DNA from: Lentisphaerae bacterium GWF2_49_21
Lineage (GTDB): Bacteria; Verrucomicrobiota; Lentisphaeria; Victivallales; GWF2-50-93
Direction of reading: 5' to 3'
Assembly (NCBI GenBank): GCA_001804805.1
Contig: MHBH01000033.1
Location: forward strand, 1 to 62,881
DNA length: 62,881 nucleotides
Shown: one piece after another, positions 1 through 62,881 of the stretch
How positions within the stretch are numbered: the first letter of the stretch is position 1
How the letters are laid out: the number at the start of each line of letters is the position of its first letter
The notes under the pieces: model-generated
Databases searched by the model: none
What the model was told of the DNA's origin: nothing
The model's input: only the letters and a program-made list of their open reading frames with translations
Position numbers and translations under genes: made by a program

Positions 1-67
1 ATAAATTATGCTTCTTATATCAATAATTGAAGCAATATATAAAATATTCGTATCTAATTATTTGTAC

Positions 68-664
68 TTATGGTGCCAGGCCCCGTAGTCCCCACGTGCC
101 AGGCCCCGTAGTCCCCACTATGCTATCCAAATAAGGCGAGGTTCCGAATGAGCCCCCGGCATCTTTAAGCTCATGCAACATTCGGATATACCCTGCATCG
201 AGCAAGGCTGTAACTGTTGCCGATACAATTGCAAGATAAAGCATTGGAGGACCGGTAATCCATGACGGTTTCAACATTGGAACATCCCGCCCCTCCCACT
301 CAGGAATGGACTCGCCTGTTGCAGGAATGCCTTGCTTCTCCAGCTTCCTGCGGTCATGGGCCCAGCCCAGCAGCAGGATTCCGACAACAAGCGAGGAAAT
401 TGAGAAGAGAAGATGATACCTGATGTCCAGTTTTATCTTTCGTCGAGCCCACATCCCCAGAAATTCACTTATGCTGTTTTCATACTTTTCCCCATACTTC
501 CTTTCAATGTCGTTGTCGTAATGATGGGGAAATTTGAGATTGGACTTGCCTGGTGGTGGAAAGGTAACTAAAAAGTAGACCATGTATGCCTGCCATAGAA
601 AAACAAGAAAGGCAACAATAGCCAGCATCCGTAGGAGAGTGGAACCCTGTTTAATATTGATCAT
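68..664 (-). CDS. Small multi-spanning membrane protein, function unknown
   Basis: About 198 residues from the ATG at 664. A GGGGG stretch lies 5 bases upstream on the minus strand. The frame stays open upstream to 934, but that part is translated repeat element (790-966) and has no protein character, so I reject the longer start. Three hydrophobic segments are visible: near residues 8-32, a central one around VVGILLLGW, and a third around YLAIVSATVTALL. Charged loops separate them. I recognise no family. The C-terminus runs into a tandem 23-bp repeat and may be longer than the ancestral protein. No neighbour on the same strand suggests a role. Confidence 0.55.
   Translation of the reverse strand: MINIKQGSTLLRMLAIVAFLVFLWQAYMVYFLVTFPPPGKSNLKFPHHYDNDIERKYGEKYENSISEFLGMWARRKIKLDIRYHLLFSISSLVVGILLLGWAHDRRKLEKQGIPATGESIPEWEGRDVPMLKPSWITGPPMLYLAIVSATVTALLDAGYIRMLHELKDAGGSFGTSPYLDSIVGTTGPGTWGLRGLAP
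73..118. repeat. Two tandem copies of a 23-bp unit
   Basis: The unit GTGCCAGGCCCCGTAGTCCCCAC occupies 73-95 and again 96-118 with no difference between copies. It forms the last codons of the minus-strand membrane protein gene that ends at 68, so the Gly/Pro-rich C-terminus of that protein is repeat-derived. Confidence 0.85.
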
Positions 665-789
665 CATATCCCCCGCAACTGTTGTTGTAACATACAGGCT
701 GGAATGGGGAAGGCAAGGAAATGGAAGGGTATAGTTAAGACGGGGGGATGCTGATAACCTTAATTCGTCACGAGGCAAGTATTGATGCA

Positions 790-966
790 AATCCTGAAGG
801 GATTGAATAATACAGCCTGTGGTTTCAACCACAGGAAATATATGAAAAAATGATGCCTCCTGCAGGGACGGAATATATTTCGCCCCTGCAGGGCGAATTA
901 AATTTATGGATTCGATCCCTATGGTTGAAACCATAGGCTTTATTACCTAACGCATTCCATGCGTAA
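790..966 (+). repeat. Multi-hairpin repeat element, copy 1
   Basis: This 177-bp copy carries a series of inverted repeats. The first is AATCC...GGATT, then CCTGTGGTTTCAACCACAGG, then a stem built on GGGACGGA/CCCCTGCAGG, then CCTATGGTTGAAACCATAGG, and last GCATTCCATGC. The same order and near-identical sequence recur at 48484-48661 (opposite orientation) and 54058-54235 (same orientation). It contains no ORF of its own. It resembles transposase-dependent REP/MITE-type repeats, but that is inference since no transposase is in the window. Confidence 0.85.
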
Positions 967-1091
967 AAAACATATTTGGAATTGGTATAATTATCGGGAC
1001 ACTATATTAAGAAAAATATTTTCTTTTGAGATTCTGCTAAGAAAAGATCAACCGCTATCTTTTCTTTGTCGAGGAGGAATTTGTTTATCTA

Positions 1092-2495
1092 CTACCTCTC
1101 CGGGATGCTTGAAGGCGGGGTGGGCGGGATTTCGATCTCCTCGCGGCGTTCAAGATTGACGGAGAAGAGTATGACTAGTGCGGCGATGACGTTTGAAATT
1201 GAGAGCGCTATCGGGCCGATCTGGGTGCCGCCGGCCCCGAGGTTAAGGGCGATGAACGAGGTGATTGCGATCATCGCAATGTAGATGGCCTGTCCGGAAA
1301 GTATCGCCACAGGCTTCTTCAGATATGCCGCCTTGCCTTCGCAGTAGGTCCTCATCCCGATTGTCAGCGGCATCAGGATCAGCATGAGCGATGTCTGGAT
1401 TATCAGGGGCACGGTCGATTCCGGAAGATGCTGGACGTCCAGATAATACCATTTGCAGAAGAAGGGAATGATGAAGATCAGCGGGACAAATCCAAGCACC
1501 AGTCCTGAGACGAGGGCGAACTTCTTGAGGATCCTCCGGTTCAAGCCGTCCTCATAGAAGGTTATGACCGTCGCCGAGATCCTTGTCGCAGCAAAACTGA
1601 CCGCATTGAAAAGGCTTATCACAGCATAATAGACTGGCAGTGTGATTTCAGGATTCGGCGCCCTTGACGCGAAGGAAGCTATGACATATCCCGAAAGGCT
1701 TATGAACAGCTGGCCTATCGAGAAACTCGCGGCATATGTGAGGATTGTCTGGTAGGTAGGCCTTTTTCCAGCAACAGGCAGAGCCTTGACAAAAGGTCTT
1801 GCCATAATGTATAGGACTACGCTTTCCAGGATTACTGGGATAGTCAGGCAGACTATCGCCCAGAACGGACCGATAAACGCTATCATACAGAAGATATAGG
1901 CAAGGATGATTGTCAGGATGATCCTCCCCAGCGTCGCCGTATAGGCCCTTCCGGTCGCCTTGTGGACGAAGAGCGTGGTCATGTAGGGCGTTCTCTGCGC
2001 AAAGATGAACTGGAGCGGGATTCCGGTGAGCAATGCGATATATGCCGACTTTTCCATGTCCGCCGGAAGCCCCATGATCACGCCCAGGATCAAGTGTGCT
2101 ATCGGTGGTATGCAGACGATTATCTGGAGGGCGCAGAGTACGATGCCCATGTAAAAGCAGATTCTCCTGTGGGCGTGGTATCCTTCCGAAGTCTTTCCGA
2201 AGATCATTCCTGCGATGAAAATTCCGGCGCCCATGGAGGCGATGAAAAAAGAGACGATGTTCGCCTGGGCGAGTCCGGCGATATTGATTGCTCCGCCGTC
2301 GCCACGGGCTGCGACTGCGGCGACAAGCGGATATGTTATCGACTGTGACAGCGCCTGCAGCGCAAGCGGTATGAAATAGAAGGACAGTGTGCTGAATGAA
2401 GCTGTCTTTGATTGAGGTTCTGAAAGATGTTCTGAGTTTTGCATCAGGTAAAATGTACCATTAGACAGTAAATTCAAGAACATGTCTTGCGACAT
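1092..2495 (-). CDS. MATE/MOP-like multi-spanning membrane transporter
   Basis: 467 residues with about twelve hydrophobic segments, the first near residue 38. The overall pattern, with long paired helices, short polar loops and a hydrophilic tail EIEIPPTPPSSIPER, is that of MOP-superfamily exporters or flippases (MATE, Wzx-like). No signature motif is strong enough to name a substrate. The start is uncertain: ATG 2495 and ATG 2444 are both in frame and neither has a good ribosome-binding site. The next gene on the right is divergent, so this gene is probably monocistronic. Transport of a drug, lipid-linked sugar or glycan are equally open. Confidence 0.65.
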   Translation of the reverse strand: MSQDMFLNLLSNGTFYLMQNSEHLSEPQSKTASFSTLSFYFIPLALQALSQSITYPLVAAVAARGDGGAINIAGLAQANIVSFFIASMGAGIFIAGMIFGKTSEGYHAHRRICFYMGIVLCALQIIVCIPPIAHLILGVIMGLPADMEKSAYIALLTGIPLQFIFAQRTPYMTTLFVHKATGRAYTATLGRIILTIILAYIFCMIAFIGPFWAIVCLTIPVILESVVLYIMARPFVKALPVAGKRPTYQTILTYAASFSIGQLFISLSGYVIASFASRAPNPEITLPVYYAVISLFNAVSFAATRISATVITFYEDGLNRRILKKFALVSGLVLGFVPLIFIIPFFCKWYYLDVQHLPESTVPLIIQTSLMLILMPLTIGMRTYCEGKAAYLKKPVAILSGQAIYIAMIAITSFIALNLGAGGTQIGPIALSISNVIAALVILFSVNLERREEIEIPPTPPSSIPER

Positions 2496-2544
2496 TAACT
2501 ACGAACGGATTCAATTCAAATGGGAACTCGTTGGTAGCCTGTCG

Positions 2545-2569
2545 CGCCGTAGCTTCTATGCGAAGGCGG
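2545..2569. repeat. Short dispersed palindrome (CGCCGTAGCTTC...GAAGGCG)
   Basis: The stem is built from CGCC(GTAGCTTC) and its complement GAAGGCGG. An inverted copy lies at 5655-5680, so the pair brackets the GH38 gene in opposite orientation. Confidence 0.7.
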
Positions 2570-2714
2570 ATTAAGCCCGCGAGAGCTGTTCCTGTGCTTT
2601 TTACGTTGTCTTTCTTAGTTTCGAAAATCCACTTGGAATCTCTTCAAAATTCGCGTTAAGGCACTATCTTATTCCGCTTGTCAATAAAAGGAGCCCAAAT
2701 AAAAGGATCCATAT

Positions 2715-5597
2715 ATGATAAATTCAGAAAACTTCAAGAATTCCGGAGCTTTCGTAAAACATCTTGAGGAACGGATAAACGCCGAACTCAAATTCGCAGA
2801 AAAGCTCTGCGGATTCCACAAGGAAAACGCCGGAGCCTGGCAGGAACTGATCCAGAAGGCCGACAAACTTGTCGCCGATGCCGCCGCAGCCGGCAATCTC
2901 GACCAGATCTCCTCAGCGGTGGATGAAGCGGAAAAGATGCTCGCTCCTATTGCGAAGTTCGCAAAAAACTACTCGATCTACTGTGTCGGCCACGCCCACA
3001 TCGACATGAACTGGATGTGGCCCTGGCAGGATACCGTAGCAACGACCATCGACAGCTTCAGCACGGTCATCAAGCTCATGAAGGAGTTTCCGGAGTTCAA
3101 GTTCAGCCAGAGCCAGGCGAGCGTCTATGCGATAGTTGAGAAATACAATCCCGAACTTCTTGCGCAGATCGCAAAGCGCGTGAAGGAAGGACGCTGGGAA
3201 GTCACCGCAAGCCACTGGGTGGAGGGCGACAAGAACCTCAGCGGCGACGAATCACTCTGCAGGCATCTGCTCTACACGAGACGCTACATGAAGAAGCTTT
3301 TCAATCTCAAGCCCGAGGACGTTGAGATCGACTGGGCTCCCGACACTTTCGGCCATGCCTCGACAATGCCTTCTTATCTTGTAAAAGGCGGAGTAAAATA
3401 TGTCTATCTGCACAGGCCCGGCGAACTCGGTCCGAAAAGGCCTCTTGCTTTCTGGTGGAAGGCTCCGGACGGCGCGAAAGTGCTTGTCAGGAATGATTCG
3501 GCCCAGGGCTACAACGGCGCCGTCAACCCCGGCATAATCGATCCCCTCTGCAATTTCTTCACGGAGACCGGACTGCCATACGTGATGTTCGTCTACGGTG
3601 TCGGCGATCATGGCGGCGGACCGACACGCCGTGACATCATGCGTGCGATCGACATGGACAGCTGGCCTATCTTCCCGAATGTCAAGTTCTCCACGTCAAG
3701 GGAGTTTTTCAAACGTCTCGAAAAGGATGCCTCCTGGCTTCCGATCCTTGAATGCGAGCTGAATTTCGAGCTTGCCGGATGCTATACGACGCAGACGCTC
3801 ATCAAGAAATGCAACAGGTTCTCGGAAAACCGCATCAATGACGCTGAAAACGTCGCGGCCCTCCTCTCGAAGATTTCCGGATTCAAATATGACGCAGCGG
3901 AGTTCGAGGAGTGCTGGCGGGACACATTGTTCTCGCAGTTTCATGACATACTTCCCGGATCCGGAGTGCATGACACGAGGACCTACACGCACGGACTTTT
4001 CCAGAAGACGATGGCATCGGTTCTTTCTGAAAAGACAAAGGCGCTCAGACAGTTCGCATCTAAAATCGATACGACCTTTGCAGGATTTCCCGAAGAACCT
4101 GAACTTCCGGCGGGCCATATTCCCGCGGCGATGGGAGCCGGTGTCGGATTCCTTGCTACGCAGCTTCAGGTGACACATGCCGAGCAGAGCGTCGGTTACG
4201 GACCGCGTCCGTTCCTGATATTCAACACCCAGGCTTGTGAGAGGAATGAAATCGCAGAAGTGACAGTCTGGGACAATACTTCCGGAAGAAGCCATGCGGA
4301 ATTCGCAAAGCTTCCGTTCTCGGTTGTTGCGCCGGACAAGACGGTGATCAAGCCCCAGCTGTTAACTTCAGGCGGGTATTGGGGGCATAATTATGCGAAG
4401 TTCGCATTTCCCGTGGAAATCCCCGGAAACGGATATGCCGTCTATACGATTGTCGAAAAGGAGACTGACAAGAAGCTTGAAAACAAGGTCTGGCAGCTTG
4501 GAAAAAGGCACACCTGTTTCTATTCAAGGGTTGAACGGCAGAGCGAAGGCCTTGAAAATGAATTTACCCGCATGGAAATAAACATGACAACCGGCGGGAT
4601 CATGAAGCTCATCGATAAGCGCAGCGGCAGGAGCCTGATTGATTCTGAAAACTCGTCGCTTCTCGAATATGGCGTTGAAAGACCTCACGGAATGACCGCC
4701 TGGATTGTAGAGCACACGGGCGGATATGAAAATCCGCAGGTGATTTCAATCGAAAGGACCATAGAAGGACCTTATATCAATGCTGTGAAGGTCAGGATGA
4801 AGATCCATGAATCCGATTTCAACATGATATATGAGATGCGCGCAGACGATCCGAAAGTCTACATCAGGATAAGCGGAACCTGGTTCCAGAGAGGTACGCC
4901 GGAGACAGGAATTCCAGTCCTTCGCTTTGCAGTTCCGTTCACCATGCAGAACATCAAGGCCCGTTATGAAGTTCCATTCGGAGCGATCGACCGCGAGTGC
5001 AACAAGGGCGAGGAAGTTCCCGCGCTCCAGTGGGCGCAGGTCACTGGCGATGCCGGCAAGGAAAAGGAAGGATGCCTGCTCCTGAACGACTCCAAATACG
5101 GATTCTCCCTTGAGGGGAACAAGCTGGCGGTCACTCTTATCCGCAGCAGCTATGATCCTGACATCCTGCCTGAAATCGGAAACCATGAGATCAATCTCGC
5201 GCTCATGCCGTTTGAAGGCGACTTGAAGATCGCTGATGCTGTGAACAAAGGAAGAAACTTCAATCATCCGCTCCTGATCACGGGAACGGATGTCCACAAG
5301 GGACCCCGGCCTGCGGTTTCGGAAATTGTAAGTGTAAAATCATCAGCTGTAACTCTCAGCGCTGTTAAAAAGGCTGAAAACGACGGCGCGATGATATTGC
5401 GTTTTTATAATACATTAAGCGGCAGGACGGAAGTCTCAGTCGCTTTCAATTCAAAGTTCCTCGGCAAGGTCAAGAAGGCCGTGGAGACCGATATTATCGA
5501 GCGTCCATTGGAAAATTCCAGTGTGAAAGTGTCAGGAGACACTGCGAAATTCGCAATCGCCGGAAAATCAATCGCGACGATAGCGGTGTATTTCTGA
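2715..5597 (+). CDS. Alpha-mannosidase, glycoside hydrolase family 38
   Basis: 960 residues, usual for bacterial GH38. The metal-binding GHAHIDMNW motif is at residues 92-100 (His95, Asp97 as ligands). The nucleophile motif DWAPDTFGH is at 207-214 with Asp210 as the likely nucleophile. A conserved GDHGGGPTRRD segment follows near 297, and the C-terminal half has the beta-rich GH38 layout. It hydrolyses alpha-mannosides. No signal peptide is visible, so it probably acts in the cytoplasm on imported oligosaccharides. ATG 2715 follows AAAGGATCC at a good distance. The gene carries three TGCGAANTTCGCA palindromes (2951, 4394, 5543), each reading AKFA. It is flanked by an inverted pair of short repeats. 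Linkage specificity cannot be read from sequence. Confidence 0.93.
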   Translation: MINSENFKNSGAFVKHLEERINAELKFAEKLCGFHKENAGAWQELIQKADKLVADAAAAGNLDQISSAVDEAEKMLAPIAKFAKNYSIYCVGHAHIDMNWMWPWQDTVATTIDSFSTVIKLMKEFPEFKFSQSQASVYAIVEKYNPELLAQIAKRVKEGRWEVTASHWVEGDKNLSGDESLCRHLLYTRRYMKKLFNLKPEDVEIDWAPDTFGHASTMPSYLVKGGVKYVYLHRPGELGPKRPLAFWWKAPDGAKVLVRNDSAQGYNGAVNPGIIDPLCNFFTETGLPYVMFVYGVGDHGGGPTRRDIMRAIDMDSWPIFPNVKFSTSREFFKRLEKDASWLPILECELNFELAGCYTTQTLIKKCNRFSENRINDAENVAALLSKISGFKYDAAEFEECWRDTLFSQFHDILPGSGVHDTRTYTHGLFQKTMASVLSEKTKALRQFASKIDTTFAGFPEEPELPAGHIPAAMGAGVGFLATQLQVTHAEQSVGYGPRPFLIFNTQACERNEIAEVTVWDNTSGRSHAEFAKLPFSVVAPDKTVIKPQLLTSGGYWGHNYAKFAFPVEIPGNGYAVYTIVEKETDKKLENKVWQLGKRHTCFYSRVERQSEGLENEFTRMEINMTTGGIMKLIDKRSGRSLIDSENSSLLEYGVERPHGMTAWIVEHTGGYENPQVISIERTIEGPYINAVKVRMKIHESDFNMIYEMRADDPKVYIRISGTWFQRGTPETGIPVLRFAVPFTMQNIKARYEVPFGAIDRECNKGEEVPALQWAQVTGDAGKEKEGCLLLNDSKYGFSLEGNKLAVTLIRSSYDPDILPEIGNHEINLALMPFEGDLKIADAVNKGRNFNHPLLITGTDVHKGPRPAVSEIVSVKSSAVTLSAVKKAENDGAMILRFYNTLSGRTEVSVAFNSKFLGKVKKAVETDIIERPLENSSVKVSGDTAKFAIAGKSIATIAVYF
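2951..2963. repeat. TGCGAANTTCGCA palindrome family, first of 12 copies
   Basis: Copies with central G/C start at 2951, 4394, 21466, 26732, 36917, 37236, 37347, 47674, 56000 and 60488. Copies with central A/T start at 5543 and 14421. Each is 13 bases long and all lie inside coding sequence. By strand of the host gene, 11 of 12 are read as Ala-Lys-Phe-Ala or Ala-Asn-Phe-Ala; only 36917 in murC is in another frame (Cys-Glu-Leu-Arg). Under uniform base composition fewer than 0.01 copies are expected in this length. Confidence 0.95.
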
Positions 5598-5601
5598 AGT
5601 A

Positions 5602-5623
5602 GGTACGCCCTTAAGGGTGTACC
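5602..5623 (+). terminator. Possible terminator hairpin after the GH38 gene
   Basis: A 22-bp near-perfect palindrome GGTACGCCCTTAAGGGTGTACC begins 4 bases after the GH38 stop codon. The following T-run is weak (ATTCTTTGATTT), so it could instead be another dispersed palindrome. Confidence 0.4.
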
Positions 5624-5654
5624 ATTCTTTGATTTAAATTCATGGGACAGGCTT

Positions 5655-5680
5655 CCGCCTTCGCTAAGAAGCTACGGCGG
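5655..5680. repeat. Short dispersed palindrome, inverted copy of 2545-2569
   Basis: CCGCCTTCGCTAAGAAGCTACGGCGG forms a stem CCGCC/GGCGG with an internal AGCTTCTT-type core. It is the reverse complement of the repeat upstream of the GH38 gene, with a few differences. Confidence 0.7.
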
Positions 5681-5742
5681 ACACGGAAAGCCCGTTCCTG
5701 TTAATGGGCTTAATGAGTAATTAAAAAACAAAGGAATGAATA

Positions 5743-6435
5743 ATGAAGATTTCGTTTACAGGAATTGATCTGCCGGAGGGGAAGGTCAAGTACATTGATC
5801 CGATCCTAGTCGAGCTTGAAAAGAAGTTCAGCCCGAAGAAGGTGTCGCCGTTCTTTGCGGAGTTCGCAAAGGACAGCTGGGACAAGGCGGAGGCTATCGC
5901 AATACATTCGGACAACCTTCTCGACCTGCTGATCGTCGATATCGAGAAGCTTGAGACAAGGATCGAGAGGACGGAAGATGAGAAGGAAAAGGCCTTCATT
6001 AAAAAGTGCCTTGCACATCTGGAGAAGAGCCTGCCCCTCAGCGACATGGATTTTCCAGAGGAGGACACCCCGCTTATCAAACTGCTTTCACCGGTAAGCT
6101 GCAAGCCGACGTATGTCTGTCCGGAAAAGACGCCTGAAGTGAACGGGGTAATTAAAAATGTCCTTGAGAAGGCGAAACATTCCTTCTTCTATACGGCAGG
6201 AAAACCCGAAGTCCACTCCTGGCTTATTAAGAAAGGTTCCGATATCGTCACGTGCGCCGGGAAGATCCATACCGATCTTGCGAAGGGCTTCATCAAGGCG
6301 GACATCGTCAACTTCAAGGATTTCAAGGATGTATTCAATCTCCAGGAGGCGCGCACGAAGGGACTTGTCAAGCTTGTCGACCGCGACTATATCATCCAGG
6401 AAGGCGATATCATCGAGATAAGGTTCAACGTATAA
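5743..6435 (+). CDS. YchF/OLA1-like protein lacking the GTPase domain (TGS/DUF933)
   Basis: 230 residues from ATG 5743, which has a good AAGGAATGA site. The C-terminal ~85 residues match the YchF C-terminal TGS-like domain: FYTAGKPEVHSW, AGKIHTDLAKGFIKAD, and the terminal DYIIQEGD...FNV. Residues about 60-110 match the YchF helical hairpin (IEKLETRIERTEDEKEKAF, then LEKSLPLSD). YchF is normally about 360 residues and starts with a P-loop GxxxxGKS; here the N-terminus is MKISFTGIDLPEG and no P-loop, switch or NKxE-type motif is visible. It is therefore a family member without the nucleotide-binding core. The role is unknown; ribosome binding is possible from family knowledge. It sits just upstream of asnB, sharing the structured gap at 6432-6508. 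Confidence 0.8.
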   Translation: MKISFTGIDLPEGKVKYIDPILVELEKKFSPKKVSPFFAEFAKDSWDKAEAIAIHSDNLLDLLIVDIEKLETRIERTEDEKEKAFIKKCLAHLEKSLPLSDMDFPEEDTPLIKLLSPVSCKPTYVCPEKTPEVNGVIKNVLEKAKHSFFYTAGKPEVHSWLIKKGSDIVTCAGKIHTDLAKGFIKADIVNFKDFKDVFNLQEARTKGLVKLVDRDYIIQEGDIIEIRFNV

Positions 6436-6508
6436 ATTTACCCGACGGGAAATTTATGATATTGGGATTTTGGTGTCAGTTATAAATTTTTTCGGAGAAA
6501 AAATTTAT
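6432..6508 (+). promoter_or_regulatory. asnB leader: two AT-rich hairpins and a 9-codon ORF
   Basis: Hairpin 1 (6432-6457) pairs ATAAATTT/AAATTTAT around CCC-GAC-GGG and supplies the TAA stop of the upstream gene. Its last bases form an ATG (6456) that opens the 9-codon frame MILGFWCQL, which stops at 6485. Hairpin 2 (6482-6508) is a perfect 12-bp stem, ATAAATTTTTTC-GGA-GAAAAAATTTAT. The GGAG ribosome-binding site is in its loop and the asnB ATG (6507) overlaps its right arm. Translation of the short ORF would pass into the left arm and could open hairpin 2. Regulation is inference. Confidence 0.6.
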
Positions 6509-8393
6509 GTGCGGGATCGTGGGGATAGTCCATCTTGACGGAAGTCCGGTGTTGCCGGAGATTCTTGCGTCGATGAATTCCGCGATAATCCACCGCGGAC
6601 CCGATGGTGAAGGCATCTGGCACGACGGGCCGGCCGGGCTTGCCCACCGCCGCCTTTCCATCATTGATCTTGCCGCCGGCAAACAGCCGATGACGAACGA
6701 GGACGGTACCGTCTGGATCACCTACAACGGCGAGATATACAACCATGTCGAACTCCGCAGGAACCTTGAGAACAAGGGGCATAAGTTCAAGACCAGCTGC
6801 GATACCGAAGTCATCGTCCATCTCTACGAGGAATACGGCCGTGACTGCGTGACTTTCCTGAACGGGATGTTCGCCTTCGGAATATATGATGTCAAGAACA
6901 GAGTTCTGTTCCTTGCCCGCGACAGGATGGGGCAGAAGCCGCTTGTCTATTTCAGCGACGGGAAAAGGTGTGTCTTTGCGAGCGAGATGCAGGCGCTCTT
7001 AAAACATCCGCAGATGTCCCGGGAGATCAACCTGCAGTCCCTCCATGATTATTTTTCCCTGCAGTATGTTCCGCATCCGGACGCCATCTACAGCAAGGTC
7101 AAGAAGCTTCCTCCCTCACATACCCTGGAAATAAACCTCCAGTTCGGAAAGACCAGGCTCAACAGATACTGGAAATGCAGGTTTGACCAGAAGAACGACA
7201 TGACTTACGAAGAGGCGAAAATCCTTCTCCGCCAGCGCATGGAGGATGCAGTCAGGATCAGGCTCATGTCGGATGTCCCCCTCGGCGCATTCCTGTCCGG
7301 AGGGATTGACTCGACGATCATAGTCGGACTGATGGCCAGGATTTCAGGGTCGCCTGTCAAGACCTTCACGATCGGATTCGATGACAAAAGGTATGACGAA
7401 AGGAAATATGCCAGGATTGTTGCGTTGAAATTCAAGACCGAACACAGCGACAAGATAGTGAATCCATCGGACTTCTCCCTGGTGGAGAAACTTATCAGGC
7501 ATTACGGGGAGCCATACTGCGATGCGTCGATGCTTCCTACTTATCTTCTGAGCGCTTTCACAAGGGAGAAGGTGACTGTCGCCCTCAGCGGAGATGGCGC
7601 GGACGAGCTTTTCGCCGGATATTACAGGTATCTTGTGATGAAGTATTCCCAGTTCGCGGATTTCATCCCGTTGCCGGTCAGGAAATCGATGTTCAGCATG
7701 CTTACGGGCATCCTTCCTCCGAAGACGGAGGAGAGGGCGATGACAGGCCATATCCACAGGATTCTTTCCGCAGCCGCTTCTTCCAGCGACAGCAGGTATA
7801 TCGACATAATCAGCAGGTTCAGCGAGGAGATGAAGAAGGAATTGTACGGGGATAAATTCGGGGATTTCACCGGCCGGTCGACGCAGGATTACATCCAGGC
7901 CCTTTATCTCAATTCAAACGCCTTCGATCCGATCGAGAAGATAATGGACACCGACATCAACAGTTATCTGCCCGGGGACATCCTGACAAAGGTGGATATC
8001 GCATCAATGTCATGTTCGCTGGAGCTCAGAAGTCCTTTCATGGACTATCGGATAGCCGAACTCGCTGCTTCAATGCCTCTCTCATACAAACAGGATGGTA
8101 CCGAAAGGAAGCATATCCTCCGCGAAGCCTTCTCTGATCTTATTCCGCCGGAGCTTCTCAAGAGGAGGAAGCTTGGATTTGGAGTGCCTCTTGCCTCATG
8201 GTTCAGGAAGGAATGGGCGGGGATCCTGAAGGAAAGGCTGCTCGAAGGGAAATCCGTCAAGGAGAATTACTTCAAGAAGGAAGTTCTTGAAAAAATTATA
8301 ACCAAACACCAGAAGTCCAGGGCCGACTACAGCTATCCTCTGTGGGCGATGCTAGTGTTCGAGCTCTGGCTGGAAAACCAGACAGGAAATTGA
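6507..8393 (+). CDS. asnB: Asparagine synthetase B, glutamine-hydrolysing
   Basis: 628 residues. The protein begins MCGIVGIV, so Cys2 becomes the N-terminal nucleophile of the class II glutaminase domain (about residues 1-200). The synthetase domain carries the PP-loop ATP motif SGGIDST at about 263-269, and the conserved SGDGADELFAGYYRY follows near 360. It makes asparagine from aspartate, glutamine and ATP in the cytoplasm. Related enzymes amidate other carboxylates in surface glycan clusters, and that cannot be excluded here. The start is fixed by the MCG requirement and the GGAG site in the hairpin loop upstream. Confidence 0.95.
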   Translation: MCGIVGIVHLDGSPVLPEILASMNSAIIHRGPDGEGIWHDGPAGLAHRRLSIIDLAAGKQPMTNEDGTVWITYNGEIYNHVELRRNLENKGHKFKTSCDTEVIVHLYEEYGRDCVTFLNGMFAFGIYDVKNRVLFLARDRMGQKPLVYFSDGKRCVFASEMQALLKHPQMSREINLQSLHDYFSLQYVPHPDAIYSKVKKLPPSHTLEINLQFGKTRLNRYWKCRFDQKNDMTYEEAKILLRQRMEDAVRIRLMSDVPLGAFLSGGIDSTIIVGLMARISGSPVKTFTIGFDDKRYDERKYARIVALKFKTEHSDKIVNPSDFSLVEKLIRHYGEPYCDASMLPTYLLSAFTREKVTVALSGDGADELFAGYYRYLVMKYSQFADFIPLPVRKSMFSMLTGILPPKTEERAMTGHIHRILSAAASSSDSRYIDIISRFSEEMKKELYGDKFGDFTGRSTQDYIQALYLNSNAFDPIEKIMDTDINSYLPGDILTKVDIASMSCSLELRSPFMDYRIAELAASMPLSYKQDGTERKHILREAFSDLIPPELLKRRKLGFGVPLASWFRKEWAGILKERLLEGKSVKENYFKKEVLEKIITKHQKSRADYSYPLWAMLVFELWLENQTGN

Positions 8394-8409
8394 GAATTTA
8401 GAATTATTG

Positions 8410-8470
8410 GACAGGATTACAGGATTTTCATGATTAATTAATTCAATCCTGCCAATCCAGTTATCCTGTC
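8410..8470. repeat. GACAGGAT...ATCCTGTC miniature inverted repeat
   Basis: A 61-bp unit with inverted ends GACAGGATTACAGGATT and AATCCAGTTATCCTGTC. The same ends flank the GxxExxY gene (19970-19997 and 20391-20417). A second miniature copy lies at 44845-44903 and a half copy at 36654-36672. Confidence 0.8.
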
Positions 8471-8490
8471 AAAACTTTGAAAGGAAGAAA

Positions 8491-9306
8491 ATGAAAATAG
8501 GAACTTGTGCAGATCCGAATGCCGGACAGATCCTCAAGGATGCCGGCTTTGATTTCATCGAGATGGGCGTCGGCGGAGCTCTCAAGCCCGACAAGCCCTA
8601 TGCGGAGTTTGTGACCGAACTCGACAGGATACAGAAAAGCCCCCTGCCATGTTTGGTCGTCAACTGCCTCATGCCGGGACACATGAAGATAACGGGTCCG
8701 GAGGTCAGCCTCCAGAGCATAAAGCTCCATCTGAGCACGGTCTGTGAGAGGGCTGAAGCCGCAGGGATCAAAAAGATCGTTTTTGGCTCCGGAGGCTCGA
8801 GGAAGTGCCCGGAGGGTTTTGACAGGAAGAAGGCTTTTGACCAGCTTGTCGAATTTGGGAAGATCCTCGGGGATGAGGCGGAAAAGCACAATGTCATAAT
8901 TGCGGTGGAGCCTCTGAACAAGAATGAATGCAACATGCTCAACTCCATTAAAAGGACGATGGACTATGTAAATAAGGTTGGGATACCGAGTTTCCGTCTC
9001 CATGCCGATTCCTTCCACTGGGGTATGGAGGATGAAGCGGACAAGGATTTCAGGGGAGCAAGCTCCCTTATTACTCATGCGCACATCGCCACATATAAAT
9101 CACGCTTGTCGCCAGGCTTCGAAGAGGCTGACTTCACAAGATTCTTTTCCCTGCTGAAACAGTGCGGATATGACGACACGATTGCGATAGAGGGAAAATG
9201 GGCGGCGTATGACTGCGGGTTCGGGATCAACATCAACGATCCGAAGGTCGCGGCGGATCCTTCGCACCTGCGGAAGGCAGTTGAGATAATAAAGAAATAT
9301 TTGTAA
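8491..9306 (+). CDS. Sugar phosphate isomerase/epimerase family, TIM barrel
   Basis: 271 residues with the layout of the AP-endonuclease-2/xylose-isomerase-like TIM barrel. Likely metal ligands are Glu in AVEPLN, Asp/His in LHADSFHWGMED, His in THAHIA and Glu in IAIEGKW. It is cytoplasmic and probably isomerises or epimerises a keto-sugar or a related polyol. The family covers many substrates, including tagatose/psicose epimerases, hydroxypyruvate isomerase and inosose dehydratase. ATG 8491 follows GAAAGGAAG at a good spacing. It stands between two repeat elements, so it is probably a single-gene unit. Confidence 0.82.
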   Translation: MKIGTCADPNAGQILKDAGFDFIEMGVGGALKPDKPYAEFVTELDRIQKSPLPCLVVNCLMPGHMKITGPEVSLQSIKLHLSTVCERAEAAGIKKIVFGSGGSRKCPEGFDRKKAFDQLVEFGKILGDEAEKHNVIIAVEPLNKNECNMLNSIKRTMDYVNKVGIPSFRLHADSFHWGMEDEADKDFRGASSLITHAHIATYKSRLSPGFEEADFTRFFSLLKQCGYDDTIAIEGKWAAYDCGFGININDPKVAADPSHLRKAVEIIKKYL

Positions 9307-9311
9307 TCTTT

Positions 9312-9389
9312 GGAGCGCCGGCATCCTTCGACAAGCTCAGGACAGGTCTTGCCGGCTATTATTAACTGCCAGCAAGATGCTGGCGCTCC
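9312..9389. repeat. Inverted repeat GGAGCGCCGGCATC...GATGCTGGCGCTCC
   Basis: The outer arms of 14 bases (9312-9325 and 9376-9389) pair with one mismatch, and an inner pair CCGGCATCC/TTGCCGG lies inside. It fills the gap between the isomerase and FAH genes and could also terminate transcription. Confidence 0.7.
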
Positions 9390-9409
9390 TATAATTTAAG
9401 GAATTCTCC

Positions 9410-10057
9410 ATGAAAGTTTATCTTGGCAAGAAAAGTTTTGAAGCCAGAAGAGTATTTTGCATCGGCAGGAATTATGCAGATCATATAAAGGAACTGAGCG
9501 ACCAGGTTCCTGAGAAACCGGTCATTTTCATGAAGCCGGAGACATCCCTGGTACCTGAAGGTGTCGAAGTAAGTTTCCCGACCCATGGAAAAGAATTCCA
9601 TTATGAAACTGAACTTGTCCTGCTAATCGGCAAGGAAGGCCGTCCGGCAACAGTTAAAAAGGCATTGGATCATGTTGCCGGAATTTCTCTGGGTTTTGAT
9701 CTTACAATGCGTGATGTCCAGAGGTATTTGCTGCCGAAAGGCCTTCCTTGGGAACTTTGCAAGGCTTTCGACCAGAGCGCCCCTGTCGGAAAGTTTGTTG
9801 AGAAGAAAGATATCAAAGATTTGAACAACATGGATTTTTTCGGAAAGGTGAACGGCAAGGTTGTTCAGCACGGCAATTCCAGCCAGATGATAAACAGCTT
9901 TGAAACGCTTGTCTTTGAAATCTCCCAGGCCTGGAGACTTCTTCCGGGCGACCTTGTCTACACCGGAACGCCTTCTGGAATAGGACCAGTAAGCATTGGT
10001 GACATGATTACCGCAGAATCAGACGAAATAGGTGTATTTTCTTGGAAAATATCCTGA
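9410..10057 (+). CDS. Fumarylacetoacetate hydrolase family protein (FAHD1-like)
   Basis: 215 residues, the short FAH-fold length typical of FAHD1-type acylpyruvases. IGRNYADHIKEL opens the domain. HYETELVLLIG provides the two metal-binding Glu and GFDLTMRDVQ the metal-binding Asp. The catalytic-loop sequence TGTPSGIGP is near the C-terminus. Members cleave acylpyruvates or decarboxylate oxaloacetate, or hydrate 2-oxo-pentenoates, using Mg2+. The exact substrate is unclear. ATG 9410 follows TTAAGGAATTC. It ends directly before the palindromic VapB upstream region. Confidence 0.88.
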   Translation: MKVYLGKKSFEARRVFCIGRNYADHIKELSDQVPEKPVIFMKPETSLVPEGVEVSFPTHGKEFHYETELVLLIGKEGRPATVKKALDHVAGISLGFDLTMRDVQRYLLPKGLPWELCKAFDQSAPVGKFVEKKDIKDLNNMDFFGKVNGKVVQHGNSSQMINSFETLVFEISQAWRLLPGDLVYTGTPSGIGPVSIGDMITAESDEIGVFSWKIS

Positions 10058-10100
10058 TTGGCAATTTGAAATTGCCAATTGCCATTATATATTGCCAATA
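10058..10100 (+). promoter_or_regulatory. Palindromic region upstream of VapB, possible operator
   Basis: A perfect 21-bp palindrome TTGGCAATTTGAAATTGCCAA lies at 10058-10078, followed by further TTGCCA and ATTGCCAAT boxes to 10100. AbrB-type antitoxins usually bind such repeats over their own promoter. A related sequence (ATTGGCAATTGAAAATGCC) occurs near 13325 away from any antitoxin, so it may just be a dispersed repeat. Confidence 0.45.
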
Positions 10101-10120
10101 ATAAAAGAGGAGCACTCTAC

Positions 10121-10372
10121 ATGGAAGTTCTTGTTGATAATTTTGGCAGGATACTTATACCGCAATCGGTGAGGAAGCACATAGGGCTTAAGGCAGGCTC
10201 TGTGCTTGATATTGAGGAATCTGAAAACAAGATAGTATTGAAGCCGAAAGAGGCTCAAAATCCTTTGAGGATAAAAGAGGATCTCGCCGTCTATTCCGGG
10301 GACATAGGTGATTCTGGTGATCTTGTCAAGGAAGACCGAGAGAAGAGAATCAGGAAATTAACCGGGAACTGA
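10121..10372 (+). CDS. VapB-type antitoxin, SpoVT/AbrB fold
   Basis: 83 residues from ATG 10121, which follows GAGGAGCACTCTAC. The frame opens earlier (10079), but that start lies in the palindromic upstream region. Residues 1-45 are a swapped-hairpin AbrB DNA-binding domain: VLVDNFGRILIPQSVRKHIGL then GSVLDIEE. The charged C-terminal tail would bind the toxin. It should neutralise the PIN toxin encoded one base downstream and repress the operon. Confidence 0.88.
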   Translation: MEVLVDNFGRILIPQSVRKHIGLKAGSVLDIEESENKIVLKPKEAQNPLRIKEDLAVYSGDIGDSGDLVKEDREKRIRKLTGN

Positions 10373-10373
10373 C

Positions 10374-10826
10374 ATGAAGAATTACCTCTTTGACACTTCG
10401 GTGCTGGTTGCGGCCATTCTGGAAAAGCATCCTAACCATGAAAAGGCGTTCCGCTGGCTAAAGACCGCTGCGGAAGGGAAAATCGGATTTTTTGTGTCCT
10501 CTCACACCCTGGCCGAACTTTTTTCTGTCCTGACAGGCATGCCATCAAGTCCGAAGATATCTCCATCACAGGCAAAACTTCTGATCGAGAAAAATACGCA
10601 GTCCGCAAGAATAATCGATCTCAATGAGAAAGACTACAGGGCTGTCATCGGCCTCTTGTCCGACCTCAACCTCTCCGGAGGTGTGATTTATGATGCTTTG
10701 GCTGCGTATGCGGCCAGAAAAGCCAAGGCTGATTATATTCTTACTTTCAATGAGAATGATTTCAGGAGATTTGAACTGATAAGCGATTGTCCGGAAATCA
10801 TATCACCTTTTCATAAACATGAGTAA
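10374..10826 (+). CDS. VapC-type toxin, PIN domain ribonuclease
   Basis: 150 residues. PIN-domain acidic residues are visible: Asp in YLFDTSVLVAA, Glu in SSHTLAELFS, Asp in IYDALAAYAA and Asp in FNENDFRRF. These would hold Mg2+ for RNA cleavage. The start codon lies one base after the antitoxin stop codon, so the two are translationally coupled. Target RNA is unknown. Confidence 0.9.
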   Translation: MKNYLFDTSVLVAAILEKHPNHEKAFRWLKTAAEGKIGFFVSSHTLAELFSVLTGMPSSPKISPSQAKLLIEKNTQSARIIDLNEKDYRAVIGLLSDLNLSGGVIYDALAAYAARKAKADYILTFNENDFRRFELISDCPEIISPFHKHE

Positions 10827-10849
10827 GAGGTTTTGCAGTGGGAAGCTTT

Positions 10850-10923
10850 GTAGCTGCCGACGACTGACAGCTATCGACCCGGCTTCACAAGGCTATGCCG
10901 CGGCAGGCTGACGGCCGCTACTT
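10850..10923. repeat. Inverted repeat GTAGC-GCCG...CGGCCGCTAC
   Basis: The left arm GTAGCTGCCGACGACTGAC pairs imperfectly with the right arm GCAGGCTGACGGCCGCTAC across a central GGCTTCACAAGGCTATGCCG. It lies in the gap after the VapC gene and has no coding content. Confidence 0.6.
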
Positions 10924-10981
10924 TGCCAACTGGCCTGGTTTATGCTAAATTAAATGCAAATAATTCGACAGGTTTGATCTT

Positions 10982-11386
10982 ATGATAAAGAAGCTGCTCA
11001 TATTTGGCGTGATTGCCCTGATAATCGGTATGGCGCTGGTGCCTGCCTGGACAACTAAGATGGCCGAGGACGGATTCAAGGAGCCTGACAAGACTGCTTC
11101 ACCGGAGAATGTCAAGAAGGCGCTCAAGATCAAGATGTACCTTTATATGTATCCCGAGGCGAGGAAGATGGCCGAGCGGGCAGTGATCTATTTTCCGGAA
11201 TCACAGGAGTTTCCATATTTCATCTATACTGCGGCATTGAGCTCTGAAAAATCAAATGCTCCTCTTGCGGCGGTCCATTGGTATGGATATTTTATCGAAC
11301 TTTTCCCGAAGCATGAGTGGGCAAACCAGGCCCAGAACAGCTACAACAAGCTTAAGGGCGTGCATACCACCGATACTAAAAACTGA
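10982..11386 (+). CDS. Small membrane-anchored or secreted protein, TPR-like
   Basis: 134 residues. An N-terminal hydrophobic segment (LLIFGVIALIIGMALVPAW, residues 4-22) is a signal anchor. The rest is helical, with amphipathic pairs such as KALKIKMYLYMYPEARKMAERAVIYF and HWYGYFIELFPKHEWANQAQ, which look like one or two TPR-type repeats as in outer-membrane assembly lipoproteins. No lipobox Cys is present. The stop lies 13 bases before trpD, so the two are probably co-transcribed though no functional link is obvious. Family not recognised. Confidence 0.6.
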   Translation: MIKKLLIFGVIALIIGMALVPAWTTKMAEDGFKEPDKTASPENVKKALKIKMYLYMYPEARKMAERAVIYFPESQEFPYFIYTAALSSEKSNAPLAAVHWYGYFIELFPKHEWANQAQNSYNKLKGVHTTDTKN

Positions 11387-11399
11387 AACAGGATGGAAG

Positions 11400-12425
11400 A
11401 TGTCGCTATTTCCGATCACAATCCAGAAGCTTCTAAGGAAGGAATCCCTCAGCTTTGAAGAGGCGAAGACCGTCATGCAGGAGATTATGAGCGGACAGCT
11501 TTCTTCAATCAGGATTGCGTCCTGGATCACCGCCCTCAGGATGAAGGGTGAGACCCCGGAGGAGGTCGGGGGATGTGCAGCTGCAATGAACGCAAGTGGA
11601 ATAAAGATACACTGTCTTGATGAGAATGTGATAGACACATGCGGTACAGGCGGTGACGGCGCCGGAACATTCAATATCTCGACAGCAGCGGCATTTGTGG
11701 CGGCCGGAGCTGGAGCGACAGTCGCCAAACACGGCAACAGGGCGGTTTCAAGCAAGTCGGGGAGCGCGGATATCCTTTCAGAGCTAGATTTCAACATCAA
11801 TATGCCTGTGGAAGACATGGAATACTGCCTTAACAGGCTCGGGATAGCCTTCCTTTTTGCTCCGAACCTGCATCCTGCCATGAAGCATGCGATGCCTGTA
11901 AGGATTGATCTTGGCATAAGGACAGTCTTCAATATAATGGGACCGCTCTGCAACCCTGCAAATGCAAAAAGAGCTGTAATTGGCGTCTATGACAGGAAGC
12001 TCTGCCGGATCATGGCGGAGGCGGCCCAGACCCTTGGCAAGGAGCACGTCATGGTCGTCCATGGCAATGACGGTCTTGATGAAATAACGACGACCACCAC
12101 CACGCACATCTGCGAACTCCGCAACAACGGGATCCATGAATATGACTTCGATCCGATCAAGACGCTCGGGATTCCGAAATCAAAGCCGGCTGATCTGCTC
12201 GGGAAGGAGCCACGTGAGAATGCAAAAGTCTTCCGGGAGATAATTTCCGGAGAGAAAACTGGTCCGCTGCGGGATATAATCGTGCTGAATTCCGCAGCGG
12301 CGATACTGGTTTCCGGCAAGGCCATCAAGTGGGAAGATGCACTTTCGATGGCCGAGGAATCGCTTTCAAGCGGCCGTGCATATCAGAAGCTTAAGTCCAT
12401 AGTCGAATTCTGCAGGAAAAAATAA
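11400..12425 (+). CDS. trpD: Anthranilate phosphoribosyltransferase
   Basis: 341 residues from ATG 11400 (MSLFPITIQKLL), with AGGATGGAAG upstream; an earlier in-frame ATG at 11256 lies inside the preceding gene. The PRPP-binding motif DTCGTGGDG and the anthranilate-site sequence KHGNRAVSSKSGSADIL are intact, and the N-terminal helical domain is present. It transfers phosphoribose to anthranilate in tryptophan synthesis. No other trp gene is near, so it is an orphan in this window. TrpD-like paralogues of other function exist, but the motifs fit the true enzyme. Confidence 0.93.
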   Translation: MSLFPITIQKLLRKESLSFEEAKTVMQEIMSGQLSSIRIASWITALRMKGETPEEVGGCAAAMNASGIKIHCLDENVIDTCGTGGDGAGTFNISTAAAFVAAGAGATVAKHGNRAVSSKSGSADILSELDFNINMPVEDMEYCLNRLGIAFLFAPNLHPAMKHAMPVRIDLGIRTVFNIMGPLCNPANAKRAVIGVYDRKLCRIMAEAAQTLGKEHVMVVHGNDGLDEITTTTTTHICELRNNGIHEYDFDPIKTLGIPKSKPADLLGKEPRENAKVFREIISGEKTGPLRDIIVLNSAAAILVSGKAIKWEDALSMAEESLSSGRAYQKLKSIVEFCRKK

Positions 12426-12434
12426 AGTTGATGC

Positions 12435-13271
12435 TTATTCTTTGCCGTTGAGATAGGACATTGCTCCGGCATAACGCCTTCCAAGCTCTATCAGGGAATC
12501 ATTGTCGTAAATGACGCTTTCGCCTTTAGTCTTCAGCCCTTTTGTCTCAACAAGTCCGCGTCGCTGGACTTCCAGGAAGACCTTTTCGAGGGTCTCGTTG
12601 AATTCCTTGAACTGATCCTTATCCTTGTCGGAGGGGAAGGGGAAGGAGACCAGCTTGCTTCCTACGAAGGGAAGGGGATGTATCTTGAGTTCAGGGGCTA
12701 GATCTTTCCTCAAGTCTTCAATGATCTTTGAAACTGAATCGGCATAGTCCTTGAGATCTTTCTTCAAGGCGTCCGGTTCTCCCTGGTTCCAGAGTATCCC
12801 TTTGAGCACGCCAGCTTTCTGGGCAGCTTTTGCCTTCTGTACGGCCTTGTCGTAAAGCTCCTGGCCTTTTGCCCATGATGAAATGGACGAATCTTCGGAG
12901 GCGCAGTTTACTATCCCTATTATTACATGGCCCCTGGCAACCTTCATCATTGCTTTCCCGAACGGTATTCCGGGACCGACATTCTCCGCTTCAGGATTCC
13001 TGCCAGGGAATTTCTGGATTTCTTCTACGGAAGTCCATTCGTTCTTGGAGGTAAGGATGAAAACTTCCGAATCTACCCCCTTGTCCGGTTTTGGGAAAGT
13101 GGCTTTTCCAAGCATGTTTGAACCGCCGATAAGCAGGTAAATATGGAAATCTTCCTTCTCTTTCACTTTTGATGGAGCCTTGATTTCCTGGCTGTCCTGT
13201 CCCATCAGTGCCGGAAGAAGGAACATGCCGATTAGAAATGTGAAAAAATGAAAATAGGATGTTTTTTTCAT
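12435..13271 (-). CDS. Secreted SGNH-type carbohydrate esterase (SASA family)
   Basis: 278 residues from ATG 13271. Residues 1-25 are a signal peptide (HFFTFLIGMFLLPALMGQ). FHIYLLIGGSNMLG holds the catalytic Ser block, HVIIGIVNCASEDSSISSW a middle block, and GILWNQGEPDA the third block, as in the sialate O-acetylesterase-related family. It probably removes acetyl groups from extracellular or periplasmic sugars. The usual QSNM is GSNM here, and the usual WHQGE is WNQGE, so catalytic His placement differs from the norm. The longer start at 13334 would add a non-signal extension and is less likely. It is convergent with trpD. Confidence 0.75.
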   Translation of the reverse strand: MKKTSYFHFFTFLIGMFLLPALMGQDSQEIKAPSKVKEKEDFHIYLLIGGSNMLGKATFPKPDKGVDSEVFILTSKNEWTSVEEIQKFPGRNPEAENVGPGIPFGKAMMKVARGHVIIGIVNCASEDSSISSWAKGQELYDKAVQKAKAAQKAGVLKGILWNQGEPDALKKDLKDYADSVSKIIEDLRKDLAPELKIHPLPFVGSKLVSFPFPSDKDKDQFKEFNETLEKVFLEVQRRGLVETKGLKTKGESVIYDNDSLIELGRRYAGAMSYLNGKE

Positions 13272-13410
13272 GATTTTGCTTTCTGTTTTCAATCTTGCAA
13301 CGGTTATTATAAATTGGTAAACGGAAATTGGCAATTGAAAATGCCTTATTTCCCTGTATAATTTTAGAGGTGCCCTTAGTGAACCATCTTAAATAATCCA
13401 GGGATTTGAA

Positions 13411-14271
13411 ATGAAAAAGAAAAAAGCTGATGATCAGCTCATATTGGGCTTTGATGAAACGGAACCTCAGGCCAGGCCTCAGATCAGGACTCAGACCAGG
13501 CCACAGGTCAAAAAAAGGGTGGAGAAGCCCCCCCTTCAGCCTCTCGACTTGAAAAGAGCCGCTCTTGGTTGGCTTGTTGCACAGAAGCCCGACGCAATCA
13601 GCGTCAGGGTTCCTACCCGCATTTCAAAGTATTGTGCGGATGTCGCCGCGTTCTGGTCTGTGGGCAGAAGAGGGAAGCTCCTGCCGAAAAAGACTTTGAT
13701 CATTGAAACCAGGAACAACAGGGAGGAGTGCTGGCCCGACTGCTCCAGGCATGAAGGTCTCCTGAACCAGCTCAAGGAAGCGAAAGAACTGAAAAGATCG
13801 ATTGAAGCTAAAATCAGGAAAAACGAGCCTAACCTTAAGGACACCGACAACCTGTTCAATGAATATGAGAGCTGGCGCTACAAGGAATCCAAAAACAAGG
13901 AATATCACAAATGCCTTAAGGAGATTGACAAGCTTGAACGCGCCGTCTACAACGGAAGTTTCTTCGAACAGCTCAGGCGTGCGGAAGTCGCGGACTACCT
14001 TTATCTTGCAGTCCCGGAAGGGACCGTGCATTCGGATGAGCTCGCAGACAGCTGGGGATTGATTTATGTGAAGCCGGATCTGGGCACTGAGCTTGTCAAG
14101 GCCGCCGAATTTTGGGACTGTCCGGTGGAAAGGAAGATGCACCTTGCCCAGAATATCGCGATCACATGCCGGAAAAGCCTTCTTTTCAGCCTGGGGATCA
14201 GGGAGAACGCCGATGGCAGACCGGTCTTTACGCCCATCCCGCACAGGAGAAGAGGCAAGGCGGTTTCTTGA
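13411..14271 (+). CDS. MmcB-like protein with possible nuclease fold and coiled coil
   Basis: 286 residues. The N-terminus is basic and rich in Arg/Gln/Pro (residues 15-45). The segments ALGWLVAQ, RISKYCADVAAFW, LIIETRN, DYLYLAVPEG and GLIYVKPD occur in the order seen in MmcB-family DNA-repair proteins, which have a PD-(D/E)XK-like fold. The Asp of ADVAAF and Glu of IETRN would be the active-site acids; the usual Lys of ExK is Arg here. A charged coiled coil of about 80 residues (LKEAKELKRSIEAKI through KEIDKLERAV) is inserted in the middle, with a Cys-containing CWPDCSRHE just before it. The link is inferred from pattern only. It is followed by the acyltransferase gene. Confidence 0.5.
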   Translation: MKKKKADDQLILGFDETEPQARPQIRTQTRPQVKKRVEKPPLQPLDLKRAALGWLVAQKPDAISVRVPTRISKYCADVAAFWSVGRRGKLLPKKTLIIETRNNREECWPDCSRHEGLLNQLKEAKELKRSIEAKIRKNEPNLKDTDNLFNEYESWRYKESKNKEYHKCLKEIDKLERAVYNGSFFEQLRRAEVADYLYLAVPEGTVHSDELADSWGLIYVKPDLGTELVKAAEFWDCPVERKMHLAQNIAITCRKSLLFSLGIRENADGRPVFTPIPHRRRGKAVS

Positions 14272-14300
14272 AAATCCGAAACTTGAAGCACGAAATCCGA
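14269..14300. repeat. CCGAAACTTGAAGCACGAAATCCGAAAC repeat
   Basis: Short repeat at 14275-14304 with two CCGAAAC boxes. A longer relative lies at 22927-23040. It overlaps the end of the MmcB-like gene and separates it from the acyltransferase gene. Confidence 0.55.
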
Positions 14301-14310
14301 AACTGGTGAT

Positions 14311-15294
14311 ATGAAGATTCCCAAATCAATATTGTATGTCCGGTATTTTATTGAATACATGGCAGCGCTTCCTCTTTACTGGTTCATAAGGATGCTTCCC
14401 CATTCCATGCTTTTCCCAGTTGCGAAATTCGCAGGAGCGCTGGTTTTTCTGCTGCCGTCAGTCAAGAGGCTGCTCTGCGCGAACATCAAGGTTGCTTTCC
14501 CTGAAAAAGATGACTGCGAAATCCGCGGCATAGCCTCGCGGAGCACATCAAACCTCATACTTGCCCTGCTGGAGTTCTTCTGGTTCATCGACAGGCCGAA
14601 AAAGATTGAGGACTACGTTGACTTTTCTGAGAAAGAACGGAACCTGACTGAGAAGTACAGGAAGGCCGGACACGGACTAATATGGGCGACTCCGCATATC
14701 GGCAACTGGGAGCTCGCAGGTCTCAAGTTCAAGCATGACTCCGGCATCCCCTTCGCAGTGGTGGTGCGCCCTCTCAACAATATTTTCCTGAACGGGTTAA
14801 TACATTCGGGGAGGGTTTCAGAAGGAAGCCGCGTAATACCCGACAAGGGTGCAGTGAAAGGGATGATCAAGGCTCTCAAGGAAGGTTTCTTCATTGCCAC
14901 TCTTGTAGACCAGAACAGCAGAGTCAGGGATGGAGGAATATTTGTAAATTTCTTCGGACTGCCCGTACCGACCAGCCGTGCGCCTGCGATGTTCGCAAGG
15001 AAGCTCAATACTCCTGTGGCCGTGGGCGGCTGTATCCGCAGGGGCCGGCGTTGCGAGACGTTTGTCGTCGAGCTCCCGAAGGCCACTGCGGACTATAAGA
15101 GCGACGAGGAGCTTGTCCAGGATATCATGGTGATCAACGAGGAGCTCATACGACAGTATCCCGACCAATACCTCTGGCTCTACAGGCGTTGGCTCTACAT
15201 CCCGGAAAACGCGACCGAGGAGCAGAAGAAGAAATATCCCTTCTACGCGAAGAAGGTAACTCCGAAATTCTATGACAAATACGCATCCAACTAG
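14311..15294 (+). CDS. LpxL/HtrB-like lipid A acyltransferase
   Basis: 327 residues. One membrane segment lies near residues 10-50. The catalytic HIGNWE (His and Glu of the HX4D/E motif) lies in WATPHIGNWELAG at about residue 130, and the Arg/Pro-rich SRAPAMFARKL block is at about 225. A typical acyltransferase tail with YLWLYRRWLY is present. It should add a secondary acyl chain to a Kdo-lipid A precursor at the inner membrane, which suggests a Gram-negative envelope. A palindrome copy at 14421 reads AKFA. The start has only a weak GGTGAT site. Confidence 0.88.
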   Translation: MKIPKSILYVRYFIEYMAALPLYWFIRMLPHSMLFPVAKFAGALVFLLPSVKRLLCANIKVAFPEKDDCEIRGIASRSTSNLILALLEFFWFIDRPKKIEDYVDFSEKERNLTEKYRKAGHGLIWATPHIGNWELAGLKFKHDSGIPFAVVVRPLNNIFLNGLIHSGRVSEGSRVIPDKGAVKGMIKALKEGFFIATLVDQNSRVRDGGIFVNFFGLPVPTSRAPAMFARKLNTPVAVGGCIRRGRRCETFVVELPKATADYKSDEELVQDIMVINEELIRQYPDQYLWLYRRWLYIPENATEEQKKKYPFYAKKVTPKFYDKYASN

Positions 15295-15373
15295 GACTGC
15301 CCGGGTCTTTTCATTGACTATCACGATTGTAGAAATATATTATGCGACCAATAAACAAAAGAGGAGACTTGAA

Positions 15374-15931
15374 ATGATCGGAAGAATGTTCAAATGCTGT
15401 GTGGCTGCAGTCGCGGTTTTCGCCGTATGCTCAACAGTCCTTGCCCAGGAGAAGGTTGACAATCCCCGCTATCTCGAATGGTCCAAGTATAAGCCGGGCA
15501 CGCTGATCAAGATGGAAATGTCCATGCCGCAGAACATGAAGTCGACCATGACCACTACTCTCAAGGAAGTCACCCCGGAAAAAGTTGTTCTTGAGATGAA
15601 GACCAGCATGGCAATACCTGGAATGGCTCCTCAGGAGAACGTATTGAGTGTAATTGAACCCGCCAAGATAGAGAAAGCAAAGGTCAAGCCTGTCAGTCCT
15701 GAACAGATGCCTAACTGCAAGGTCATAAACAAGGGGACCGAGGATCTGAAGGTCGGAGGCAAGACCTACAAATGCAACTGGTATGAGGTTGAGATGCAAC
15801 AGCAGGGCATGAAGATGACCAGCAAGATGTGGACCTGCGACGACGTTCTCGACCACCTTGTCAAGAATGTATCCAAGATGTCCGGCATGGATACTACGAT
15901 GACGCTTGTAGAGTTCAAGGCCGTAAAATAA
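15374..15931 (+). CDS. Secreted protein of unknown function
   Basis: 185 residues from ATG 15374, preceded by GAGGAGACTTGAA; the longer in-frame start at 15272 overlaps the acyltransferase gene. Residues 1-22 form a signal peptide ending AVCSTVLAQ. The mature part is Met- and Lys-rich (MEMSMPQNMKSTM, GMAPQEN, MQQQGMKMTSKMW), with three Cys (NCKVI, KCNWYE, TCDD). It looks like a small beta-rich periplasmic protein. I recognise no family. A strong terminator follows, so it is a single-gene transcript. Confidence 0.65.
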   Translation: MIGRMFKCCVAAVAVFAVCSTVLAQEKVDNPRYLEWSKYKPGTLIKMEMSMPQNMKSTMTTTLKEVTPEKVVLEMKTSMAIPGMAPQENVLSVIEPAKIEKAKVKPVSPEQMPNCKVINKGTEDLKVGGKTYKCNWYEVEMQQQGMKMTSKMWTCDDVLDHLVKNVSKMSGMDTTMTLVEFKAVK

Positions 15932-15955
15932 GACTCTGATAGTTTCCAGGATTTC

Positions 15956-15989
15956 AAAGCGCCTCCACTCCGGAGGCGCTTTTTTTTTA
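15956..15989 (+). terminator. Intrinsic terminator
   Basis: The stem AAAGCGCCTCC / GGAGGCGCTTT has a short ACTCC loop and is followed by nine T residues. It lies 24 bases after the stop of the secreted protein gene, and is the clearest rho-independent terminator in the window. Confidence 0.9.
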
Positions 15990-16009
15990 GAAACTACAAG
16001 ACATGCGCA

Positions 16010-16429
16010 TTAGATTAACCTGTAATCAAGTTCCAGTAATCCTGCGGATTTCGCAAGGTTCATGTCGGATGTGACGATAGGAATGTTGTTTGAGAAGGCG
16101 GTCGCAAGATGCAGCGCGTCCAGGGATCTGAGAGCGTTGTCGAAGCTCGAGATAAAGTTTCTGGCGATTGCGAAATGCGAAGGTTCAATCTGAATTACAG
16201 TGAAATAATCCCCTTTCATATGAAGTTCAAACTGTGAGGATATCCTGTGGGCGTCTTTAGCCGAGATAGCTTTCTCCCTGACCTTGCGTGACAGGGCGGA
16301 ATAGAACTCGAGTTCCACAAGTTTGCTGATGGCGATATCATCGGAGCTTGTGAGCAGTTTTTCAACTTCAGAACTTTTCTCTTCGGCGCAATAATATGAG
16401 ACAACGATGGAGGTGTCCGCGTAAAACAT
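16010..16429 (-). CDS. PIN-domain toxin (VapC family)
   Basis: 139 residues. PIN acidic residues are present: Asp5 (FYADTSIVV), Glu in LVELEFYSAL, Asp in RSLDALHLA, and Asp in VTSDMNLAKSA. It should be an Mg2+-dependent endoribonuclease. It lies 2 bases downstream of a Phd-type antitoxin and is expressed with it. Confidence 0.88.
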   Translation of the reverse strand: MFYADTSIVVSYYCAEEKSSEVEKLLTSSDDIAISKLVELEFYSALSRKVREKAISAKDAHRISSQFELHMKGDYFTVIQIEPSHFAIARNFISSFDNALRSLDALHLATAFSNNIPIVTSDMNLAKSAGLLELDYRLI

Positions 16430-16431
16430 GA

Positions 16432-16668
16432 TTAGAACCTTTCCTCTTCACGTTGTTTCAGCAAGGTCTTTCCGAGAGTTTCGCCTTTTATCTTGATGCT
16501 GTCGCGGAATTTCCTCATCGAGGGTAGGCGCTTCTTGTTTTCATGATATGGCGACAGTCCTGCAATCTTTTTGCCATGACGCGTGATGACAACAGTTTCG
16601 CCGTTTGAAACCGCATCAATCAGCGTACAGAACTGCGCCCTGGCTTCTTTTACACTCAATTGCTTCAT
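16432..16668 (-). CDS. Phd/YefM-type antitoxin
   Basis: 78 residues from ATG 16668, which has AAGGATATC upstream; the longer start at 16692 overlaps the probable operator. MKQLSVKEARAQF and GETVVITRHGKKIAGL are the Phd/YefM DNA-binding domain. The C-terminal tail is charged and would bind the PIN toxin. Pairing of a Phd-type antitoxin with a PIN toxin is common. Confidence 0.88.
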   Translation of the reverse strand: MKQLSVKEARAQFCTLIDAVSNGETVVITRHGKKIAGLSPYHENKKRLPSMRKFRDSIKIKGETLGKTLLKQREEERF

Positions 16669-16684
16669 GTTGATATCCTTCTTT

Positions 16685-16705
16685 ATGTACATAATATATG
16701 TCCAT
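16685..16705 (-). promoter_or_regulatory. Dyad upstream of the Phd antitoxin, likely operator
   Basis: ATGTACATA-ATA-TATGTCCAT is an inverted repeat with 9-bp arms and one mismatch, 17 bases upstream of the antitoxin ATG. This is the usual place for autoregulatory binding by Phd-type antitoxins. Confidence 0.5.
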
Positions 16706-16752
16706 AATCATAAATTTTCAATAAAAGCCTGCGATTTTAAAAACCAAGCTTG

Positions 16753-16784
16753 CATAATATTGCATAACATGTCATAATATTGCA
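16753..16784 (+). promoter_or_regulatory. Paired direct repeats upstream of the DeoR gene
   Basis: CATAATATTGCA occurs at 16753-16764 and 16773-16784, exactly 20 bases (about two helical turns) apart, in an AT-rich tract 50-80 bases before the DeoR start. The spacing fits cooperative regulator binding, perhaps autoregulation by DeoR. Confidence 0.45.
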
Positions 16785-16834
16785 AAATAAATAACATATA
16801 GGCATTTGCCCTTCGTGTGCTTCGTGGTGAAAAT

Positions 16835-17605
16835 ATGGACTCTAAAAGAAAACTTTTGACACCTGAAAGGGAGGAAATAATCCTCGCCGAACTTGGCGAA
16901 GAGGCCAAGACCATTTCCGAACTCAGCCTGAAGCTTGATGTCTCAGAGGCGACTGTCAGGAGAGACCTGCTTTCGCTCGAGGAGCAAGGCAAGATCAAAC
17001 GCGTGCACGGCGGGGCGGTCAAGATGAAGTTTTCCGAACACGAGCCGGTCTTCAATGAGAAAGAGTCGATCCGTCCGGAAGAGAAGGAGAGGATTGCGAA
17101 ACTCGCACTTGGTCTTATCGAAGACAAGGATACTATCTATCTCGATGGAGGTAGCACTGTTCTGGCCCTTGCGAAAATACTCGGTGCGAAAAAAAGCCTG
17201 ACAGTCGTTACAAACTCGCTCATGGCAGCGGCTGAACTCATGGAAAGCGGGCACAGCCTCATAATAGTCGGTGGCAAGTTCCGTCCGCTCAGCAGGACTC
17301 TTGTCGGACCGCTCACCGCAAAGATCATCGAAACCTTGCACGTCGACAAGGCTTTCCTTGGAACTATTGGCTTCACCATTGAAGACGGAATTTCAACTAC
17401 AGACGCCGACGAAGCTTTTACAAAGGAACTGATCTTAAAGAGGGCAGGGAAGGCGATACTCCTTGCCGACAGTTCCAAACTCGGTAAAAAGTCATTTGCA
17501 GTAAGCGGTTCGTTGTCAGATATAGATGTTGTTATTACCGATTCTTCGCTTTCTTCGGCTTTTGCCAGAGAACTTAAGAAAAAAGGGATTGAGGTGCTGA
17601 CTTGA
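16835..17605 (+). CDS. DeoR-family transcriptional regulator
   Basis: 256 residues from ATG 16835 (a GTG at 16817 is also in frame). Residues about 15-60 are the HTH: TISELSLKLDVSEATVRRDLLSLEEQG, then KIKRVHGGAV. The C-terminal DeoR sensor domain has DTIYLDGGSTVLALAKIL, TVVTNSL, HSLIIVGGKF and ILLADSSKLGK, and would bind a sugar phosphate. It sits 48 bases before the E1 dehydrogenase gene in the same direction, so it probably controls that operon and may be co-transcribed with it. Confidence 0.9.
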   Translation: MDSKRKLLTPEREEIILAELGEEAKTISELSLKLDVSEATVRRDLLSLEEQGKIKRVHGGAVKMKFSEHEPVFNEKESIRPEEKERIAKLALGLIEDKDTIYLDGGSTVLALAKILGAKKSLTVVTNSLMAAAELMESGHSLIIVGGKFRPLSRTLVGPLTAKIIETLHVDKAFLGTIGFTIEDGISTTDADEAFTKELILKRAGKAILLADSSKLGKKSFAVSGSLSDIDVVITDSSLSSAFARELKKKGIEVLT

Positions 17606-17653
17606 AGATTGAATCAAAATCGAAAATTAAAAATAGAAAATGAGGAGAATACA

Positions 17654-19957
17654 ATGGGTAATTATTACAGCGATCTCGGACCGGATTTTAAAAAACGCAC
17701 ATACAAGCTTCGTGACATCGAAGGCTATTCCTACAACAGGATGATCAAGGATGATCTCAAGGATGGAGCAGTTAAAAAAGAGGAGATACTTGAACTCTAC
17801 GAGTGCATGCTTGTTGTCCGTGAGTTCGAAGAGATGATCCTCAAGCTGCGCACCGGTGCCTACGAATGCATCAAGGATTATGAGTACCGCGGTCCTACAC
17901 ATCTTTCCATTGGACAGGAGGCGACCTGCGCAGGAGCATGTTCGATACTCAACATATCCGACTACATAACCTCCACCCACCGCGGACACGGCGACTCTAT
18001 CTCCAAGGGATATTTCGCGATACGCAAGATGAACGAGAAGGAACTTAAGGAACGCTGTCCGGAATTTGTGAATCTCGCAGGCGAGACTCTTCTTGAAGCC
18101 GTGATGCAGGATCATGTTTTCCGCACAATCGCAGAGCTTTTCGGAAAAGAGGCCGGTTATGGCAAAGGCCGCGGCGGCGGCATGCACATCTTCGATTTCA
18201 GAGTAGGGCATCTCGGTGCCAATGCGATCGTCGGCGGCGGGGTTCCAATCGCGACCGGCGCCTCAATGACCTGCCGTATCGACATCAACAAGGAGAACAA
18301 GGGCAAGGTCGTGTGCTGCTTTGCAGGAGATGGTGCGTATGCAAACGGCGTAGTCCTTGAAGCGCTCAACTGGGCCGCCCAGGACCAGTTTACAAACAAG
18401 AAGCTTACAAGCATCAATATCGGTCTCCCGATAATCTATTGCATCGTCAACAACCATTTCGGAATGACAGGCCGCGCCGACGGTGAAGTCACCGGAGTAG
18501 ACTGTCTCGCAAGAAGGGCTGCAGGATTCGACAACGACAACATGCACGCCGAGGTCGTGAACGGCATGGATGTCATGGCTGTTCGTGAAGCCCTTGTTAG
18601 AGCAAAGAAACTTGCAACGGAAGGAAACGGCCCTGTTCTGCTCGAACTCAACACATACCGCTACTACGGACATTCGCTTTCCGATCCGCGAAATGAATAC
18701 AGGACGAAGGACGAGGAAGAGAGATGGAAGCTGGTTGATCCTGTGACGGCATTCAGGAAACGTCTGCTGGATGAAGGAGTCTTCAAGGAGGACGTCCTCA
18801 ATGCGCTTGAGAAGAAGGTTGCTGAAAGAAATGCCAAGGCCGCAAGACAGGCAGTTGATTCCGCTGATCCGGATCCGAAGGATGTCATCAAATACATGTA
18901 TACCGACAGTGTCTGCGAAAAAGTTCCTTCAGCCTATCAGAAGATCGACAAGAAGGGAGCGCGTCCGTCAATCAAACGTGATTCCGAGGGCAGGGTCAAT
19001 TACCGAGATGCCATCAAGGAGGGAATCCTCGAGGAGATGGAACGTGATGCGCGTGTCGTAGTATATGGAGAAGACGTTGCGGACTATGGCGGTGCATTTA
19101 AGCTCACCAAGGGGCTTCTTGAATATTTCGGACGAGGCCGCATTTTCAATACGCCGATATCCGAGGCTTGCATCTGCGGTACCGGAGTTGGGATGGCAAT
19201 GACAGGATATCGTCCTGTCGTCGAGCTGATGTATATGGATTTTGCGCTTATGGCATCCGACCAGATTTCCAACCAGGCGGCGAAATGGCATTACATGACC
19301 GGTGGCAATGTCAAAGTCCCGATGGTCATACGCTGCAGCGTCGGCGGTGGCAAAGGATACGGCGGACAGCACTCGCAGTCGCTTGAATCGATGTTCTGCC
19401 ACATCCCCGGAACTTATGTCGCATATCCCTCCAATGCCTACGATGCGAAAGGGCTCATCAAGACGGCAATCCGTGATGACAATCCGGTAATCTTCGTCGA
19501 AGGTCAGCTCCTCTACGGAAACAAGGATGTTGTTCCCGAGGAAGAATACTTCATCCCGTTCGGTCAGGCGAAGATCGTAAAGGAAGGCAAGGACGTAACA
19601 TTTGTGGTCTGGGGACCGGCTGTTGTCGATGCCATCAAGGCAGCCAATAAGCTCGAGGAAGAAGGGATCAGCGTTGAAATAATTGATCCAAGGACGCTTG
19701 TTCCGTTTGACTGGCAGACTGTCTTTGAATCCGTGAGGAAAACAGGACGCTGCGTCGCGATAAGCCAGTGTGTCGACATCGGAAGTTATACAGGCGAGAT
19801 CGTTGCGCAGGTGACTGCAAATTGTTTTGATCACCTTGATGCTCCTGTAGTGAAGGTCGGTGCGAAGAACGGAATCGCCCCGCAGGCGTATTCGTTAGAA
19901 AAGGCCTTCCTGCCGTCGGTGGAAGATATGGTAGCAGCAGCAAGAAGCTTGAAATAA
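17654..19957 (+). CDS. 2-oxoacid dehydrogenase E1, fused alpha and beta subunits
   Basis: 767 residues from ATG 17654 (GAGGAGAATACA upstream). The alpha half carries HLSIGQEA, THRGHGDSI and the thiamine diphosphate motif GDGAYANG at 225 with NN at 266-267. The beta half begins near 447 (VNYRDAIKEGILEEM) and has YGEDVADYGGAFKLT, SVGGGKGYGGQHSQS and DPRTLVPFDW. One polypeptide therefore replaces the usual two subunits. It decarboxylates a 2-oxoacid and reductively acylates the E2 lipoyl group. Pyruvate, acetoin or branched-chain oxoacid are all possible. The matching E2 gene follows after an inserted GxxExxY gene. No E3 is in the window. Confidence 0.92.
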   Translation: MGNYYSDLGPDFKKRTYKLRDIEGYSYNRMIKDDLKDGAVKKEEILELYECMLVVREFEEMILKLRTGAYECIKDYEYRGPTHLSIGQEATCAGACSILNISDYITSTHRGHGDSISKGYFAIRKMNEKELKERCPEFVNLAGETLLEAVMQDHVFRTIAELFGKEAGYGKGRGGGMHIFDFRVGHLGANAIVGGGVPIATGASMTCRIDINKENKGKVVCCFAGDGAYANGVVLEALNWAAQDQFTNKKLTSINIGLPIIYCIVNNHFGMTGRADGEVTGVDCLARRAAGFDNDNMHAEVVNGMDVMAVREALVRAKKLATEGNGPVLLELNTYRYYGHSLSDPRNEYRTKDEEERWKLVDPVTAFRKRLLDEGVFKEDVLNALEKKVAERNAKAARQAVDSADPDPKDVIKYMYTDSVCEKVPSAYQKIDKKGARPSIKRDSEGRVNYRDAIKEGILEEMERDARVVVYGEDVADYGGAFKLTKGLLEYFGRGRIFNTPISEACICGTGVGMAMTGYRPVVELMYMDFALMASDQISNQAAKWHYMTGGNVKVPMVIRCSVGGGKGYGGQHSQSLESMFCHIPGTYVAYPSNAYDAKGLIKTAIRDDNPVIFVEGQLLYGNKDVVPEEEYFIPFGQAKIVKEGKDVTFVVWGPAVVDAIKAANKLEEEGISVEIIDPRTLVPFDWQTVFESVRKTGRCVAISQCVDIGSYTGEIVAQVTANCFDHLDAPVVKVGAKNGIAPQAYSLEKAFLPSVEDMVAAARSLK

Positions 19958-19969
19958 GATAAGAATTTC

Positions 19970-19997
19970 AGACAGGATAACAGGATTGACAGGATAA
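19970..19997. repeat. Left inverted repeat flanking the GxxExxY gene
   Basis: GACAGGATAACAGGATTGACAGGAT holds three CAGGAT boxes. It is the inverted counterpart of 20391-20417 and of the ends of the miniature copies at 8410-8470 and 44845-44903. Confidence 0.8.
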
Positions 19998-20003
19998 ATA
20001 ATT

Positions 20004-20435
20004 ATGGATTATGCACATAAGGAAATAACAGAAAAAATAATCAGTTGCTGTTATAATGTATATAATAAGATGGGATTTGGCTATTTGGAGTCAGTCTATG
20101 AGAAATGCCTGCTGATTGAATTGGAAAAGGCAGGATTGAAGTTCGAAGCTCAAAAGCCAATAAATGTTCTTTATGATGGCAAGCCAGTTGGGCAATTTGT
20201 AGCGGATATTCTGGTTGAAGACAGAGTGATTGTCGAACTGAAATCCGTGCAGCAGCTGGCAAAGGTTCATGAGGCTCAATTAGTGAACTATCTTGTGGCA
20301 ACTGATAAGCCTATTGGGCTTCTGATAAACTTTGGAGAAGAAAAAGTTCAGGTTAAGCGAAAGGTTAAGGATTTAAAAGATTTGAATAGTAATCCAGTAA
20401 ATCCTGTTATCCTGTTTAAAAGAATGTATTTCTAA
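20004..20435 (+). CDS. GxxExxY family protein
   Basis: 143 residues. The name motif is at GYLESVYEKCL. The family continues with FEAQKPINVLYDGKPVGQFVADILVEDRVIVELKSV, which holds a nuclease-like D...E-x-K pattern (Asp of ADILVED, Glu and Lys of ELKS) of the PD-(D/E)XK kind. Its biochemical function is not established. The last residues, SNPVNPVIL, are translated repeat sequence (20391-20417), so gene and repeat are fused. It splits the E1 and E2 genes of a dehydrogenase operon, which indicates insertion as a unit. Start ATG 20004 is the only sensible one and lacks a strong ribosome-binding site. Confidence 0.85.
   Translation: MDYAHKEITEKIISCCYNVYNKMGFGYLESVYEKCLLIELEKAGLKFEAQKPINVLYDGKPVGQFVADILVEDRVIVELKSVQQLAKVHEAQLVNYLVATDKPIGLLINFGEEKVQVKRKVKDLKDLNSNPVNPVILFKRMYF
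20391..20417. repeat. Right inverted repeat, inside the 3' end of the GxxExxY gene
   Basis: AATCCAGTAAATCCTGTTATCCTGT is the inverted partner of 19970-19997. It is read through as the C-terminal NPVNPVIL of the GxxExxY protein. Confidence 0.8.
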
Positions 20436-20449
20436 ATAATGAGGTGAAC

Positions 20450-21787
20450 ATGTCAATTTTAGTTCCGATACCCAAGCTCGGTCAGTCCGAAGAGACTGTC
20501 AAGATAGAGAAATGGCGCGTCAAGGAAGGCGACAAGATCAAGAAAGGGGACATCCTTTTCGAGGTCGAGACCGACAAGGCGGTACTTGAGGTCGAATCGC
20601 AGTTCGAAGGGACGCTTCTCAAGATAATAATCCCTGCTGGCAAGGAAGTTCCCGTGATGGCCACTTGCGCCGTCATCGGGAATCCCGGCGAGGAAATCCC
20701 GAAGATTGAGACGCCGAAGGCGCCTGAAAAGAAGGTTGAGGCAAAGAAACCGGCGCCAGCGGCGCCATCTGTCAAATCAGCCGCTACGTCCGCAGTACAG
20801 CAGGTCCAGCAACAGGTCTATTCCGCTCCAGCAGCTCCCGCATTCAAGCCAAAGCCGTCACCCAGGGCGAGGAAGTTCGCTGCGGATTACCTGATTGCTC
20901 TCGACAAGGTGACGGGCACAGGCGGTGATGTCGGACGCGTCACGGAAGCGGATGTGAGGAAATATCTTGAAAGCTCAGGATATCTTAAGAAGCTGATAAC
21001 CCCGACAGCTTTCAACCTTGCAAAGAAGGAGAAGCTCGAACTTCTCGCGATTGAGGGAAGTGGCGACAATGGTCGTGTCACTCTTGCCGATGTCAAGTCT
21101 GCGGCCTCCGAGAAACCCCGTGAATTCTCAAACATGAGGAAGATCATTGCACGCCGTCTCACTGAATCAAAGCAGCGCATTCCGCATTTCTATGTGACTG
21201 TTTCGATCGACATGACAGAAGTTGTAAAGAAACGGCAGGCGTTGAAAGAGCAGGGGATCAACCTGAGCGTGAATGTATTTATCATCAAGGCAGTCGCCCT
21301 TGCCCTTAAAGAATTTCCCATGATGAACGCAGAAAGCGACGGAATTACTGCTAAATATAAATCCAAGGTGAATATCGGAATAGCTGTCAGCCTGGAAAGC
21401 GGCCTTGTCGTTCCTGTTATCAGGAATGCCGACAAGAAGGCTCTTGACGAGATCCAGTCGGAAGTTGCGAACTTCGCAGAAAAGGCAAGGACAGGCAAGC
21501 TCCAGCCCGAGGAGATGAAGGGCGGGACTTTCACGATTTCGAACATGGGGATGCTGAACGTAGAGAACTTCTCAGCAATCATAAATCCCGGGGAATCTGC
21601 GATTCTCGCAGTTTCATCTGCAATGCCGACTCCGGTAGTCCGTGATGGACAGGTTGTTGTCCGCGACATGATGAAGGTTACGGTTAGCGCCGACCACCGT
21701 GTGGTTGACGGTTCCGATGGTGCGAAATTCGTAAACGCATTGAGGATGAAGCTGGAAAGCACCGAGTTCCTGAACAGGGAGATTTGA
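20450..21787 (+). CDS. 2-oxoacid dehydrogenase E2, dihydrolipoyl acyltransferase
   Basis: 445 residues from ATG 20450 (GAGGTG just upstream). The lipoyl domain has ETDKA with Lys43 as the lipoylation site. An Ala/Pro linker (about 95-135) follows. Two peripheral-subunit-binding domains come next, at about 137-173 (SPRARKFAADY...GRVTEADV) and 183-218 (TPTAFNLAKKE...GRVTLADV). The catalytic domain ends with DHRVVDG (His416, Asp420). It passes the acyl group from lipoamide to CoA. Tandem binding domains are unusual for an E2 with a single lipoyl domain. A palindrome copy at 21466 reads ANFA. Confidence 0.93.
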   Translation: MSILVPIPKLGQSEETVKIEKWRVKEGDKIKKGDILFEVETDKAVLEVESQFEGTLLKIIIPAGKEVPVMATCAVIGNPGEEIPKIETPKAPEKKVEAKKPAPAAPSVKSAATSAVQQVQQQVYSAPAAPAFKPKPSPRARKFAADYLIALDKVTGTGGDVGRVTEADVRKYLESSGYLKKLITPTAFNLAKKEKLELLAIEGSGDNGRVTLADVKSAASEKPREFSNMRKIIARRLTESKQRIPHFYVTVSIDMTEVVKKRQALKEQGINLSVNVFIIKAVALALKEFPMMNAESDGITAKYKSKVNIGIAVSLESGLVVPVIRNADKKALDEIQSEVANFAEKARTGKLQPEEMKGGTFTISNMGMLNVENFSAIINPGESAILAVSSAMPTPVVRDGQVVVRDMMKVTVSADHRVVDGSDGAKFVNALRMKLESTEFLNREI

Positions 21788-21951
21788 TAAATTCTGCCAG
21801 GGGAAGGGCTTGGAATATTCGACTTAGCTCGCATCTGCGCGGATTAAAATAGGAAACCGGTGTCTTTTAATCTGGTTGACTTGATTTATGCTCCACCTCC
21901 GGCTACCTTTCCGCCAGTATTAAAAATTCTATCAGTTTTTGGAGACAGGCA

Positions 21952-22158
21952 ATGAGTATTGCAGAGCTCAAGGAAATGTCCACAATTGAACGAATCCAGA
22001 CTATGGAGATTTTATGGGACATGCTTTCTTCCGAACAGGAAAACATCAAATCTCCTGAATGGCATGGCAGAGTTCTTAAGGAACGTCAGGGAAAAATAGC
22101 CAAAGGGAAAATGAAATTCATTTCTTTGGATCAGTTGAAAGACCATTTTCGTAAATGA
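21952..22158 (+). CDS. Addiction-module antitoxin (short RelB/ParD-like family)
   Basis: 68 residues with the layout of the small addiction-module family: an opening amphipathic helix (SIAELKEMSTIERIQTMEILWDML), a central SPEWHGRVLKER and a C-terminal SLDQLKDHF. It overlaps the toxin start by 4 bases (ATGA). It has no obvious DNA-binding domain of its own, as usual for this family. Confidence 0.82.
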   Translation: MSIAELKEMSTIERIQTMEILWDMLSSEQENIKSPEWHGRVLKERQGKIAKGKMKFISLDQLKDHFRK

Positions 22159-22475
22159 ATCCAAGAGAAGTCATTATTTCCGAAGATGCCTTCTCTGATC
22201 TCGACGCTGGCAAGTTGTTTTATAATAATCGTGAAGCAGGTGTTGGTCAATACTTCATCGATTCACTAATTGCCGATCTTGAATCACTCAGGTTTTATTC
22301 CGGCATTCACATCAAATGTTTTGATTGCCACAGGATGCTTTCAAAAAGATTCCCATTCGCAATTTATTACAGCATAGACGAAGAAAGGGTGTCTGTTATA
22401 GCAGTCTTAGATATGAGAAGAAATCCCACTTGGATTGGAAAACAAATCAGGAAAAGAACTTCAAGATACAGGTAA
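22155..22475 (+). CDS. RelE/ParE-superfamily toxin
   Basis: 106 residues. The pattern of EDAFSDLDAGKLFYNNREAGVGQYFIDSLIADLESL, a basic FPFAIYYSIDEERVSVIAVLDMRRNP block and a terminal Arg tail fits the ParE/RelE fold. It is translationally coupled to the antitoxin. Whether it cleaves mRNA or inhibits gyrase cannot be decided from sequence. Confidence 0.83.
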   Translation: MNPREVIISEDAFSDLDAGKLFYNNREAGVGQYFIDSLIADLESLRFYSGIHIKCFDCHRMLSKRFPFAIYYSIDEERVSVIAVLDMRRNPTWIGKQIRKRTSRYR

Positions 22476-22594
22476 TTCCCGCCTTTTGGCCATCTGTCTG
22501 GGTTGAGAAGATAATCCGAGTTCTTAGTGGTCGTTGCAGTATAAGTTATTGATAATGAGCTGCAAGTAATAATATCAAAAAATCATATCAGCTT

Positions 22595-22619
22595 ATAAAA
22601 TTTGTTCTGCAAAATTTAT
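22595..22619. repeat. Small AT palindrome at a gene boundary
   Basis: ATAAAATTTG-TTCTG-CAAAATTTAT has 10-bp arms with one mismatch. On the minus strand it supplies the TAA stop of the RelE toxin. Related palindromes lie at 6432, 6482, 27186 and 31133. Confidence 0.6.
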
Positions 22620-22891
22620 TTATAGACTTTGTCGTGGCTGCCGATGTCGAGGAGGAATATTTCCTTTGCGGTGATTTCTATCGTTATGACAATCCGGTAT
22701 GAGTAGGTGAGGCTTACAGAGGATTTGCCTTTGTGGATACCTTTCAGATGATGGAAGCGCAGGGATGGATTTTGGGGATTCTCCTGAAGCTTTCTTGCGA
22801 CGTCTTCAAAGACAGGTTTAAGCTCAGGATGTTTTTTAAAGAACCTTTTTGCCGTTCTCAGGAAAGTATCGGTCCAGACAAGGGAATACAT
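22616..22891 (-). CDS. RelE/YafQ-type toxin
   Basis: 91 residues. FLRTAKRFFKKHPELKPVFEDVARKLQENP, LRFHHLKGIHKGKSSVSLTYSYRIV and the end IFLLDIGSHDKVY are the RelE/YafQ core. It would cleave mRNA at the ribosome. The antitoxin gene lies 168 bases upstream with a repeat element in between, whereas these pairs normally overlap or touch. Its stop codon is inside a small palindrome at 22595-22619. Confidence 0.83.
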   Translation of the reverse strand: MYSLVWTDTFLRTAKRFFKKHPELKPVFEDVARKLQENPQNPSLRFHHLKGIHKGKSSVSLTYSYRIVITIEITAKEIFLLDIGSHDKVYK

Positions 22892-22926
22892 GTTAAGTGT
22901 CTTTGTTTCAGGGTTCTACGTTTTAA

Positions 22927-23040
22927 GCGTATGTAAAATTCGAAACTCGAAGCATGAAATACGGAACAAATCCGAAAATCGAAGTTTAAAATTTTCAAAC
23001 ATTTGAATTTTATCTATTATTGTTTCGGATTTCGAGTTTG
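22927..23040. repeat. Repeat between antitoxin and toxin (CGAAA-rich)
   Basis: The unit includes TTCGAAACTCGAAGCATGAAA, AATCCGAAAATCGAAG and the inverted GTTTCGGATTTCGAGTTTGG. A shorter relative is at 14275-14304. It fills the 168-base gap between the antitoxin (23060) and toxin (22891) genes. Confidence 0.65.
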
Positions 23041-23059
23041 GATTGCGGGCCAGGCCCGC

Positions 23060-23314
23060 TTAATCTTCCTTATCGATTTCAGACATGAGTTGTTTCAAGG
23101 TGCCCTTATGGACTCTTCCGGACTTGATATCCGTCTCTGATGCAGCAAGTCTTGCCTCGGTGAGATCATCGATGAGTTGCTGGTAGTCCTTTCCGGAGAT
23201 GACCACGTAGCTTGGAAGGTTGTTCTTAATGATATGGACAGGCCCATTCCCGAGAAGCGGATCGACCGCGGCAATCCCTCTCCGTTTTATTTCAGCCGAT
23301 GCAAGCGCATTCAT
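23060..23314 (-). CDS. Phd/RelB-like antitoxin
   Basis: 84 residues. GPVHIIKNNLPSYVVISGKDYQQLIDDLTEARL is the typical central strand-helix of Phd/YefM-like antitoxins; the C-terminal acidic part (SETDIKSG...LMSEIDKED) should bind the toxin. The partner is most likely the RelE toxin at 22616-22891. A 28-bp palindrome lies just upstream. Confidence 0.8.
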   Translation of the reverse strand: MNALASAEIKRRGIAAVDPLLGNGPVHIIKNNLPSYVVISGKDYQQLIDDLTEARLAASETDIKSGRVHKGTLKQLMSEIDKED

Positions 23315-23330
23315 GTTCTATCTCCATATG

Positions 23331-23358
23331 GTATCATAATAAGTACTTATAATGATAC
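23331..23358 (-). promoter_or_regulatory. Palindromic operator upstream of the antitoxin
   Basis: GTATCATAATAAGT/ACTTATAATGATAC is a 28-bp inverted repeat with 12 of 14 matching positions per arm. It begins 17 bases upstream of the antitoxin start, the expected place for autoregulation by a toxin-antitoxin complex. Confidence 0.6.
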
Positions 23359-23446
23359 TGTAAATGGCATTAATAAATAGTCAAGCATGCGTATGGACAA
23401 AAAGAATATGAATGTGAGGATTGTATCAATATGAGCGATCCGCAGT

Positions 23447-23509
23447 GACATGGGTGCATATCTGAGCGAGCCTGGGGCCGCATGGCCGGACTTCCTATGC
23501 ACCCATGTC
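23447..23509. repeat. 14-bp perfect inverted repeat around a structured spacer
   Basis: GACATGGGTGCATA (23447-23460) and TATGCACCCATGTC (23496-23509) pair perfectly, with a GC-rich spacer that can form an inner stem (GGCCGCATGGCC). It sits 9 bases after the FAD oxidoreductase stop, so it could serve as its 3' end or be a dispersed repeat. Outside it, 23359-23446 has nothing I can name. Confidence 0.6.
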
Positions 23510-23517
23510 GGCGGCTA

Positions 23518-25017
23518 TCATGCCGCAACCGTTTTTTTGACGAGGCTCCTGTCTATTCCGGGAATTTCCCTGAAGCCCTGTCCTATATTGCAGCCCGATC
23601 TGATCATTTCATTCTGAAGCTCGATCCTTCCGACCTTTCTTGGAGCAATATCCTGTTGCAGCGAGATTGCCGTGGCGATTCCCGCCGCTTCCCCGAGATT
23701 GAGACAGGCAAGGACCAGTCGGCATCCGGACTGCGCCATAAAATCAGATGACAGGCATCTTCCGGCCACAAGGATATTGTCGATGCCAACAGGTACGAGG
23801 CAGCGGTATGGTATATCGTAATAGGCCGGATTAGGGAATTTCATTTCCGCGCCTTTTCTGCCAAATCCGTCAGTGAGGGAGTCCTTTCCTCCGGGAGGCA
23901 TCTTAGTCGAACCGAATCCAGTATGGCATATTCCATATATCTCCTTTCCCTCATGTTCGAACTTCGCCCACTTTATGTTTCCCGGGCTGTCAGGACCATG
24001 TAAATCGTATCCATGTCCGGATATGCAGACGACGTCGTCGAAATTCCTCCATTGGCAGAGATCTTTGGCGGTTATTATGTATTCGCCGACCACGCGTCGC
24101 GTCTCCCTCACACCGAGCAGTGTCGCCGTATCGATGAGCCATGACCTCGCGAAACCCGGAATCCTGCCACGCATGAAACGCCAGAGCATGTCAGCCTGTT
24201 CACGTCCTTCAAGGTACATTCTTGTGAGATCCCTGTTGTCCAATGGCAGGCAGTTGCGTGAATGCGCGAAACAGATGCTTACCTCGTCCATCCCGCAGTG
24301 CTGGGGCCGGCCCGGAACATGCGTCATCCAGTTGAGGTGGTTGTCAACCTCATAGGCAAGTTCCCCGTATTCCAGGGCCTTCCTTATCGTGGTTTCCCAG
24401 CGCGGATCATCGCGTTTGAGATCTGAATTGACATATGCATCCCAGTCTACGCCACCGAGCCTGAACTCAAGCGAACATGCCTGGTGCTTTCCGTCCTCCG
24501 GGCGCCCCTTCATGCATTCGCATCCCGCGAAAAAGGCAGCATCCGCATCGCCGGAACAGTCGATCACTCTTTTTGCCAGAATGGCCTGGCGTCCAGACTT
24601 GCTCTCGACCACGACGCCGGTAATCCTGCCTTTTTCCACCAGAACTTCCGCAACATGCGTGACCAGCAGGAGATCGCAGCCGGAAGAGATAATCATCCTG
24701 TCGAGCACCAGCTTGTGCTTCTCCGGATCCGAGTTCCTGTGCCATTCACCGTCGATGCGCTTCAGCTCGTCCATCATCTCCCTGCCTATGCCGGAAATGA
24801 AATCAAGGGGAATATTGACCAGTCCTATGGTGGCAAGGCCACCGAGCGATGATTCCCTCTCGATCAGCAGCGTCCTGCATTTGCGGCGTGCGCAAGCCAT
24901 CGCGGCTCCGAATCCAGCCATGCCTCCTCCAACGACTATCACATCGTATTCCCCTGACACCTGCAGCCTGCGCTCAGGCTCCCTGATCGAATTGCCCTTC
25001 TTTTCCATGCTGATCAT
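23518..25017 (-). CDS. FAD-dependent oxidoreductase (FAD_oxidored family)
   Basis: 499 residues. The dinucleotide-binding VIVVGGGMAGFGAAMACARR is at about 26-45, followed by LLIERESSLGG and GLVNIPLDF. A second block VIDCSGDADAAFFAG is characteristic of this PF12831-type family. The C-terminal part has VDNILVAGRCLS. It is cytoplasmic with no signal. These proteins are common in sugar-degrading PVC and Bacteroidota genomes, with poorly known substrates. A small ferredoxin gene overlaps its start, so electrons are probably passed between the two. GAGGAACTAAG is a good site for ATG 25017. Confidence 0.85.
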   Translation of the reverse strand: MISMEKKGNSIREPERRLQVSGEYDVIVVGGGMAGFGAAMACARRKCRTLLIERESSLGGLATIGLVNIPLDFISGIGREMMDELKRIDGEWHRNSDPEKHKLVLDRMIISSGCDLLLVTHVAEVLVEKGRITGVVVESKSGRQAILAKRVIDCSGDADAAFFAGCECMKGRPEDGKHQACSLEFRLGGVDWDAYVNSDLKRDDPRWETTIRKALEYGELAYEVDNHLNWMTHVPGRPQHCGMDEVSICFAHSRNCLPLDNRDLTRMYLEGREQADMLWRFMRGRIPGFARSWLIDTATLLGVRETRRVVGEYIITAKDLCQWRNFDDVVCISGHGYDLHGPDSPGNIKWAKFEHEGKEIYGICHTGFGSTKMPPGGKDSLTDGFGRKGAEMKFPNPAYYDIPYRCLVPVGIDNILVAGRCLSSDFMAQSGCRLVLACLNLGEAAGIATAISLQQDIAPRKVGRIELQNEMIRSGCNIGQGFREIPGIDRSLVKKTVAA

Positions 25018-25232
25018 CTTAGTTCCTCCTTTATTTGATTTTCTGTTTTATCTCCCAGTTCCACGGAAGTGATTGCCTCCGAAGCGCAGTTGTCAGCGCA
25101 GATCCCGCATCCGACGCATTTTCCCATGTCGATATGCGCCCCGGCATCATCAATGCTTATCGCCGACTTAGGGCATTCGAAGATGCATGTCCCGCAATGC
25201 GTGCATCCGCGGCTGACCTTGTATTTTTTCAT
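25014..25232 (-). CDS. Two-[4Fe-4S] ferredoxin
   Basis: 72 residues from ATG 25232 (GAAAGGAGGACACAG upstream); the frame is open to 25295 but without a better start. Two clusters are marked by CTHCGTCIFECP and CVGCGICADNCA. It is a small electron carrier. The stop codon overlaps the start of the FAD oxidoreductase, so the two are coupled. Confidence 0.9.
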   Translation of the reverse strand: MKKYKVSRGCTHCGTCIFECPKSAISIDDAGAHIDMGKCVGCGICADNCASEAITSVELGDKTENQIKEELR

Positions 25233-25363
25233 CTGTGTCCTCCTTTCTTGTCCAGTCCGGCTCTTTTGCCAGCAGTTCTTTTTCAATACCTTCACAATAA
25301 TGCATTTTGGGAATCCTGTAAATGACTTGTTTTGCCGTTAATTTGCCCTATATTGCTATAATT

Positions 25364-26212
25364 ATGTTAAAGTATCCGCAAAACACCGATATCACGGAAG
25401 AGAGCATCCTGGAGCTGGAGGAGTTGCTCGGGATGACAATTACCGTGCACGACCTGAACAGGATCTTCTGCGATTCCGAAGGGAAATCGCTGCTGGGAGC
25501 CAGGAGGCAGTCGCACCGCCGCTGCCCGATCTGCATGTCTTCTCCCAGGGACGTCTGCATAAGGCACTGCATGGACAAGGTCAACGCAATGGCAGGTTCT
25601 TCCGAGAAGGCTTATTTCGTCCATGAATGCCATATGGGAGTGAAGGAGATAGTGGTTCCGATAAGGGTCAAAGGTCTCCATGCGGCGACCCTTTTCTCTG
25701 GAAAATGGAAGGGCTCCGGGAAAGCCGGCAGGAGGAAGGATTTCACCCCTGAGGGTTACCGCAAATACTGCAGGCTTGCCAGTCCGGATTCCGCCGAGAT
25801 CAGGCGCATCGCCGGAATGCTTGTCATTTTCTCAAGAGGCCTTACGGCCTGGGTAGGCCAGGAAGAAGATGAAGTTCCCCGGACACGCAGGAGCATGATT
25901 ATCAAGTTCATCAGGAAGAAAATACCATCCGGCATGACTCTCAAGGATCTTTCCAATCACCTCCATCTGTCGCCTTCGAGAACCTGCCATCTTGTAAAGG
26001 AGGAGTTCGGAATGCCGCTGGTGAAACTTCTGAACCGTGAAAGGATGACCGTCGCGAAAAGCATTCTGCGATCCACCGATCTGCCGATGTCGGAGATATC
26101 CGGACTGATCGGAATCTCAAGTGAGTACCATTTCAGCAGGACATTCAGGCGTGCAGTCGGGACACCTCCCGGGAAATACAGGAAAAACATCAGCCGCACC
26201 ATTGAGAAATAG
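25364..26212 (+). CDS. AraC-family regulator with PocR-type sensor
   Basis: About 282 residues from ATG 25364 (an ATG at 25322 is also in frame; neither has a clear ribosome-binding site). Residues about 10-165 resemble the PocR ligand-binding domain, with Cys-rich CPICMSSPRDVCIRHCMDKV and HECHMGVKEIVVPI. The C-terminal ~100 residues are an AraC HTH pair: LKDLSNHLHLSPSRTCHLVKEEF and MSEISGLIGISSEYHFSRTFRRAVGTPPGKY. It is divergent from the ferredoxin/FAD oxidoreductase pair and probably regulates it. PocR domains are thought to sense small organic molecules such as propanediol. Confidence 0.85.
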   Translation: MLKYPQNTDITEESILELEELLGMTITVHDLNRIFCDSEGKSLLGARRQSHRRCPICMSSPRDVCIRHCMDKVNAMAGSSEKAYFVHECHMGVKEIVVPIRVKGLHAATLFSGKWKGSGKAGRRKDFTPEGYRKYCRLASPDSAEIRRIAGMLVIFSRGLTAWVGQEEDEVPRTRRSMIIKFIRKKIPSGMTLKDLSNHLHLSPSRTCHLVKEEFGMPLVKLLNRERMTVAKSILRSTDLPMSEISGLIGISSEYHFSRTFRRAVGTPPGKYRKNISRTIEK

Positions 26213-26227
26213 GAGCCTGCGAATATT

Positions 26228-27187
26228 TCATTTCGCCCGGGGATGGGCCTTGGAGTATTCGACTTTGAGACGTTCGGCGGTCACATGCGTGTAGATCTGT
26301 GTAGTGCTCAGGTTTGCATGGCCGAGGAGTTCCTGTACGCTCCGCATGTCGGCACCGGCGTTCAGCATGTGCGTCGCGAACGAGTGGCGCAGCTTGTGCG
26401 GCGTCATGTCGGCAGGCAGTCCGGCCGTCGCCAGATACTGCTTGAAATTCCTCTGGAACGAACGGGAGGAGATCCTTGTTCCGTCCTTGTTTACAAAGAC
26501 AGGAGATCCCTGGTTTGCGCTGGCGTTGCGGATTTCGCGGATCTTGAAATAACTTGAAAGGGACATTGAAGCGGGTTTCCCGAGGGCAGCTATCCGTTCC
26601 TTCTTGCCTTTGCCTTTCACCTTGATGATATCGCTGATGAGATCTACATCGCCCATGTTCAATCCCAGAGCCTCGCTGATACGGAGCCCGCCGCTGTAGA
26701 TCACCTCGAGGATGGCGGAATCCCTGGCGGCTGCGAAGTTCGCAGAATCATCATCCTTGGATGTCTTGTTGTCCTTCGCTTCCTTCCAGAATATTGCCGG
26801 TGCGTCAAGAAGTTTCCCCACCTCATCCACGGACATGTATTTCGGAAGGCGTTTTTCTTTTTTTGGAGATGTAAGGCCGGAGAATGGATTCTGCTTGACT
26901 AATTCCTCCCGCACCATGAACCTGAAAAAGGATCTCAGGGAGGAGATTTTCCTGAGGGTGGAAGTCTTGGTGATATCATTCTTCTGGAGTTCCATGACGA
27001 AGAGCCTGGCGCTGAATACGCTGACGTCGTTCCAGTTCACGGACTCGGGATTCTCCCGGATGTCCTTCTTCAGGACCATCCTGGCGAACTGCTCGATGTC
27101 CATACGGTAGCTCTGTGCAGTATGTTCTGAGGACTGTCGTTCATTCCGGAGATAGCTCAGGAAGCTTTCAAGCTGTTTGTTCGGCAT
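26228..27187 (-). CDS. Tyrosine recombinase of the XerC/XerD type
   Basis: 319 residues from ATG 27187. The N-terminal SAM-like core-binding domain covers about 1-100. The catalytic domain holds Arg in YSGGLRISEALGL, Lys in KGKGKKERIAAL, HKLRHSFATHML (His, Arg) and the second His in LLGHANLSTTQIYTHV, whose Tyr is the nucleophile. It should resolve chromosome dimers at dif; I cannot tell XerC from XerD. The start codon is the end of a hairpin (27186-27210). The ANFA palindrome copy is at 26732. Confidence 0.9.
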   Translation of the reverse strand: MPNKQLESFLSYLRNERQSSEHTAQSYRMDIEQFARMVLKKDIRENPESVNWNDVSVFSARLFVMELQKNDITKTSTLRKISSLRSFFRFMVREELVKQNPFSGLTSPKKEKRLPKYMSVDEVGKLLDAPAIFWKEAKDNKTSKDDDSANFAAARDSAILEVIYSGGLRISEALGLNMGDVDLISDIIKVKGKGKKERIAALGKPASMSLSSYFKIREIRNASANQGSPVFVNKDGTRISSRSFQRNFKQYLATAGLPADMTPHKLRHSFATHMLNAGADMRSVQELLGHANLSTTQIYTHVTAERLKVEYSKAHPRAK

Positions 27188-27210
27188 AAAATTTTGTTCC
27201 AAAATCTTAT
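27186..27210 (-). promoter_or_regulatory. Hairpin with ribosome-binding site and ATG of the xer gene
   Basis: On the minus strand ATAAGATTTT-GGAAC-AAAATTTTAT forms a stem with 9 of 10 matched bases. The GGAA ribosome-binding site sits in the loop and the final AT joins a G to give the ATG. This is the same architecture as upstream of asnB. Confidence 0.55.
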
Positions 27211-27336
27211 ATTATGACTTTCTTCAATGATAATATTTCTCATTGGCTAATATATCCATAATGAGCTGGGGATTTCAAGCTGTCCATTGAATCTTTACCA
27301 TTTCCAGATTATTTTAACCTCAGAGAACCTCTTAAA

Positions 27337-29448
27337 TTGACAAATGATTGGATATTAATGGTCCTTACAGCAGCCCATGACGGCAGATCAAAGAATTTAA
27401 GCTTTACCGCCTTTGAAATTGGCCTGATATCATTTTTAATCCTATTCCAGGAGCTGGCACTAATACGATGGCTGCCCGGCCAGGTACGAGTCCTTGCCTA
27501 TTTCCCAAATCTGATCCTGCTGGGATCCTTTCTTGGATTGGGATTGGGCTGCCTGCGTGCCGAGAGGCGGAGCCTCCTATGGATGTGGCCGGTATCCCTT
27601 TTAATATTGATAGCGGCAGCAGGCGCCATGAGCCGGATTGTCTTTACTGCGAGCACGCCGTCTGAGCATTTGTGGCTGCTCTACTATGATTTGCCGAAGG
27701 AGGCGCCCGTATTCAACTCCGTCTATTTCCCGATCATTGCAGGATTCATCCTTTGCGCTTTGACATTTATCCCTCTTGGCCAGGTCCTTGCCAATCGCCT
27801 TAACATTTTTCAAAAACAATCTTCGGCATTATGGGGCTACTTCTGGGATCTGTCCGGATCGCTTCTGGGAGTAGTTGCGTTTTCATTCACTAATCTGCTG
27901 AATTCATTTCCATGGACATGGTTTGGAATTATTGTTGTTTTGGGATTTACATATTTCATCTGGCAGAAATGGGGCCGCATACTCTATCTGCTTATGTCGG
28001 CCGGCCTGATCGTCATGGTTGTGAAAACCGAGCGCGCGATGGTCTACAGCCCCTACTATGCCATATCGCTCCGTGAATCGACGGATCAATCATTTTTCAT
28101 TGTGCTGGCAAATGGATCATTCCATCAGGTGCCGACAAAACTGGACAGGGTGGACACTCTTAACTTCAAATGGCAGAATGATGCCCGGGAAGGTTATCAT
28201 TTCCCTTATCGTCTCTTAAAGCATCCGCCGAGGAGGGCGCTCGTGCTGGGTGCAGGCACAGGCAACGATGTCGCCGTCCTGCTGGACGAAGGCGCAGAGG
28301 AGATAGATGCCGTTGAAATTGATCCGGTAATAATAAAGCTAGGACAGGATCATCCCGGCCATCCTTATTCATCTCCCAGAGTCAATGTAATCAATACCGA
28401 TGCCAGGCAATACTTGAACAATACCGGGAAAAAGTATGACCTGATTGTTTTCGGTACTCTGGACTCCATGACAAAGCTTTCCGCGCTTTCAAATGTAAGG
28501 CTGGATAATTTTGTCTACTCGACAGACTGCCTGCGGGCGGCGAAATCCCACCTTACATCTGACGGAGGAATGATCCTGTATTTCATGGCATCTTCTGATT
28601 ATATCCACACCCGGCTGATCGGCATGCTGGCGCATACATTCGAAAAGCTTCCGCTCGTGCAGGAAAAATATTCATCCCTTTTTAACAAGATATATATGGC
28701 CGGCCCCGCCTTTTCCCATATAGTTCCCCAGGATCAGGAAAAAGAGGCCCTGTATTTTGCTGAAACACTGCCCAAGCTTGAGCTTCCCAATGACGACTGG
28801 CCCTACCTTTATCTCCGCGATCGGGGCGTGAGCGGATTCTATCTCATCCTGATTTCAGTTTTCCTTCTGCTAGGAGTCGTCAGCGTGTTTTTTGTTTCTC
28901 CGGAAATGAAACATAGCTTCAAAAATATAAGGACCATTGACACGGAAATGTTCTTGTTTGGACTGGCCTTTCTTCTACTGGAAACAAAACTGGTGGTGGC
29001 AATGACCCTGGTCTGGGGAGCTACATGGCTTACAAGTGCAGTTGTGTTCGCATCGGTCCTTGCCATGATTCTGGTTTCCACACTTCTCACGCAAGTCAAG
29101 CCTATGAGCTGGAGGTTTGCAATGGGAGGTCTGATTGTCACTCTTGCGGCCACTTACTTTATCCCTACGCAGGCGTTGCTGGTTGATAACTTTGTCTTGA
29201 GGCTGATCGCCTCGGTGGGTTATATTGGCACGCCTCTGTTTTTTGCGGCAGCCTGTTTTGCCCTATGCTTTAAAAAACGCTCTTCTCCCAACCTGGCCTT
29301 GGGATGGAATCTTCTGGGAGCTGTCACCGGCGGGCTTATGGAATTTCTTTCCATGGCCATCGGATTGAAAGCATTGTCGCTGGTTGCGCTTGTCTCCTAT
29401 CTCCTAGTCATGCTGATCAATATCAGAAAGACAAGTGAAAAGGCTTAA
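27337..29448 (+). CDS. Spermidine-synthase-like integral membrane protein
   Basis: 703 residues. About seven hydrophobic segments occur in residues 25-235, then a soluble SAM-dependent methyltransferase/spermidine synthase-like domain. This has ALVLGAGTGNDVAVLL, the acidic IDAVEIDPVI and KYDLIVFGTLD. It ends with another set of membrane segments (about 500-700). Proteins of this layout are common and uncharacterised; aminopropyl or methyl transfer to a lipid or small molecule is a guess from the fold. ATG 27337 and ATG 27358 are both in frame, with no strong ribosome-binding site. It converges with pyrG. Confidence 0.8.
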   Translation: MTNDWILMVLTAAHDGRSKNLSFTAFEIGLISFLILFQELALIRWLPGQVRVLAYFPNLILLGSFLGLGLGCLRAERRSLLWMWPVSLLILIAAAGAMSRIVFTASTPSEHLWLLYYDLPKEAPVFNSVYFPIIAGFILCALTFIPLGQVLANRLNIFQKQSSALWGYFWDLSGSLLGVVAFSFTNLLNSFPWTWFGIIVVLGFTYFIWQKWGRILYLLMSAGLIVMVVKTERAMVYSPYYAISLRESTDQSFFIVLANGSFHQVPTKLDRVDTLNFKWQNDAREGYHFPYRLLKHPPRRALVLGAGTGNDVAVLLDEGAEEIDAVEIDPVIIKLGQDHPGHPYSSPRVNVINTDARQYLNNTGKKYDLIVFGTLDSMTKLSALSNVRLDNFVYSTDCLRAAKSHLTSDGGMILYFMASSDYIHTRLIGMLAHTFEKLPLVQEKYSSLFNKIYMAGPAFSHIVPQDQEKEALYFAETLPKLELPNDDWPYLYLRDRGVSGFYLILISVFLLLGVVSVFFVSPEMKHSFKNIRTIDTEMFLFGLAFLLLETKLVVAMTLVWGATWLTSAVVFASVLAMILVSTLLTQVKPMSWRFAMGGLIVTLAATYFIPTQALLVDNFVLRLIASVGYIGTPLFFAAACFALCFKKRSSPNLALGWNLLGAVTGGLMEFLSMAIGLKALSLVALVSYLLVMLINIRKTSEKA

Positions 29449-29471
29449 GGGTTCCCTTAATGGGCTGAAAG

Positions 29472-31079
29472 TCAGGCCTGCTTCTTTGCAGCGGCTTTTA
29501 TGAAATCCCTGAACAAGGGATGCGCCGAAAGGGGCCTGGACTTGAATTCCGGATGGAACTGGCATGCCACGAACCATGGATGATCCCCTGAAAGCTCGAT
29601 GATTTCAGTGAGATTATTATCTGGACAGGTTCCGGAGAATATCATCCCATGCTTTTCACATTCGGCTTTGAAGAGGGGATTGAACTCGTAGCGGTGGCGA
29701 TGGCGTTCGTTTATCTTGAGTGAACCGTATGCAAGGGCAGCCTTTGTCTTGTCCTTGATGACGCACGGATACTGCCCAAGACGCATTGTCCCGCCCTTTG
29801 CCGTGATCTTCTTCTGATCCTCCATGAGGGCGATGACGGGATGAGATGTGTTTGGATCGAATTCCGAACTGTTGGCGGTTGCATGGCCCAAAACGTTCCT
29901 GGTGAATTCAATGACAGCACATTGCATCCCAAGGCAGATCCCGAGGAACGGAATTTTATTTTCACGGGCGTATCTTATAGCATCTATCTTGCCGGGAATT
30001 CCGCGGTCGCCGAATCCGCCGGGCACGAGAATGCCGTTCACTCCGGAAAGATATTTTTCAGCGCCGTCCTTCTCTATGTCCTCCGACTCTATCATCCTGA
30101 TATGCACCCTCACGTCGTTTGCGATACCGCCATGCGTCAGCGCTTCGTAGATGCTCTTGTACGCATCCCTGAGGCTTATGTATTTTCCGACCACGGCAAT
30201 CTCAATTTCCCCGGATTTCGGGCTGACCACGGTGTTTACCATCTGGATCCAGTCGTCTATCTTCAGATCCTTGACGTGCATGTGGAAGAGTTCGAGTATG
30301 TATTTGTCTATGTCCTGTTTTGCAAGTTCTATTGGCACCTCGTAGATGGAGTTCTTGACATCCTGCTCCTCTATGACAAGTTCCCGTTTGACATTGCAGA
30401 AGAGGGAGAGCTTCTCCTTGTGCTCATCGGAAAGCGGACGTTCACATCGGCACACCAGGATGTCCGGAACGATACCGATCTCCTGGAGGATTCCGACGGA
30501 CTGCTGGGAAGGCTTTGTCTTCATTTCGCCGGCCGCGCGGATATACGGGACAAGGGTCAGGTGCATGAAAAGGCCGTTTTCACGCCCGATCTGATGCCTG
30601 TACTGCCTTATCGCCTCGAGGAAGGGAAGGGATTCGATGTCGCCGACGGTTCCGCCTATCTCGGTGATTGCGATGTCCACGTCCTTACCATCAAGCTGCG
30701 ATATCGCCTTCTTTATCTCATCGCTGATGTGCGGGATCACCTGTACGGTCTTACCGAGATATCCGCCTTCGCGTTCGCGCTGTATGACGGAGCTGTAGAT
30801 CTTGCCGGTGGTGTAGTTGCTGTCGCGGGAACAAGTGATCTCGGCGAACCGCTCGTAATGTCCTAGGTCGAGATCCGTCTCCGCACCGTCGTCGGTCACA
30901 TATACTTCACCGTGCTGGTACGGCGACATCGTGCCAGGATCTACGTTGAGGTAGGGATCGAGCTTCTGCATTTTTACGCGGTACCCGCGCCGTTTGAGAA
31001 GGAAGGCTATTGAAGCGGCCGTGATTCCTTTCCCTAGCGAAGAGACAACTCCTCCGGTAACAAATATATGTTTTGTCAT
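29472..31079 (-). CDS. pyrG: CTP synthase
   Basis: 535 residues, full length. The synthase domain opens with [18 protein letters not shown] and has the CTP/UTP-binding [23 protein letters not shown]. The glutamine amidotransferase domain holds FLGICLGMQ with the nucleophile Cys at about 380, and FHPEFKSRP. It makes CTP from UTP, ATP and glutamine in the cytoplasm. The leader carries a 24-bp palindrome. ATG 31079 is fixed by alignment to the conserved N-terminus. Confidence 0.97.
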
Positions 31080-31080
31080 G

Positions 31081-31104
31081 ATAATATGAAAATTTTCATG
31101 TTAT
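31081..31104 (-). promoter_or_regulatory. Palindrome just upstream of pyrG
   Basis: ATAATATGAAAA/TTTTCATGTTAT has 11 of 12 matching bases per arm and ends two bases before the pyrG start. It could mask the start region or bind a regulator; a DNA-binding role is equally possible. Confidence 0.4.
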
Positions 31105-31132
31105 TAAAATTTTTCTATTATAACATAGATTT

Positions 31133-31160
31133 ATAAAATTTCCCGTACGGGAAATTTTAT
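31133..31160. terminator. Perfect 28-bp palindrome at the end of the DUF1846 gene
   Basis: ATAAAATTTCCCGT/ACGGGAAATTTTAT is fully self-complementary. It gives the TAA stop of the DUF1846 gene on the minus strand, and both strands have A/T tracts around it, so a terminator role is likely. It shares CCCG...CGGG and AAATTT arms with the 6432-6457 hairpin. Confidence 0.5.
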
Positions 31161-32671
31161 TTCAGGAAAAGATTCTTGGATCCGAAATTCGGATCTGTCG
31201 TCAGGTTGACACCGAGTCTCCTGAGTCCGCCTTCATCGCCGGTGGTGGGCAGATGGGTCATGTGCATCTCGCAGCCGTGGAGATCCTTCAGTTTCTCCAT
31301 TGCTTCCTGTGCGGTGGGATTCGTGATGGCGCTTATGCAAAGTGCCGTCAAAGTCTCCTCCAGATCAAGGCTGGGTGTCTTTGTCCTGAGGATGTTCTTC
31401 TTGAAGCTGTGGATCGATTCGATGATCTGAGGGGAGAGCAGGTGGATCCTGTCAGGAATTTCAGCTAGGATTTTTATTGCGTTCAGGACTAGGCTTGAAG
31501 ATGCATGGAACTGCGGGGAGTTCTTGCCAGTTATAATTTTCCCTGTCTTGAGCTCGAGCGAGGCTCCGCAGAAGACTCCCTCGTTCCCCTTGTTTGAGGC
31601 GCGGCATTCCTCGGCTGCCTTGCGGGCGGGTTCGACGACTTTCCTGTCGGTCTCGGAAATGTTAAGTTCCTGCATGATCACCTGGGCCCTGTTGACTGTC
31701 TCAATGTCCGTAAGCCCCATGACGTATTCGCACCTGTACCTGAAAAATCTGCGGATGGTCTCCTGCTTTGCAGCCTCGCAGGCGGCCTTGTCGTCCGTAA
31801 TGGCGAATCCGGCCTTATTGACGCCCATGTCCGTAGGGGACTTGTAGATTTTCGAGCCAGTAATAGTCTCCAGAATCCTGCTTATCACCGGGAAGATCTC
31901 TATGTCGCGGTTGTAGTTGACAGTTGCCTTTCCGTAGGCTTCAAGATGGAACGGATCGATCATGTTGACATCACGAAGATCTGCCGTGGCGGCTTCGTAT
32001 GCGATGTTTACAGGATGTTTGAGAGGCAGGTTCCAGATGGGGAACGTCTCGAATTTTGCATAACCCGCATTCCTTCCCCTTTTATGCTCATGGTAGAGCT
32101 GTGACAGACAGGTTGAGAGTTTTCCGCTTCCAGGGCCGGGGCCTGTTACCACGACGAGAGGCTTTGACGCTTCTATGAACTGGTTTTTGCCATAACCGTT
32201 ATCGCTGACAATCATATCGATGTCGGCGGGATATCCCTTTATCGCATAATGGGTGTAGACCTTGATGTTCCTGCGCTCAAGCTTGTTCTTGAAGAGGACG
32301 GCGGAAGGCTGGTTGTCGAAACGTGTTATGACCACTGCGGTGACTTCAATCTCCCATTCGCGCAGATCGTCGATGAGCTTTAGAGCGTCGCTGTCATAGG
32401 TTATCCCGAAATCCGCCCTTACCTTCCTCCGCTCTATGTCTCCTGCGAAGATGCAGAGGATGATGTCGGCCTTGTCCTTGAGCTGCCGGAGAAGACGCAT
32501 CTTGACGTTCGGATCATATCCGGGCAGGACTCTGGACGCATGATAGTCGAAAAGAAGCTTGCCGCCGAATTCGAGATAGAGCTTGTTGTTGAACATCTTG
32601 ACGCGCTCTAGGATCTCTTCGGTCTGAGCGGCGATATATTTCTCATTGTCAAAGGTGAAATTATCAAGCAT
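31157..32671 (-). CDS. DUF1846 family protein
   Basis: 504 residues, the usual length for this widespread family of unknown function. Family blocks include FDNEKYIAAQTEEILERV, FGGKLLFDYHASRVLPGYDPN, the glycine-rich VVTGPGPGSGKLSTCLSQLYHEH at about 167-190 (P-loop-like) and NYNRDIEIFPV. The protein is soluble and cytoplasmic, with no signal. A nucleotide-binding or kinase-like role is a guess from the Gly-rich loop. It precedes pyrG on the same strand, so the two may form an operon. Confidence 0.9.
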   Translation of the reverse strand: MLDNFTFDNEKYIAAQTEEILERVKMFNNKLYLEFGGKLLFDYHASRVLPGYDPNVKMRLLRQLKDKADIILCIFAGDIERRKVRADFGITYDSDALKLIDDLREWEIEVTAVVITRFDNQPSAVLFKNKLERRNIKVYTHYAIKGYPADIDMIVSDNGYGKNQFIEASKPLVVVTGPGPGSGKLSTCLSQLYHEHKRGRNAGYAKFETFPIWNLPLKHPVNIAYEAATADLRDVNMIDPFHLEAYGKATVNYNRDIEIFPVISRILETITGSKIYKSPTDMGVNKAGFAITDDKAACEAAKQETIRRFFRYRCEYVMGLTDIETVNRAQVIMQELNISETDRKVVEPARKAAEECRASNKGNEGVFCGASLELKTGKIITGKNSPQFHASSSLVLNAIKILAEIPDRIHLLSPQIIESIHSFKKNILRTKTPSLDLEETLTALCISAITNPTAQEAMEKLKDLHGCEMHMTHLPTTGDEGGLRRLGVNLTTDPNFGSKNLFLK

Positions 32672-32705
32672 TGACGATCTCCGGATTATTTAATTTTGGA
32701 TATAA

Positions 32706-35687
32706 TTACCACAGGACGGGAATAAAAAACAGGTTCAGTTTGAAAGATTCCTGTGATTTCTCGTAGCTGAACAGCCTCCAGCAGAATGAAAAACGGTTCC
32801 TTTTGGGATTTCCCGTATAGGAGATGAAGGGGAAAATGTCGACGTTGAACTCGTCCCCCAGTTTTTCGCTATGATAGAATTTCCAGAGGATTCTGGTTAT
32901 GGAAGCTTCCTTTTCGGTTTCAGTCTTCTCCTGGGCCGAATGGTAATACAGGTACCACATCGCCTGTGAGTCCACGGTCTTCAGCTCAGTGTCCTCCTGC
33001 CTGGTGAAGAGCCAGAGGAATGAGCTGTCGTTGACTTTGGATTTTGTCCTGTTCCTGAAATAGAATGGAATAACGGAGAAGTCGGAAATTTCCTTCTCCT
33101 TGTTCTCTGAAAGCAGGATGTTTGGCAGTATGAAGCTGTTCTTTCTGGCGGTTGTAATCTCCTTGTAGCCGAGGTTGCCGTCGGATCTGTCGGAAGAATT
33201 GAAGATGTCTTTACCGTCGATTTCCGGTTTCACGGCGATGTAATCCCAGTCTTCCTTCCAGTAGCTGAAATAGAAGGGGAGCAGATACCAGGCATCATGG
33301 TTCGAATCGTTGATTTTCCTGCGGGTTCTGCCGAAGAACGTATAGTTTGTGTGCGAATATTCCGAGTCGGAGTAGTCGTAGTAGAACGGCAGATACCTGC
33401 TGTATTCCACCTTATCCCTGCCCTGGCCGCTGATGCCTCTGGCCACGAGGGGGAACATGATGTCCAGATCGTATCCGTTCTTGTCCTGGTAATAAAAAAA
33501 GAACGGGAGGACGTGTCCCTGTATGGAGCTTATTCCCTCCTCCGGATTGTTCATGAATCTCAGCTTTGACATGGCGAGAAGAAAATTGTAGTCGGTATGA
33601 TCCTCTGACGACTCCTTTGTCAGGAGCGGTGATGCATAATAGCTTTTGCCGTCGTTCCACCATCCGAAAAGAGGAGTGAAGAACTTCTGGAAGTTGTTTT
33701 TAGCATAGAACAGGGGGGTGAACATGTAGTCTGTGCCCGCCTTTTTGTCGGTACCGCTAAAATAGACGGGGAAGAACATGGAGAAAGCCGACTGCTCGTT
33801 CTCCTGGCACCATCCAAGAGGCCAGAGATAATAGAACTGGAATTCTTTTTTATCCTTGTCGTCGGAATAGTAGAATAACGGGAAAGAGAAATACTTGTTT
33901 TTTGACGGCTGGAAGCAACAGAGAGGTCCGAATATGATGTATGAGTTACGCCCCTTGCCCTCCAGGTCCTTTTTCATCATAAATAATGGAGGAGGCATAA
34001 TGTAAAGGAATTTGTCATCATAGCCGTAAAGCAGCGAGTAGAAGGAGAAAGCATCTTTCTTGTAAAGCGGGAATATGTAGCTGGATCTGTTGGCGGAGTT
34101 GAATTTGGAAAAAGGCCACAGGAAATGAGAGGTGGAGGTTTCGACTGTCTCGCCGGTCTTTTCGTCCTTCTTTGACACGATGTTGTCCCTTATGTAGAAG
34201 GGCGGCATCACATACATCATGGTGTCAGTATGCCCGAAGGGAAGTGTGTAAAGTGATTTTTCGCTGCTTGCGTAGAATGGGAACACGTAGCTGATCTTAT
34301 CGCGCGTGTCGAACATTGAAAACGGCCACATGTACGAGTATCTGGCGCCTTCCTCCATCTGCCCGGTCTTTTCGTTCATCCCGGGGTCAAGGTTCTTCTT
34401 TATGAAAAAAGGTGGAAGCGCGTATTCCATCTCCTGGTTGTAGCCGAAGAGAAGCGAATAGAAATAATCCTTTCCTGTGGAGTAGGCCGGGAACACGTAG
34501 CTCCGCTCGTTTAGGGAATCGAATCTGGAGAACGGAGGCAGGAAATAGCGCACAGTGCCATCTTTTATGGGATCATCCCTTCCATCGGAATAAACCTTCT
34601 TCTGGAAGAAAAGTGGAGGCATTATGTACATCGACTTCTCATTGTATCCGAACAGGAGGGAATATAGCGAAGTCGGAGACTTGGAGTATATCGGGAACAC
34701 GTAGCTAGAGTTGTCGGTCGTCCTGAACCTTGAAAAAGGCCAGAGATAATAATTGTCCGTACCGATGACGGTATCAGCAGCGTCTTTTTCCTTGGAGAAA
34801 ATATTTTTCTGCGCGAAGAGGGGAGGCATTATATACATTCCCTTCTTGCTGTATGAAAAAGGAATCGAGAGGAAGGAATCCTTTTCCTTGCCGTAGATCG
34901 GGAATATGTAGCTCTCTCCGGTAGCGGTGTTGAATTCCGAAAACATCGCAAGGACATTGAGCCTTATTCCGTCCTTTTCATATTTCCATCCTGTCAGGAG
35001 TGCTGGGAGGACGACAGAGTCCTTGTTCCAGCATATGAGAGGAGAGATGAATTCGCTTCCATCCGAATAATAGACAGGTATGAAATAGCTGGATTTCTCC
35101 TTGGAGTTGTAGCCTCCCATATAGGCCAGATATTTGTATGAGCCGTTGAAATTGTCCACGGAAACCATGGGCCTGAAAGCCCATCCAACGTCGTTGACCT
35201 CGCCGATCGGCCACATTATCCCGTAGAAAAGGAGGTTCTTGTAGAAAAGAGGCCAGATGTTGATCCTGTCAGGCTCGAGCCTGTTCAGATCGTCGTTGAG
35301 AGTAGCCCTCTTGATCCCTGAAGACTCCGGATCGTCCCATTTGACCATTTTACCGGTTGACGACACCCCATACACGACTTCCCCGGTATAGAACGGAGTT
35401 GATTTCATCATAGGCGTGGAACAGCCGCATAGCAAAGCAGAACATGTGATGAAGAACAGCAATATGATTGAAGCAATTGCAAAACAGCTCCTTTTGCAAT
35501 GGTTATTATAGTTGGAGTTCACAGCTTTAGCGTGCGTAACCTGTTGAATGCCAAGACACGCTGAAGCTGTGAACTCCAACTGGTATATTACCGAAAGAAC
35601 CGTTTTATGTATTTGTGCCATCGTCTCAATTATATGAATCTTCTTCATTGTATTTGCCCAATATTTTACAACTTCTTCGCCACGCAT
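32706..35687 (-). CDS. Large lipoprotein with five ~68-residue tandem repeats
   Basis: 993 residues as opened at 35687. A hydrophobic run (about 68-88) ends in the lipobox-like LLCGC with Cys89, so the mature protein is probably a surface or periplasmic lipoprotein of about 900 residues. Residues 259-597 hold five repeats of about 66-69 residues. Each has S-Y-V/I-F-P-x-Y, then Y-S-L-L-F-G-Y, M-Y-I-M-P-P-x-F, and a W-P-F-S-x-F-like end. Further degenerate copies follow to the C-terminus. Tyr, Phe and Trp are abundant and the pattern suggests repeated beta strands. Residues 36-59 are translated repeat element (35511-35580), so the true start may lie after it; AAAAGGAGC at 35487-35495 has no ATG after it. 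Family not recognised. Confidence 0.75.
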   Translation of the reverse strand: MRGEEVVKYWANTMKKIHIIETMAQIHKTVLSVIYQLEFTASACLGIQQVTHAKAVNSNYNNHCKRSCFAIASIILLFFITCSALLCGCSTPMMKSTPFYTGEVVYGVSSTGKMVKWDDPESSGIKRATLNDDLNRLEPDRINIWPLFYKNLLFYGIMWPIGEVNDVGWAFRPMVSVDNFNGSYKYLAYMGGYNSKEKSSYFIPVYYSDGSEFISPLICWNKDSVVLPALLTGWKYEKDGIRLNVLAMFSEFNTATGESYIFPIYGKEKDSFLSIPFSYSKKGMYIMPPLFAQKNIFSKEKDAADTVIGTDNYYLWPFSRFRTTDNSSYVFPIYSKSPTSLYSLLFGYNEKSMYIMPPLFFQKKVYSDGRDDPIKDGTVRYFLPPFSRFDSLNERSYVFPAYSTGKDYFYSLLFGYNQEMEYALPPFFIKKNLDPGMNEKTGQMEEGARYSYMWPFSMFDTRDKISYVFPFYASSEKSLYTLPFGHTDTMMYVMPPFYIRDNIVSKKDEKTGETVETSTSHFLWPFSKFNSANRSSYIFPLYKKDAFSFYSLLYGYDDKFLYIMPPPLFMMKKDLEGKGRNSYIIFGPLCCFQPSKNKYFSFPLFYYSDDKDKKEFQFYYLWPLGWCQENEQSAFSMFFPVYFSGTDKKAGTDYMFTPLFYAKNNFQKFFTPLFGWWNDGKSYYASPLLTKESSEDHTDYNFLLAMSKLRFMNNPEEGISSIQGHVLPFFFYYQDKNGYDLDIMFPLVARGISGQGRDKVEYSRYLPFYYDYSDSEYSHTNYTFFGRTRRKINDSNHDAWYLLPFYFSYWKEDWDYIAVKPEIDGKDIFNSSDRSDGNLGYKEITTARKNSFILPNILLSENKEKEISDFSVIPFYFRNRTKSKVNDSSFLWLFTRQEDTELKTVDSQAMWYLYYHSAQEKTETEKEASITRILWKFYHSEKLGDEFNVDIFPFISYTGNPKRNRFSFCWRLFSYEKSQESFKLNLFFIPVLW
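35511..35580. repeat. GTTGGAGTTCACAGCTT hairpin repeat inside an ORF
   Basis: The 24-base arms, GTTGGAGTTCACAGCTT-TAGCGTG and its complement, pair with one mismatch around a 22-base loop. Relatives with the same GTTGGAG...CTCCAAC ends lie at 47195-47302, 59055-59140 and in part at 53990-54016. It sits inside the N-terminal reading frame of the lipoprotein gene. Confidence 0.85.
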
Positions 35688-36637
35688 ACAAACCGGCCCT
35701 TGTTTTTGGAATCGAGATAGACGCGGTAAATTATTTGTCCTGTCTCCTTAATCCTATCAACCAACTCCTTCAGTTTGTCCTCAGGACAGTCCTGGTCGGC
35801 GAAAATGAAGATACGGCAATCGCCATATTCCGCCTGGGATTTCCTGATGATTGACATAAGGAGGCCTTCTGTTAACGCGCTACGGCATATGAATAGCGTG
35901 TTTTCTTTTGTCATGTCAACTTGAATGTCTCTCGGATCCGTTTCTGTCAAGACCTCACCGTCGTCGCAGTGAGGAAGATTGATCTTCATCTTTATCAGTG
36001 TGTCAATGTGCGGGATAAGGATGTTCTCTTTAAAATCATAGCCGAAGATCCCGTATCCGTCTTCAATCTTGTCTGAACCTTTCCTTGCAAAGACCATCTG
36101 CGTAATCTGCTTCCATTCTCCTTTGAAAAGGCAGCGGGCCTTGAAACCATAGCTTGTGGATACATTGAAGCTGCCTGAGAACATGCCTCCCTTTTCCTCC
36201 CATTTTATGTCTTTGACATCCCTCATGCTCAGGAAGCAATCATTCCTCTCTATAAAAGAATACATGTCATCGTAGCTGAAATCGGTGCAAATGTCATAGC
36301 CCAGTGGAATCCCCTTAATTTGATTTGGAACAGCGGAAAACAAATAAGCAGAAAGGGATTTTTCATCAAAAGACAGAGCTTGGTTTAGCTTATACAAAGG
36401 AGGGGAGAACAGCTCGTTTTTCATCTTTAGCAGTTCAATAATACTCAAATGTTGCCATGCCTTGAGCTTGTCAAGGAACGAACTTGGATACCGGATTTGA
36501 CGAAATTCTATGCTCTTGCTGATGATATATGACTTGCTGGTGAAGTAAGCATAGGCGATGATTGCAATGGCAAATAGCAGCAGATATAATAGGAGCATCA
36601 ACCATTGTCGGAGTGAGAATTTTCCGGTTTTGCCCAT
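35666..36637 (-). CDS. Membrane-anchored protein of unknown function
   Basis: 323 residues from ATG 36637 (GGGAGAAC upstream; the earlier ATG at 36655 has none). A membrane segment (about 13-33, LMLLLYLLLFAIAIIAYAYF) is followed by a large soluble domain outside the membrane. That domain ends with a block (LFICRSALTEGLLMSIIRKSQ, IFIFADQDCPEDKLKELV) that looks like a Rossmann-type or thioredoxin-like half. I recognise no family. It overlaps the lipoprotein frame by 22 bases and follows murC by 49 bases on the same strand, so murC, this gene and the lipoprotein probably form an operon. Confidence 0.65.
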   Translation of the reverse strand: MGKTGKFSLRQWLMLLLYLLLFAIAIIAYAYFTSKSYIISKSIEFRQIRYPSSFLDKLKAWQHLSIIELLKMKNELFSPPLYKLNQALSFDEKSLSAYLFSAVPNQIKGIPLGYDICTDFSYDDMYSFIERNDCFLSMRDVKDIKWEEKGGMFSGSFNVSTSYGFKARCLFKGEWKQITQMVFARKGSDKIEDGYGIFGYDFKENILIPHIDTLIKMKINLPHCDDGEVLTETDPRDIQVDMTKENTLFICRSALTEGLLMSIIRKSQAEYGDCRIFIFADQDCPEDKLKELVDRIKETGQIIYRVYLDSKNKGRFVCVAKKL

Positions 36638-36686
36638 AGTTCTCCCAAATTCCAAAATCCTGTTATCCTGTCAAAAAATCTTCGTC

Positions 36687-37988
36687 TTAAAAGGAGTCTG
36701 AAAGTATCCGCACAAGTTCATCTATGTCTCCGGCGCCGATTATTGCCAGGATTTCTTTTTTTCGTTTCGTTTCAATCAGGGATTTCGCGAGAGCAGGCCA
36801 GTCGGAATCTGCGGATTTCGCGGGTTTTCCGATTTTGCCGGCAAGATCCTCGGATGACACTTTCCCCTTTTCGCTCCAGGCGGCGAAAACAGGGACAACG
36901 ATCACTTCGTCTACCTTGCGAAGTTCGCAGGCAAGCTGGTCGATGTATTTCTCAAGGCGCGCATAACGGTGGGGCTGAAAGACGACACGCAGGTAATATC
37001 CAGGAAATCTTTCGCGCAATGCCGAGATTGAAGCCGCAACTTCAGTCGGGTGATGAGCATAATCTTCGATCAAGCAAAATTCCCCATTCTGGTACCTGAC
37101 AGACATTCTTCTTTCAATTCCAGGAAAGGTCTTTGCATTATTTTCGGCCTCCACTCTGTCAATGCCGTAGGCAGTGACAGCTTCGACCGCGATTGCGGCG
37201 TTGATCTTTTGGAAACCGCCCCAGTCCTTCATGTCTGCGAACTTCGCAGAAAGCTTCTTTAGATCAAGAGCAGTCTTGTTCTTATGGAATGAGAAGATCT
37301 TGTCGGCGAGGGGGCTGGGACCATAGATCAGCTTCTGGGAATTTTCTGCGAACTTCGCAAAATTATCGTAAAGAACCTGCTCACCGCCGACGTTCCAGCT
37401 ATGGTCGTCTTCGACGTTGTTTACCACAGCGATATTGCTTTTGAGGTGGATTTGCGTGCCGTCGCTTTCATCGGATTCGGTAACGAATATCTTCTCGGTG
37501 CTTGCACCGCCTGCGCCACCGGAATATTTCCAGCCAGTCACTTTTCCGCCGACCATGAAACCGGGGTTCTTCCCGCATTTTTTCAGGATATGAGCTATGA
37601 GGCCGGTGACGCTTGTCTTGCCGTGGCAACCGGCGACTGCGATGACAAAGTCATAGGTTTTTGCTATTTCCGCAAGGAACTCGCCGCGGCGCAGATGGGG
37701 AAGTCCAGCTGATATTGAGGCAGCGAATTCAGGATTGTTTTCGGAGATGGCGGAGGAACGGACAATGAATGTATCCTTTTCACTGGGGAGATTTTTCGGA
37801 CTGTGACAAATGAATACAGGAATGCCTTTTTCTTCCAGGATATCGGTATTGGAACTTTGCTTTAGGTCCGAGCCGGAGACCTTGAAGCCTTTTTCATGCA
37901 TGATGAGCGCAAGTCCGACCATTCCGGCTCCGCCGCATCCGATGAAGTGAAAGCGGCGAAGTGGTGTTTGTTTCAAAAGCGTTGTCAT
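36687..37988 (-). CDS. murC: UDP-N-acetylmuramate--L-alanine ligase
   Basis: 433 residues, slightly short for MurC. FHFIGCGGAGMVGLALIM is the N-terminal UDP-binding domain. The ATP P-loop is AGCHGKTSVTGLI (most MurC have GTHGKTTT). ESDESDGT, NVEDDH and EDYAHHPTEV are the usual Mur-ligase blocks, and FQPHRYAR is in the C-terminal domain. It adds L-alanine to UDP-MurNAc in cell-wall synthesis. It stands apart from any other mur gene. It has three palindrome copies (36917, 37236, 37347). The related Mpl recycling ligase is less likely on length and motif order. Confidence 0.88.
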   Translation of the reverse strand: MTTLLKQTPLRRFHFIGCGGAGMVGLALIMHEKGFKVSGSDLKQSSNTDILEEKGIPVFICHSPKNLPSEKDTFIVRSSAISENNPEFAASISAGLPHLRRGEFLAEIAKTYDFVIAVAGCHGKTSVTGLIAHILKKCGKNPGFMVGGKVTGWKYSGGAGGASTEKIFVTESDESDGTQIHLKSNIAVVNNVEDDHSWNVGGEQVLYDNFAKFAENSQKLIYGPSPLADKIFSFHKNKTALDLKKLSAKFADMKDWGGFQKINAAIAVEAVTAYGIDRVEAENNAKTFPGIERRMSVRYQNGEFCLIEDYAHHPTEVAASISALRERFPGYYLRVVFQPHRYARLEKYIDQLACELRKVDEVIVVPVFAAWSEKGKVSSEDLAGKIGKPAKSADSDWPALAKSLIETKRKKEILAIIGAGDIDELVRILSDSF

Positions 37989-38163
37989 TGTCTGTATCTT
38001 TTGCTGGTTTCGTTGTTCTGGGGTATGCCCCGCCGCTTTATTAAAGTTTTTTCAAGTGGAAGAATCTAGATGCCGTTAAATGGAAAATCAAGAAGTGAAA
38101 TCATTGAAGTATTGAGTCTGATCCTGCTGGAAACTTCAAATATGCGGAATAGATTTTAATATT

Positions 38164-38472
38164 ATGAGAAAGCTCCTACAGAAAATGATAGAAAAGCTGT
38201 CAGGCCCGACGGGGCCAGGGACAGATTATCTCGAATACCGCATCAAATGCGGGAAATGCGGGGAAATCGTCACGGTAAAGGTCTTTCCGGAACGGGATCT
38301 TAATCCGACATATGAGGACAGCGGTCCGGCATATGTCCTGAAAAAGGAGGTCATGGACTCCAAATGCTTCCGCATGATCTCCGTCGAGATCTCCTACGAC
38401 TCCTCCCGCCGCGAAATCCGCAGGGAGATATCTGGAGGCACATTCGAGACAGAGCTGTCCGGCAAAAAATGA
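38164..38472 (+). CDS. Small hypothetical protein with a CxxC pair
   Basis: 102 residues with IKCGKCGEIVTVKVF, a half zinc-ribbon-like motif, and a further Cys at DSKCFRM. The protein is charged and soluble. Its stop codon abuts the stop of the convergent sulfatase gene. No ribosome-binding site is obvious. A redox or zinc-binding role is possible, but no family is recognised. Confidence 0.5.
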   Translation: MRKLLQKMIEKLSGPTGPGTDYLEYRIKCGKCGEIVTVKVFPERDLNPTYEDSGPAYVLKKEVMDSKCFRMISVEISYDSSRREIRREISGGTFETELSGKK

Positions 38473-39750
38473 CTATTTGCGTTTGACTTCTGCAAAGACC
38501 TTGAGCAGTTCTTTCCTGATGTTTTCCGCTTCAGGTGAATTTGCGGCAACAGGATTCTTTTCAAGGGGATCCTTTTCGAGGTCGTAGAGGGAGCCGTCGT
38601 CGTAGAGCTTCCACTTTTTGTTCCAGGCAGCCTCCCTGGTCTTTTCCTTCTTCCTGCCGCTTTCCCAGTAGTGCAGGAAAGTCCATTCGCGCGGATTGCC
38701 TTTCTCGCCCTTGATCTGCGGAAGGAAGGATTTGCCGTCGATGATCCTGTCGGCAGGGATCTTTGCGCCTGCCGCTTCAGCCATGGTGGGGAGGAAATCA
38801 GAGAAATCAACGATGTCGGAGCACACGGTAGGCTTTTTTATCTCCTTCGGCCAGCTTGCAACCAGGGGGACATGGGTGCCGGCATCCGTCATGGTGGCTT
38901 TTCCGCCTTGCACTTTCCCTTTTTCAGTATTGGTTGTGATCACCTTGCCGGTGCCGTTGTCTCCTGTGAAAAGGACAAGGGTGTTGTCCCTGATACCGAG
39001 TTCGTCGAGTTTTTTCACGAGGTTTCCGACAAGCTTGTCAGCGTATGACACCATGTCGGAAAAATATTCCGGGGAATCATTTTTGTCGCTTCTCTCACCC
39101 TTGGCACTTTCAGGAGTGGGACAGAACGGATTATGAGTAAGGCACATCGGATAATATACGAGGAAAGGTTTATCCTTGTTCTCCTCCATAAATTTCAGGG
39201 CGAAATCGGAATTCACGTCCGGCCCGTATTTGTCGGCGATGTCTTCTAAGACTTTACCGTTGCACACAATCCTGGACTTCCAGTAGCGTGGGCCAAGCCC
39301 ATTGATCTGCCAGAGGCAATACTCGTCGAAACCGCACTTCTTTGGCCCTTCGAGATCGTCCCCGAGCTGCCATTTTCCAGTGATGCATGTCGAATAGCCG
39401 GCATCCTTGAGGATGTTGGCGAAGGTGATCTCGTTCGGCGGCATGACTCCGAAACCCACATAGTTCCTGTGGGTATAGCGGCCTGTCATGAGTTCGACAC
39501 GTGACGGCGTGCACAGAGGAGTTGAATAGCAGTAGTCGAACTTTACTCCCTTTGCAGCAAGCGCGTCTATATTTGGGGTCTTGTAGTCCTTGCATCCGTA
39601 GCATCCGAAGCATTCATAGCCGATGTCGTCCAAGAGGATCATGACGATGTTTGGCTTTGATGCACTGCCTTCCGCAGCGCGGAGCAGGCCTGTCAAGTAT
39701 AATCCCGCCATTCCTGCGCCCGATATCTTCAGGAAATCTCTTCTGTCCAT
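38473..39750 (-). CDS. Arylsulfatase family S1, Cys-type (sulfatase 1 of 4)
   Basis: 425 residues. The N-terminus MDRRDFLKISGAGMAGLYL is a Tat-like signal, so the enzyme is exported. KPNIVMILLDDIGYECFGCYG is the metal-binding start. The active-site CTPSR is at residues 80-84 (CTPSRVELMTGRYTHR); Cys80 should become formylglycine. It hydrolyses sulfate esters; carbohydrate specificity is not readable. It is the last of four sulfatases on this strand and probably co-transcribed with the next upstream one (26-base gap). Confidence 0.92.
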   Translation of the reverse strand: MDRRDFLKISGAGMAGLYLTGLLRAAEGSASKPNIVMILLDDIGYECFGCYGCKDYKTPNIDALAAKGVKFDYCYSTPLCTPSRVELMTGRYTHRNYVGFGVMPPNEITFANILKDAGYSTCITGKWQLGDDLEGPKKCGFDEYCLWQINGLGPRYWKSRIVCNGKVLEDIADKYGPDVNSDFALKFMEENKDKPFLVYYPMCLTHNPFCPTPESAKGERSDKNDSPEYFSDMVSYADKLVGNLVKKLDELGIRDNTLVLFTGDNGTGKVITTNTEKGKVQGGKATMTDAGTHVPLVASWPKEIKKPTVCSDIVDFSDFLPTMAEAAGAKIPADRIIDGKSFLPQIKGEKGNPREWTFLHYWESGRKKEKTREAAWNKKWKLYDDGSLYDLEKDPLEKNPVAANSPEAENIRKELLKVFAEVKRK

Positions 39751-39776
39751 TGTGCCTCCTTGATCTTTAGGTTTCC

Positions 39777-41249
39777 TTAATGCCTTACATCCACATGGAA
39801 ATGTTCCGTATGGTAACCGGGCCAGGGATTGCTGCGGCGTTCCTTCTCGGTGTCGTTTTTGACAGGATGGGAATCGAGATCACCGTTCTTCAGGAAAAGA
39901 CCGCCACGTTCCTTCTGGCGGCGAATTATCTCGTCGCGGAGACGTTTCTTAATTGTCGAATGTTTCTTTGATGATGCAAGGTTTTTCAGTTCCTTCGGAT
40001 CGTTCTTCAGGTCGAAGAGCTGTTCCGTGCCGCCTTCCGGATACCACATGTACTTGAATTCGCCGTCGGTGATTCCGAGATATGCGACATTCGGATTATC
40101 TCCCAATATGTTTCCAAGGGTTCCGTCAATATACTTTCTCGGGTTCTTGATTTTTCCGTCGAGGAGGTCGATGAGATTCTCGCCGTCGCAGTCGGCGGGC
40201 GCCTTCCCGCCTGCGGCCGCGAGGAACGTGGGCAGAATGTCGGCGTGAGTCGCGAGGTGCTCTACTCGCTCTCCATATCTGCGTTTGTCCCAGGACTTTG
40301 GCAGGCGCAGAATGAACGGGATGCGGGCCGACGGCTCATGGAAGAACTGCTTGCAGCCGGTATGGTGGTCCCCGAGGAATTCGCCATGATCGGACGTGAA
40401 GATGAAAAGCGTCTCATTGAACATGTTGAAGTCCTGTAGCGCTCCGAACACGCGGCCGATATTGTAGTCGATCTGGGTGATGAGCCCGTAATAGGCGGCG
40501 CGGGCCTCGCGGATCACTTCCGGCGGGACAAGATCGTCGGACCAGCATTCACGGTGACGCTTCATTGGAGCAGGAACATCATTTTCGCTCCAGTCGCTGA
40601 TTACCGGCTCCGGAATCGGACAGTTGCGGTACATGGAATAATACGGCTCAGGCGGATCAAGAGGAGGATGAGGCTTCGAGAATGAGCACCAGAGGAAGAA
40701 GGGGACGTTCGGATCGCGCCTGTCACGGATGTATGAAACGCATTGGTTGGCTGTCCAGTTCGTGAGGGTCATCGATTCCGGGACTGTCGCCATCCCCGGA
40801 TAGAGCTCGTTCTGCCCGAGTCCGTGCTGCATCGGTTTCTGTGGAAATCCGTTCTTGTCCATTTCGATGTAGTAGTCTGCCGGGAGGATCATTTCATCAA
40901 AGCCATGACGGGTACGTTCCGGACCAAAATGCATCTTGCCGATTGCGGCGGTCTGGTATCCACATTCCCTCAGACAGGAGGGGAGGGTCCCTTCGCGTCT
41001 GATAGCTTTAGAGGTCTCCTGGTTGCCGAGTATGCGGTGCTTCCAGGGGAACTTGCCCGTGATTATGCTTGCGCGTGCGGCTACGCAGATCGGACTGCAC
41101 GTGTAGGCGCGGTCGAAGGTGATGCCGTCCCGCATCAGGTGGTTCATGTGCGGTGTGCGCATGAACGGAGGCGCATACGGTGGCAGAGTGTCATACCTCT
41201 GCTGGTCGGTCGTGATGAGAATGATGTTCGGCTGTTTGTTTGCTGACAT
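39777..41249 (-). CDS. Sulfatase with a CVAAR active site (sulfatase 2 of 4)
   Basis: 490 residues from ATG 41249 (GAGGAGGATTCAATC upstream; the longer frame to 41348 is repeat-derived). KQPNIILITTDQQRYD is the metal-site start. The active-site CVAAR is at residues 55-59. The Pro of C-x-P-x-R is replaced by Ala, the C-x-A-x-R variant accepted by some maturation enzymes. It has no obvious signal peptide, so it may be cytoplasmic. The remaining sulfatase blocks (TSDHGEFLGDH) are intact. Confidence 0.9.
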   Translation of the reverse strand: MSANKQPNIILITTDQQRYDTLPPYAPPFMRTPHMNHLMRDGITFDRAYTCSPICVAARASIITGKFPWKHRILGNQETSKAIRREGTLPSCLRECGYQTAAIGKMHFGPERTRHGFDEMILPADYYIEMDKNGFPQKPMQHGLGQNELYPGMATVPESMTLTNWTANQCVSYIRDRRDPNVPFFLWCSFSKPHPPLDPPEPYYSMYRNCPIPEPVISDWSENDVPAPMKRHRECWSDDLVPPEVIREARAAYYGLITQIDYNIGRVFGALQDFNMFNETLFIFTSDHGEFLGDHHTGCKQFFHEPSARIPFILRLPKSWDKRRYGERVEHLATHADILPTFLAAAGGKAPADCDGENLIDLLDGKIKNPRKYIDGTLGNILGDNPNVAYLGITDGEFKYMWYPEGGTEQLFDLKNDPKELKNLASSKKHSTIKKRLRDEIIRRQKERGGLFLKNGDLDSHPVKNDTEKERRSNPWPGYHTEHFHVDVRH

Positions 41250-41273
41250 GATTGAATCCTCCTCTAAAAGTAT

Positions 41274-41340
41274 GTCGGGTTTTAACCCGACGATTAATTG
41301 GCGGTTTAACCACAGCCATTCGGCATGGCAAGAAACCGCC
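41274..41340. repeat. Palindromes GTCGGGTTTTAACCCGAC and GGCGGTTT...AAACCGCC
   Basis: A perfect 18-bp palindrome (41274-41291) and a second inverted pair (41300-41340) lie between sulfatase genes 2 and 3. A relative of the first is at 42838-42932. No gene is apparent in 41250-41468. Confidence 0.75.
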
Positions 41341-41468
41341 TTATACATAAGAAAAGAACAGCTCTTGCGAGCTTAACTACTAACGAATCTCAATTGTATT
41401 TGTAATAAGTTTGTAGTCAATGCCGCAAGGCATGTTCTTGCCTTGTGATTGCGACTTGCTATTACTTC

Positions 41469-42815
41469 TTATTTACCTTTTTTTATTACCGCCTCTGGTT
41501 CGTTTGCAATAGTCATGTATTTCTGCAACCTGTTCCGCATTTCCTCACGGACATTTGCATATGCTGGATCCACGATCAGGTTTTTCTTCTCGTGTGGATC
41601 CTTTTCCAGGTCGTAGAGGTAGTCTTCGACGTATGAATCGCTGAATCCTGCACCTCCGGGAACATTCGGTGCGCGGACGCTATACTTCCACTTATGGGTC
41701 CTCACCGACCTTCCAGTATGATCCTCGGAGATCTGGATATAAACATCATCCGGCCATGAAGATTTCTCCGATCCGTCGGCAAGCCCGTTCAATGGATTGC
41801 CTTTCATGAAGGATGGCGGTTCAATCCCTCCTGACTTGAGGAAGGTCGGCGGAATATCGATTAAGCTTACCATTTCGCTGATTCTCCCGCCGCCCTTGAA
41901 TCCAGGTCCGCAAATTATCATCGGGATATGGGTGCAGCCGTCATGGCAGGCTCTTTTGTATTCATTGTTTCTCGTCCTGAAATGGGAGCCGTGGTCGCTG
42001 GTGAAGATGATTATGGTGTTGTCGTCGATCTTCAAATCCCTGAGCTTTTTACGGACCCTTCCGAGATTCTCGTCGAGGCTGTTTATGCATCCGAGATAAT
42101 CGGGATAGTTTTTGCGCCAGTCGCCCTGCGTTCCTTCAAGATCTCCGGGCACAGGATAATCCTTGAATTTTTCCTTCGAGCACTTAGGTCCTTCATAACA
42201 TTCATGATCGTTCTGATGGTGAGGCTCTATGTATGAAAGGAAAAGGAAGAAAGGCTTTTTCAGGTCCCTGGTTTCAAGATATTCCAGCACCCAGTCGGTC
42301 TGGGCATCTGCACGGTATCTTCCTTCTGGAAAATCGCGTCTCTTGCCATCTGCATCGAACATGTGTCCGTCATAACTGTGAGAAGTGAATTCCAGAACGT
42401 CCGATGCAAGCCAGTAGTCTAAATATCCTCCGCGTCTTTCCACCGGAGTAGGTTTCTCACGGAAATCGTCCGGACCTCCGCCCTTTCCGCTCGAAGCCAG
42501 GTGCCATTTGCCGATGTAGCCTGCCTCATATCCGTTCCTGCGCATTATTTTCGCTACGGTATCATCGTTTACCGGAAGCATGATGTTGTTCGTATGGCAT
42601 CCTATTTCACTGGCGTATTTTCCGGTCTGCAGGACAGCTCTCGCGGGACCGCATACGGGCTGGCATGTGAATGCATTTTCAAAGAGCACGCCTTCCTTGG
42701 CCATCTGGTCCAGATTTGGTGTGATGTTTAACTTCTGTCCATAGCACCCGCAGGTGTCCCAGCGTTGCTGGTCCGTAAAGAAGAAGATTATGTTCGGTCG
42801 ACTTTCTTTTTTCAT
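41469..42815 (-). CDS. Sulfatase with a CGPAR active site (sulfatase 3 of 4)
   Basis: 448 residues from ATG 42815 (AAGGAGAGCCTGAC upstream). RPNIIFFFTDQQRWDTCG is the metal-site start and CGPAR is at residues 55-59. TSDHGSHF is present near residue 275 and the C-terminal LEKDPHEKKNL is typical of S1 sulfatases. No signal peptide is seen. Its substrate is a sulfated glycan, not further defined. Confidence 0.92.
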   Translation of the reverse strand: MKKESRPNIIFFFTDQQRWDTCGCYGQKLNITPNLDQMAKEGVLFENAFTCQPVCGPARAVLQTGKYASEIGCHTNNIMLPVNDDTVAKIMRRNGYEAGYIGKWHLASSGKGGGPDDFREKPTPVERRGGYLDYWLASDVLEFTSHSYDGHMFDADGKRRDFPEGRYRADAQTDWVLEYLETRDLKKPFFLFLSYIEPHHQNDHECYEGPKCSKEKFKDYPVPGDLEGTQGDWRKNYPDYLGCINSLDENLGRVRKKLRDLKIDDNTIIIFTSDHGSHFRTRNNEYKRACHDGCTHIPMIICGPGFKGGGRISEMVSLIDIPPTFLKSGGIEPPSFMKGNPLNGLADGSEKSSWPDDVYIQISEDHTGRSVRTHKWKYSVRAPNVPGGAGFSDSYVEDYLYDLEKDPHEKKNLIVDPAYANVREEMRNRLQKYMTIANEPEAVIKKGK

Positions 42816-42837
42816 GTCAGGCTCTCCTTATAAGTAT

Positions 42838-42932
42838 GTCGGGTTATCCTTGTCCTGAGCATGTCGAAGGAAACCCGACGTTTGTTTGTCAATTATAACT
42901 TATCAAATGCTGTTGACGGGTTAAAACCCGTC
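42838..42932. repeat. Palindromes GTCGGGTT...AACCCGAC and GACGGGTTAAAACCCGTC
   Basis: Two inverted repeats (42838-42879 and 42915-42932) occupy the gap between the UroD-family and sulfatase 3 genes. They belong to the same family as 41274-41291. Confidence 0.7.
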
Positions 42933-42939
42933 CTACTTA

Positions 42940-44037
42940 CTAATTCCTTACCGGATATGTCTTCACCCATTCGCAGACTTCCCTGATTGTCTCGGGCTTG
43001 CACAAAGGAGGCATAACACCCGCCGATGTGACCACTATTCCCCTGTGGTGAGGGAGGCTGCACAGATCCTTTTCGATCTGTTTTATGATTTCTGACGAAT
43101 TCTTAGTCCATAGCATGGCATTTGTCCCTCCTATGAGGCACTTGTCCGGACAATTTGTGCGGCCGTCAAGGAGCGTCGTGTTTCCAAGGGTAGGGGAGGT
43201 GAACGCCTCGAAGGCCCTGACCGGTATTTTCGCCAGATCAGGAAGGATCGCCTTCAGATGGCCGCACATGTGAAGGACCATGTTCCGCCCAGCGTCCTTT
43301 GCGATCTTCGCACATTCTCCAACTTGTACGGAACAATATTTCCGATATTGATCTGGGGAGATCAAGGTCGTGGACGTGTTTTCCGTGAGATATAAAAGAT
43401 CCACCGGACTCTGTTCGCAGGTGATCCTTGTCGAACCGGAAAGTTTCTTCTGCATCACGCTGAAAAGCTCCTCGACGTCGTCCTGATGATCGGCCAGGAG
43501 GAAATGCGCGTTCTCGACACCGGCCAGCCATTCGACCCAGTACATCATGGGCGATTCCCCCACGGAACTTGATAAGACGCCATTCTCTCCAAGACCGGCT
43601 TTTAACTTTTTCAGCTTGTCTATATTGTCCGCGTCCGGAACAGTTTCGATATCCTTGTAGAACTCGATCATCGTATGTATGTCATCCAGGCCCTGGACGG
43701 GGAATTTCATGGGATGCCATGACTGTGAAGGCTCATCAAAGACGCAGACCAATTCTGTTTCACCGTGACCTGTCCTGTAAATAGTCCTTCTTGTGTCACC
43801 TTCGCGTTTTTGCTCAACTGAAGTTTTCTTCCTCAGTTCCTTGACACAGCCGAGCGCCCAATTGTGCTTGTCGCTCCCGATCCAGCTGTGTATGGCATCA
43901 AGCTCCATCTCCTTAAAGGGTTGATTCTGGGCCTTGGGATATGCCCCATCAAGCTTGGGCCAGAACGGAAGCCTGTCGACAGGCTCCATCCTTACCGCAG
44001 CAAGCCATCGTTCCCTTGAAGTCATCTTGTCTTTCAT
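42940..44037 (-). CDS. Uroporphyrinogen decarboxylase-family protein (MtaA/CmuA-like)
   Basis: 365 residues. MTSRERWLAAVRMEPVDRLPFWP is the usual start of these UroD-fold proteins. The zinc-binding HMCGH is at about 260, followed by CLIGGTNAML and a TSAGVMPPLCKPETIREV end. The Cys/His set indicates a corrinoid-dependent methyltransferase-like enzyme rather than a true haem-pathway decarboxylase. Such genes are frequent next to sulfatases and glycosidases in these genomes, but their substrate is unknown. Its start overlaps the stop of the IclR gene by 4 bases. Confidence 0.85.
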   Translation of the reverse strand: MKDKMTSRERWLAAVRMEPVDRLPFWPKLDGAYPKAQNQPFKEMELDAIHSWIGSDKHNWALGCVKELRKKTSVEQKREGDTRRTIYRTGHGETELVCVFDEPSQSWHPMKFPVQGLDDIHTMIEFYKDIETVPDADNIDKLKKLKAGLGENGVLSSSVGESPMMYWVEWLAGVENAHFLLADHQDDVEELFSVMQKKLSGSTRITCEQSPVDLLYLTENTSTTLISPDQYRKYCSVQVGECAKIAKDAGRNMVLHMCGHLKAILPDLAKIPVRAFEAFTSPTLGNTTLLDGRTNCPDKCLIGGTNAMLWTKNSSEIIKQIEKDLCSLPHHRGIVVTSAGVMPPLCKPETIREVCEWVKTYPVRN

Positions 44038-44819
44038 TTTATATTATCCTTGTTTCCATTGCAGAGGAGGGAGCTTGCCTTCTTTGAAACCGTCTTCACA
44101 TGTCCGGCAAGTTCTTTTATCCTCTTGTTGTCATTCCCCATTGAATAGAAGCTGACACCTATCGCACCTGCAAATTCACCCGAGTCTCCGAAAAATACAG
44201 GTGCGGTTATCCTCATTAGATTCTTTTTGTCATCGGTTTTGTTCACGAAAATACCCTCGGAACGGATCTTCTCAAACAGCTTGAGATATTTATCACGTGA
44301 CATTCCCTTAAGCCTTCCTTTGGCAAGCAGCAGCTTGATTATTTCAAGGGGCTGGAAGGCGACGCAGGTGATCCCGAAGGCGTGGGTGGAAATATTTGGA
44401 TTGACGCCGTTTTCATCCATATAGTGGAATCCGTCGGCAACCTCTGATTTTACAAGAAGCCGAATTGCATCGTTCTCGAACTCGGTGAAAAGCGCGGATT
44501 CACCGCTCGTTTCAGAAAGTTCGTCAAGCGCCGGCCTTATAGTTTCTGCAATTGAAACTTTACCGAGTATCGCGGATGCAAGCCTTTTCGCCTTTTCACC
44601 TGTCTGGTAGTTCCTGCTGTCATCGCTCTTTGCAAGGAGGGCCTCGTCCAGCATTGATTTGAGGAGCCGGGTGAGCGTTGCAGGCGTCATGTCCGGGAAC
44701 TCGGTGCGGATCTCGCCAAAAGTCCGCCCGCCATTCTTAAGCGAAACGAATTCCAGCACCCTTATGCCGCGCCTGAGGCTGATTAATGAACTATTTCCGT
44801 TGACAAGACTTTTCCGCAC
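44034..44819 (-). CDS. IclR-family transcriptional regulator
   Basis: 261 residues, starting at a GTG (44819) after AAGGATTAAATTT. Residues about 10-75 are a winged HTH with RRGIRVLEFVSLKNGG, FGEIRTEFPDMTPATLTRLLKSMLDEALL. The C-terminal effector domain (about 90-250) has LDELSETSGESALF, GITCVAFQPLEI and APVFFGDSGEFAGAIGVSF. It probably controls the surrounding sulfatase cluster. A dyad (AGTATC/GATACT) upstream of the first sulfatase is a candidate binding site. Confidence 0.88.
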   Translation of the reverse strand: MRKSLVNGNSSLISLRRGIRVLEFVSLKNGGRTFGEIRTEFPDMTPATLTRLLKSMLDEALLAKSDDSRNYQTGEKAKRLASAILGKVSIAETIRPALDELSETSGESALFTEFENDAIRLLVKSEVADGFHYMDENGVNPNISTHAFGITCVAFQPLEIIKLLLAKGRLKGMSRDKYLKLFEKIRSEGIFVNKTDDKKNLMRITAPVFFGDSGEFAGAIGVSFYSMGNDNKRIKELAGHVKTVSKKASSLLCNGNKDNIK

Positions 44820-44844
44820 AAATTTAATCCTTCAAGAATTTATA

Positions 44845-44903
44845 GACAGGATTACAGGATTAACATGATTGATTTCATATCCAGTAAATCCAGTTATCCT
44901 GTC
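44845..44903. repeat. Miniature GACAGGAT...ATCCTGTC inverted repeat
   Basis: 59 bp with ends GACAGGATTACAGGATT and AATCCAGTTATCCTGTC. The centre contains an ATGATTGATTTC-like remnant. It lies between the IclR and sulfatase 4 genes and is nearly the same as 8410-8470. Confidence 0.8.
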
Positions 44904-44906
44904 GAT

Positions 44907-46376
44907 TCAATTATATTTCTCCAATCCGAGACGAATGAACTGTTCCTTCGGGGAGTCATTCTCCTTCATGCATTTTACGAGAAGCTTTATCATTTTCTCC
45001 TCGCACTCAGGATCATTGATTGGATTCTTTTGCCCCGGATCCTTGTCGATGTCGAAAAGCATTGTCTTGAGCTGGTTCTCTTCAACCCAGGGCCTTCCCC
45101 CGGTTATCTTCATTGTCCTGCAGCCTTTGGTAAAGCTGAAAGGTTCCTGCAGGCACTCGATCTTATGCAGTTCCTCAACCTCAAATGTATGCCTCATGTG
45201 CGTCGGCATCAGCGTATATTCGCTCAAAGGCTGGTTGTCACGGGTTGCCGGAGACCGCATGTAGACATAGTGTCCGTCGGTGCAGTTGACATGCGCGCCA
45301 TGCAGACCGAAGAGTCCGGCCTTCCTGACAGGCTTGTCGGATGCGATCGTCTCGCGGAGCGGTTTTCCCTGCATGTCCTTTGGCAGTTCAATCCCGAAGT
45401 ATTCCAATATTGTCGCGGGAAGGTCGATAGTCTGGACAAGGCTCTGTCTGCGCTGGCCTTTCACACCGGTTCTCGGATCCCAGATGAAAAGGGGAGTCTG
45501 CGCGATCTCATTATAGAAAGGCATCCTGCACTTGCCCCACCAGTCGTGTTCGCCAAGGAGGAATCCGTGGTCGGTGTTGATGATCAGCATGGTGTCCTTC
45601 CAGAGGTTGAGGCGGTCCATCTCGTCGAGGATCCTGCCGAGGTGGTGGTCGCACATCGAGATCAGCGCGGCATTCGTCATCTGGTAGTGTTTCGTAAGCT
45701 TCGGATCTTTTGCCGGCACGTATTCCGGCCAGTCGTTCTGGAACTTTGAAAAATCATAGTCGTATAGCTTCTTGAAACGTTCGGGCGTGAAGTAGGGCTC
45801 ATGCGGATCGAAGGTCTCGACCTGCAGGAACCATTTGTCATGTTTTGCATTCCTTCTCATGAACTCGATACCCATGGCGGTGGTCTTTGCCTGGGGAAAC
45901 TGATCTTCTGCCTGCATGTATTTCCTGTTGATTGAATCCTGGAAGTTCCATTCGCCTTTGCGGTGCGGATTTGTGTTCGGTATTGACTTGTCCATGTCGG
46001 CGATCCACGGGTCGCCTTCCTGTCCGCGCGAGATTTCCCATGTCTTGTATCTGGTATGGTAGTTGCAGCCGCCTTCCTCCCAGTAATGGTAGTGGTCGCT
46101 GGCGAGGTGGCTCCAAACGCCGTTTTTCTTGAGGATCTCGGGCATGGAATCGTCGAAGGGCTCGATGGGGCCCCAGCTGCGGTGGAGGAAATTGTATCTT
46201 CCGGTATGGAGTTCGCGTCTGGCAGGCATGCAAGGCATGCTTCCGACAAACGCCCTGTCTAAGGTTACGGTCTTTTCCGCGAGCCTCTTGAAGTTGGGGG
46301 CGTGAACCCAGTCGCATCCGTAAGGCGGGAGCATATGGCGGTTGAGCGAGTCGAACATCAGCATTATTGCCTTCAT
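44907..46376 (-). CDS. Sulfatase with a CMPAR active site (sulfatase 4 of 4)
   Basis: About 489 residues from ATG 46376 (GGAAGG at a good spacing; ATG 46385 touches it). MLMFDSLNRHMLPPYGCDW is the metal-site start. The active site CMPAR is at about residues 49-53, followed by RELHTGRYNFLHRSWGP. INTDHGFLLGEHDWWGK and ILEYFGIELPKDMQGKPL are also present. No signal peptide is seen. It is the first gene of the minus-strand sulfatase series and closest to the candidate operator at 46397-46434. Confidence 0.92.
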   Translation of the reverse strand: MKAIMLMFDSLNRHMLPPYGCDWVHAPNFKRLAEKTVTLDRAFVGSMPCMPARRELHTGRYNFLHRSWGPIEPFDDSMPEILKKNGVWSHLASDHYHYWEEGGCNYHTRYKTWEISRGQEGDPWIADMDKSIPNTNPHRKGEWNFQDSINRKYMQAEDQFPQAKTTAMGIEFMRRNAKHDKWFLQVETFDPHEPYFTPERFKKLYDYDFSKFQNDWPEYVPAKDPKLTKHYQMTNAALISMCDHHLGRILDEMDRLNLWKDTMLIINTDHGFLLGEHDWWGKCRMPFYNEIAQTPLFIWDPRTGVKGQRRQSLVQTIDLPATILEYFGIELPKDMQGKPLRETIASDKPVRKAGLFGLHGAHVNCTDGHYVYMRSPATRDNQPLSEYTLMPTHMRHTFEVEELHKIECLQEPFSFTKGCRTMKITGGRPWVEENQLKTMLFDIDKDPGQKNPINDPECEEKMIKLLVKCMKENDSPKEQFIRLGLEKYN

Positions 46377-46396
46377 CGGTATCATCCTTCCATGTA

Positions 46397-46434
46397 AGTA
46401 TCAAAATAGATATTAGAATATCATAATAGATACT
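46397..46434 (-). promoter_or_regulatory. Dyad upstream of the first sulfatase, candidate operator
   Basis: AGTATC-N6-GATATT-N2-AATATC-N6-GATACT is a 38-bp palindromic arrangement of four GATAC/T-like boxes in an AT-rich tract 21 bases upstream of the sulfatase ATG. It is the best candidate for the IclR (or another regulator) site. Confidence 0.5.
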
Positions 46435-46558
46435 AATTGGAAAAAGTCAAGGGCTTGTCCGAAAAATTATTAAACCTTGAAATCCATATAGGGTAAGGAT
46501 ATTGTGATTTGCTTATTTTAAGCAAGTTGCTATACGATTGCCGTATACTGGAGAGTAA

Positions 46559-47293
46559 ATGAAATATCCTGTTGAAAACCGAACAAGCAAGACTGTCAGG
46601 AAACAGAAAGTAAGAGAACTGCCCGCTGGATATGGCAGTCCGGGTATTGTCATATACAAGGCGCAAGACGGCAGGCCTGAAATAGAAGTAAAACTCAAAG
46701 ATGAATCCCTTTGGCTCACGCAAAAGCAGATTTCACAGCTGTTCAACACGGAACGAAGTGTTATAACCAAGCATCTCCGCAATATATTTGCTACAAAGGA
46801 ATTGCAGAAGGATTCAGTATGTGCATTTTTTGCACATACTGCCCAAGATGGCAAGACCTATCAGGTTGAATACTACAGTCTTGACGCCATTATATCCGTC
46901 GGCTACCGGGTGAATTCAAAGAGGGGGACGCAGTTCAGGATATGGGCGACACGCGTTTTGCGCGAACATATAATTAGGGGATATACCGTCAACGAACACC
47001 GGCTCAAGGAGCTTAACCAGGCAGTTATGAATAGTCGCATAATTGTATTGACTCTACAAGGGAGGGCGGGTTTTCCAACCCGCCAAGGCGGACTGGAAAG
47101 TCCGCCCTCCGTTAATTTATGTCCATCCTATTACGAGACTATTAGTAAGCTGATTGCAAGAGCAATAATAAAGTTTTGCATGGAGATAAGATATGTTGGA
47201 GTACAAACTTTAGTTTGTCCTGATATTCAAGAAAATGCACAAGCTAAAGCTTGCCACGTGAGTCACGTTCCGCGTGTCAACGTGGTCACGTGA
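46559..47293 (+). pseudogene. RhuM-family protein, 3' end replaced by repeats
   Basis: The first ~160 residues match the RhuM family: GSPGIVIYKAQDGRPEIEVKLKDESLWLTQKQ, then FNTERSVITKHLRNIF, YSLDAIISVGYRVNSKRGTQFRIWAT. RhuM proteins are about 330 residues, and this homology stops near LNQAVMN. From 47061 the frame runs through two palindromic repeats (47061-47110 and 47195-47302) to a stop at 47293, giving a tail with no protein character. The gene is therefore truncated. RhuM proteins have a KilA/phage antirepressor-like character; the precise role is unknown. Confidence 0.75.
47061..47110. repeat. GGAGGGCGG...CCGCCCTCC double palindrome
   Basis: Nested stems GGCGGGTTTTCCAACCCGCC and GGCGGACTGGAAAGTCCGCC are bounded by GGAGGGCGG/CCGCCCTCC. 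It interrupts the RhuM gene. Confidence 0.8.
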
Positions 47294-47302
47294 GACTCCA
47301 AC
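47195..47302. repeat. GTTGGAG...CTCCAAC repeat
   Basis: The arms GTTGGAGTACAAACTT and GTGAGACTCCAAC pair imperfectly, with several inner inverted repeats (ACAAACTTTAGTTTGT, CAAGCTAAAGCTTG, CACGTGAGTCACG). It belongs to the same family as 35511-35580. Confidence 0.7.
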
Positions 47303-47344
47303 TTAATCAGTCAATGCGAAAAGATAATATAGGGAAATTGAATA

Positions 47345-48370
47345 ATGTCCTTCAAGATAAAGCGTGGAACTAACATCTCCCACTGGCTGAGCCAGAGCAA
47401 CCGGCGCGGGAATGAACGAGGGAAATTTTTCATCTGCGATGACATGAAGCGCATCGCCGACTGGGGGTTCGACCATGTCCGCCTACCAATTGACGAACAG
47501 CAGATGTGGGATGATACCGGAAAACAGGAGAACGAGGCCTTCGACCTTATGGATTCAGCCTTAGACTGGGCTGCTCAGTCAGGCATGAAGGCAGTTGTTG
47601 ATCTGCACATCTTGAGGAGCCATTTCTTCAACCAGTCAACCGAACCGAAGCTGTTCACCGATCCCGTAGAGGCTGCGAAGTTCGCAGACTTTTGGAGACA
47701 GCTCTCTGCACGGCTCAAAGACCGTACCAACGACAATGTCGCCTATGAGCTCATGAATGAATCGGTTGCAAGTGATCCTCAGGGTTGGAATCGCGTCGCG
47801 ATGCTTGCGTACAAGGCGATCCGGGATCTCGAATCCCAGCGGACAATAGTCCTCGGTTCCAACCGCTGGAACTCTGCCAAGACATTTGATCAGTTGCAAG
47901 TGCCTGATGACAGGAACACGCTCCTGACATTCCATTTCTATTTTCCGATGCTTATCACCCACCATCGCGCCCACTGGTGCACGGAAGGGAAGGTTTATGA
48001 CGGACCGGTCCAGTATCCAGGTCAGCCGATACCGACCGAACATCTTGGAGAAGTTAAGAAACCCGACGGAGCCCGGATGGTGAGCTGGAACCTTGATGAA
48101 GTGAACAAGCATTATGACCGTAATTCCATGATAGCCGATATTGCCAAACCTCTGGCAGTTTCAAAAAGTACTGGCCTGCCTCTCTACTGCGGTGAGTTCG
48201 GAGTAATCGACCTGACGCCCCAGCCAGTACGCCTCGCGTGGTACCGGGATATCATATCAGTGTTCAATGAACATGGGATTGCCTGGGCCAACTGGGACTA
48301 CAAAGGCGGATTTGGCATTGTCGACAGCCAAGGAAAAAGCACCGGCATCGCCGAAGCAATGCTAACATAA
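47345..48370 (+). CDS. Glycoside hydrolase family 5 (cellulase-type fold)
   Basis: 341 residues, no signal peptide, so cytoplasmic or leaderless. GTNISHWLSQSN opens the barrel; WGFDHVRLPID, DLHIL, and the acid/base VAYELMNES with Glu139 follow. The nucleophile is Glu in LYCGEFGVID near 284, and ANWDYKGGFGI closes the barrel. It hydrolyses a beta-linked glucan, mannan or similar; exact specificity is unclear. Palindrome copy 47674 reads AKFA. Start ATG 47345 follows a weak GGGAAATTG. Confidence 0.88.
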   Translation: MSFKIKRGTNISHWLSQSNRRGNERGKFFICDDMKRIADWGFDHVRLPIDEQQMWDDTGKQENEAFDLMDSALDWAAQSGMKAVVDLHILRSHFFNQSTEPKLFTDPVEAAKFADFWRQLSARLKDRTNDNVAYELMNESVASDPQGWNRVAMLAYKAIRDLESQRTIVLGSNRWNSAKTFDQLQVPDDRNTLLTFHFYFPMLITHHRAHWCTEGKVYDGPVQYPGQPIPTEHLGEVKKPDGARMVSWNLDEVNKHYDRNSMIADIAKPLAVSKSTGLPLYCGEFGVIDLTPQPVRLAWYRDIISVFNEHGIAWANWDYKGGFGIVDSQGKSTGIAEAMLT

Positions 48371-48414
48371 AATACCAACGGTATGGATATAACTAAATAT
48401 AATACAGGGAGATG

Positions 48415-48732
48415 CCCAGCATGGCACCAATGCCGTTAACTTAAGCGTAACATCTTAATAATGGAGCTGTTATATTGTTTTTCTTTACGCATGGAATGCG
48501 TTAGGTAATAAAGCCTATGGTTTCAACCATAGGTATTGGATTCCAAAATTTGTTTTGCCCTGAAGGGGCAGAGTATACTCCGTCCCTACAGGACGAATCA
48601 TTTTTCCATATATGTCCTGTGGTTGAAACCACAGGCTATATTACTCAATCCCTTCAGGATTAATATATGCATGTAACATGTGAGTCATCAGTATATTATG
48701 TCTTAAGTTAACGGCGTTGGTGCCATGCTGGG
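48415..48732 (-). mobile_element. 318-bp element with 31-bp terminal inverted repeats, copy 2
   Basis: The ends CCCAGCATGGCACCAATGCC... (48415-48445) and ...GGCGTTGGTGCCATGCTGGG (48702-48732) match at 30 of 31 positions. Inside lies the multi-hairpin core (48484-48661), in the opposite orientation to the other two copies. There is no ORF, so it is MITE-like and would need a transposase encoded elsewhere. It fills most of 48371-48860, which otherwise shows nothing. Confidence 0.85.
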
Positions 48733-48860
48733 AAATTGGCTGATGTGGAATGAGTAACGATCATGCCATTGGATGGGGTTTTGCTAGGAGTTAGAACAAA
48801 ATGTTGTGGAATTTTCAATTGTGTCTAAAATGATATTCTTTAGCTTATTACCTTAAACTG

Positions 48861-51800
48861 TCATTTCATCCTGGACAGGATGTCCCTGGCAGATGCCCTT
48901 ATTTCAGGATCGTCGTCCTCTTTTGACAGTCTTCTTATTGCATCAACAACATTCCCGTAATCTCTCAGGTTCAACCCGAGTTTTTCCAGGGAGGTCAATG
49001 CTGTCCGCCGGGCCAGTGCCTCCTCGCCTGAGAGCTGTTTAAGGTACTCGGCGACGATGCTGTCATAACTGCCCTCTATCTTCGCCAGCGACCTGATTGC
49101 ATTGATCTTGTCCCATTCATTCATGTATTTCATCCTCTCGCGGATGAGAGGAAGGGACTTCTTGGCGGAAGGGCCGATGATCCCGAGTCCCGCTATTGCA
49201 TATCCCATTACAGGCTCTTCCGGCGCATCTATCTGCTTGATGAGCGCATCCAGGACGCGTCCATCCTGTGGGGCGATGTTGGCAATGGATTTAACCGTGG
49301 CGCACCTTATTATCTCCTGTCCTGCCATAAGGGGAAGAAGTTTGGGCAGCGCGTCCTTCGCATCGGTACCCATCAATCCCAGGACATCTATGGCCGCGAC
49401 CCGCACCTTCGTGGCGCTGTCATCGACGGCGGAGAGCAGTATTGGCAATGCGGGAGCGAGCGATTGGGCGTATGGACGGAGATTGGTTGCTGCTCCTAAC
49501 CGTACCCTTGGATCCGCATCTCCGAGTCCTTTCAGCAGGAGCAGGACTTTCTTCCGATCGCTTTCGGAAAGCTTGGGGAATTGAAGATTCTCTGGCTTAA
49601 GGGAGGACTGCTTTGCCGTCACGGAGCCTTTATTCTGCATTTCAATCTGCCACTCAATCCACTGCTGTTTTTCCTCGATGACGTGGTCTATCGGTCCGAT
49701 TTCACGAGCTTTCCTGATGTCCGCATAGGCCCTTTCAAAGTCCCCTTTAGCGGCATAGCTTCCGCTCCGCAAGAAATATGCGTCCAGGAAGTCGGCTCTC
49801 AGCTGGATGGCCTTTGTGGCGTATTCGATCGCATCGTCATACTGTTTCAGGTTGTAATGGGCGAATGCGATATCAAGGCAGATTTCATCGTTGTCCCGGG
49901 GCAGCATCTTCAGGGCTCCGGCAAAGTTTTCCATCGCAATCCCGTAGTCCTTCTCGGACCAATCCCGGATGCATGAGTCCATATAGGAATATGCGTCCTG
50001 CATATGGCCAAGTCCTCCGGTGGACATCCCCTTGAAGCCGTCGATGGCCTCCTCCCATCCTTCGGCTAGAGCATTGTTCAGCTTGGGCCTTATCTGCCAC
50101 ACCTTGTTGTAAGACACCTCGGGAACTATTGTAAAAACCATCTCATTCTTGAATTTTTCAAGTTTGGTCTTCTTTGGGGGAATGGCACCCCACCTGAAAA
50201 TTGCGGAATCCTCATACTGTCCGATGAAATTGACATATTTGACAAACCTTCTGGATCCCTTCAACTCATATCTTTCCAGACCCGCAAGGACATCTCTCTT
50301 AGGCAATGCAGCGACCTCCTCCAGCCGCTGGCTTTGCGGATCGTATTTCCAGAAGGCAGGCAGCTTCGACGCATCATCAGGGCGGTTCGGCTTTACGTTA
50401 ATCCATATGCAGCTGTTTTTCTCATCCGCCACGACGGATAGTACCGAATACGGCTCCCCTCCGTCGAGCAGGGAATGTTTTTCACCCGAAGCATTGGAGC
50501 ATATCGTCTTCACCTTCATTGTAGCGGGGTCGAATTCGGACAGCGATCCTGGACGGTTCTCCATCTCCGATTTTCCAGTACCAAGATAAACTTTTCCATT
50601 CAATGCGGCAAAGACATTGGTCACGTTTGTAGGCAGTCCATCCCTGACGGTGAAAACCCTGGCACCGGAGGCGTCGAAGAGAATCAGTCCGCCGGTCAGG
50701 TTGAATATCCAGACATAGTTTCCGGATACGGAGCGCTGTGGGAATATTTTTGTATCTGGCATGTATAGAACTTCAGCACGGTCAGTCCGGATGTTCCCGG
50801 AATCCGGGGAGATGCGGTGCAGATAAAAGACCTGCCTGTTGCCGGGACGAGTGCAGGCTCTCAGGACATCAAACTGCCTGTTGTGGGTGAAATAGGCCGG
50901 ATGGCAGCTGTTATAATCCTTCGTATCATAATAGGTGTAGTATGAGCTACGCAGTGCTGAAGGAAAGATGTTCCTTGCCGGACTCAGTCTTATTTCATAT
51001 TCCGACAGGCCTTCCGGAACCGGAGGATCCTTGTAGTTAGCCTTGCCCGATTTTACGGTGACAGCCTCCTCAAGCTTCGAGAGTGAGCTCAGCGATTCCC
51101 TGGCTCGTTCCCTGAAGTAGTAATCCATTGAGCCTGCACTCATATCCGGATCGTTGCGTTTTACAAATTCCTTCAGGCCATCGGGCAGGCTTTTTTTGCT
51201 GATGAACGCATTCAGCATCTCCTTTCCCCTAGTGACAAGTCCTTCCGCCTTCTCATATTTCTCGTTGTCGGCCAGAAGCTTTGCCCACTTCTCAAGGAAG
51301 TTTTCGTAATAGACCAGGATATAGGCGTATTCGTCCTTCATCATTGGACCTATGACCTTCTCAAAATAACCGTCGGCGTCGCTGAAACTTGATGTGTCAA
51401 CAATCCTGTCCAGCGCCGATTCTATTCCTCTTTCAGGAAAAGTGGTGTAGCAGTTGAAGTTGAAGCTGTGGCCGGGTGGGAAATTCTTTGCATAGATGTC
51501 AAGGTATTTTTTGCTGTATTCGCCGTTCCGGCTGCCGGCACCGGAATGCTGGAAAAAATCACATCCTGCAAGCTGTACCATGGGGTCTGCATGCTTCAAG
51601 GCCTCATTAAGATACCTGTGCTGAACTGCTTCCGCGCCCGGCTTTTTCATTTGTAAATATGTGCTGAACCGGAAGTCCCCGAAGAGGTGGAAGGTCTGGT
51701 ACGCCCATGACCTGGACATACGAAGGCCGATGTCATCGTCAGATGCCTTCTCGTTCAGGATATCAAATGCCTTTTTAAGCATGGAATCCCACTCTTCGGG

Positions 51801-53606
51801 ATCCTCTGTCCAGAACTTGGCCCACGGAACAAGGTGTCCCAGCTCCATGACCATGGTGCGGACCTTCTCGGCATCCTTTTCCTTCGATATCTCGGAAATG
51901 AACTTCCCGTATTCCCTGACATGCAGTTTTTCCAGCTCATACCAGATCTGACAGGACTTCTCATCCCCCATGGAAATGTTTCCTATCTTGGGTTCGAACT
52001 CGTCCGATACCGCCTTAAGGAACTCATGGGTTTCAAACGGATCGGAAGTCCTCCGCAGTTCACAGTACATTCCAAACTGTCGGACTGCGACGTCAAGTAT
52101 GGTACATATGCTTTCCGCAATCTCATAGCTTTGTTTGTCCTTCATCCACAGATGATATCGGTAGCAGAGCTCCTTCCAGAAGACTGCCGCCAGCTCGCGG
52201 TTCCCGGGACTGTCATCCAGTGCCAGTGCTGCATCAGCCAGACCGGAACTCTGATCGATGTTCCTGGTATACATCCTGCAATAGGCCTCCTTCCAGAAAA
52301 CCTTCGCCTCATACTTGGGATCAAAGGGGCGAAGACTGGGGCTTTTTGACTGCAGTTCACCGCCTATCTGCTCGACCAGCTGACGCCGGAATCCAGATAT
52401 GTCATCCCTGTCGCCAGTGATTTTAAACGCCTTGAGCTTGGTTCCTGCAGTGGTCTTCAGGCTGGCGTCGACAATAAGCTTGCCGTCGAAGTTCAGGCTT
52501 ATCTCCCCGCCAAGGAACAGTTCGGAGGTCTGGAAAGAAGCCTCCTTCCCGGTCAGCTTGTTTTCTTCGGCAAGGGACTTCATGTCCTTGCGTTCAAGCA
52601 CTACGATATCGGGATATTGACCGAGATCATTGAGCACAAGCATTCCCAATGCATTGCAGAATCCCCTAAGTCCGCCTTCCTTCTCAACATCGGCGGGACT
52701 GAAGCCGGTAAAGCCCAGGAAATACCGTTTGCCAGCCTTCCTGTCCGTTTTCTGGATTGCAAGACGTACCGCTTTCTCAAGCCCGGCCGGATCCTTCTCT
52801 GGAGAAAAACTTGCATAAGAGGTTAGGACAATACCCGTAGAGCTCTCCACGTTGCGTACTGCAAGAAAAGAATCCTTCGACTTTCCGCCCGTTGGAGCTG
52901 CATTCGGCTCCAGAAGCACAAGGATGTCCGCCTTCAGAAGTCTTCCGAGTTGTATCCTCGATACCTGATTTGAAATGACGGAGAGGTTCAATTCATGTTC
53001 GCCCAGGATCTTGTTGATCTGCTCCCGTTCCAACAGCACTAAGTTTGGATCGCTTGAAAGGCTTGTCCCAAGCTCAGCAACAATCCTCAGGATCTCGGTG
53101 TCCTTGGTGCCAATGGGGAGAATCGCTATTCTTTTTGCGTTGTGAACGGCCAGTTCCGTGATCTGGCTTTGCAATATCTCCTTTTCCTTGGAAAGGTATT
53201 CCTTGCCAAAACTCTCGGTAAATATCCGATCCTGCAGGTATTTCCTCCTCCTGTCGGGAACAATGAAGTCGCTTCCCTTGTAGAAATCCGTGGGAGTCCT
53301 GTTCTGCCTGGCCGTTGTCCTCTGAGCGCCGGCCCTGGCAGGCGCCTGCTGGCCGTTTCCCGGCGGAGAAGCATTCTGATTCCGGACAGCACCTCCTGCT
53401 GGATTAAAGCGCCTCTGGCTTCCCATGTTCCTGTTGATCCCGGAGACAGTTTTATTGGATGCTGTGCCGGAAGAATCAGAGAACTGCCTATAAATGAAAT
53501 AACCGCAGGCCGAGATCACTGCGAAAAGGATTAGAACAATAAATGTTTTTATGGAATTTTTCAGAAAAGAAGATGGACTAGGATTTTCTCCGGTTTCATC
53601 ATTCAT
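48861..53606 (-). CDS. Giant multidomain membrane protein (CsgG-like, propeller, TPR, HEAT)
   Basis: 1581 residues from ATG 53606 (GGAGG upstream). One membrane segment (21-39) with a short inner tail anchors it. A Gly/Gln/Arg-rich linker covers about 60-110. Two segments with the CsgG/FlgT-type pattern follow: AILPIGTKDTE...ILGEHELNLS (157-235) and YFLGFTGFS...LGGEISL (about 292-380). A long helical region comes next, then a beta-propeller-like stretch (about 880-1130, with two-component-type GLPTNVTNVFAALNGKVYLGTG). A TPR block lies near 1250-1330 (AFAHYNLKQYDDAIEYATKAIQL) and HEAT-type repeats near 1370-1581 (DADPRVRLGAATNLRPYAQ). The bulk should be outside the inner membrane. It could be a scaffold or envelope assembly factor. 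It is bracketed by opposed copies of the repeat element. Confidence 0.8.
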   Translation of the reverse strand: MNDETGENPSPSSFLKNSIKTFIVLILFAVISACGYFIYRQFSDSSGTASNKTVSGINRNMGSQRRFNPAGGAVRNQNASPPGNGQQAPARAGAQRTTARQNRTPTDFYKGSDFIVPDRRRKYLQDRIFTESFGKEYLSKEKEILQSQITELAVHNAKRIAILPIGTKDTEILRIVAELGTSLSSDPNLVLLEREQINKILGEHELNLSVISNQVSRIQLGRLLKADILVLLEPNAAPTGGKSKDSFLAVRNVESSTGIVLTSYASFSPEKDPAGLEKAVRLAIQKTDRKAGKRYFLGFTGFSPADVEKEGGLRGFCNALGMLVLNDLGQYPDIVVLERKDMKSLAEENKLTGKEASFQTSELFLGGEISLNFDGKLIVDASLKTTAGTKLKAFKITGDRDDISGFRRQLVEQIGGELQSKSPSLRPFDPKYEAKVFWKEAYCRMYTRNIDQSSGLADAALALDDSPGNRELAAVFWKELCYRYHLWMKDKQSYEIAESICTILDVAVRQFGMYCELRRTSDPFETHEFLKAVSDEFEPKIGNISMGDEKSCQIWYELEKLHVREYGKFISEISKEKDAEKVRTMVMELGHLVPWAKFWTEDPEEWDSMLKKAFDILNEKASDDDIGLRMSRSWAYQTFHLFGDFRFSTYLQMKKPGAEAVQHRYLNEALKHADPMVQLAGCDFFQHSGAGSRNGEYSKKYLDIYAKNFPPGHSFNFNCYTTFPERGIESALDRIVDTSSFSDADGYFEKVIGPMMKDEYAYILVYYENFLEKWAKLLADNEKYEKAEGLVTRGKEMLNAFISKKSLPDGLKEFVKRNDPDMSAGSMDYYFRERARESLSSLSKLEEAVTVKSGKANYKDPPVPEGLSEYEIRLSPARNIFPSALRSSYYTYYDTKDYNSCHPAYFTHNRQFDVLRACTRPGNRQVFYLHRISPDSGNIRTDRAEVLYMPDTKIFPQRSVSGNYVWIFNLTGGLILFDASGARVFTVRDGLPTNVTNVFAALNGKVYLGTGKSEMENRPGSLSEFDPATMKVKTICSNASGEKHSLLDGGEPYSVLSVVADEKNSCIWINVKPNRPDDASKLPAFWKYDPQSQRLEEVAALPKRDVLAGLERYELKGSRRFVKYVNFIGQYEDSAIFRWGAIPPKKTKLEKFKNEMVFTIVPEVSYNKVWQIRPKLNNALAEGWEEAIDGFKGMSTGGLGHMQDAYSYMDSCIRDWSEKDYGIAMENFAGALKMLPRDNDEICLDIAFAHYNLKQYDDAIEYATKAIQLRADFLDAYFLRSGSYAAKGDFERAYADIRKAREIGPIDHVIEEKQQWIEWQIEMQNKGSVTAKQSSLKPENLQFPKLSESDRKKVLLLLKGLGDADPRVRLGAATNLRPYAQSLAPALPILLSAVDDSATKVRVAAIDVLGLMGTDAKDALPKLLPLMAGQEIIRCATVKSIANIAPQDGRVLDALIKQIDAPEEPVMGYAIAGLGIIGPSAKKSLPLIRERMKYMNEWDKINAIRSLAKIEGSYDSIVAEYLKQLSGEEALARRTALTSLEKLGLNLRDYGNVVDAIRRLSKEDDDPEIRASARDILSRMK

Positions 53607-54057
53607 GGCATGAAAATCCTCCTATTTTTAATAAAATACCATGGAACTGATGGAAAACAAACATGCAAGCATCCTTCGATTCCGCCTCCGGAAAGCATGC
53701 GATCCAGTTCCTGCATATGTGTCTGGAATTCTCTGTCTATTTCTATGCAATCTTTGGAAGGATGCGTTCGGCGGAAAAACGGTGTGTGGATTCAAGTCTG
53801 AGGTGCTACACCTGTCAAACCCCCGTTTCCAGAAAAATTTAAAGCGCAGACTGATCTGCTCATCCTGCTTAAGGCAGAACAAGCTCCAAGCTTGTCCCAT
53901 AATTTGCGGGAGATTCGCTTTCCTTATCAATAAAACATTCGAAACTGGAATGCTCAATCATTTCTTTTCTAAGTTAAGGCTCAAGAACAAGAGCACGCTA
54001 AAGCTATGAACTCCAACAAAAGAGCTTTATCTTAGCAGTATTGATATCCTGATGACG
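53607..54057. other. Gap without a recognisable gene
   Basis: Frames here are open for up to 123 codons but show no recognisable protein; those on either strand are probably chance. Part of a GTTGGAG-type repeat (53990-54016) and a small AACAAGCTCCAAGCTTGTC palindrome near 53879 are the only structures seen. Confidence 0.55.
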
Positions 54058-54322
54058 AATCCTGAAGGGATTGAGTAATATAGCCTGTGGTTTCAACCAC
54101 AGGCCATATATGGAAAATTGATTCGTCCTGTAGGGACGGAGTATGCTCTGCCCCTTCAGGGCAAAACAAATTTTGGGATTCAATACCTATGGTTGAAACC
54201 ATAGGCTTTATTACCTAACGCATTCCATGCGTAAAGATAAAACAATGCAACCCCATTATTATTAAAATGTTACGCTTGAGTTAACGGCATTCGCATGGTA
54301 CCGGGCATTGGTGCCATGCTGG
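54058..54322 (+). mobile_element. Multi-hairpin repeat element, copy 3
   Basis: The core 54058-54235 is nearly identical to copy 2 but inverted. The right end GTTAACGGC...GGCATTGGTGCCATGCTGGG (to 54322) matches one terminal repeat of copy 2, apart from a ~16-base insert. The left terminal repeat is absent. With copy 2 it brackets the 1581-residue gene. Confidence 0.8.
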
Positions 54323-54368
54323 GGAAGTTCATACTGTTTGGCGGGAAGACGGTGCCAAGCCAGGTTCA

Positions 54369-55562
54369 TCAAGCATATCCTACACTGAATAAAGGTTTCC
54401 TGATGCCAGAGAATGTGCCCGAATGCACAAGAATCATCCTCCGAGTCCACGACACGCTTTTGAACTGCTCGTGCCCCTTGCTATTTCCCCCGACCTCGAC
54501 AACGGTTTTCCTCTCATTTTCAGAGACAAGGTAATCCGGAGTTTTGGCACCGCGGTTTGTCTTGAGATAGCTGAATTCCAGATTCCTCATCCTCATCGAT
54601 TCCACGAAAAAATCCTCGCGGAGCGCGCCTATGCAGTCTTCATACTCGGAATAAAGCAACCTATAGGGAAGGCACATCAGCACCTTTGGTTCCTTCAGCA
54701 CATTGGTTCCTTCTGGGAAAATCATATTTATGACAAAAGCCTTTTCAAGAAGCTTCAAATATGACTCCGCCTTGTATTTTGTAATTCCAAGGTTCTTGGC
54801 CACGGAAGAGCAGTTGATCCCGTCTGTCGGAGATCTGCCTATGAACTTAAGCGCCTTTTCAATCAGATGCAGTTCATCCATGGTCAGCCTGGAAACAGTG
54901 GGTATGTCCTTGTGGATGATCTTTTCAAGATTGTTCCTCAGCAGGGGGAGCACGTCAGGCTCTTCAAGAGAATAAGGAAGGATTCCTCCTTTGATATAAT
55001 CTTCAAAAAGATATCCGTATCTCAGATGCTGCGGACTCCATCTGTCATTGTATATCTGGTCGATACTCAAGGATTCCAGTTTCTCGTCCTTGGTGAAAAA
55101 TACATATTCCCCGAAAGTAAAAGGGAAGATTGTGACAAGGTTTACGCGCCTTGACAAATCGTGGACAGACTCATACAGGGAAAGGGAGACAGAACTGGTG
55201 AATATTATTTTTATCTTAAGAAAATCATAGATTTTCTTCAACGAAGACTGATAATTACCCAGGAAATGAATCTCGTCTATGAGAAGTAATCCGATATCAT
55301 ATTTTTCGGAAAGAAGTTTGGCGGTCTCAAAAAGGTCGATGTCCTCTATCGAATCAGCGGACAAATAAATTGAACTTGGAATTTCGTGAGATATCTGTTT
55401 AAGAATTATTGTCTTTCCTGCGCCTCGTGGTCCGACAACACCAGTAAAATGCCTGCCTTTGACATTTGATATGGAAGCGTAAATCTCTCTTTTCCTGGGA
55501 TATTTGCCTCCGTCTTTACGGGCAATATCTGCAAGTTCGAAAATCTGCTTTATCCTATCCAT
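54369..55562 (-). CDS. AAA ATPase with C-terminal DUF4143-like domain
   Basis: 397 residues from ATG 55562 (AAAGGTGG upstream). Walker A is GPRGAGKTI at about 44-52 and Walker B is LLLIDEIHFL at about 95-104. IIFTSSVSLSLYE and RRVNLVTIFPFTFGEY give sensor-like blocks. The C-terminal part has a winged-helix-like ITKYKAESYLKLLEKAFVI and a nuclease-like DYLVSENERKTVVEVGG, as in AAA_14/DUF4143 proteins. These proteins are widespread with poorly known function, often linked to mobile or defence-like contexts. It has no clear link to the flanking glycosidase genes and lies beside repeat copy 3. Confidence 0.85.
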   Translation of the reverse strand: MDRIKQIFELADIARKDGGKYPRKREIYASISNVKGRHFTGVVGPRGAGKTIILKQISHEIPSSIYLSADSIEDIDLFETAKLLSEKYDIGLLLIDEIHFLGNYQSSLKKIYDFLKIKIIFTSSVSLSLYESVHDLSRRVNLVTIFPFTFGEYVFFTKDEKLESLSIDQIYNDRWSPQHLRYGYLFEDYIKGGILPYSLEEPDVLPLLRNNLEKIIHKDIPTVSRLTMDELHLIEKALKFIGRSPTDGINCSSVAKNLGITKYKAESYLKLLEKAFVINMIFPEGTNVLKEPKVLMCLPYRLLYSEYEDCIGALREDFFVESMRMRNLEFSYLKTNRGAKTPDYLVSENERKTVVEVGGNSKGHEQFKSVSWTRRMILVHSGTFSGIRKPLFSVGYA

Positions 55563-55639
55563 TTTGCCACCTTTGCTTTCTAATGGCAATGAATATAGCA
55601 TGTATATGCATTATGTCAAGTAATTATCCATAATGCATA

Positions 55640-57640
55640 TCATTTTGACAAATGATTTGACAAAATGACTATTCTAGCCTGATATGGCTTCAATGGGATT
55701 TTATCCTTGAGCTTCTCGTCGTTCCAGATGTCATAAAAATGCCCCGGGAGCGGGACATTTTTATAAGTGTTGGAATGATTGATGCAAAAGAGCAATCTTG
55801 TGTTTTTGGCACGGCGTTCGGATATTTCCACGCCTTCGGGGATTTTGCCTTCCAATATTTTGTTCACATTATATTTTTTGAGCGTCTGCTCAAAAAAGAT
55901 TTCATAAAATTTATCCTCCGGGAAACATGTCAGAAAAATAAACTTGCCTTTGCCGTGTTTGATCTCGATTGCCGCCGGAAGGCCCTTGAATCTGCCTTCT
56001 GCGAACTTCGCATGAATTTCCGAATTGCGGGGCAATTCTGGAAATTCATAAAATAAGGAGCTTTTATAAATTTTCTCTTCCCAGGAAAAATTTATTGATT
56101 CGTTAGCTCCAGAAGTTGCATACTCACCTAGTTTCAAACCTAAAACCTTGGCAATTAGTGGCTCAAGGCGAGCTGGATAGATCTCCGAGTCCGTATTCTT
56201 CATTCCGAAAAGGGGATGCGCAATGAAAGTTCCTCCATGCTCAATGAAATCCAGTATCTTTTTTGACAGCGAATCGTCAAATGCCGTCAGAAAGGGTGCA
56301 ACCAGAACCTTGTATTCATTGAAGTTGGACTTCCTGTCCAGAGTATCACACTGGTATCCGTTCTTCCGGATGGCGAAATGGATCTTGTCGAGAAGATCCC
56401 TGAACATCCCGTTCGGACCAGTCCATTCCGGACACTTCTTGTCCATCATCCACCATGACTGGAAGTCATTGAATATCCCGACTTCAGCGGGAACAGCCAG
56501 TCCTTCAATCATCTTTCCAATCTTCTTCAGCCTGTTGCCTACCTTAGCGCATTCCTCATATGTCTTGCCTGGGTTTCCATCATGTCTTATCAAAGTTCCG
56601 TGCGACTGCTCGATTCCATATGGGACTCCGCGCCAGGCGAAATAGTAGAGTCCGTCGGCTCCGTTGGCAATCGCGTGGACTGCGAGTTTTTCAATTTCGC
56701 CCGGGGCAGGGGTGTTGTTGGGTTTGCCGGGAACAAGATGAGGGCCATTCCTGAGTTCATGCACCTGGAACGGTCTTTTCTTGTAGCTGCGACAGTTTGT
56801 CAGGCCGAGGCTGTAACTGAAATTCTCGGTCCCATACGGCGGATAATAATTTGTGCCACAGATATCAAGGTTCTTCTGTTGGCTGAAATAGTCGGTACGC
56901 GGATTCCAAGTCTGGAAGTTGGTCGTGACATGCTTGTTCTTCGAATGCTGTCTTACAGCCTTCGCGTGAAGTCCGACGAGTTCGACATTGCAGTCGCTGA
57001 CGAAACGACGCCATGCCTGGGTGAGACCGGGGTTATGGAAGGTCTTGGAGAATTTCGGAGTCGGCACCTGGCTGAAGGAATCAAATTCAATTCCCCAGAA
57101 GACGGTTCCCCATTTCTTGTTCAGTGCTTCAATGCCATCATAGTTCTTTTTCAGCCAGTTCTGCCATTTCCTCCTGCATATGTCGCAGTGACAGTCTGGC
57201 TCGTCGGCATATTCATTGTCGAGATGCCAGCCGCAGACGCCTGGATGGGAATCGAACTTCTTCGCCATCATTTCAGCGAGGGCGAGTCCACGCTTGAAAA
57301 GGTTCGGATTGTTTATGCAGAACGTGTAGCGGCTGCCATATTCCAAGGTGACGCCATTTTCATTCACAATAAGTACGTCCGGATGTTTTTCAACAAGCCA
57401 TGCCGGGGCAGTGCGCATTGGGGGGCAGACAAGCGAAGTGATTTTCTTCTTCCAGGCGAGGTCGATGAACTTCTCCAGCCAGGAGAAATCGTATTTGCCT
57501 TCCGACGGCTCGAGGCGTTTCCATGCGAATTCCGCAATACGCAGGGAGTTGACACCTGCCTTTTCCATCAAGTCAATATCCTTCAGCCATTCCTTCTCAG
57601 TCCGGTGTTCCGGATAATATGCCGCGCCGTAATAAAACAT
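55640..57640 (-). CDS. Beta-galactosidase, glycoside hydrolase family 42
   Basis: 666 residues from ATG 57640 (AAGGAATAAGAT upstream). The N-terminus FYYGAAYYPEH and the Asn-Glu pair at 142-143 in WHLDNEYADEP mark GH42. The acid/base is Glu143, and Glu in VHELRNGP is the likely nucleophile. CHCDICRRKW is a zinc-binding Cys cluster seen in many GH42 members. A trimerisation domain and beta-rich end follow. There is no signal peptide, so it acts in the cytoplasm on galactosides or related beta-linked sugars. Palindrome copy 56000 reads AKFA. It is followed on the same strand by the ATPase gene. Confidence 0.93.
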   Translation of the reverse strand: MFYYGAAYYPEHRTEKEWLKDIDLMEKAGVNSLRIAEFAWKRLEPSEGKYDFSWLEKFIDLAWKKKITSLVCPPMRTAPAWLVEKHPDVLIVNENGVTLEYGSRYTFCINNPNLFKRGLALAEMMAKKFDSHPGVCGWHLDNEYADEPDCHCDICRRKWQNWLKKNYDGIEALNKKWGTVFWGIEFDSFSQVPTPKFSKTFHNPGLTQAWRRFVSDCNVELVGLHAKAVRQHSKNKHVTTNFQTWNPRTDYFSQQKNLDICGTNYYPPYGTENFSYSLGLTNCRSYKKRPFQVHELRNGPHLVPGKPNNTPAPGEIEKLAVHAIANGADGLYYFAWRGVPYGIEQSHGTLIRHDGNPGKTYEECAKVGNRLKKIGKMIEGLAVPAEVGIFNDFQSWWMMDKKCPEWTGPNGMFRDLLDKIHFAIRKNGYQCDTLDRKSNFNEYKVLVAPFLTAFDDSLSKKILDFIEHGGTFIAHPLFGMKNTDSEIYPARLEPLIAKVLGLKLGEYATSGANESINFSWEEKIYKSSLFYEFPELPRNSEIHAKFAEGRFKGLPAAIEIKHGKGKFIFLTCFPEDKFYEIFFEQTLKKYNVNKILEGKIPEGVEISERRAKNTRLLFCINHSNTYKNVPLPGHFYDIWNDEKLKDKIPLKPYQARIVILSNHLSK

Positions 57641-57709
57641 ATCTTATTCCTTAGTTAATCTTAAAACTCAGAAACTGTTATTTTCTACGTCAGGGGCTTT
57701 GCCCTGACC

Positions 57710-57818
57710 TTGGAGTGCGGTGATTCATCACCGCTTTGTGTCGCAAAATTCATTTTGCGATTTATAAACGAGAAATAAATTTCTCTGAACAAGGCGGTAA
57801 TAAATTACCGCACTCCAA
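57710..57818. repeat. TTGGAGTGCGGT...ACCGCACTCCAA nested hairpin repeat
   Basis: Outer arms of 12 bases are perfect. Inside are GCGGTGATTCATCACCGC, TCGCAAAATTCATTTTGCGA and GCGGTAATAAATTACCGC. A further TCAGGGGC/GCCCTGA stem precedes it (57690-57708). It fills most of the 308-base gap 57641-57948; no gene is seen there. Confidence 0.85.
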
Positions 57819-57948
57819 ATGATTCGCTCTGCTCATCAAAAATGCAAATTTATCAGTTCGTAGTCAAGCTCGCAAGAGCTGTTCTTAAATTACCTGTCTT
57901 TTGCTTCAAAAATCATGAAAAATAATCTCATGAAGGCAAGTTTACGCC

Positions 57949-59028
57949 TCATGCCGATGCCCCGGAATAAAATTCAGGTTCAAGGCTGACTGTCTGTGGT
58001 GCTCCGTCTTTTCCTTTCATAAGGTCCAGCAGCATTGAAACAGACGCCTCGGCCGCTGACTTCATCGAAACAGATGCTGAAGTGATCGGAATCGGTGCAA
58101 GGGAGAGTATGAGGCTCCTTTCCGGACTCGCAAGCGCCATCCTCCCGGGGATTTCGATCCCGTTCCTTGCTGCCTCGTTGTAGACGCCCATCAGGTTGTT
58201 CTCGCTCAGGCAGACAATCGCATCTGGAATCTCATTCTCCGATAAGAGCTTCCTCATCATGGCCCCGCCGGCCTTGAGACCTGCCTCGGAGAGGAATTCA
58301 TTCAGCTGGATGTCATACTGGGAGAAGGGGTACGACGTCTTTTCATCAACGCTTTTATCGGGTTTGAAATGTGCTGTTGACACCTCGTAATTACCAGAAC
58401 CGGCCTCTTCAAGACCTTTGAGAAGCTCTTTCACATTCCTGTAGAACGGAGGAGGATGAGGAATGAGCAGCTTCACATTCTTCCTTCCTGTGTCAGCGAA
58501 CCGCCGGCCAAGAATTTTTCCGATGCCGAACATGTCGATGTGGACGCATCCGAAGGGAGAACCTGAAATCGGATATCCGAAACTCACTACCGGCAGTTTA
58601 TTTTTGGCGGCAAGACGGAGTGGATGACCTTCAGGAATATCCGCCCATCTTGAGAAAAGACTTTTGATTATAAGCCCAGAAGCCCGGTTCTCGAGGAGAT
58701 ATTTCACGGCCATCTCCTCCCTTTCCATTGTGAATTCCGTAAGGGATACGCTTGTCTCCATGCCCGCATCGGACAGCATCCGGAATCCGTGCTGGACATA
58801 TTCACCGTAGGCGAAAAGGACGTTCGGCATCACGATGCCGACAAGATTGCTCTTGCCGGTGCTGACCTTTCTCGCGATGCCGTTCGCTACGTATCCCATC
58901 TCCTCGGCGGTCTTCCTGACAAGCTCCCTGGTTTCGGGCTTGATCGTCCCTTTTCCGGACAAGGCATAGCTGACCGACGACATGTCGATATCAAGCTTAT
59001 CCGCAATGTCCTTGATTGTTACTTTCAT
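57949..59028 (-). CDS. LacI-family transcriptional regulator
   Basis: 359 residues from ATG 59028 (TAGGAGATTGCAGG upstream). The HTH is TIKDIADKLDIDMSSVSYALSGKGTIKPETRELVRKTAEEMGY (residues 3-46). The periplasmic-binding-protein-like ligand domain follows with LVGIVMPNVLFAYGEYVQHG and ending at LEPEFYSGAS. It should bind a sugar and control the adjacent GH42 and GH74-like genes on the same strand. The operator is not identified. Confidence 0.9.
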   Translation of the reverse strand: MKVTIKDIADKLDIDMSSVSYALSGKGTIKPETRELVRKTAEEMGYVANGIARKVSTGKSNLVGIVMPNVLFAYGEYVQHGFRMLSDAGMETSVSLTEFTMEREEMAVKYLLENRASGLIIKSLFSRWADIPEGHPLRLAAKNKLPVVSFGYPISGSPFGCVHIDMFGIGKILGRRFADTGRKNVKLLIPHPPPFYRNVKELLKGLEEAGSGNYEVSTAHFKPDKSVDEKTSYPFSQYDIQLNEFLSEAGLKAGGAMMRKLLSENEIPDAIVCLSENNLMGVYNEAARNGIEIPGRMALASPERSLILSLAPIPITSASVSMKSAAEASVSMLLDLMKGKDGAPQTVSLEPEFYSGASA

Positions 59029-59054
59029 CCTGCAATCTCCTATTGGAAAAATAC

Positions 59055-59140
59055 GCAAACTAAAGTTTGTACTCCAACGAATGCATCCTCATATACCGTT
59101 AACTGCAGCACAAAAGTTGGAGTCCAAGCTTCAGCTTGTC
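59055..59140. repeat. GTTGGAG-family repeat between LacI and GH74 genes
   Basis: GCAAACTAAAGTTTGTACTCCAAC and GTTGGAGTCCAAGCTTCAGCTTG are separated by 37 bases; the arms pair at GTTGGAGT/ACTCCAAC. It belongs to the 35511-35580 family and fills this gap. Confidence 0.75.
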
Positions 59141-59146
59141 TTTGCA

Positions 59147-61333
59147 TCATTTTCCTGTGACTGGTGCTCCATAGAATATCCCGCGTCCGTTGGTTCCGAC
59201 GAAAACTCCGCCGAAAACGCGCCAGTCGCCGCACAAGCTGTTCGGATCATTCCCGATGCGCTGGTTCGGCAAGGTGTCGATGCGGATCCAGCTTGCGCCA
59301 AGATCGTCCGATCTGAAATAGCCCTGGGTCTCCCCGACGATTCCGCAGAGGAAGATCGCAGAATGCTCCTTGCCGGGAGGATTCTTTCCGGCGCACGCGA
59401 GCCTGGCCTCCTTCGTCGCAGGAATCTGCTCCCATGTCACTCCCGCATCCTTCGAACGGAAAAGTCCTTTGCCTTCGCCTTTGGCTGCGATCCAGACATC
59501 ATCCTTGACTCCGCTCGTGAAAATGATCTTTGAATCAGGAGTTTTTGTGCCGACAATCTTCCAAGTGTCTCCCGCATCATCACTGCGCAGGACCTGCTGC
59601 TTGTAATAGATATAGATCCTGTTGCAATCTGAGATATCCACATTAATCGGCTGCTCATAGGAGAAAATCCTGTTTCCGGGCATTGCGCCAGGCAAAGGAA
59701 TTGGTGTCTCAATCTTCTTCCAGGAATTTCCAAGATCGTCCGAAAGATAAGGATCTCCGGTCTGAGGTGTCCAGATGATGCGTTTTCCTTTGCCGGCTAT
59801 CACGACACGTCCGCGCGCAATATCCTTGTAAGGAAGTTTGTTTTTCGGGAACAGCTGCCAGGTTTCTCCGCCGTCAAGCGTGTATGCACCGCCGAGGCCG
59901 GGCTTGTTCCATACAAGTCCTCCGACTCTTACAAGGAAATCCTTGTCACTGCGGGACCATGCGATTCCGGTTGTCGTCTGCCATTTGTATCCTCTGTCGA
60001 AAGTCGCCTTCGTCGGAAAACTGTCGATAGACTCATGGTCGAATCCGCCTACATCTGCAACGCTGCTGTAAAGACGGAACTTGCTTTCCGGCGGAGCTTC
60101 AAGGGTTCCGAGTGTGACGATTTCCTCGTGGCCCTTCTCAAGGTTTGTCCATTTCACTGCTTCCGCCGTGATATCATCTGCGCGATAGACTCCGTACCAG
60201 TCGACAGCCCATACGCGATTTGGATGGAATGGATCAAAGCTCATGGCGAAAACATGTGCGAGCCGGTGGTTCTGCACGTCAGGATTCCACCAGGGGACGG
60301 TGTTTTCAAGAACATTTTTCAGCTGTGTCCAGGTTTCTCCGCCATCGGTGGACCTGAACATCGGTGGATCCTTCTTGTTCTGCAGGAACGCTGCTACAAG
60401 ATGCTTTGGATTGGAAAAATCCTGGGCGATCCCGGAATAATTCCCTTTATGTGTTGGAGGCGTGATGTCCTTCCACCCGTCCTTCGCTGCGAACTTCGCA
60501 ATTCCATCCTTGTGCGATATGAAAAGAACTCCGTCGGAACCGATGCATGTCCTGAACGAGTCCTTCGGTGAATTCTCCAGGAGCTTCCAGCTTGCACCGC
60601 CGTCTTCCGAACAGAAGACGCCTTTGCCGGCACCGCCTACATAGATCGTCTTCGTATGCGAAGTTTCAGGGACAAGCCCAGAGGACTTGTCAAAGACGGT
60701 GAAGAGGAGAGCGGTCACTGTGGAACTTCCATCTGCGTTCTGGATCTGCGAAGGGAAACTTGCGTTCTGCTTCCAGGTCTCGCCTTCATCATCGCTTTCC
60801 ATAAGTCCTTTTGTCTTGGAAGCATAAAGAAGATGCTTTCCATTGTTTGGATCGACAGCAAGCTTTTCTCCGGAGCCGGAGACGTGTCCGCATGATTCAG
60901 GAAGGACGCGTTTCCAAGTCGCACCGCGGTCGTTGGACTTCATGATCACGCCGTTGGGCTTTGCCCAGGACTCATTGCAGTATTTGCCTGTCGAGAGATA
61001 TAGTTTGTTTCCTGTCGCATCGCTCGGATCCACCGCAAGCGAATCTGTCCCATAAAGGTTCCATTCGGTAAATGGAATGCTGTCCTGAAGGGGGATCCAT
61101 TCCTGTTTTGCCTCGTCCCAGCGGTATGCGCCGCCGACATCGGTCCGCATGTAGACGACATCTTTTGCCAGTGGATGGACGAGTATGCCGATCACGGCTC
61201 CCCCTCCGCCGACGGGCACGTTCTTCCAGGAATAATTTTCACCGGAAATGTTTTTAAGAGCTGGCGCATCCTCGGCGAAACAGGATATCGCAAAAACGAA
61301 TGATGATGCCAGAACAATTGAAATTACTTTCAT
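59147..61333 (-). CDS. Secreted GH74-like beta-propeller hydrolase
   Basis: 728 residues from ATG 61333 (AAAGGATAGATATAT upstream). Residues 1-20 are a signal peptide. The GH74 hallmark YMRTDVGGAYRWDEAKQEW contains the candidate catalytic Asp65; a second Asp in SVADVGGFDHES fits the other acid. WNLYGTDSLAVDP, and many Ser/Asp-rich strands such as SNDRGATW, SDDEGETW and STDGGETW, are sialidase-type BNR repeats of two seven-bladed propellers. GH74 enzymes cleave xyloglucan and related beta-glucans. Palindrome copy 60488 reads AKFA. It is secreted and so acts before the GH42 enzyme in the same cluster. Confidence 0.88.
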   Translation of the reverse strand: MKVISIVLASSFVFAISCFAEDAPALKNISGENYSWKNVPVGGGGAVIGILVHPLAKDVVYMRTDVGGAYRWDEAKQEWIPLQDSIPFTEWNLYGTDSLAVDPSDATGNKLYLSTGKYCNESWAKPNGVIMKSNDRGATWKRVLPESCGHVSGSGEKLAVDPNNGKHLLYASKTKGLMESDDEGETWKQNASFPSQIQNADGSSTVTALLFTVFDKSSGLVPETSHTKTIYVGGAGKGVFCSEDGGASWKLLENSPKDSFRTCIGSDGVLFISHKDGIAKFAAKDGWKDITPPTHKGNYSGIAQDFSNPKHLVAAFLQNKKDPPMFRSTDGGETWTQLKNVLENTVPWWNPDVQNHRLAHVFAMSFDPFHPNRVWAVDWYGVYRADDITAEAVKWTNLEKGHEEIVTLGTLEAPPESKFRLYSSVADVGGFDHESIDSFPTKATFDRGYKWQTTTGIAWSRSDKDFLVRVGGLVWNKPGLGGAYTLDGGETWQLFPKNKLPYKDIARGRVVIAGKGKRIIWTPQTGDPYLSDDLGNSWKKIETPIPLPGAMPGNRIFSYEQPINVDISDCNRIYIYYKQQVLRSDDAGDTWKIVGTKTPDSKIIFTSGVKDDVWIAAKGEGKGLFRSKDAGVTWEQIPATKEARLACAGKNPPGKEHSAIFLCGIVGETQGYFRSDDLGASWIRIDTLPNQRIGNDPNSLCGDWRVFGGVFVGTNGRGIFYGAPVTGK

Positions 61334-61370
61334 ATATATCTATCCTTTCATGCCCTGAAAATAAGTTTTA

Positions 61371-62881
61371 TCACGGCTCCTGAGAAGCTTTTATCAGCGT
61401 ACGGGCGGCGACTTTGATCTCCACTTCATAAAAACGGTCCTTGCCATTCCCTTTGAGAGCTGCCTTCAAAGGTACTGCTCCATTGGCATCTTTAGCTTCA
61501 AGCTTCCAGTGTCCATTTCCGGTAAACGGTATACAGAGTCTCAGATTACCTGACTTGTTTTGTGACTGCGACGGATTCAAGACCACGCTTGCCGAACCGT
61601 CCTTCTCGCAGTTTGAAGCGGCGCAGTAGATTCCTTTAAGTGAAGTGCCGTCGGACGATACCATCTGCACGTCAAGCCTCCTGCTTCCCGGCTTTCCAAG
61701 TTCAAAATAATCCTCCATCACCTTGTATGCCAACCTTGGCTTGCCCTTCTCGTCGATCAGTCCGTAAAGGTGCTCGTCGCCTCCGGCATGGAAGACACTG
61801 AGCTTTGCGAGTCCAGAGGAAAGGAGGCGTCCGATAGCGACGTCAAGCTGTTCCGCCTGGACCTCCTGTGTATAGTCAGGCGGAGGCTGGAACCATTCGC
61901 CTGCTTTCCAGACGAAGCCGCTTTCGTTGCAGTAGATTTCGATTCCATCGCCCTTTGAATAAAGGTCGCTCTGTATCATTCCGTAGGGAACGTCCCATCC
62001 TGAGCTTTTTCCCGCGTATGGATGGAAACCGCAGAGATCAGCGTGCTTGAAGGCGTCGCTGTCATGCATTGTGTTTATGAAAGGCGCCCTGTATCCGGCC
62101 ATACCTCCCATGATAACTGTCGCTTTCGGGGAGAGTTCCTTGATCTTCCTTGAGACAGCAATGAAGAATGAGGCGTATTCCTCTGGAGTTCCACGCCAGA
62201 ACTGGGTGATGTTCGTCTCGTTCCATACCTCATAGTTATTTATCCTGTCCCCGTATTTTTTGATGACATGTTCGACAATTTCAAGATATTTTGCCGTGTC
62301 AGGAACGCTTGTGTGCGGTCTTCCTGCCTTCTTTCCTTCAGCATACCTTTGAGGAGAGATGGCATCCCATTCAGCAGTGCCCTCAAAGAGAAGATCGAGC
62401 CTTGGGCATATCGTCAGGGCGCGGTCAATTATGAAGTCAATGACCTTCCATCTGTCAGGATCATTTGGTGCACCTGCATACTGGGATCTTATGGTACAGC
62501 GCATAGTGCTCCAGTTCTTCCCGCCGCCTTCTGTCAATGAATTCCTGGTATCACCCTTTGTCATGTCAGGCAATTTCCTCAATTCTTCCAGTGTACCGCC
62601 CCAGAGGATGCCGCCGTTGAGCCCGATCCATCTCTCCGGTGCAGGCTTCGGGCGTGTCTCAATCTGGACTGCATCGAAATATATCGATGCTGTGCCAGGG
62701 TTTGAAATCTCAAGCTCCGTGGCCTGTTTCGCGGTGGACGGAATGTAGAGGATCCTGTTTGTGTCGATAGGCTGCTTGCTTGCATAGTCGGAGAAGTTCC
62801 CGGGACCGGAAGCATCCATGCATACGAACAATTCATCGATCAGCACGGCATCACCAAGCTTCGCCTTGAGACCGGTTCCGG
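61371..62881 (-). CDS. GH-A clan glycosidase (GH39-like), partial at window edge
   Basis: At least 503 residues; the frame is open past 62881, so the N-terminus is missing. A beta-sandwich-like part precedes the barrel. YEVWNETNITQFW holds the acid/base Glu, and EIYCNESGFVW the nucleophile Glu, as in GH39/GH5-type clan A. ALTICPRLDLLFEGTAEWDA and DLCGFHPYAGKS are barrel segments. A C-terminal beta domain (about 380-491) follows. It probably cleaves xylosides, glucosides or similar. It is upstream of the GH74-like gene in the same direction (37-base gap), so they are likely in one operon. Confidence 0.82.
   Translation of the reverse strand, partial: GTGLKAKLGDAVLIDELFVCMDASGPGNFSDYASKQPIDTNRILYIPSTAKQATELEISNPGTASIYFDAVQIETRPKPAPERWIGLNGGILWGGTLEELRKLPDMTKGDTRNSLTEGGGKNWSTMRCTIRSQYAGAPNDPDRWKVIDFIIDRALTICPRLDLLFEGTAEWDAISPQRYAEGKKAGRPHTSVPDTAKYLEIVEHVIKKYGDRINNYEVWNETNITQFWRGTPEEYASFFIAVSRKIKELSPKATVIMGGMAGYRAPFINTMHDSDAFKHADLCGFHPYAGKSSGWDVPYGMIQSDLYSKGDGIEIYCNESGFVWKAGEWFQPPPDYTQEVQAEQLDVAIGRLLSSGLAKLSVFHAGGDEHLYGLIDEKGKPRLAYKVMEDYFELGKPGSRRLDVQMVSSDGTSLKGIYCAASNCEKDGSASVVLNPSQSQNKSGNLRLCIPFTGNGHWKLEAKDANGAVPLKAALKGNGKDRFYEVEIKVAARTLIKASQEP

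Follow-up and report, generated by a model that had tools for sequence, protein, structure and literature searches.

The window, a stretch of 62,881 nucleotides from Lentisphaerae bacterium GWF2_49_21, contains on its forward strand a gene for a 143-amino-acid GxxExxY protein (20004-20435; PD-(D/E)XK nuclease fold, TIGR04256/PF13366). It lies between a gene for a pyruvate dehydrogenase-type E1 with fused alpha and beta parts (17609-19957, +; the TTG start is uncertain) and one for the dihydrolipoyl acyltransferase, E2 (20444-21787, +). The GxxExxY gene is bounded by a left arm (19966-20000, +), in which three iterated words are arranged as GACAGGATA-ACAGGATT-GACAGGATA with the sequence GACAGGATAACAGGATTGACAGGAT at 19971-19995, and by an inverted right arm (20387-20421, +) that reads AATCCAGT-AAATCCTGTT-ATCCTGTT. 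These arms are 35 nt each, 83% complementary and separated by 386 nt, and both are iterations of the word ACAGGAT; the left arm is also present in the syntenic unit of a relative, G002. The open reading frame continues in frame across the right arm, so that the arm supplies the C-terminal tail of the protein, ..SNPVNPVILF..; the conserved GxxExxY domain (Pfam residues 6-119) stops upstream of this arm-encoded tail. Two gene-less miniatures are found elsewhere in the window, one of 61 bp in an operon gap (8410-8470, +) and one of 59 bp (44845-44903, +). The sequence-only reading of this DNA had placed the gene between E1 and E2 of one operon, bounded it by inverted CAGGAT-rich repeats, the right one translated as the C-terminus, and recognised the 61-bp and 59-bp units as having the same ends but no gene; each of these points held. 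Absent from it were five further GxxExxY genes in the same genome (one of them broken), most of which have other iterated words.

Several familiar kinds of element could be set aside at this locus. There is no rRNA match in the window, and the unit, sitting between pyruvate dehydrogenase genes and carrying no S23 ORF, is not an rRNA intervening sequence. There is also no Rfam intron match in the window and the unit is intergenic, so that it is not a group I or group II intron or an intein with a homing endonuclease. No known transposase or recombinase gene occurs between the terminal repeats, where the single ORF has PDDEXK_3 as its only family match.

Membership of TIGR04256/PF13366 (PDDEXK_3) is clear, with profile scores of 152.8 bits against a cut-off of 35 and of 146 against 22. 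The GxxExxY motif (G26, E29, Y32) and the catalytic residues D68, E78 and K80 are invariant in an alignment of 31 sequences. The AlphaFold2 model of the window protein (pLDDT 88.7) matched SSO0001, which is Cas4-like, with a Z of 10.2, and restriction enzymes and Holliday-junction resolvases with lower, tied Z (Hjc Z 7.3); the nearest solved folds are thus general nucleases and include no transposases. A sequence search of solved structures gave only weak matches, mostly to T7 endonuclease I (E 0.038). The predicted fold supports a nuclease and nothing more specific, and no particular function was assigned from it; restriction enzymes, Cas4 and resolvases all match at similar Z. A link to defence was also considered and not adopted, since PADLOC gave only weak similarity to Cas4-like nucleases and PHROGs nothing firm. 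In the viral contigs searched there was no GxxExxY protein of this clade. The dN/dS ratio is 0.03 in comparison with the G002 copy and ranges from 0.03 to 0.10 across comparisons, which is strong purifying selection and shows that the protein is kept functional.

The association of gene and arms is not peculiar to this locus. At an inverted-arm score of >=14, inverted arms flank 77 of 117 GxxExxY genes but only 2 of the 246 ORFs taken as controls from these loci (P=3e-34), and this comparison shows that the arms belong to the gene; about a third of the GxxExxY genes are without clear arms at this threshold. Control ORFs were used because a control based on mismatched pairs of arms was inflated by words common to several phyla. 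The usual arm design is about three copies of a 7-bp word with short spacers at a pitch of about 9 bp, and the self-match of the arms peaks at lag 9, the best lag being 8-10 in 70 of 85. The window genome has six GxxExxY genes, including the broken one, and the words that flank these paralogues are ACAGGAT, CACAGAG, CACAGACT, CACTAAT and a GCACAAAG-like word. Across the 41 genomes searched within this order, most GxxExxY genes have iterated-word arms. The alignment of 31 sequences proved too heterogeneous for scanning the whole collection, so that the broad sample was drawn from one protein clade (A2); scanning the GTDB species genomes with it yielded 80 loci in more than 20 phyla, mostly with the same architecture. 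In Bacteroides finegoldii, a human gut species, a unit with a 30-bp CACAGAG repeat follows radA. Gene-bearing units (n=55) were sense to both neighbours in 35 cases and antisense to both in 5.

Homogenisation of arms by gene conversion was considered and rejected, arm similarity within and between elements being 0.69 vs 0.75 for ACAGGAT and 0.84 vs 0.84 for CACAGAG; the same test also revealed that miniatures have two distinguishable ends. On a Fusobacteria plasmid (L184:1400-2000) the flanks of the GxxExxY gene are direct and not inverted repeats. A diverged GxxExxY-like protein of 239 amino acids with AGCAGAATAATT arms (L082) occurs in G011, where ACAGGAT and CACTAAT repeats are abundant.

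The gene-less units are far more numerous than the two in the window. Searching the 5.9-Mb genome for ACAGGATNNACAGGAT with one mismatch gave 77 matches, compared with 1 for the reversed pattern, and BLAST with the 61-bp unit gave 49 matches, some sites being counted on both strands. About 25 full-length copies, including the 61-bp and 59-bp units, share one 66-bp consensus, and the 22 that were aligned define it as the asymmetric GACAGGATTACAGGATTTtCAtGATT..loop..ATCcTGTnAATCCaGTTATCCTGTC. Hairpin folding is strong, with z of -4.5 and -4.9 for the units at 8410-8470 and 44845-44903, respectively, and -6.3 for the consensus. Among the 22 aligned copies the two ends can be told apart, both orientations are present, and nearly all have a T at -2 and an A at +2; apart from these two bases and a position in operon gaps, the search for a conserved integration target was negative. 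No target-site duplication (k=2-12) was detected at the 22 miniatures, and one Thioalkalivibrio site has a degenerate AGGCCCTT-like match. Miniatures lie in operon gaps a few bases past stop codons (23 between co-directional, 4 between convergent and 2 between divergent genes), in the same orientation as transcription in 6 cases and opposite to it in 11.

Comparable miniatures occur in other genomes. In G047 there are 97 word-pair sites against 1 for the control, mostly inverted pairs 50-180 bp apart, and additionally one gene-bearing unit of 485 bp. The CACAGAG miniatures of this genome (L295-L314) are nested: within an outer GAAGTGAAG palindrome lie the CACAGAG arms, and these frequently enclose a further, GCGCCGCAGGC palindrome. 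In the order of the window genome, 17 genomes have GxxExxY and 13 of these contain CACTAAT pairs, whereas none of the 24 that lack GxxExxY does (P=1.4e-7, with shared ancestry not taken into account). In G001, 9 of 12 CACTAAT sites are on the 241-kb contig that carries the cognate gene, several of them near it. On contig C92 of G001, between 95 and 145 kb, CCACTAATCGACACTAAT copies are clustered in cis with their GxxExxY gene, as though hopping locally. G001 and G003 also have many ACAGGAT miniatures, and no ACAGGAT-type gene was found in either; it follows that miniatures can persist or move without the cognate protein.

Analysis of orthologous sites was informative about the history of the units. 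The clearest instance is one junction between two co-directional genes in Thioalkalivibrio, at which the unit is absent in eight genomes and three different protein-plus-word units occupy the place in seven others. Only a short, empty gap separates the genes in G068 (about 24 bp), G055 and G064, and G059, G062, G066, G067 and G082 likewise have no unit. G050 and G065 carry a CACAGAG unit; in G063, G061 and G083 the unit has the word CACGAAG, and in G069 and G060 it is of the GGAAGAAG type. Each type has its own GxxExxY protein, with a mutual identity of 64-68%. The CACAGAG and CACGAAG units begin at the same base beside a remnant arm, which indicates that the site has been reused. At the E1-E2 junction of the window, the GxxExxY unit is common to G000 and G002, an S23 gene is present in G001, G004 and G012, and G005 and G006 have neither. 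The miniature at 8410-8470 is present at the orthologous place in G003 and replaced by other sequence in G001. The units of L035 and L107 have a coding identity of 93.6% and complete palindromes on both sides, in flanks that are not syntenic. Several other units are syntenic, and hence old, within the genus, so that turnover is slow. Comparison therefore shows that orthologous operon gaps have acquired units, lost them or exchanged one for another, with empty and filled alleles among relatives at the Thioalkalivibrio junction and also at E1-E2. Neither of two outcomes that would have refuted mobility was seen, namely the gene in place in the same operon of all relatives without repeat ends, or repeats scattered at random that never flank the gene.

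The words themselves track the protein and not the host, and this too is shown by comparison across phyla. Over 2758 cross-phylum pairs, protein identity and arm similarity are correlated with a Spearman coefficient of 0.452, the best of 2000 permutations reaching 0.185, and median arm similarity rises from 0.17 at protein identity <30% to 0.72 at >70%. Prediction of the word class from the 5 nearest proteins of other phyla succeeded for 46 of 54 loci, compared with at most 38 under permutation, and words differ among the paralogues of one genome. One exception is the Thioalkalivibrio protein P1, which is not closest to the other proteins with its word. These statistics do not rest on independent sequences, and part of the signal comes from whole units having been transferred horizontally, but such transfer is itself unit-like behaviour. 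The pattern is what would be expected of a protein that recognises its own ends, an inference resting on co-variation only, without binding or cutting data. The suggestion in the sequence-only reading of a mobile unit with gene-less derivatives is thus supported by presence and absence at junctions, by the near-identical unit in non-syntenic flanks, by the gene-less copies and by the joint inheritance of words and their proteins across phyla. The comparative evidence supports mobility well, although movement has not been shown experimentally.

We consider it likely that these elements are REPtron-like mobile units in which a word-specific GxxExxY nuclease spreads both the unit and its miniatures, with the binding, cutting, copying and insertion steps all being inferred. 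The GxxExxY protein would recognise its own iterated word array and would nick or cut the palindrome, as hairpin or cruciform, that the arms form; host repair may then copy the unit, or its gene, to another place. That no target-site duplication was found would favour such a break-and-repair or hairpin route over a classical transposase. Expression is probably driven by the host operon, as the gene is usually sense between co-directional genes (35 vs 5). Gene-less units may arise by deletion between the arms and could still be acted on in trans, in the way that RAYTs act on REPs. The miniatures may be such deletion products, or they may instead be the primary element, which later gained a gene. 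That the GxxExxY protein itself does the moving is inferred and remains unproven. Weighing against the reading as a whole are the failure to find a target-site duplication at the 22 miniatures, the third or so of GxxExxY genes without clear arms, the ACAGGAT miniatures of G001 and G003 without a cognate gene, the old syntenic units within the genus, the general-nuclease folds, the Thioalkalivibrio protein P1 and the direct flanks on the L184 plasmid.

The alternative that deserves most attention, though we regard it as unlikely, is that some other host enzyme, or replication errors at hairpins, spreads the palindromes, and that the GxxExxY protein merely rides along as a passenger or controls the process, for instance as a resolvase limiting palindrome damage, and stays between the arms because it depends on them. 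In its favour are the ACAGGAT miniatures of G001, G003 and G011, for which no cognate gene was found, the failure to find a target-site duplication, and a fold that resembles Holliday-junction resolvases (Hjc Z 7.3) with weak similarity to T7 endonuclease I (E 0.038). However, the matching of word and protein over more than 20 phyla and their joint replacement need a specific partnership, and CACTAAT repeats are confined to genomes with GxxExxY. Considerably less probable is an element acting at the RNA level in the manner of rRNA intervening sequences, the transcript hairpin being cut by RNase III and the element spread via RNA. The strong hairpins and the sense bias of gene-bearing units would suit it, as would the S23 proteins of rRNA intervening sequences, with their parallel iterated-word arms and the excision of these sequences by RNase III (PMC4990558). 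Against it, miniatures occur in both orientations (6 same, 11 opposite), the fold is of DNA-nuclease type, the unit has no reverse transcriptase, and a need for expression could also explain the sense bias.

There is similarly little to recommend an autoregulated DNA-binding protein, with the arms as operators and the miniatures as the operators of a regulon, as in the proposal for TAACTGA repeats. Iterated words do resemble binding arrays, and heptamer repeats have been proposed as post-transcriptional regulators (PMC4679880), but the miniatures are not in promoters and lie past stop codons in operon gaps, their sites differ between species, and the catalytic residues are invariant. An ordinary gene with chance repeats, or an assembly artefact, can be all but excluded: no evidence was found in support, while the reversed-pattern control (77 vs 1), the control ORFs (77/117 vs 2/246) and the G047 control (97 vs 1) refute it, and the same architecture is present in the single-strain genomes of Thioalkalivibrio ALJ16 and Bacteroides finegoldii.

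Among known systems, REPtrons (REP + RAYT; PMC3733652) provide the closest parallel in function, with a nuclease-type gene flanked by palindromic repeats, numerous gene-less intergenic copies per genome, several word families and a location mostly in transcribed gaps. The GxxExxY unit differs in its protein, which is PD-(D/E)XK and not an HUH (Y1) REP-associated tyrosine transposase, in its consensus GACAGGATTACAGG...CCAGTTATCCTGTC, which has no GTAG or CGTC tag, and in its arms of iterated 7-bp words at a pitch of about 9 bp, whose word follows the protein clade over more than 20 phyla. The likeness is therefore one of function, with protein, arm design and breadth all different, and without experimental demonstration of movement. 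MITEs with their mobilising IS elements likewise consist of short gene-less inverted-repeat units beside rare gene-bearing units with the same ends, but the GxxExxY unit has no transposase gene, no target-site duplication that could be found, and asymmetric iterated arms. The hupL MITE of Thiomargarita (PMC4853749) has likewise been proposed to be linked with a PD-(D/E)XK nuclease; that protein, however, is of the PD-(D/E)XK_2 family (PF12784, YhgA-like), and the element has an ordinary 19-bp inverted repeat and 10-bp direct repeats and is known from a single organism. The STRR heptanucleotides of cyanobacteria and the TAACTGA repeats of Beggiatoaceae (PMC4679880) are similarly short iterated words in gaps, but have been described as direct repeats of unknown cause, and no protein linked to either was found in the open-access literature searched. 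The author of the TAACTGA study raised the possibility that a protein binding the repeats is itself the mobile element (PMC4679880).

The rRNA intervening sequences of Coxiella and Leptospira (PMC4990558) resemble the GxxExxY unit in having a single small ORF within a long inverted repeat, although no rRNA insertion site was seen for GxxExxY. Their protein is S23 (PMC4990558), and S23 genes outside rRNA share with GxxExxY both the iterated-word inverted arms and the E1-E2 operon junction; the S23 protein is unrelated to GxxExxY and its arms have a period of 7 bp as against about 9 bp. Of the genes for S23 four-helix bundles, 13 of 20 in the same genomes have inverted iterated arms, as do 8 of 8 on plasmids of Cyanobacteria and Chloroflexi, where the arms are heptamers; the period of the S23 arms is strictly 7 bp, with a self-match of 0.70 at lag 7. 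S23 genes thus form a system parallel to the GxxExxY units, with 7-bp-period arms. In form the plasmid heptamers resemble the cyanobacterial STRR repeats, and by this likeness alone the two may be the same thing; to our knowledge no protein has been linked to the latter. At the E1-E2 junctions of G001, G004 and G012 (L115, L117, L119) the S23 gene is accompanied by TTCG-rich iterated repeats. On the plasmids (L315-L322) the S23 genes are in operons of defence and other genes with inverted tandem heptamers around them, one lying between cas2 and cas1 (L319) and another adjoining DISARM drmD (L320).

A bolder reading is that GxxExxY nucleases and S23 proteins drive two parallel classes of mobile palindromic DNA that extend over nearly all bacteria, a small protein in each case evolving together with an iterated DNA 'address' that changes freely. 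Taken as a whole we lean slightly against it. If true, it would explain much of the interspersed repeat content of environmental bacteria that so far lacks an explanation (CACAGAG, CACGAAG, ACAGGAT, cyanobacterial heptamers), as well as the rRNA intervening sequences. In the open-access literature searched (bioRxiv excluded), no description of a link between GxxExxY and repeats, or between S23 and arms, was found; in the same literature GxxExxY was mentioned only in passing, in two papers, PF13366 in one and TIGR04256 not at all, and the arm strings, searched as text in open-access papers, appeared in unrelated papers only. GxxExxY proteins are widely annotated and of unknown function, and repeats of the CACAGAG/CACGAAG type are unexplained in many phyla, so that linking the two gives the family a testable role. 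The unit would be a mobile element that has no recognised transposase, and its naturally occurring protein-word pairs offer ready material for work on the evolution of DNA recognition.

Other repeats and small genes in the window may be mentioned. Three copies of the Acido-Lenti-1 RNA (RF01687; 790-945, 48494-48661 and 54058-54225) are each inside a larger nested palindrome with arms of 40 or 28 nt that are 82 nt apart, which suggests another family of gene-less palindromes and perhaps also points to a Lentisphaera-like host. A palindromic repeat at 9305-9396 (GGAGCGCCGGCATC..GATGCTGGCGCTCC) has numerous matches in the relatives G001 and G003, and an imperfect 53-nt palindrome at 57710-57818 (TTGGAGTGCGGTGATTCATCACCGC..) is possibly a further interspersed repeat. 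Beside the operon are three small two-gene pairs (16010-16692, 21952-22475 and 22616-23314) that look toxin-antitoxin-like, by eye only.

Follow-up and report, generated by a model that had tools for sequence, protein, structure and literature searches.

A predicted lipoprotein with proline-centred strand repeats from a Lentisphaerae bacterium belongs to a family found through the phylum Verrucomicrobiota

The stretch of Lentisphaerae bacterium GWF2_49_21 DNA analysed here (62,881 nucleotides, hereafter the window) encodes a long repeat-bearing protein. Judged from sequence comparison, this protein is a member of a putative lipoprotein family that occurs widely in Verrucomicrobiota, a phylum that in GTDB includes Lentisphaerota, and that is absent as a model from the libraries searched. 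Its lipid anchoring is well supported by the sequence, and a beta array is likely. We infer outer-membrane sorting, beta structure, an elongated shape and a structural or binding role from the sequence features described below, and tentatively propose that the protein may be an outer-membrane lipoprotein whose elongated beta-strand array serves a structural or ligand-binding function. The features of the locus are listed in Table 1.

Table 1 Features of the lipoprotein locus in the window
Feature	Position	Strand	Remarks
Open frame of the lipoprotein gene	32706..35687	(-)	993 aa, as in the ORF list
Conserved C-terminal block	32709..32846	(-)	NVDIFPFISY...FSFCWRLFSYE...LFFIPVLW, residues 948-993; invariant S906, R910, P929
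Partial repeat unit 5	33969..34088	(-)	Residues 534-573; profile match 535-573, 40.7 bits
Repeat unit 4	34089..34298	(-)	Residues 464-533; Smith-Waterman and unit profile
Repeat unit 3	34299..34508	(-)	Residues 394-463; Smith-Waterman and unit profile
Repeat unit 2	34509..34712	(-)	Residues 326-393; Smith-Waterman and unit profile
Repeat unit 1	34713..34919	(-)	Residues 257-325; Smith-Waterman and unit profile
Conserved N-terminal block	35160..35282	(-)	Around RINIWPLFYKN...MWPIGEVNDVGWAFRP; invariant P85, P99, G107, R111, P112
Lipobox cysteine codon	35421..35423	(-)	Residue 89, LLCGC
REP-type dispersed palindrome	35510..35581	(.)	Between the ExbD-like gene and the lipoprotein gene; 25-nt arms, 96% complementary
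Upstream neighbour, ExbD/TolR-like	35666..36655	(-)	329 aa; N-terminal hydrophobic segment, C-terminal domain at residues 218-306

Family definition and distribution

The window protein showed no meaningful match in Pfam, NCBIfam, PHROGs, PADLOC or PDB sequences (curated cut-offs where available). When 20 members of the family were compared with Pfam, no Pfam family was matched by more than one of them. The original prediction that the repeat matches no known family was borne out by these searches. A PDB profile search gave weak matches only (best E 1), mostly to helical proteins. These matches fall on a stretch where several relatives, though by eye not the window protein, have a helix-like insertion ahead of the C-terminal block. 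At the level of titles and abstract openings, no literature on the family was found.

Relatives of the window protein were detected as 20 ORFs (phmmer, E 1e-3) in 19 of 20 fetched regions from 18 genomes. A further profile search of the relatives is not independent, since most of these sequences went into its model. The twentieth region (L044) was detected by BLASTP. In the alignment of 20 rows (A1, numbered from ORF residue 62), the columns C28, P85, P99, G107, R111, P112, P296, P685, S906, R910 and P929 are invariant. C28 is the lipobox cysteine, and its presence in 20/20 rows upholds the earlier naming of the protein as a lipoprotein. The family is marked by a signal peptide with this lipobox cysteine, an N-terminal WP..WP..G..RP block, a C-terminal FPFIS..SFxWR..FIP block and variable repeats between them, all of which are found in the window protein. 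Between the same end blocks the open frames vary from about 400 to 1390 aa, and the family is thus of variable length. The two end blocks suffice for building a family model and for naming the genes.

The A1 profile matched 129 of 288 genomes sampled from the phylum (E 1e-3). For a family modelled by none of four libraries, this represents an annotation gap. Among 18 further regions fetched from these matches, 12 held a family ORF (with over-long called starts in L141 and L142), four held repeat-only cousins and two had no ORF-level match. Therefore, the number of 129 genomes overstates the strict family. The repeat-only cousins (L144, L145, L147 and L148; 432-549 aa) share the strand motif described below and match the family profile with E values of 8e-16 to 7e-24, but their N-terminus is without the GCASS lipobox block; they are likely to form a separate branch. 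A contig scan yielded nine loci, from Lentisphaerae/Lentisphaeria, Victivallales and Kiritimatiellota plus three Akkermansiaceae. One genome encodes two family paralogs in tandem (L040, 1318-3273 and 3490-5772), the second of which has extra near-identical repeat blocks. A mobile or phage origin was rejected, since tblastn gave no match in plasmids and phages and no relative was present in viral contigs.

Strand motif and long repeat

Between the end blocks, family members are rich in a short strand motif, [LIVF]-[FW]-P-[LF]-[YF]. We counted 307 copies in the 20 members, whereas 100 shuffles gave 42.5 on average and at most 58, an enrichment that describes the family and is no independent test, the pattern having been picked after the sequences were viewed. 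The window protein contains 26 of these motifs. The commonest spacings are 13-15, 18, 23-27 and 37, and the autocorrelation of hydrophobicity has a trough at lag 8-9, a peak at 14-19 and a second peak near 37. Around the central proline, residues are hydrophobic or aromatic from -2 to +2 and polar from -10 to -6 and from +5 to +9, the last range with charged or small residues. AlphaFold2 models consisted mostly of strands, with confidence too low for trust both for the whole protein after the REP-type element (10 alignment rows, mean pLDDT 31.8) and for three repeats (8 alignment rows, mean pLDDT 43.8).

The window protein also contains a longer repeat of about 69 residues, in four full units (residues 257-533) and a partial fifth (534-573). 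Pairwise Smith-Waterman scores between units were 89-163 versus a shuffle maximum of 58 (500 shuffles per pair), and the tandem repeats that had been predicted are therefore real. A unit profile derived from the four complete copies matched residues 258-325, 326-393, 395-463 and 464-533 with 111-123 bits each. Identity between pairs of units is 16-34 residues across 37-68 columns. Each unit is composed of four related strands (SYVFPIYSK, LYSLLFGY, MYIMPPLF and YFLPPFSRF). A repeat search at the DNA level gave the same arrangement, with a spacing of 204-210 nt. Because the units are 53-61% identical to one another at the DNA level, their duplications are old and have been kept at the protein level. 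More degenerate copies had been proposed to follow; past the partial fifth unit the four-unit profile found no match, whereas the shorter strand motif does continue through the protein.

Outside the window protein, the ~69-residue unit was found in three stretches of a relative in the genome G004 (L031). Weak matches were found in two stretches each of L033 and L034, and the remaining 16 alignment rows gave no match. Since the unit is confined to these proteins, it represents an amplification of the shorter unit that is specific to this lineage.

The 5′ end of the gene and the REP-type element

The real lipoprotein gene is probably shorter at its 5′ end than the 993-aa open frame. Upstream of the lipobox lies an inverted repeat with arms at 35510-35534 and 35557-35581, which is predicted to form an RNA hairpin of -46 kcal/mol and has 77 blastn matches within its own genome. 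Y1_Tnp transposases are expected in genomes with REP/RAYT systems, and this genome has 20 Y1_Tnp matches, 18 of them above the Pfam cut-off. We class the element as REP-type on the basis of a dispersed intergenic palindrome together with Y1_Tnp (RAYT-type) transposases in the same genome. Because this hairpin occupies residues ~36-60 of the 993-aa translation, the first ~60 residues are probably non-coding. The alignment with the G004 ortholog starts at residue 65, immediately past the element. The start of the gene lies perhaps between 35522 and 35477. Candidates are a GTG at 35522, in frame and within the second arm of the hairpin, and an ATT at 35477 preceded by AAAGGAG; a further candidate, ATG at 35648, is located upstream of the element. 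Raw protein matches of the full ORF were rejected as a count of relatives, since many of the weak matches in 26 of 60 genomes were the REP-type element itself (residues ~14-97, mostly with stops).

A single arm of the palindrome (GTTGGAGTTCACAGCTTYAGCGTG) is present at 53994-54017, the full hairpin being that at 35510-35581. The window of 63 kb also has three matches to the Acido-Lenti-1 RNA over the Rfam gathering score, at 790-835(-), 48616-48661(+) and 54058-54103(-). About 40 nt separate the third from a REP arm, and a short palindrome, CCTGTGGTTGAAACCACAGG, occurs within it; therefore, what is modelled as the Acido-Lenti-1 "RNA" may in fact be another dispersed palindrome.

Gene neighbourhood

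The gene directly upstream encodes a protein with an ExbD/TolR-like domain (PF02472, E 7e-5, 23.3 bits, under the cut-off of 25.4). Pfam has no match to the long N-terminal part of this protein. A full-length relative was found in none of 30 related genomes, and the protein is probably not a functional partner of the lipoprotein. The original prediction had taken the place next to murC and a membrane-anchored protein as a sign of a likely envelope role. The order of these genes was not kept in relatives: murC, the ExbD-like gene, DUF1846, pyrG, xerD and the gene for a 703-aa protein were beside the family gene in 0/20 relative regions, although for some of these, which are short or cut off by the edge of a contig, absence of the neighbours is not proven. 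The sole match to a neighbouring gene in these regions was a sulfatase in L034, and apart from the family itself no neighbour cluster was common to more than 3 of 23 sources. A function deduced from neighbours was therefore rejected; the predicted envelope role retains the support of the lipobox but not that of the gene order.

In the congener G001, murC, DUF1846, pyrG and, further on, xerD occur in this order with 83-92% identity to the window genes. Its murC adjoins DUF1846: the aligned flanks are 3 nt apart, and both the ExbD-like gene and the lipoprotein gene are missing from the junction. G001 is the one congener in which this junction is assembled: the G002 contig stops at DUF1846, and the murC and DUF1846 genes of G004 are on separate contigs. 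In G003, an ExbD-like remnant lies downstream of murC (L131, 6245-6540; 20/57 residues identical to the N-terminus), broken by or running into a repeated sequence with 30 matches in that genome. Since G003 keeps this remnant, G001 may equally well, or more probably, have lost the gene pair than the window genome have gained it by insertion, and we did not favour insertion of the pair between murC and DUF1846. REP matches aside, the lipoprotein gene was not found in three genomes of the same genus, G001, G002 and G003 (77% complete). Therefore, members of the genus can probably do without the gene. The pair has a patchy occurrence among them and carries little information on function.

The 703-aa protein is a membrane protein (27337-29448(+)) with a spermidine-synthase-like domain (PF01564). 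In G001, two short ORFs replace its gene in the pyrG-xerD interval, which is a second patchy spot.

Possible structure and role

The protein would be cleaved by signal peptidase II and then anchored through cysteine 89. Having no Asp at +2, it would by the usual sorting rule go to the outer rather than the inner membrane, if that rule applies in this phylum. The remainder of the protein would be composed of short beta strands centred on proline and flanked by aromatic or aliphatic residues, each strand of about 8 residues being followed by a polar turn with a period of about 14-19 residues. The conserved N-terminal and C-terminal blocks may close the strand array, and in the window lineage a set of four strands would have been duplicated into the ~69-residue units. 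Such an array is probably a stiff and elongated beta structure, which might scaffold the envelope or bind a ligand via its aromatic residues, and whose length would be tuned as strands are gained and lost. Nothing that points to a ligand was found among neighbours, residue patterns typical of enzymes or known domains.

The same strands could also form a lipid-anchored integral outer-membrane beta-barrel, with hairpins crossing the membrane, short turns on the periplasmic side and, in every unit, a longer variable loop facing outward. A strand length of about 8-9 and the alternation of short and long loops fit this reading, and the window protein (...IPVLW) is one of 9 members, out of 20, with a C-terminal F or W, a feature resembling the BamA signal. 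The other 11 members, however, end in other residues. The two-residue hydrophobic alternation used as the criterion for an outer-membrane barrel is absent (mean autocorrelation +0.06, +0.02 and +0.06 at lags 1, 2 and 3, scored without a known-barrel reference), both faces of the strands being hydrophobic. In addition, with so many strands a single barrel would greatly exceed known barrels in size. We therefore did not favour a barrel, which seems quite improbable.

Two further readings were considered. The lipoprotein may face the periplasm from the outer membrane and bridge or brace this space, possibly binding lipid or peptidoglycan, together with the ExbD/TolR-like protein in this lineage. 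The position of the ExbD-like gene directly upstream on the same strand and the remnant after murC in G003 are in line with such a brace, but the neighbour has no full-length relative in 30 genomes and is beside the family gene in none of the 20 relative regions, and the two genes are held apart by a strong hairpin; we consider this reading unlikely. Binding of glycans at the cell surface, as an adhesin or as a lipoprotein that helps the cell hold polysaccharide, is suggested by three sulfatase-like ORFs nearby upstream (38473-42815, named by eye from sequence). Aromatic-rich hairpin repeats are also a common solution for sugar binding. However, a sulfatase cluster is near the family in just 3 of 23 sources, and the aromatic residues are at strand centres, where many of them may belong to the core and not to a binding site, which makes this reading rather unlikely.

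Returning to the outer-membrane lipoprotein with an elongated strand array, a bolder form of this proposal, which we regard as doubtful, is that the family constitutes a new structural class. Its members would be lipid-anchored arrays of proline-centred strands with two hydrophobic faces and fixed end blocks, acting phylum-wide as a length-adjustable spacer or conduit of the envelope. If the protein is an envelope scaffold, it would provide a marker of the cell surface in Lentisphaerota and Verrucomicrobia, which is poorly known, and a means of access to it.

Comparison with known systems

The palindrome at the 5′ end resembles the REP/RAYT elements in excerpts of PMC2817692 and PMC3733652, in being a dispersed intergenic hairpin (here ~72 nt) in a genome with Y1_Tnp. 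In the window, however, the element is no part of the function of the lipoprotein and merely distorts its apparent N-terminus. The window family has a lipid anchor and variable tandem repeats in common with repeat-bearing outer-membrane lipoproteins generally, but no sequence family is common to these and the window protein, whose localisation is predicted. MORN repeats and choline/cell-wall-binding hairpin repeats are short aromatic-containing strand-turn or hairpin units, arranged in tandem and in variable number, with a Gly/Trp pattern. Neither was among the single-member Pfam matches of the 20 family members. The window family is like them in its tandem short aromatic units, their variable number and the elongated arrays expected from them; the Gly/Trp pattern is theirs, whereas a mid-strand proline distinguishes the window family.
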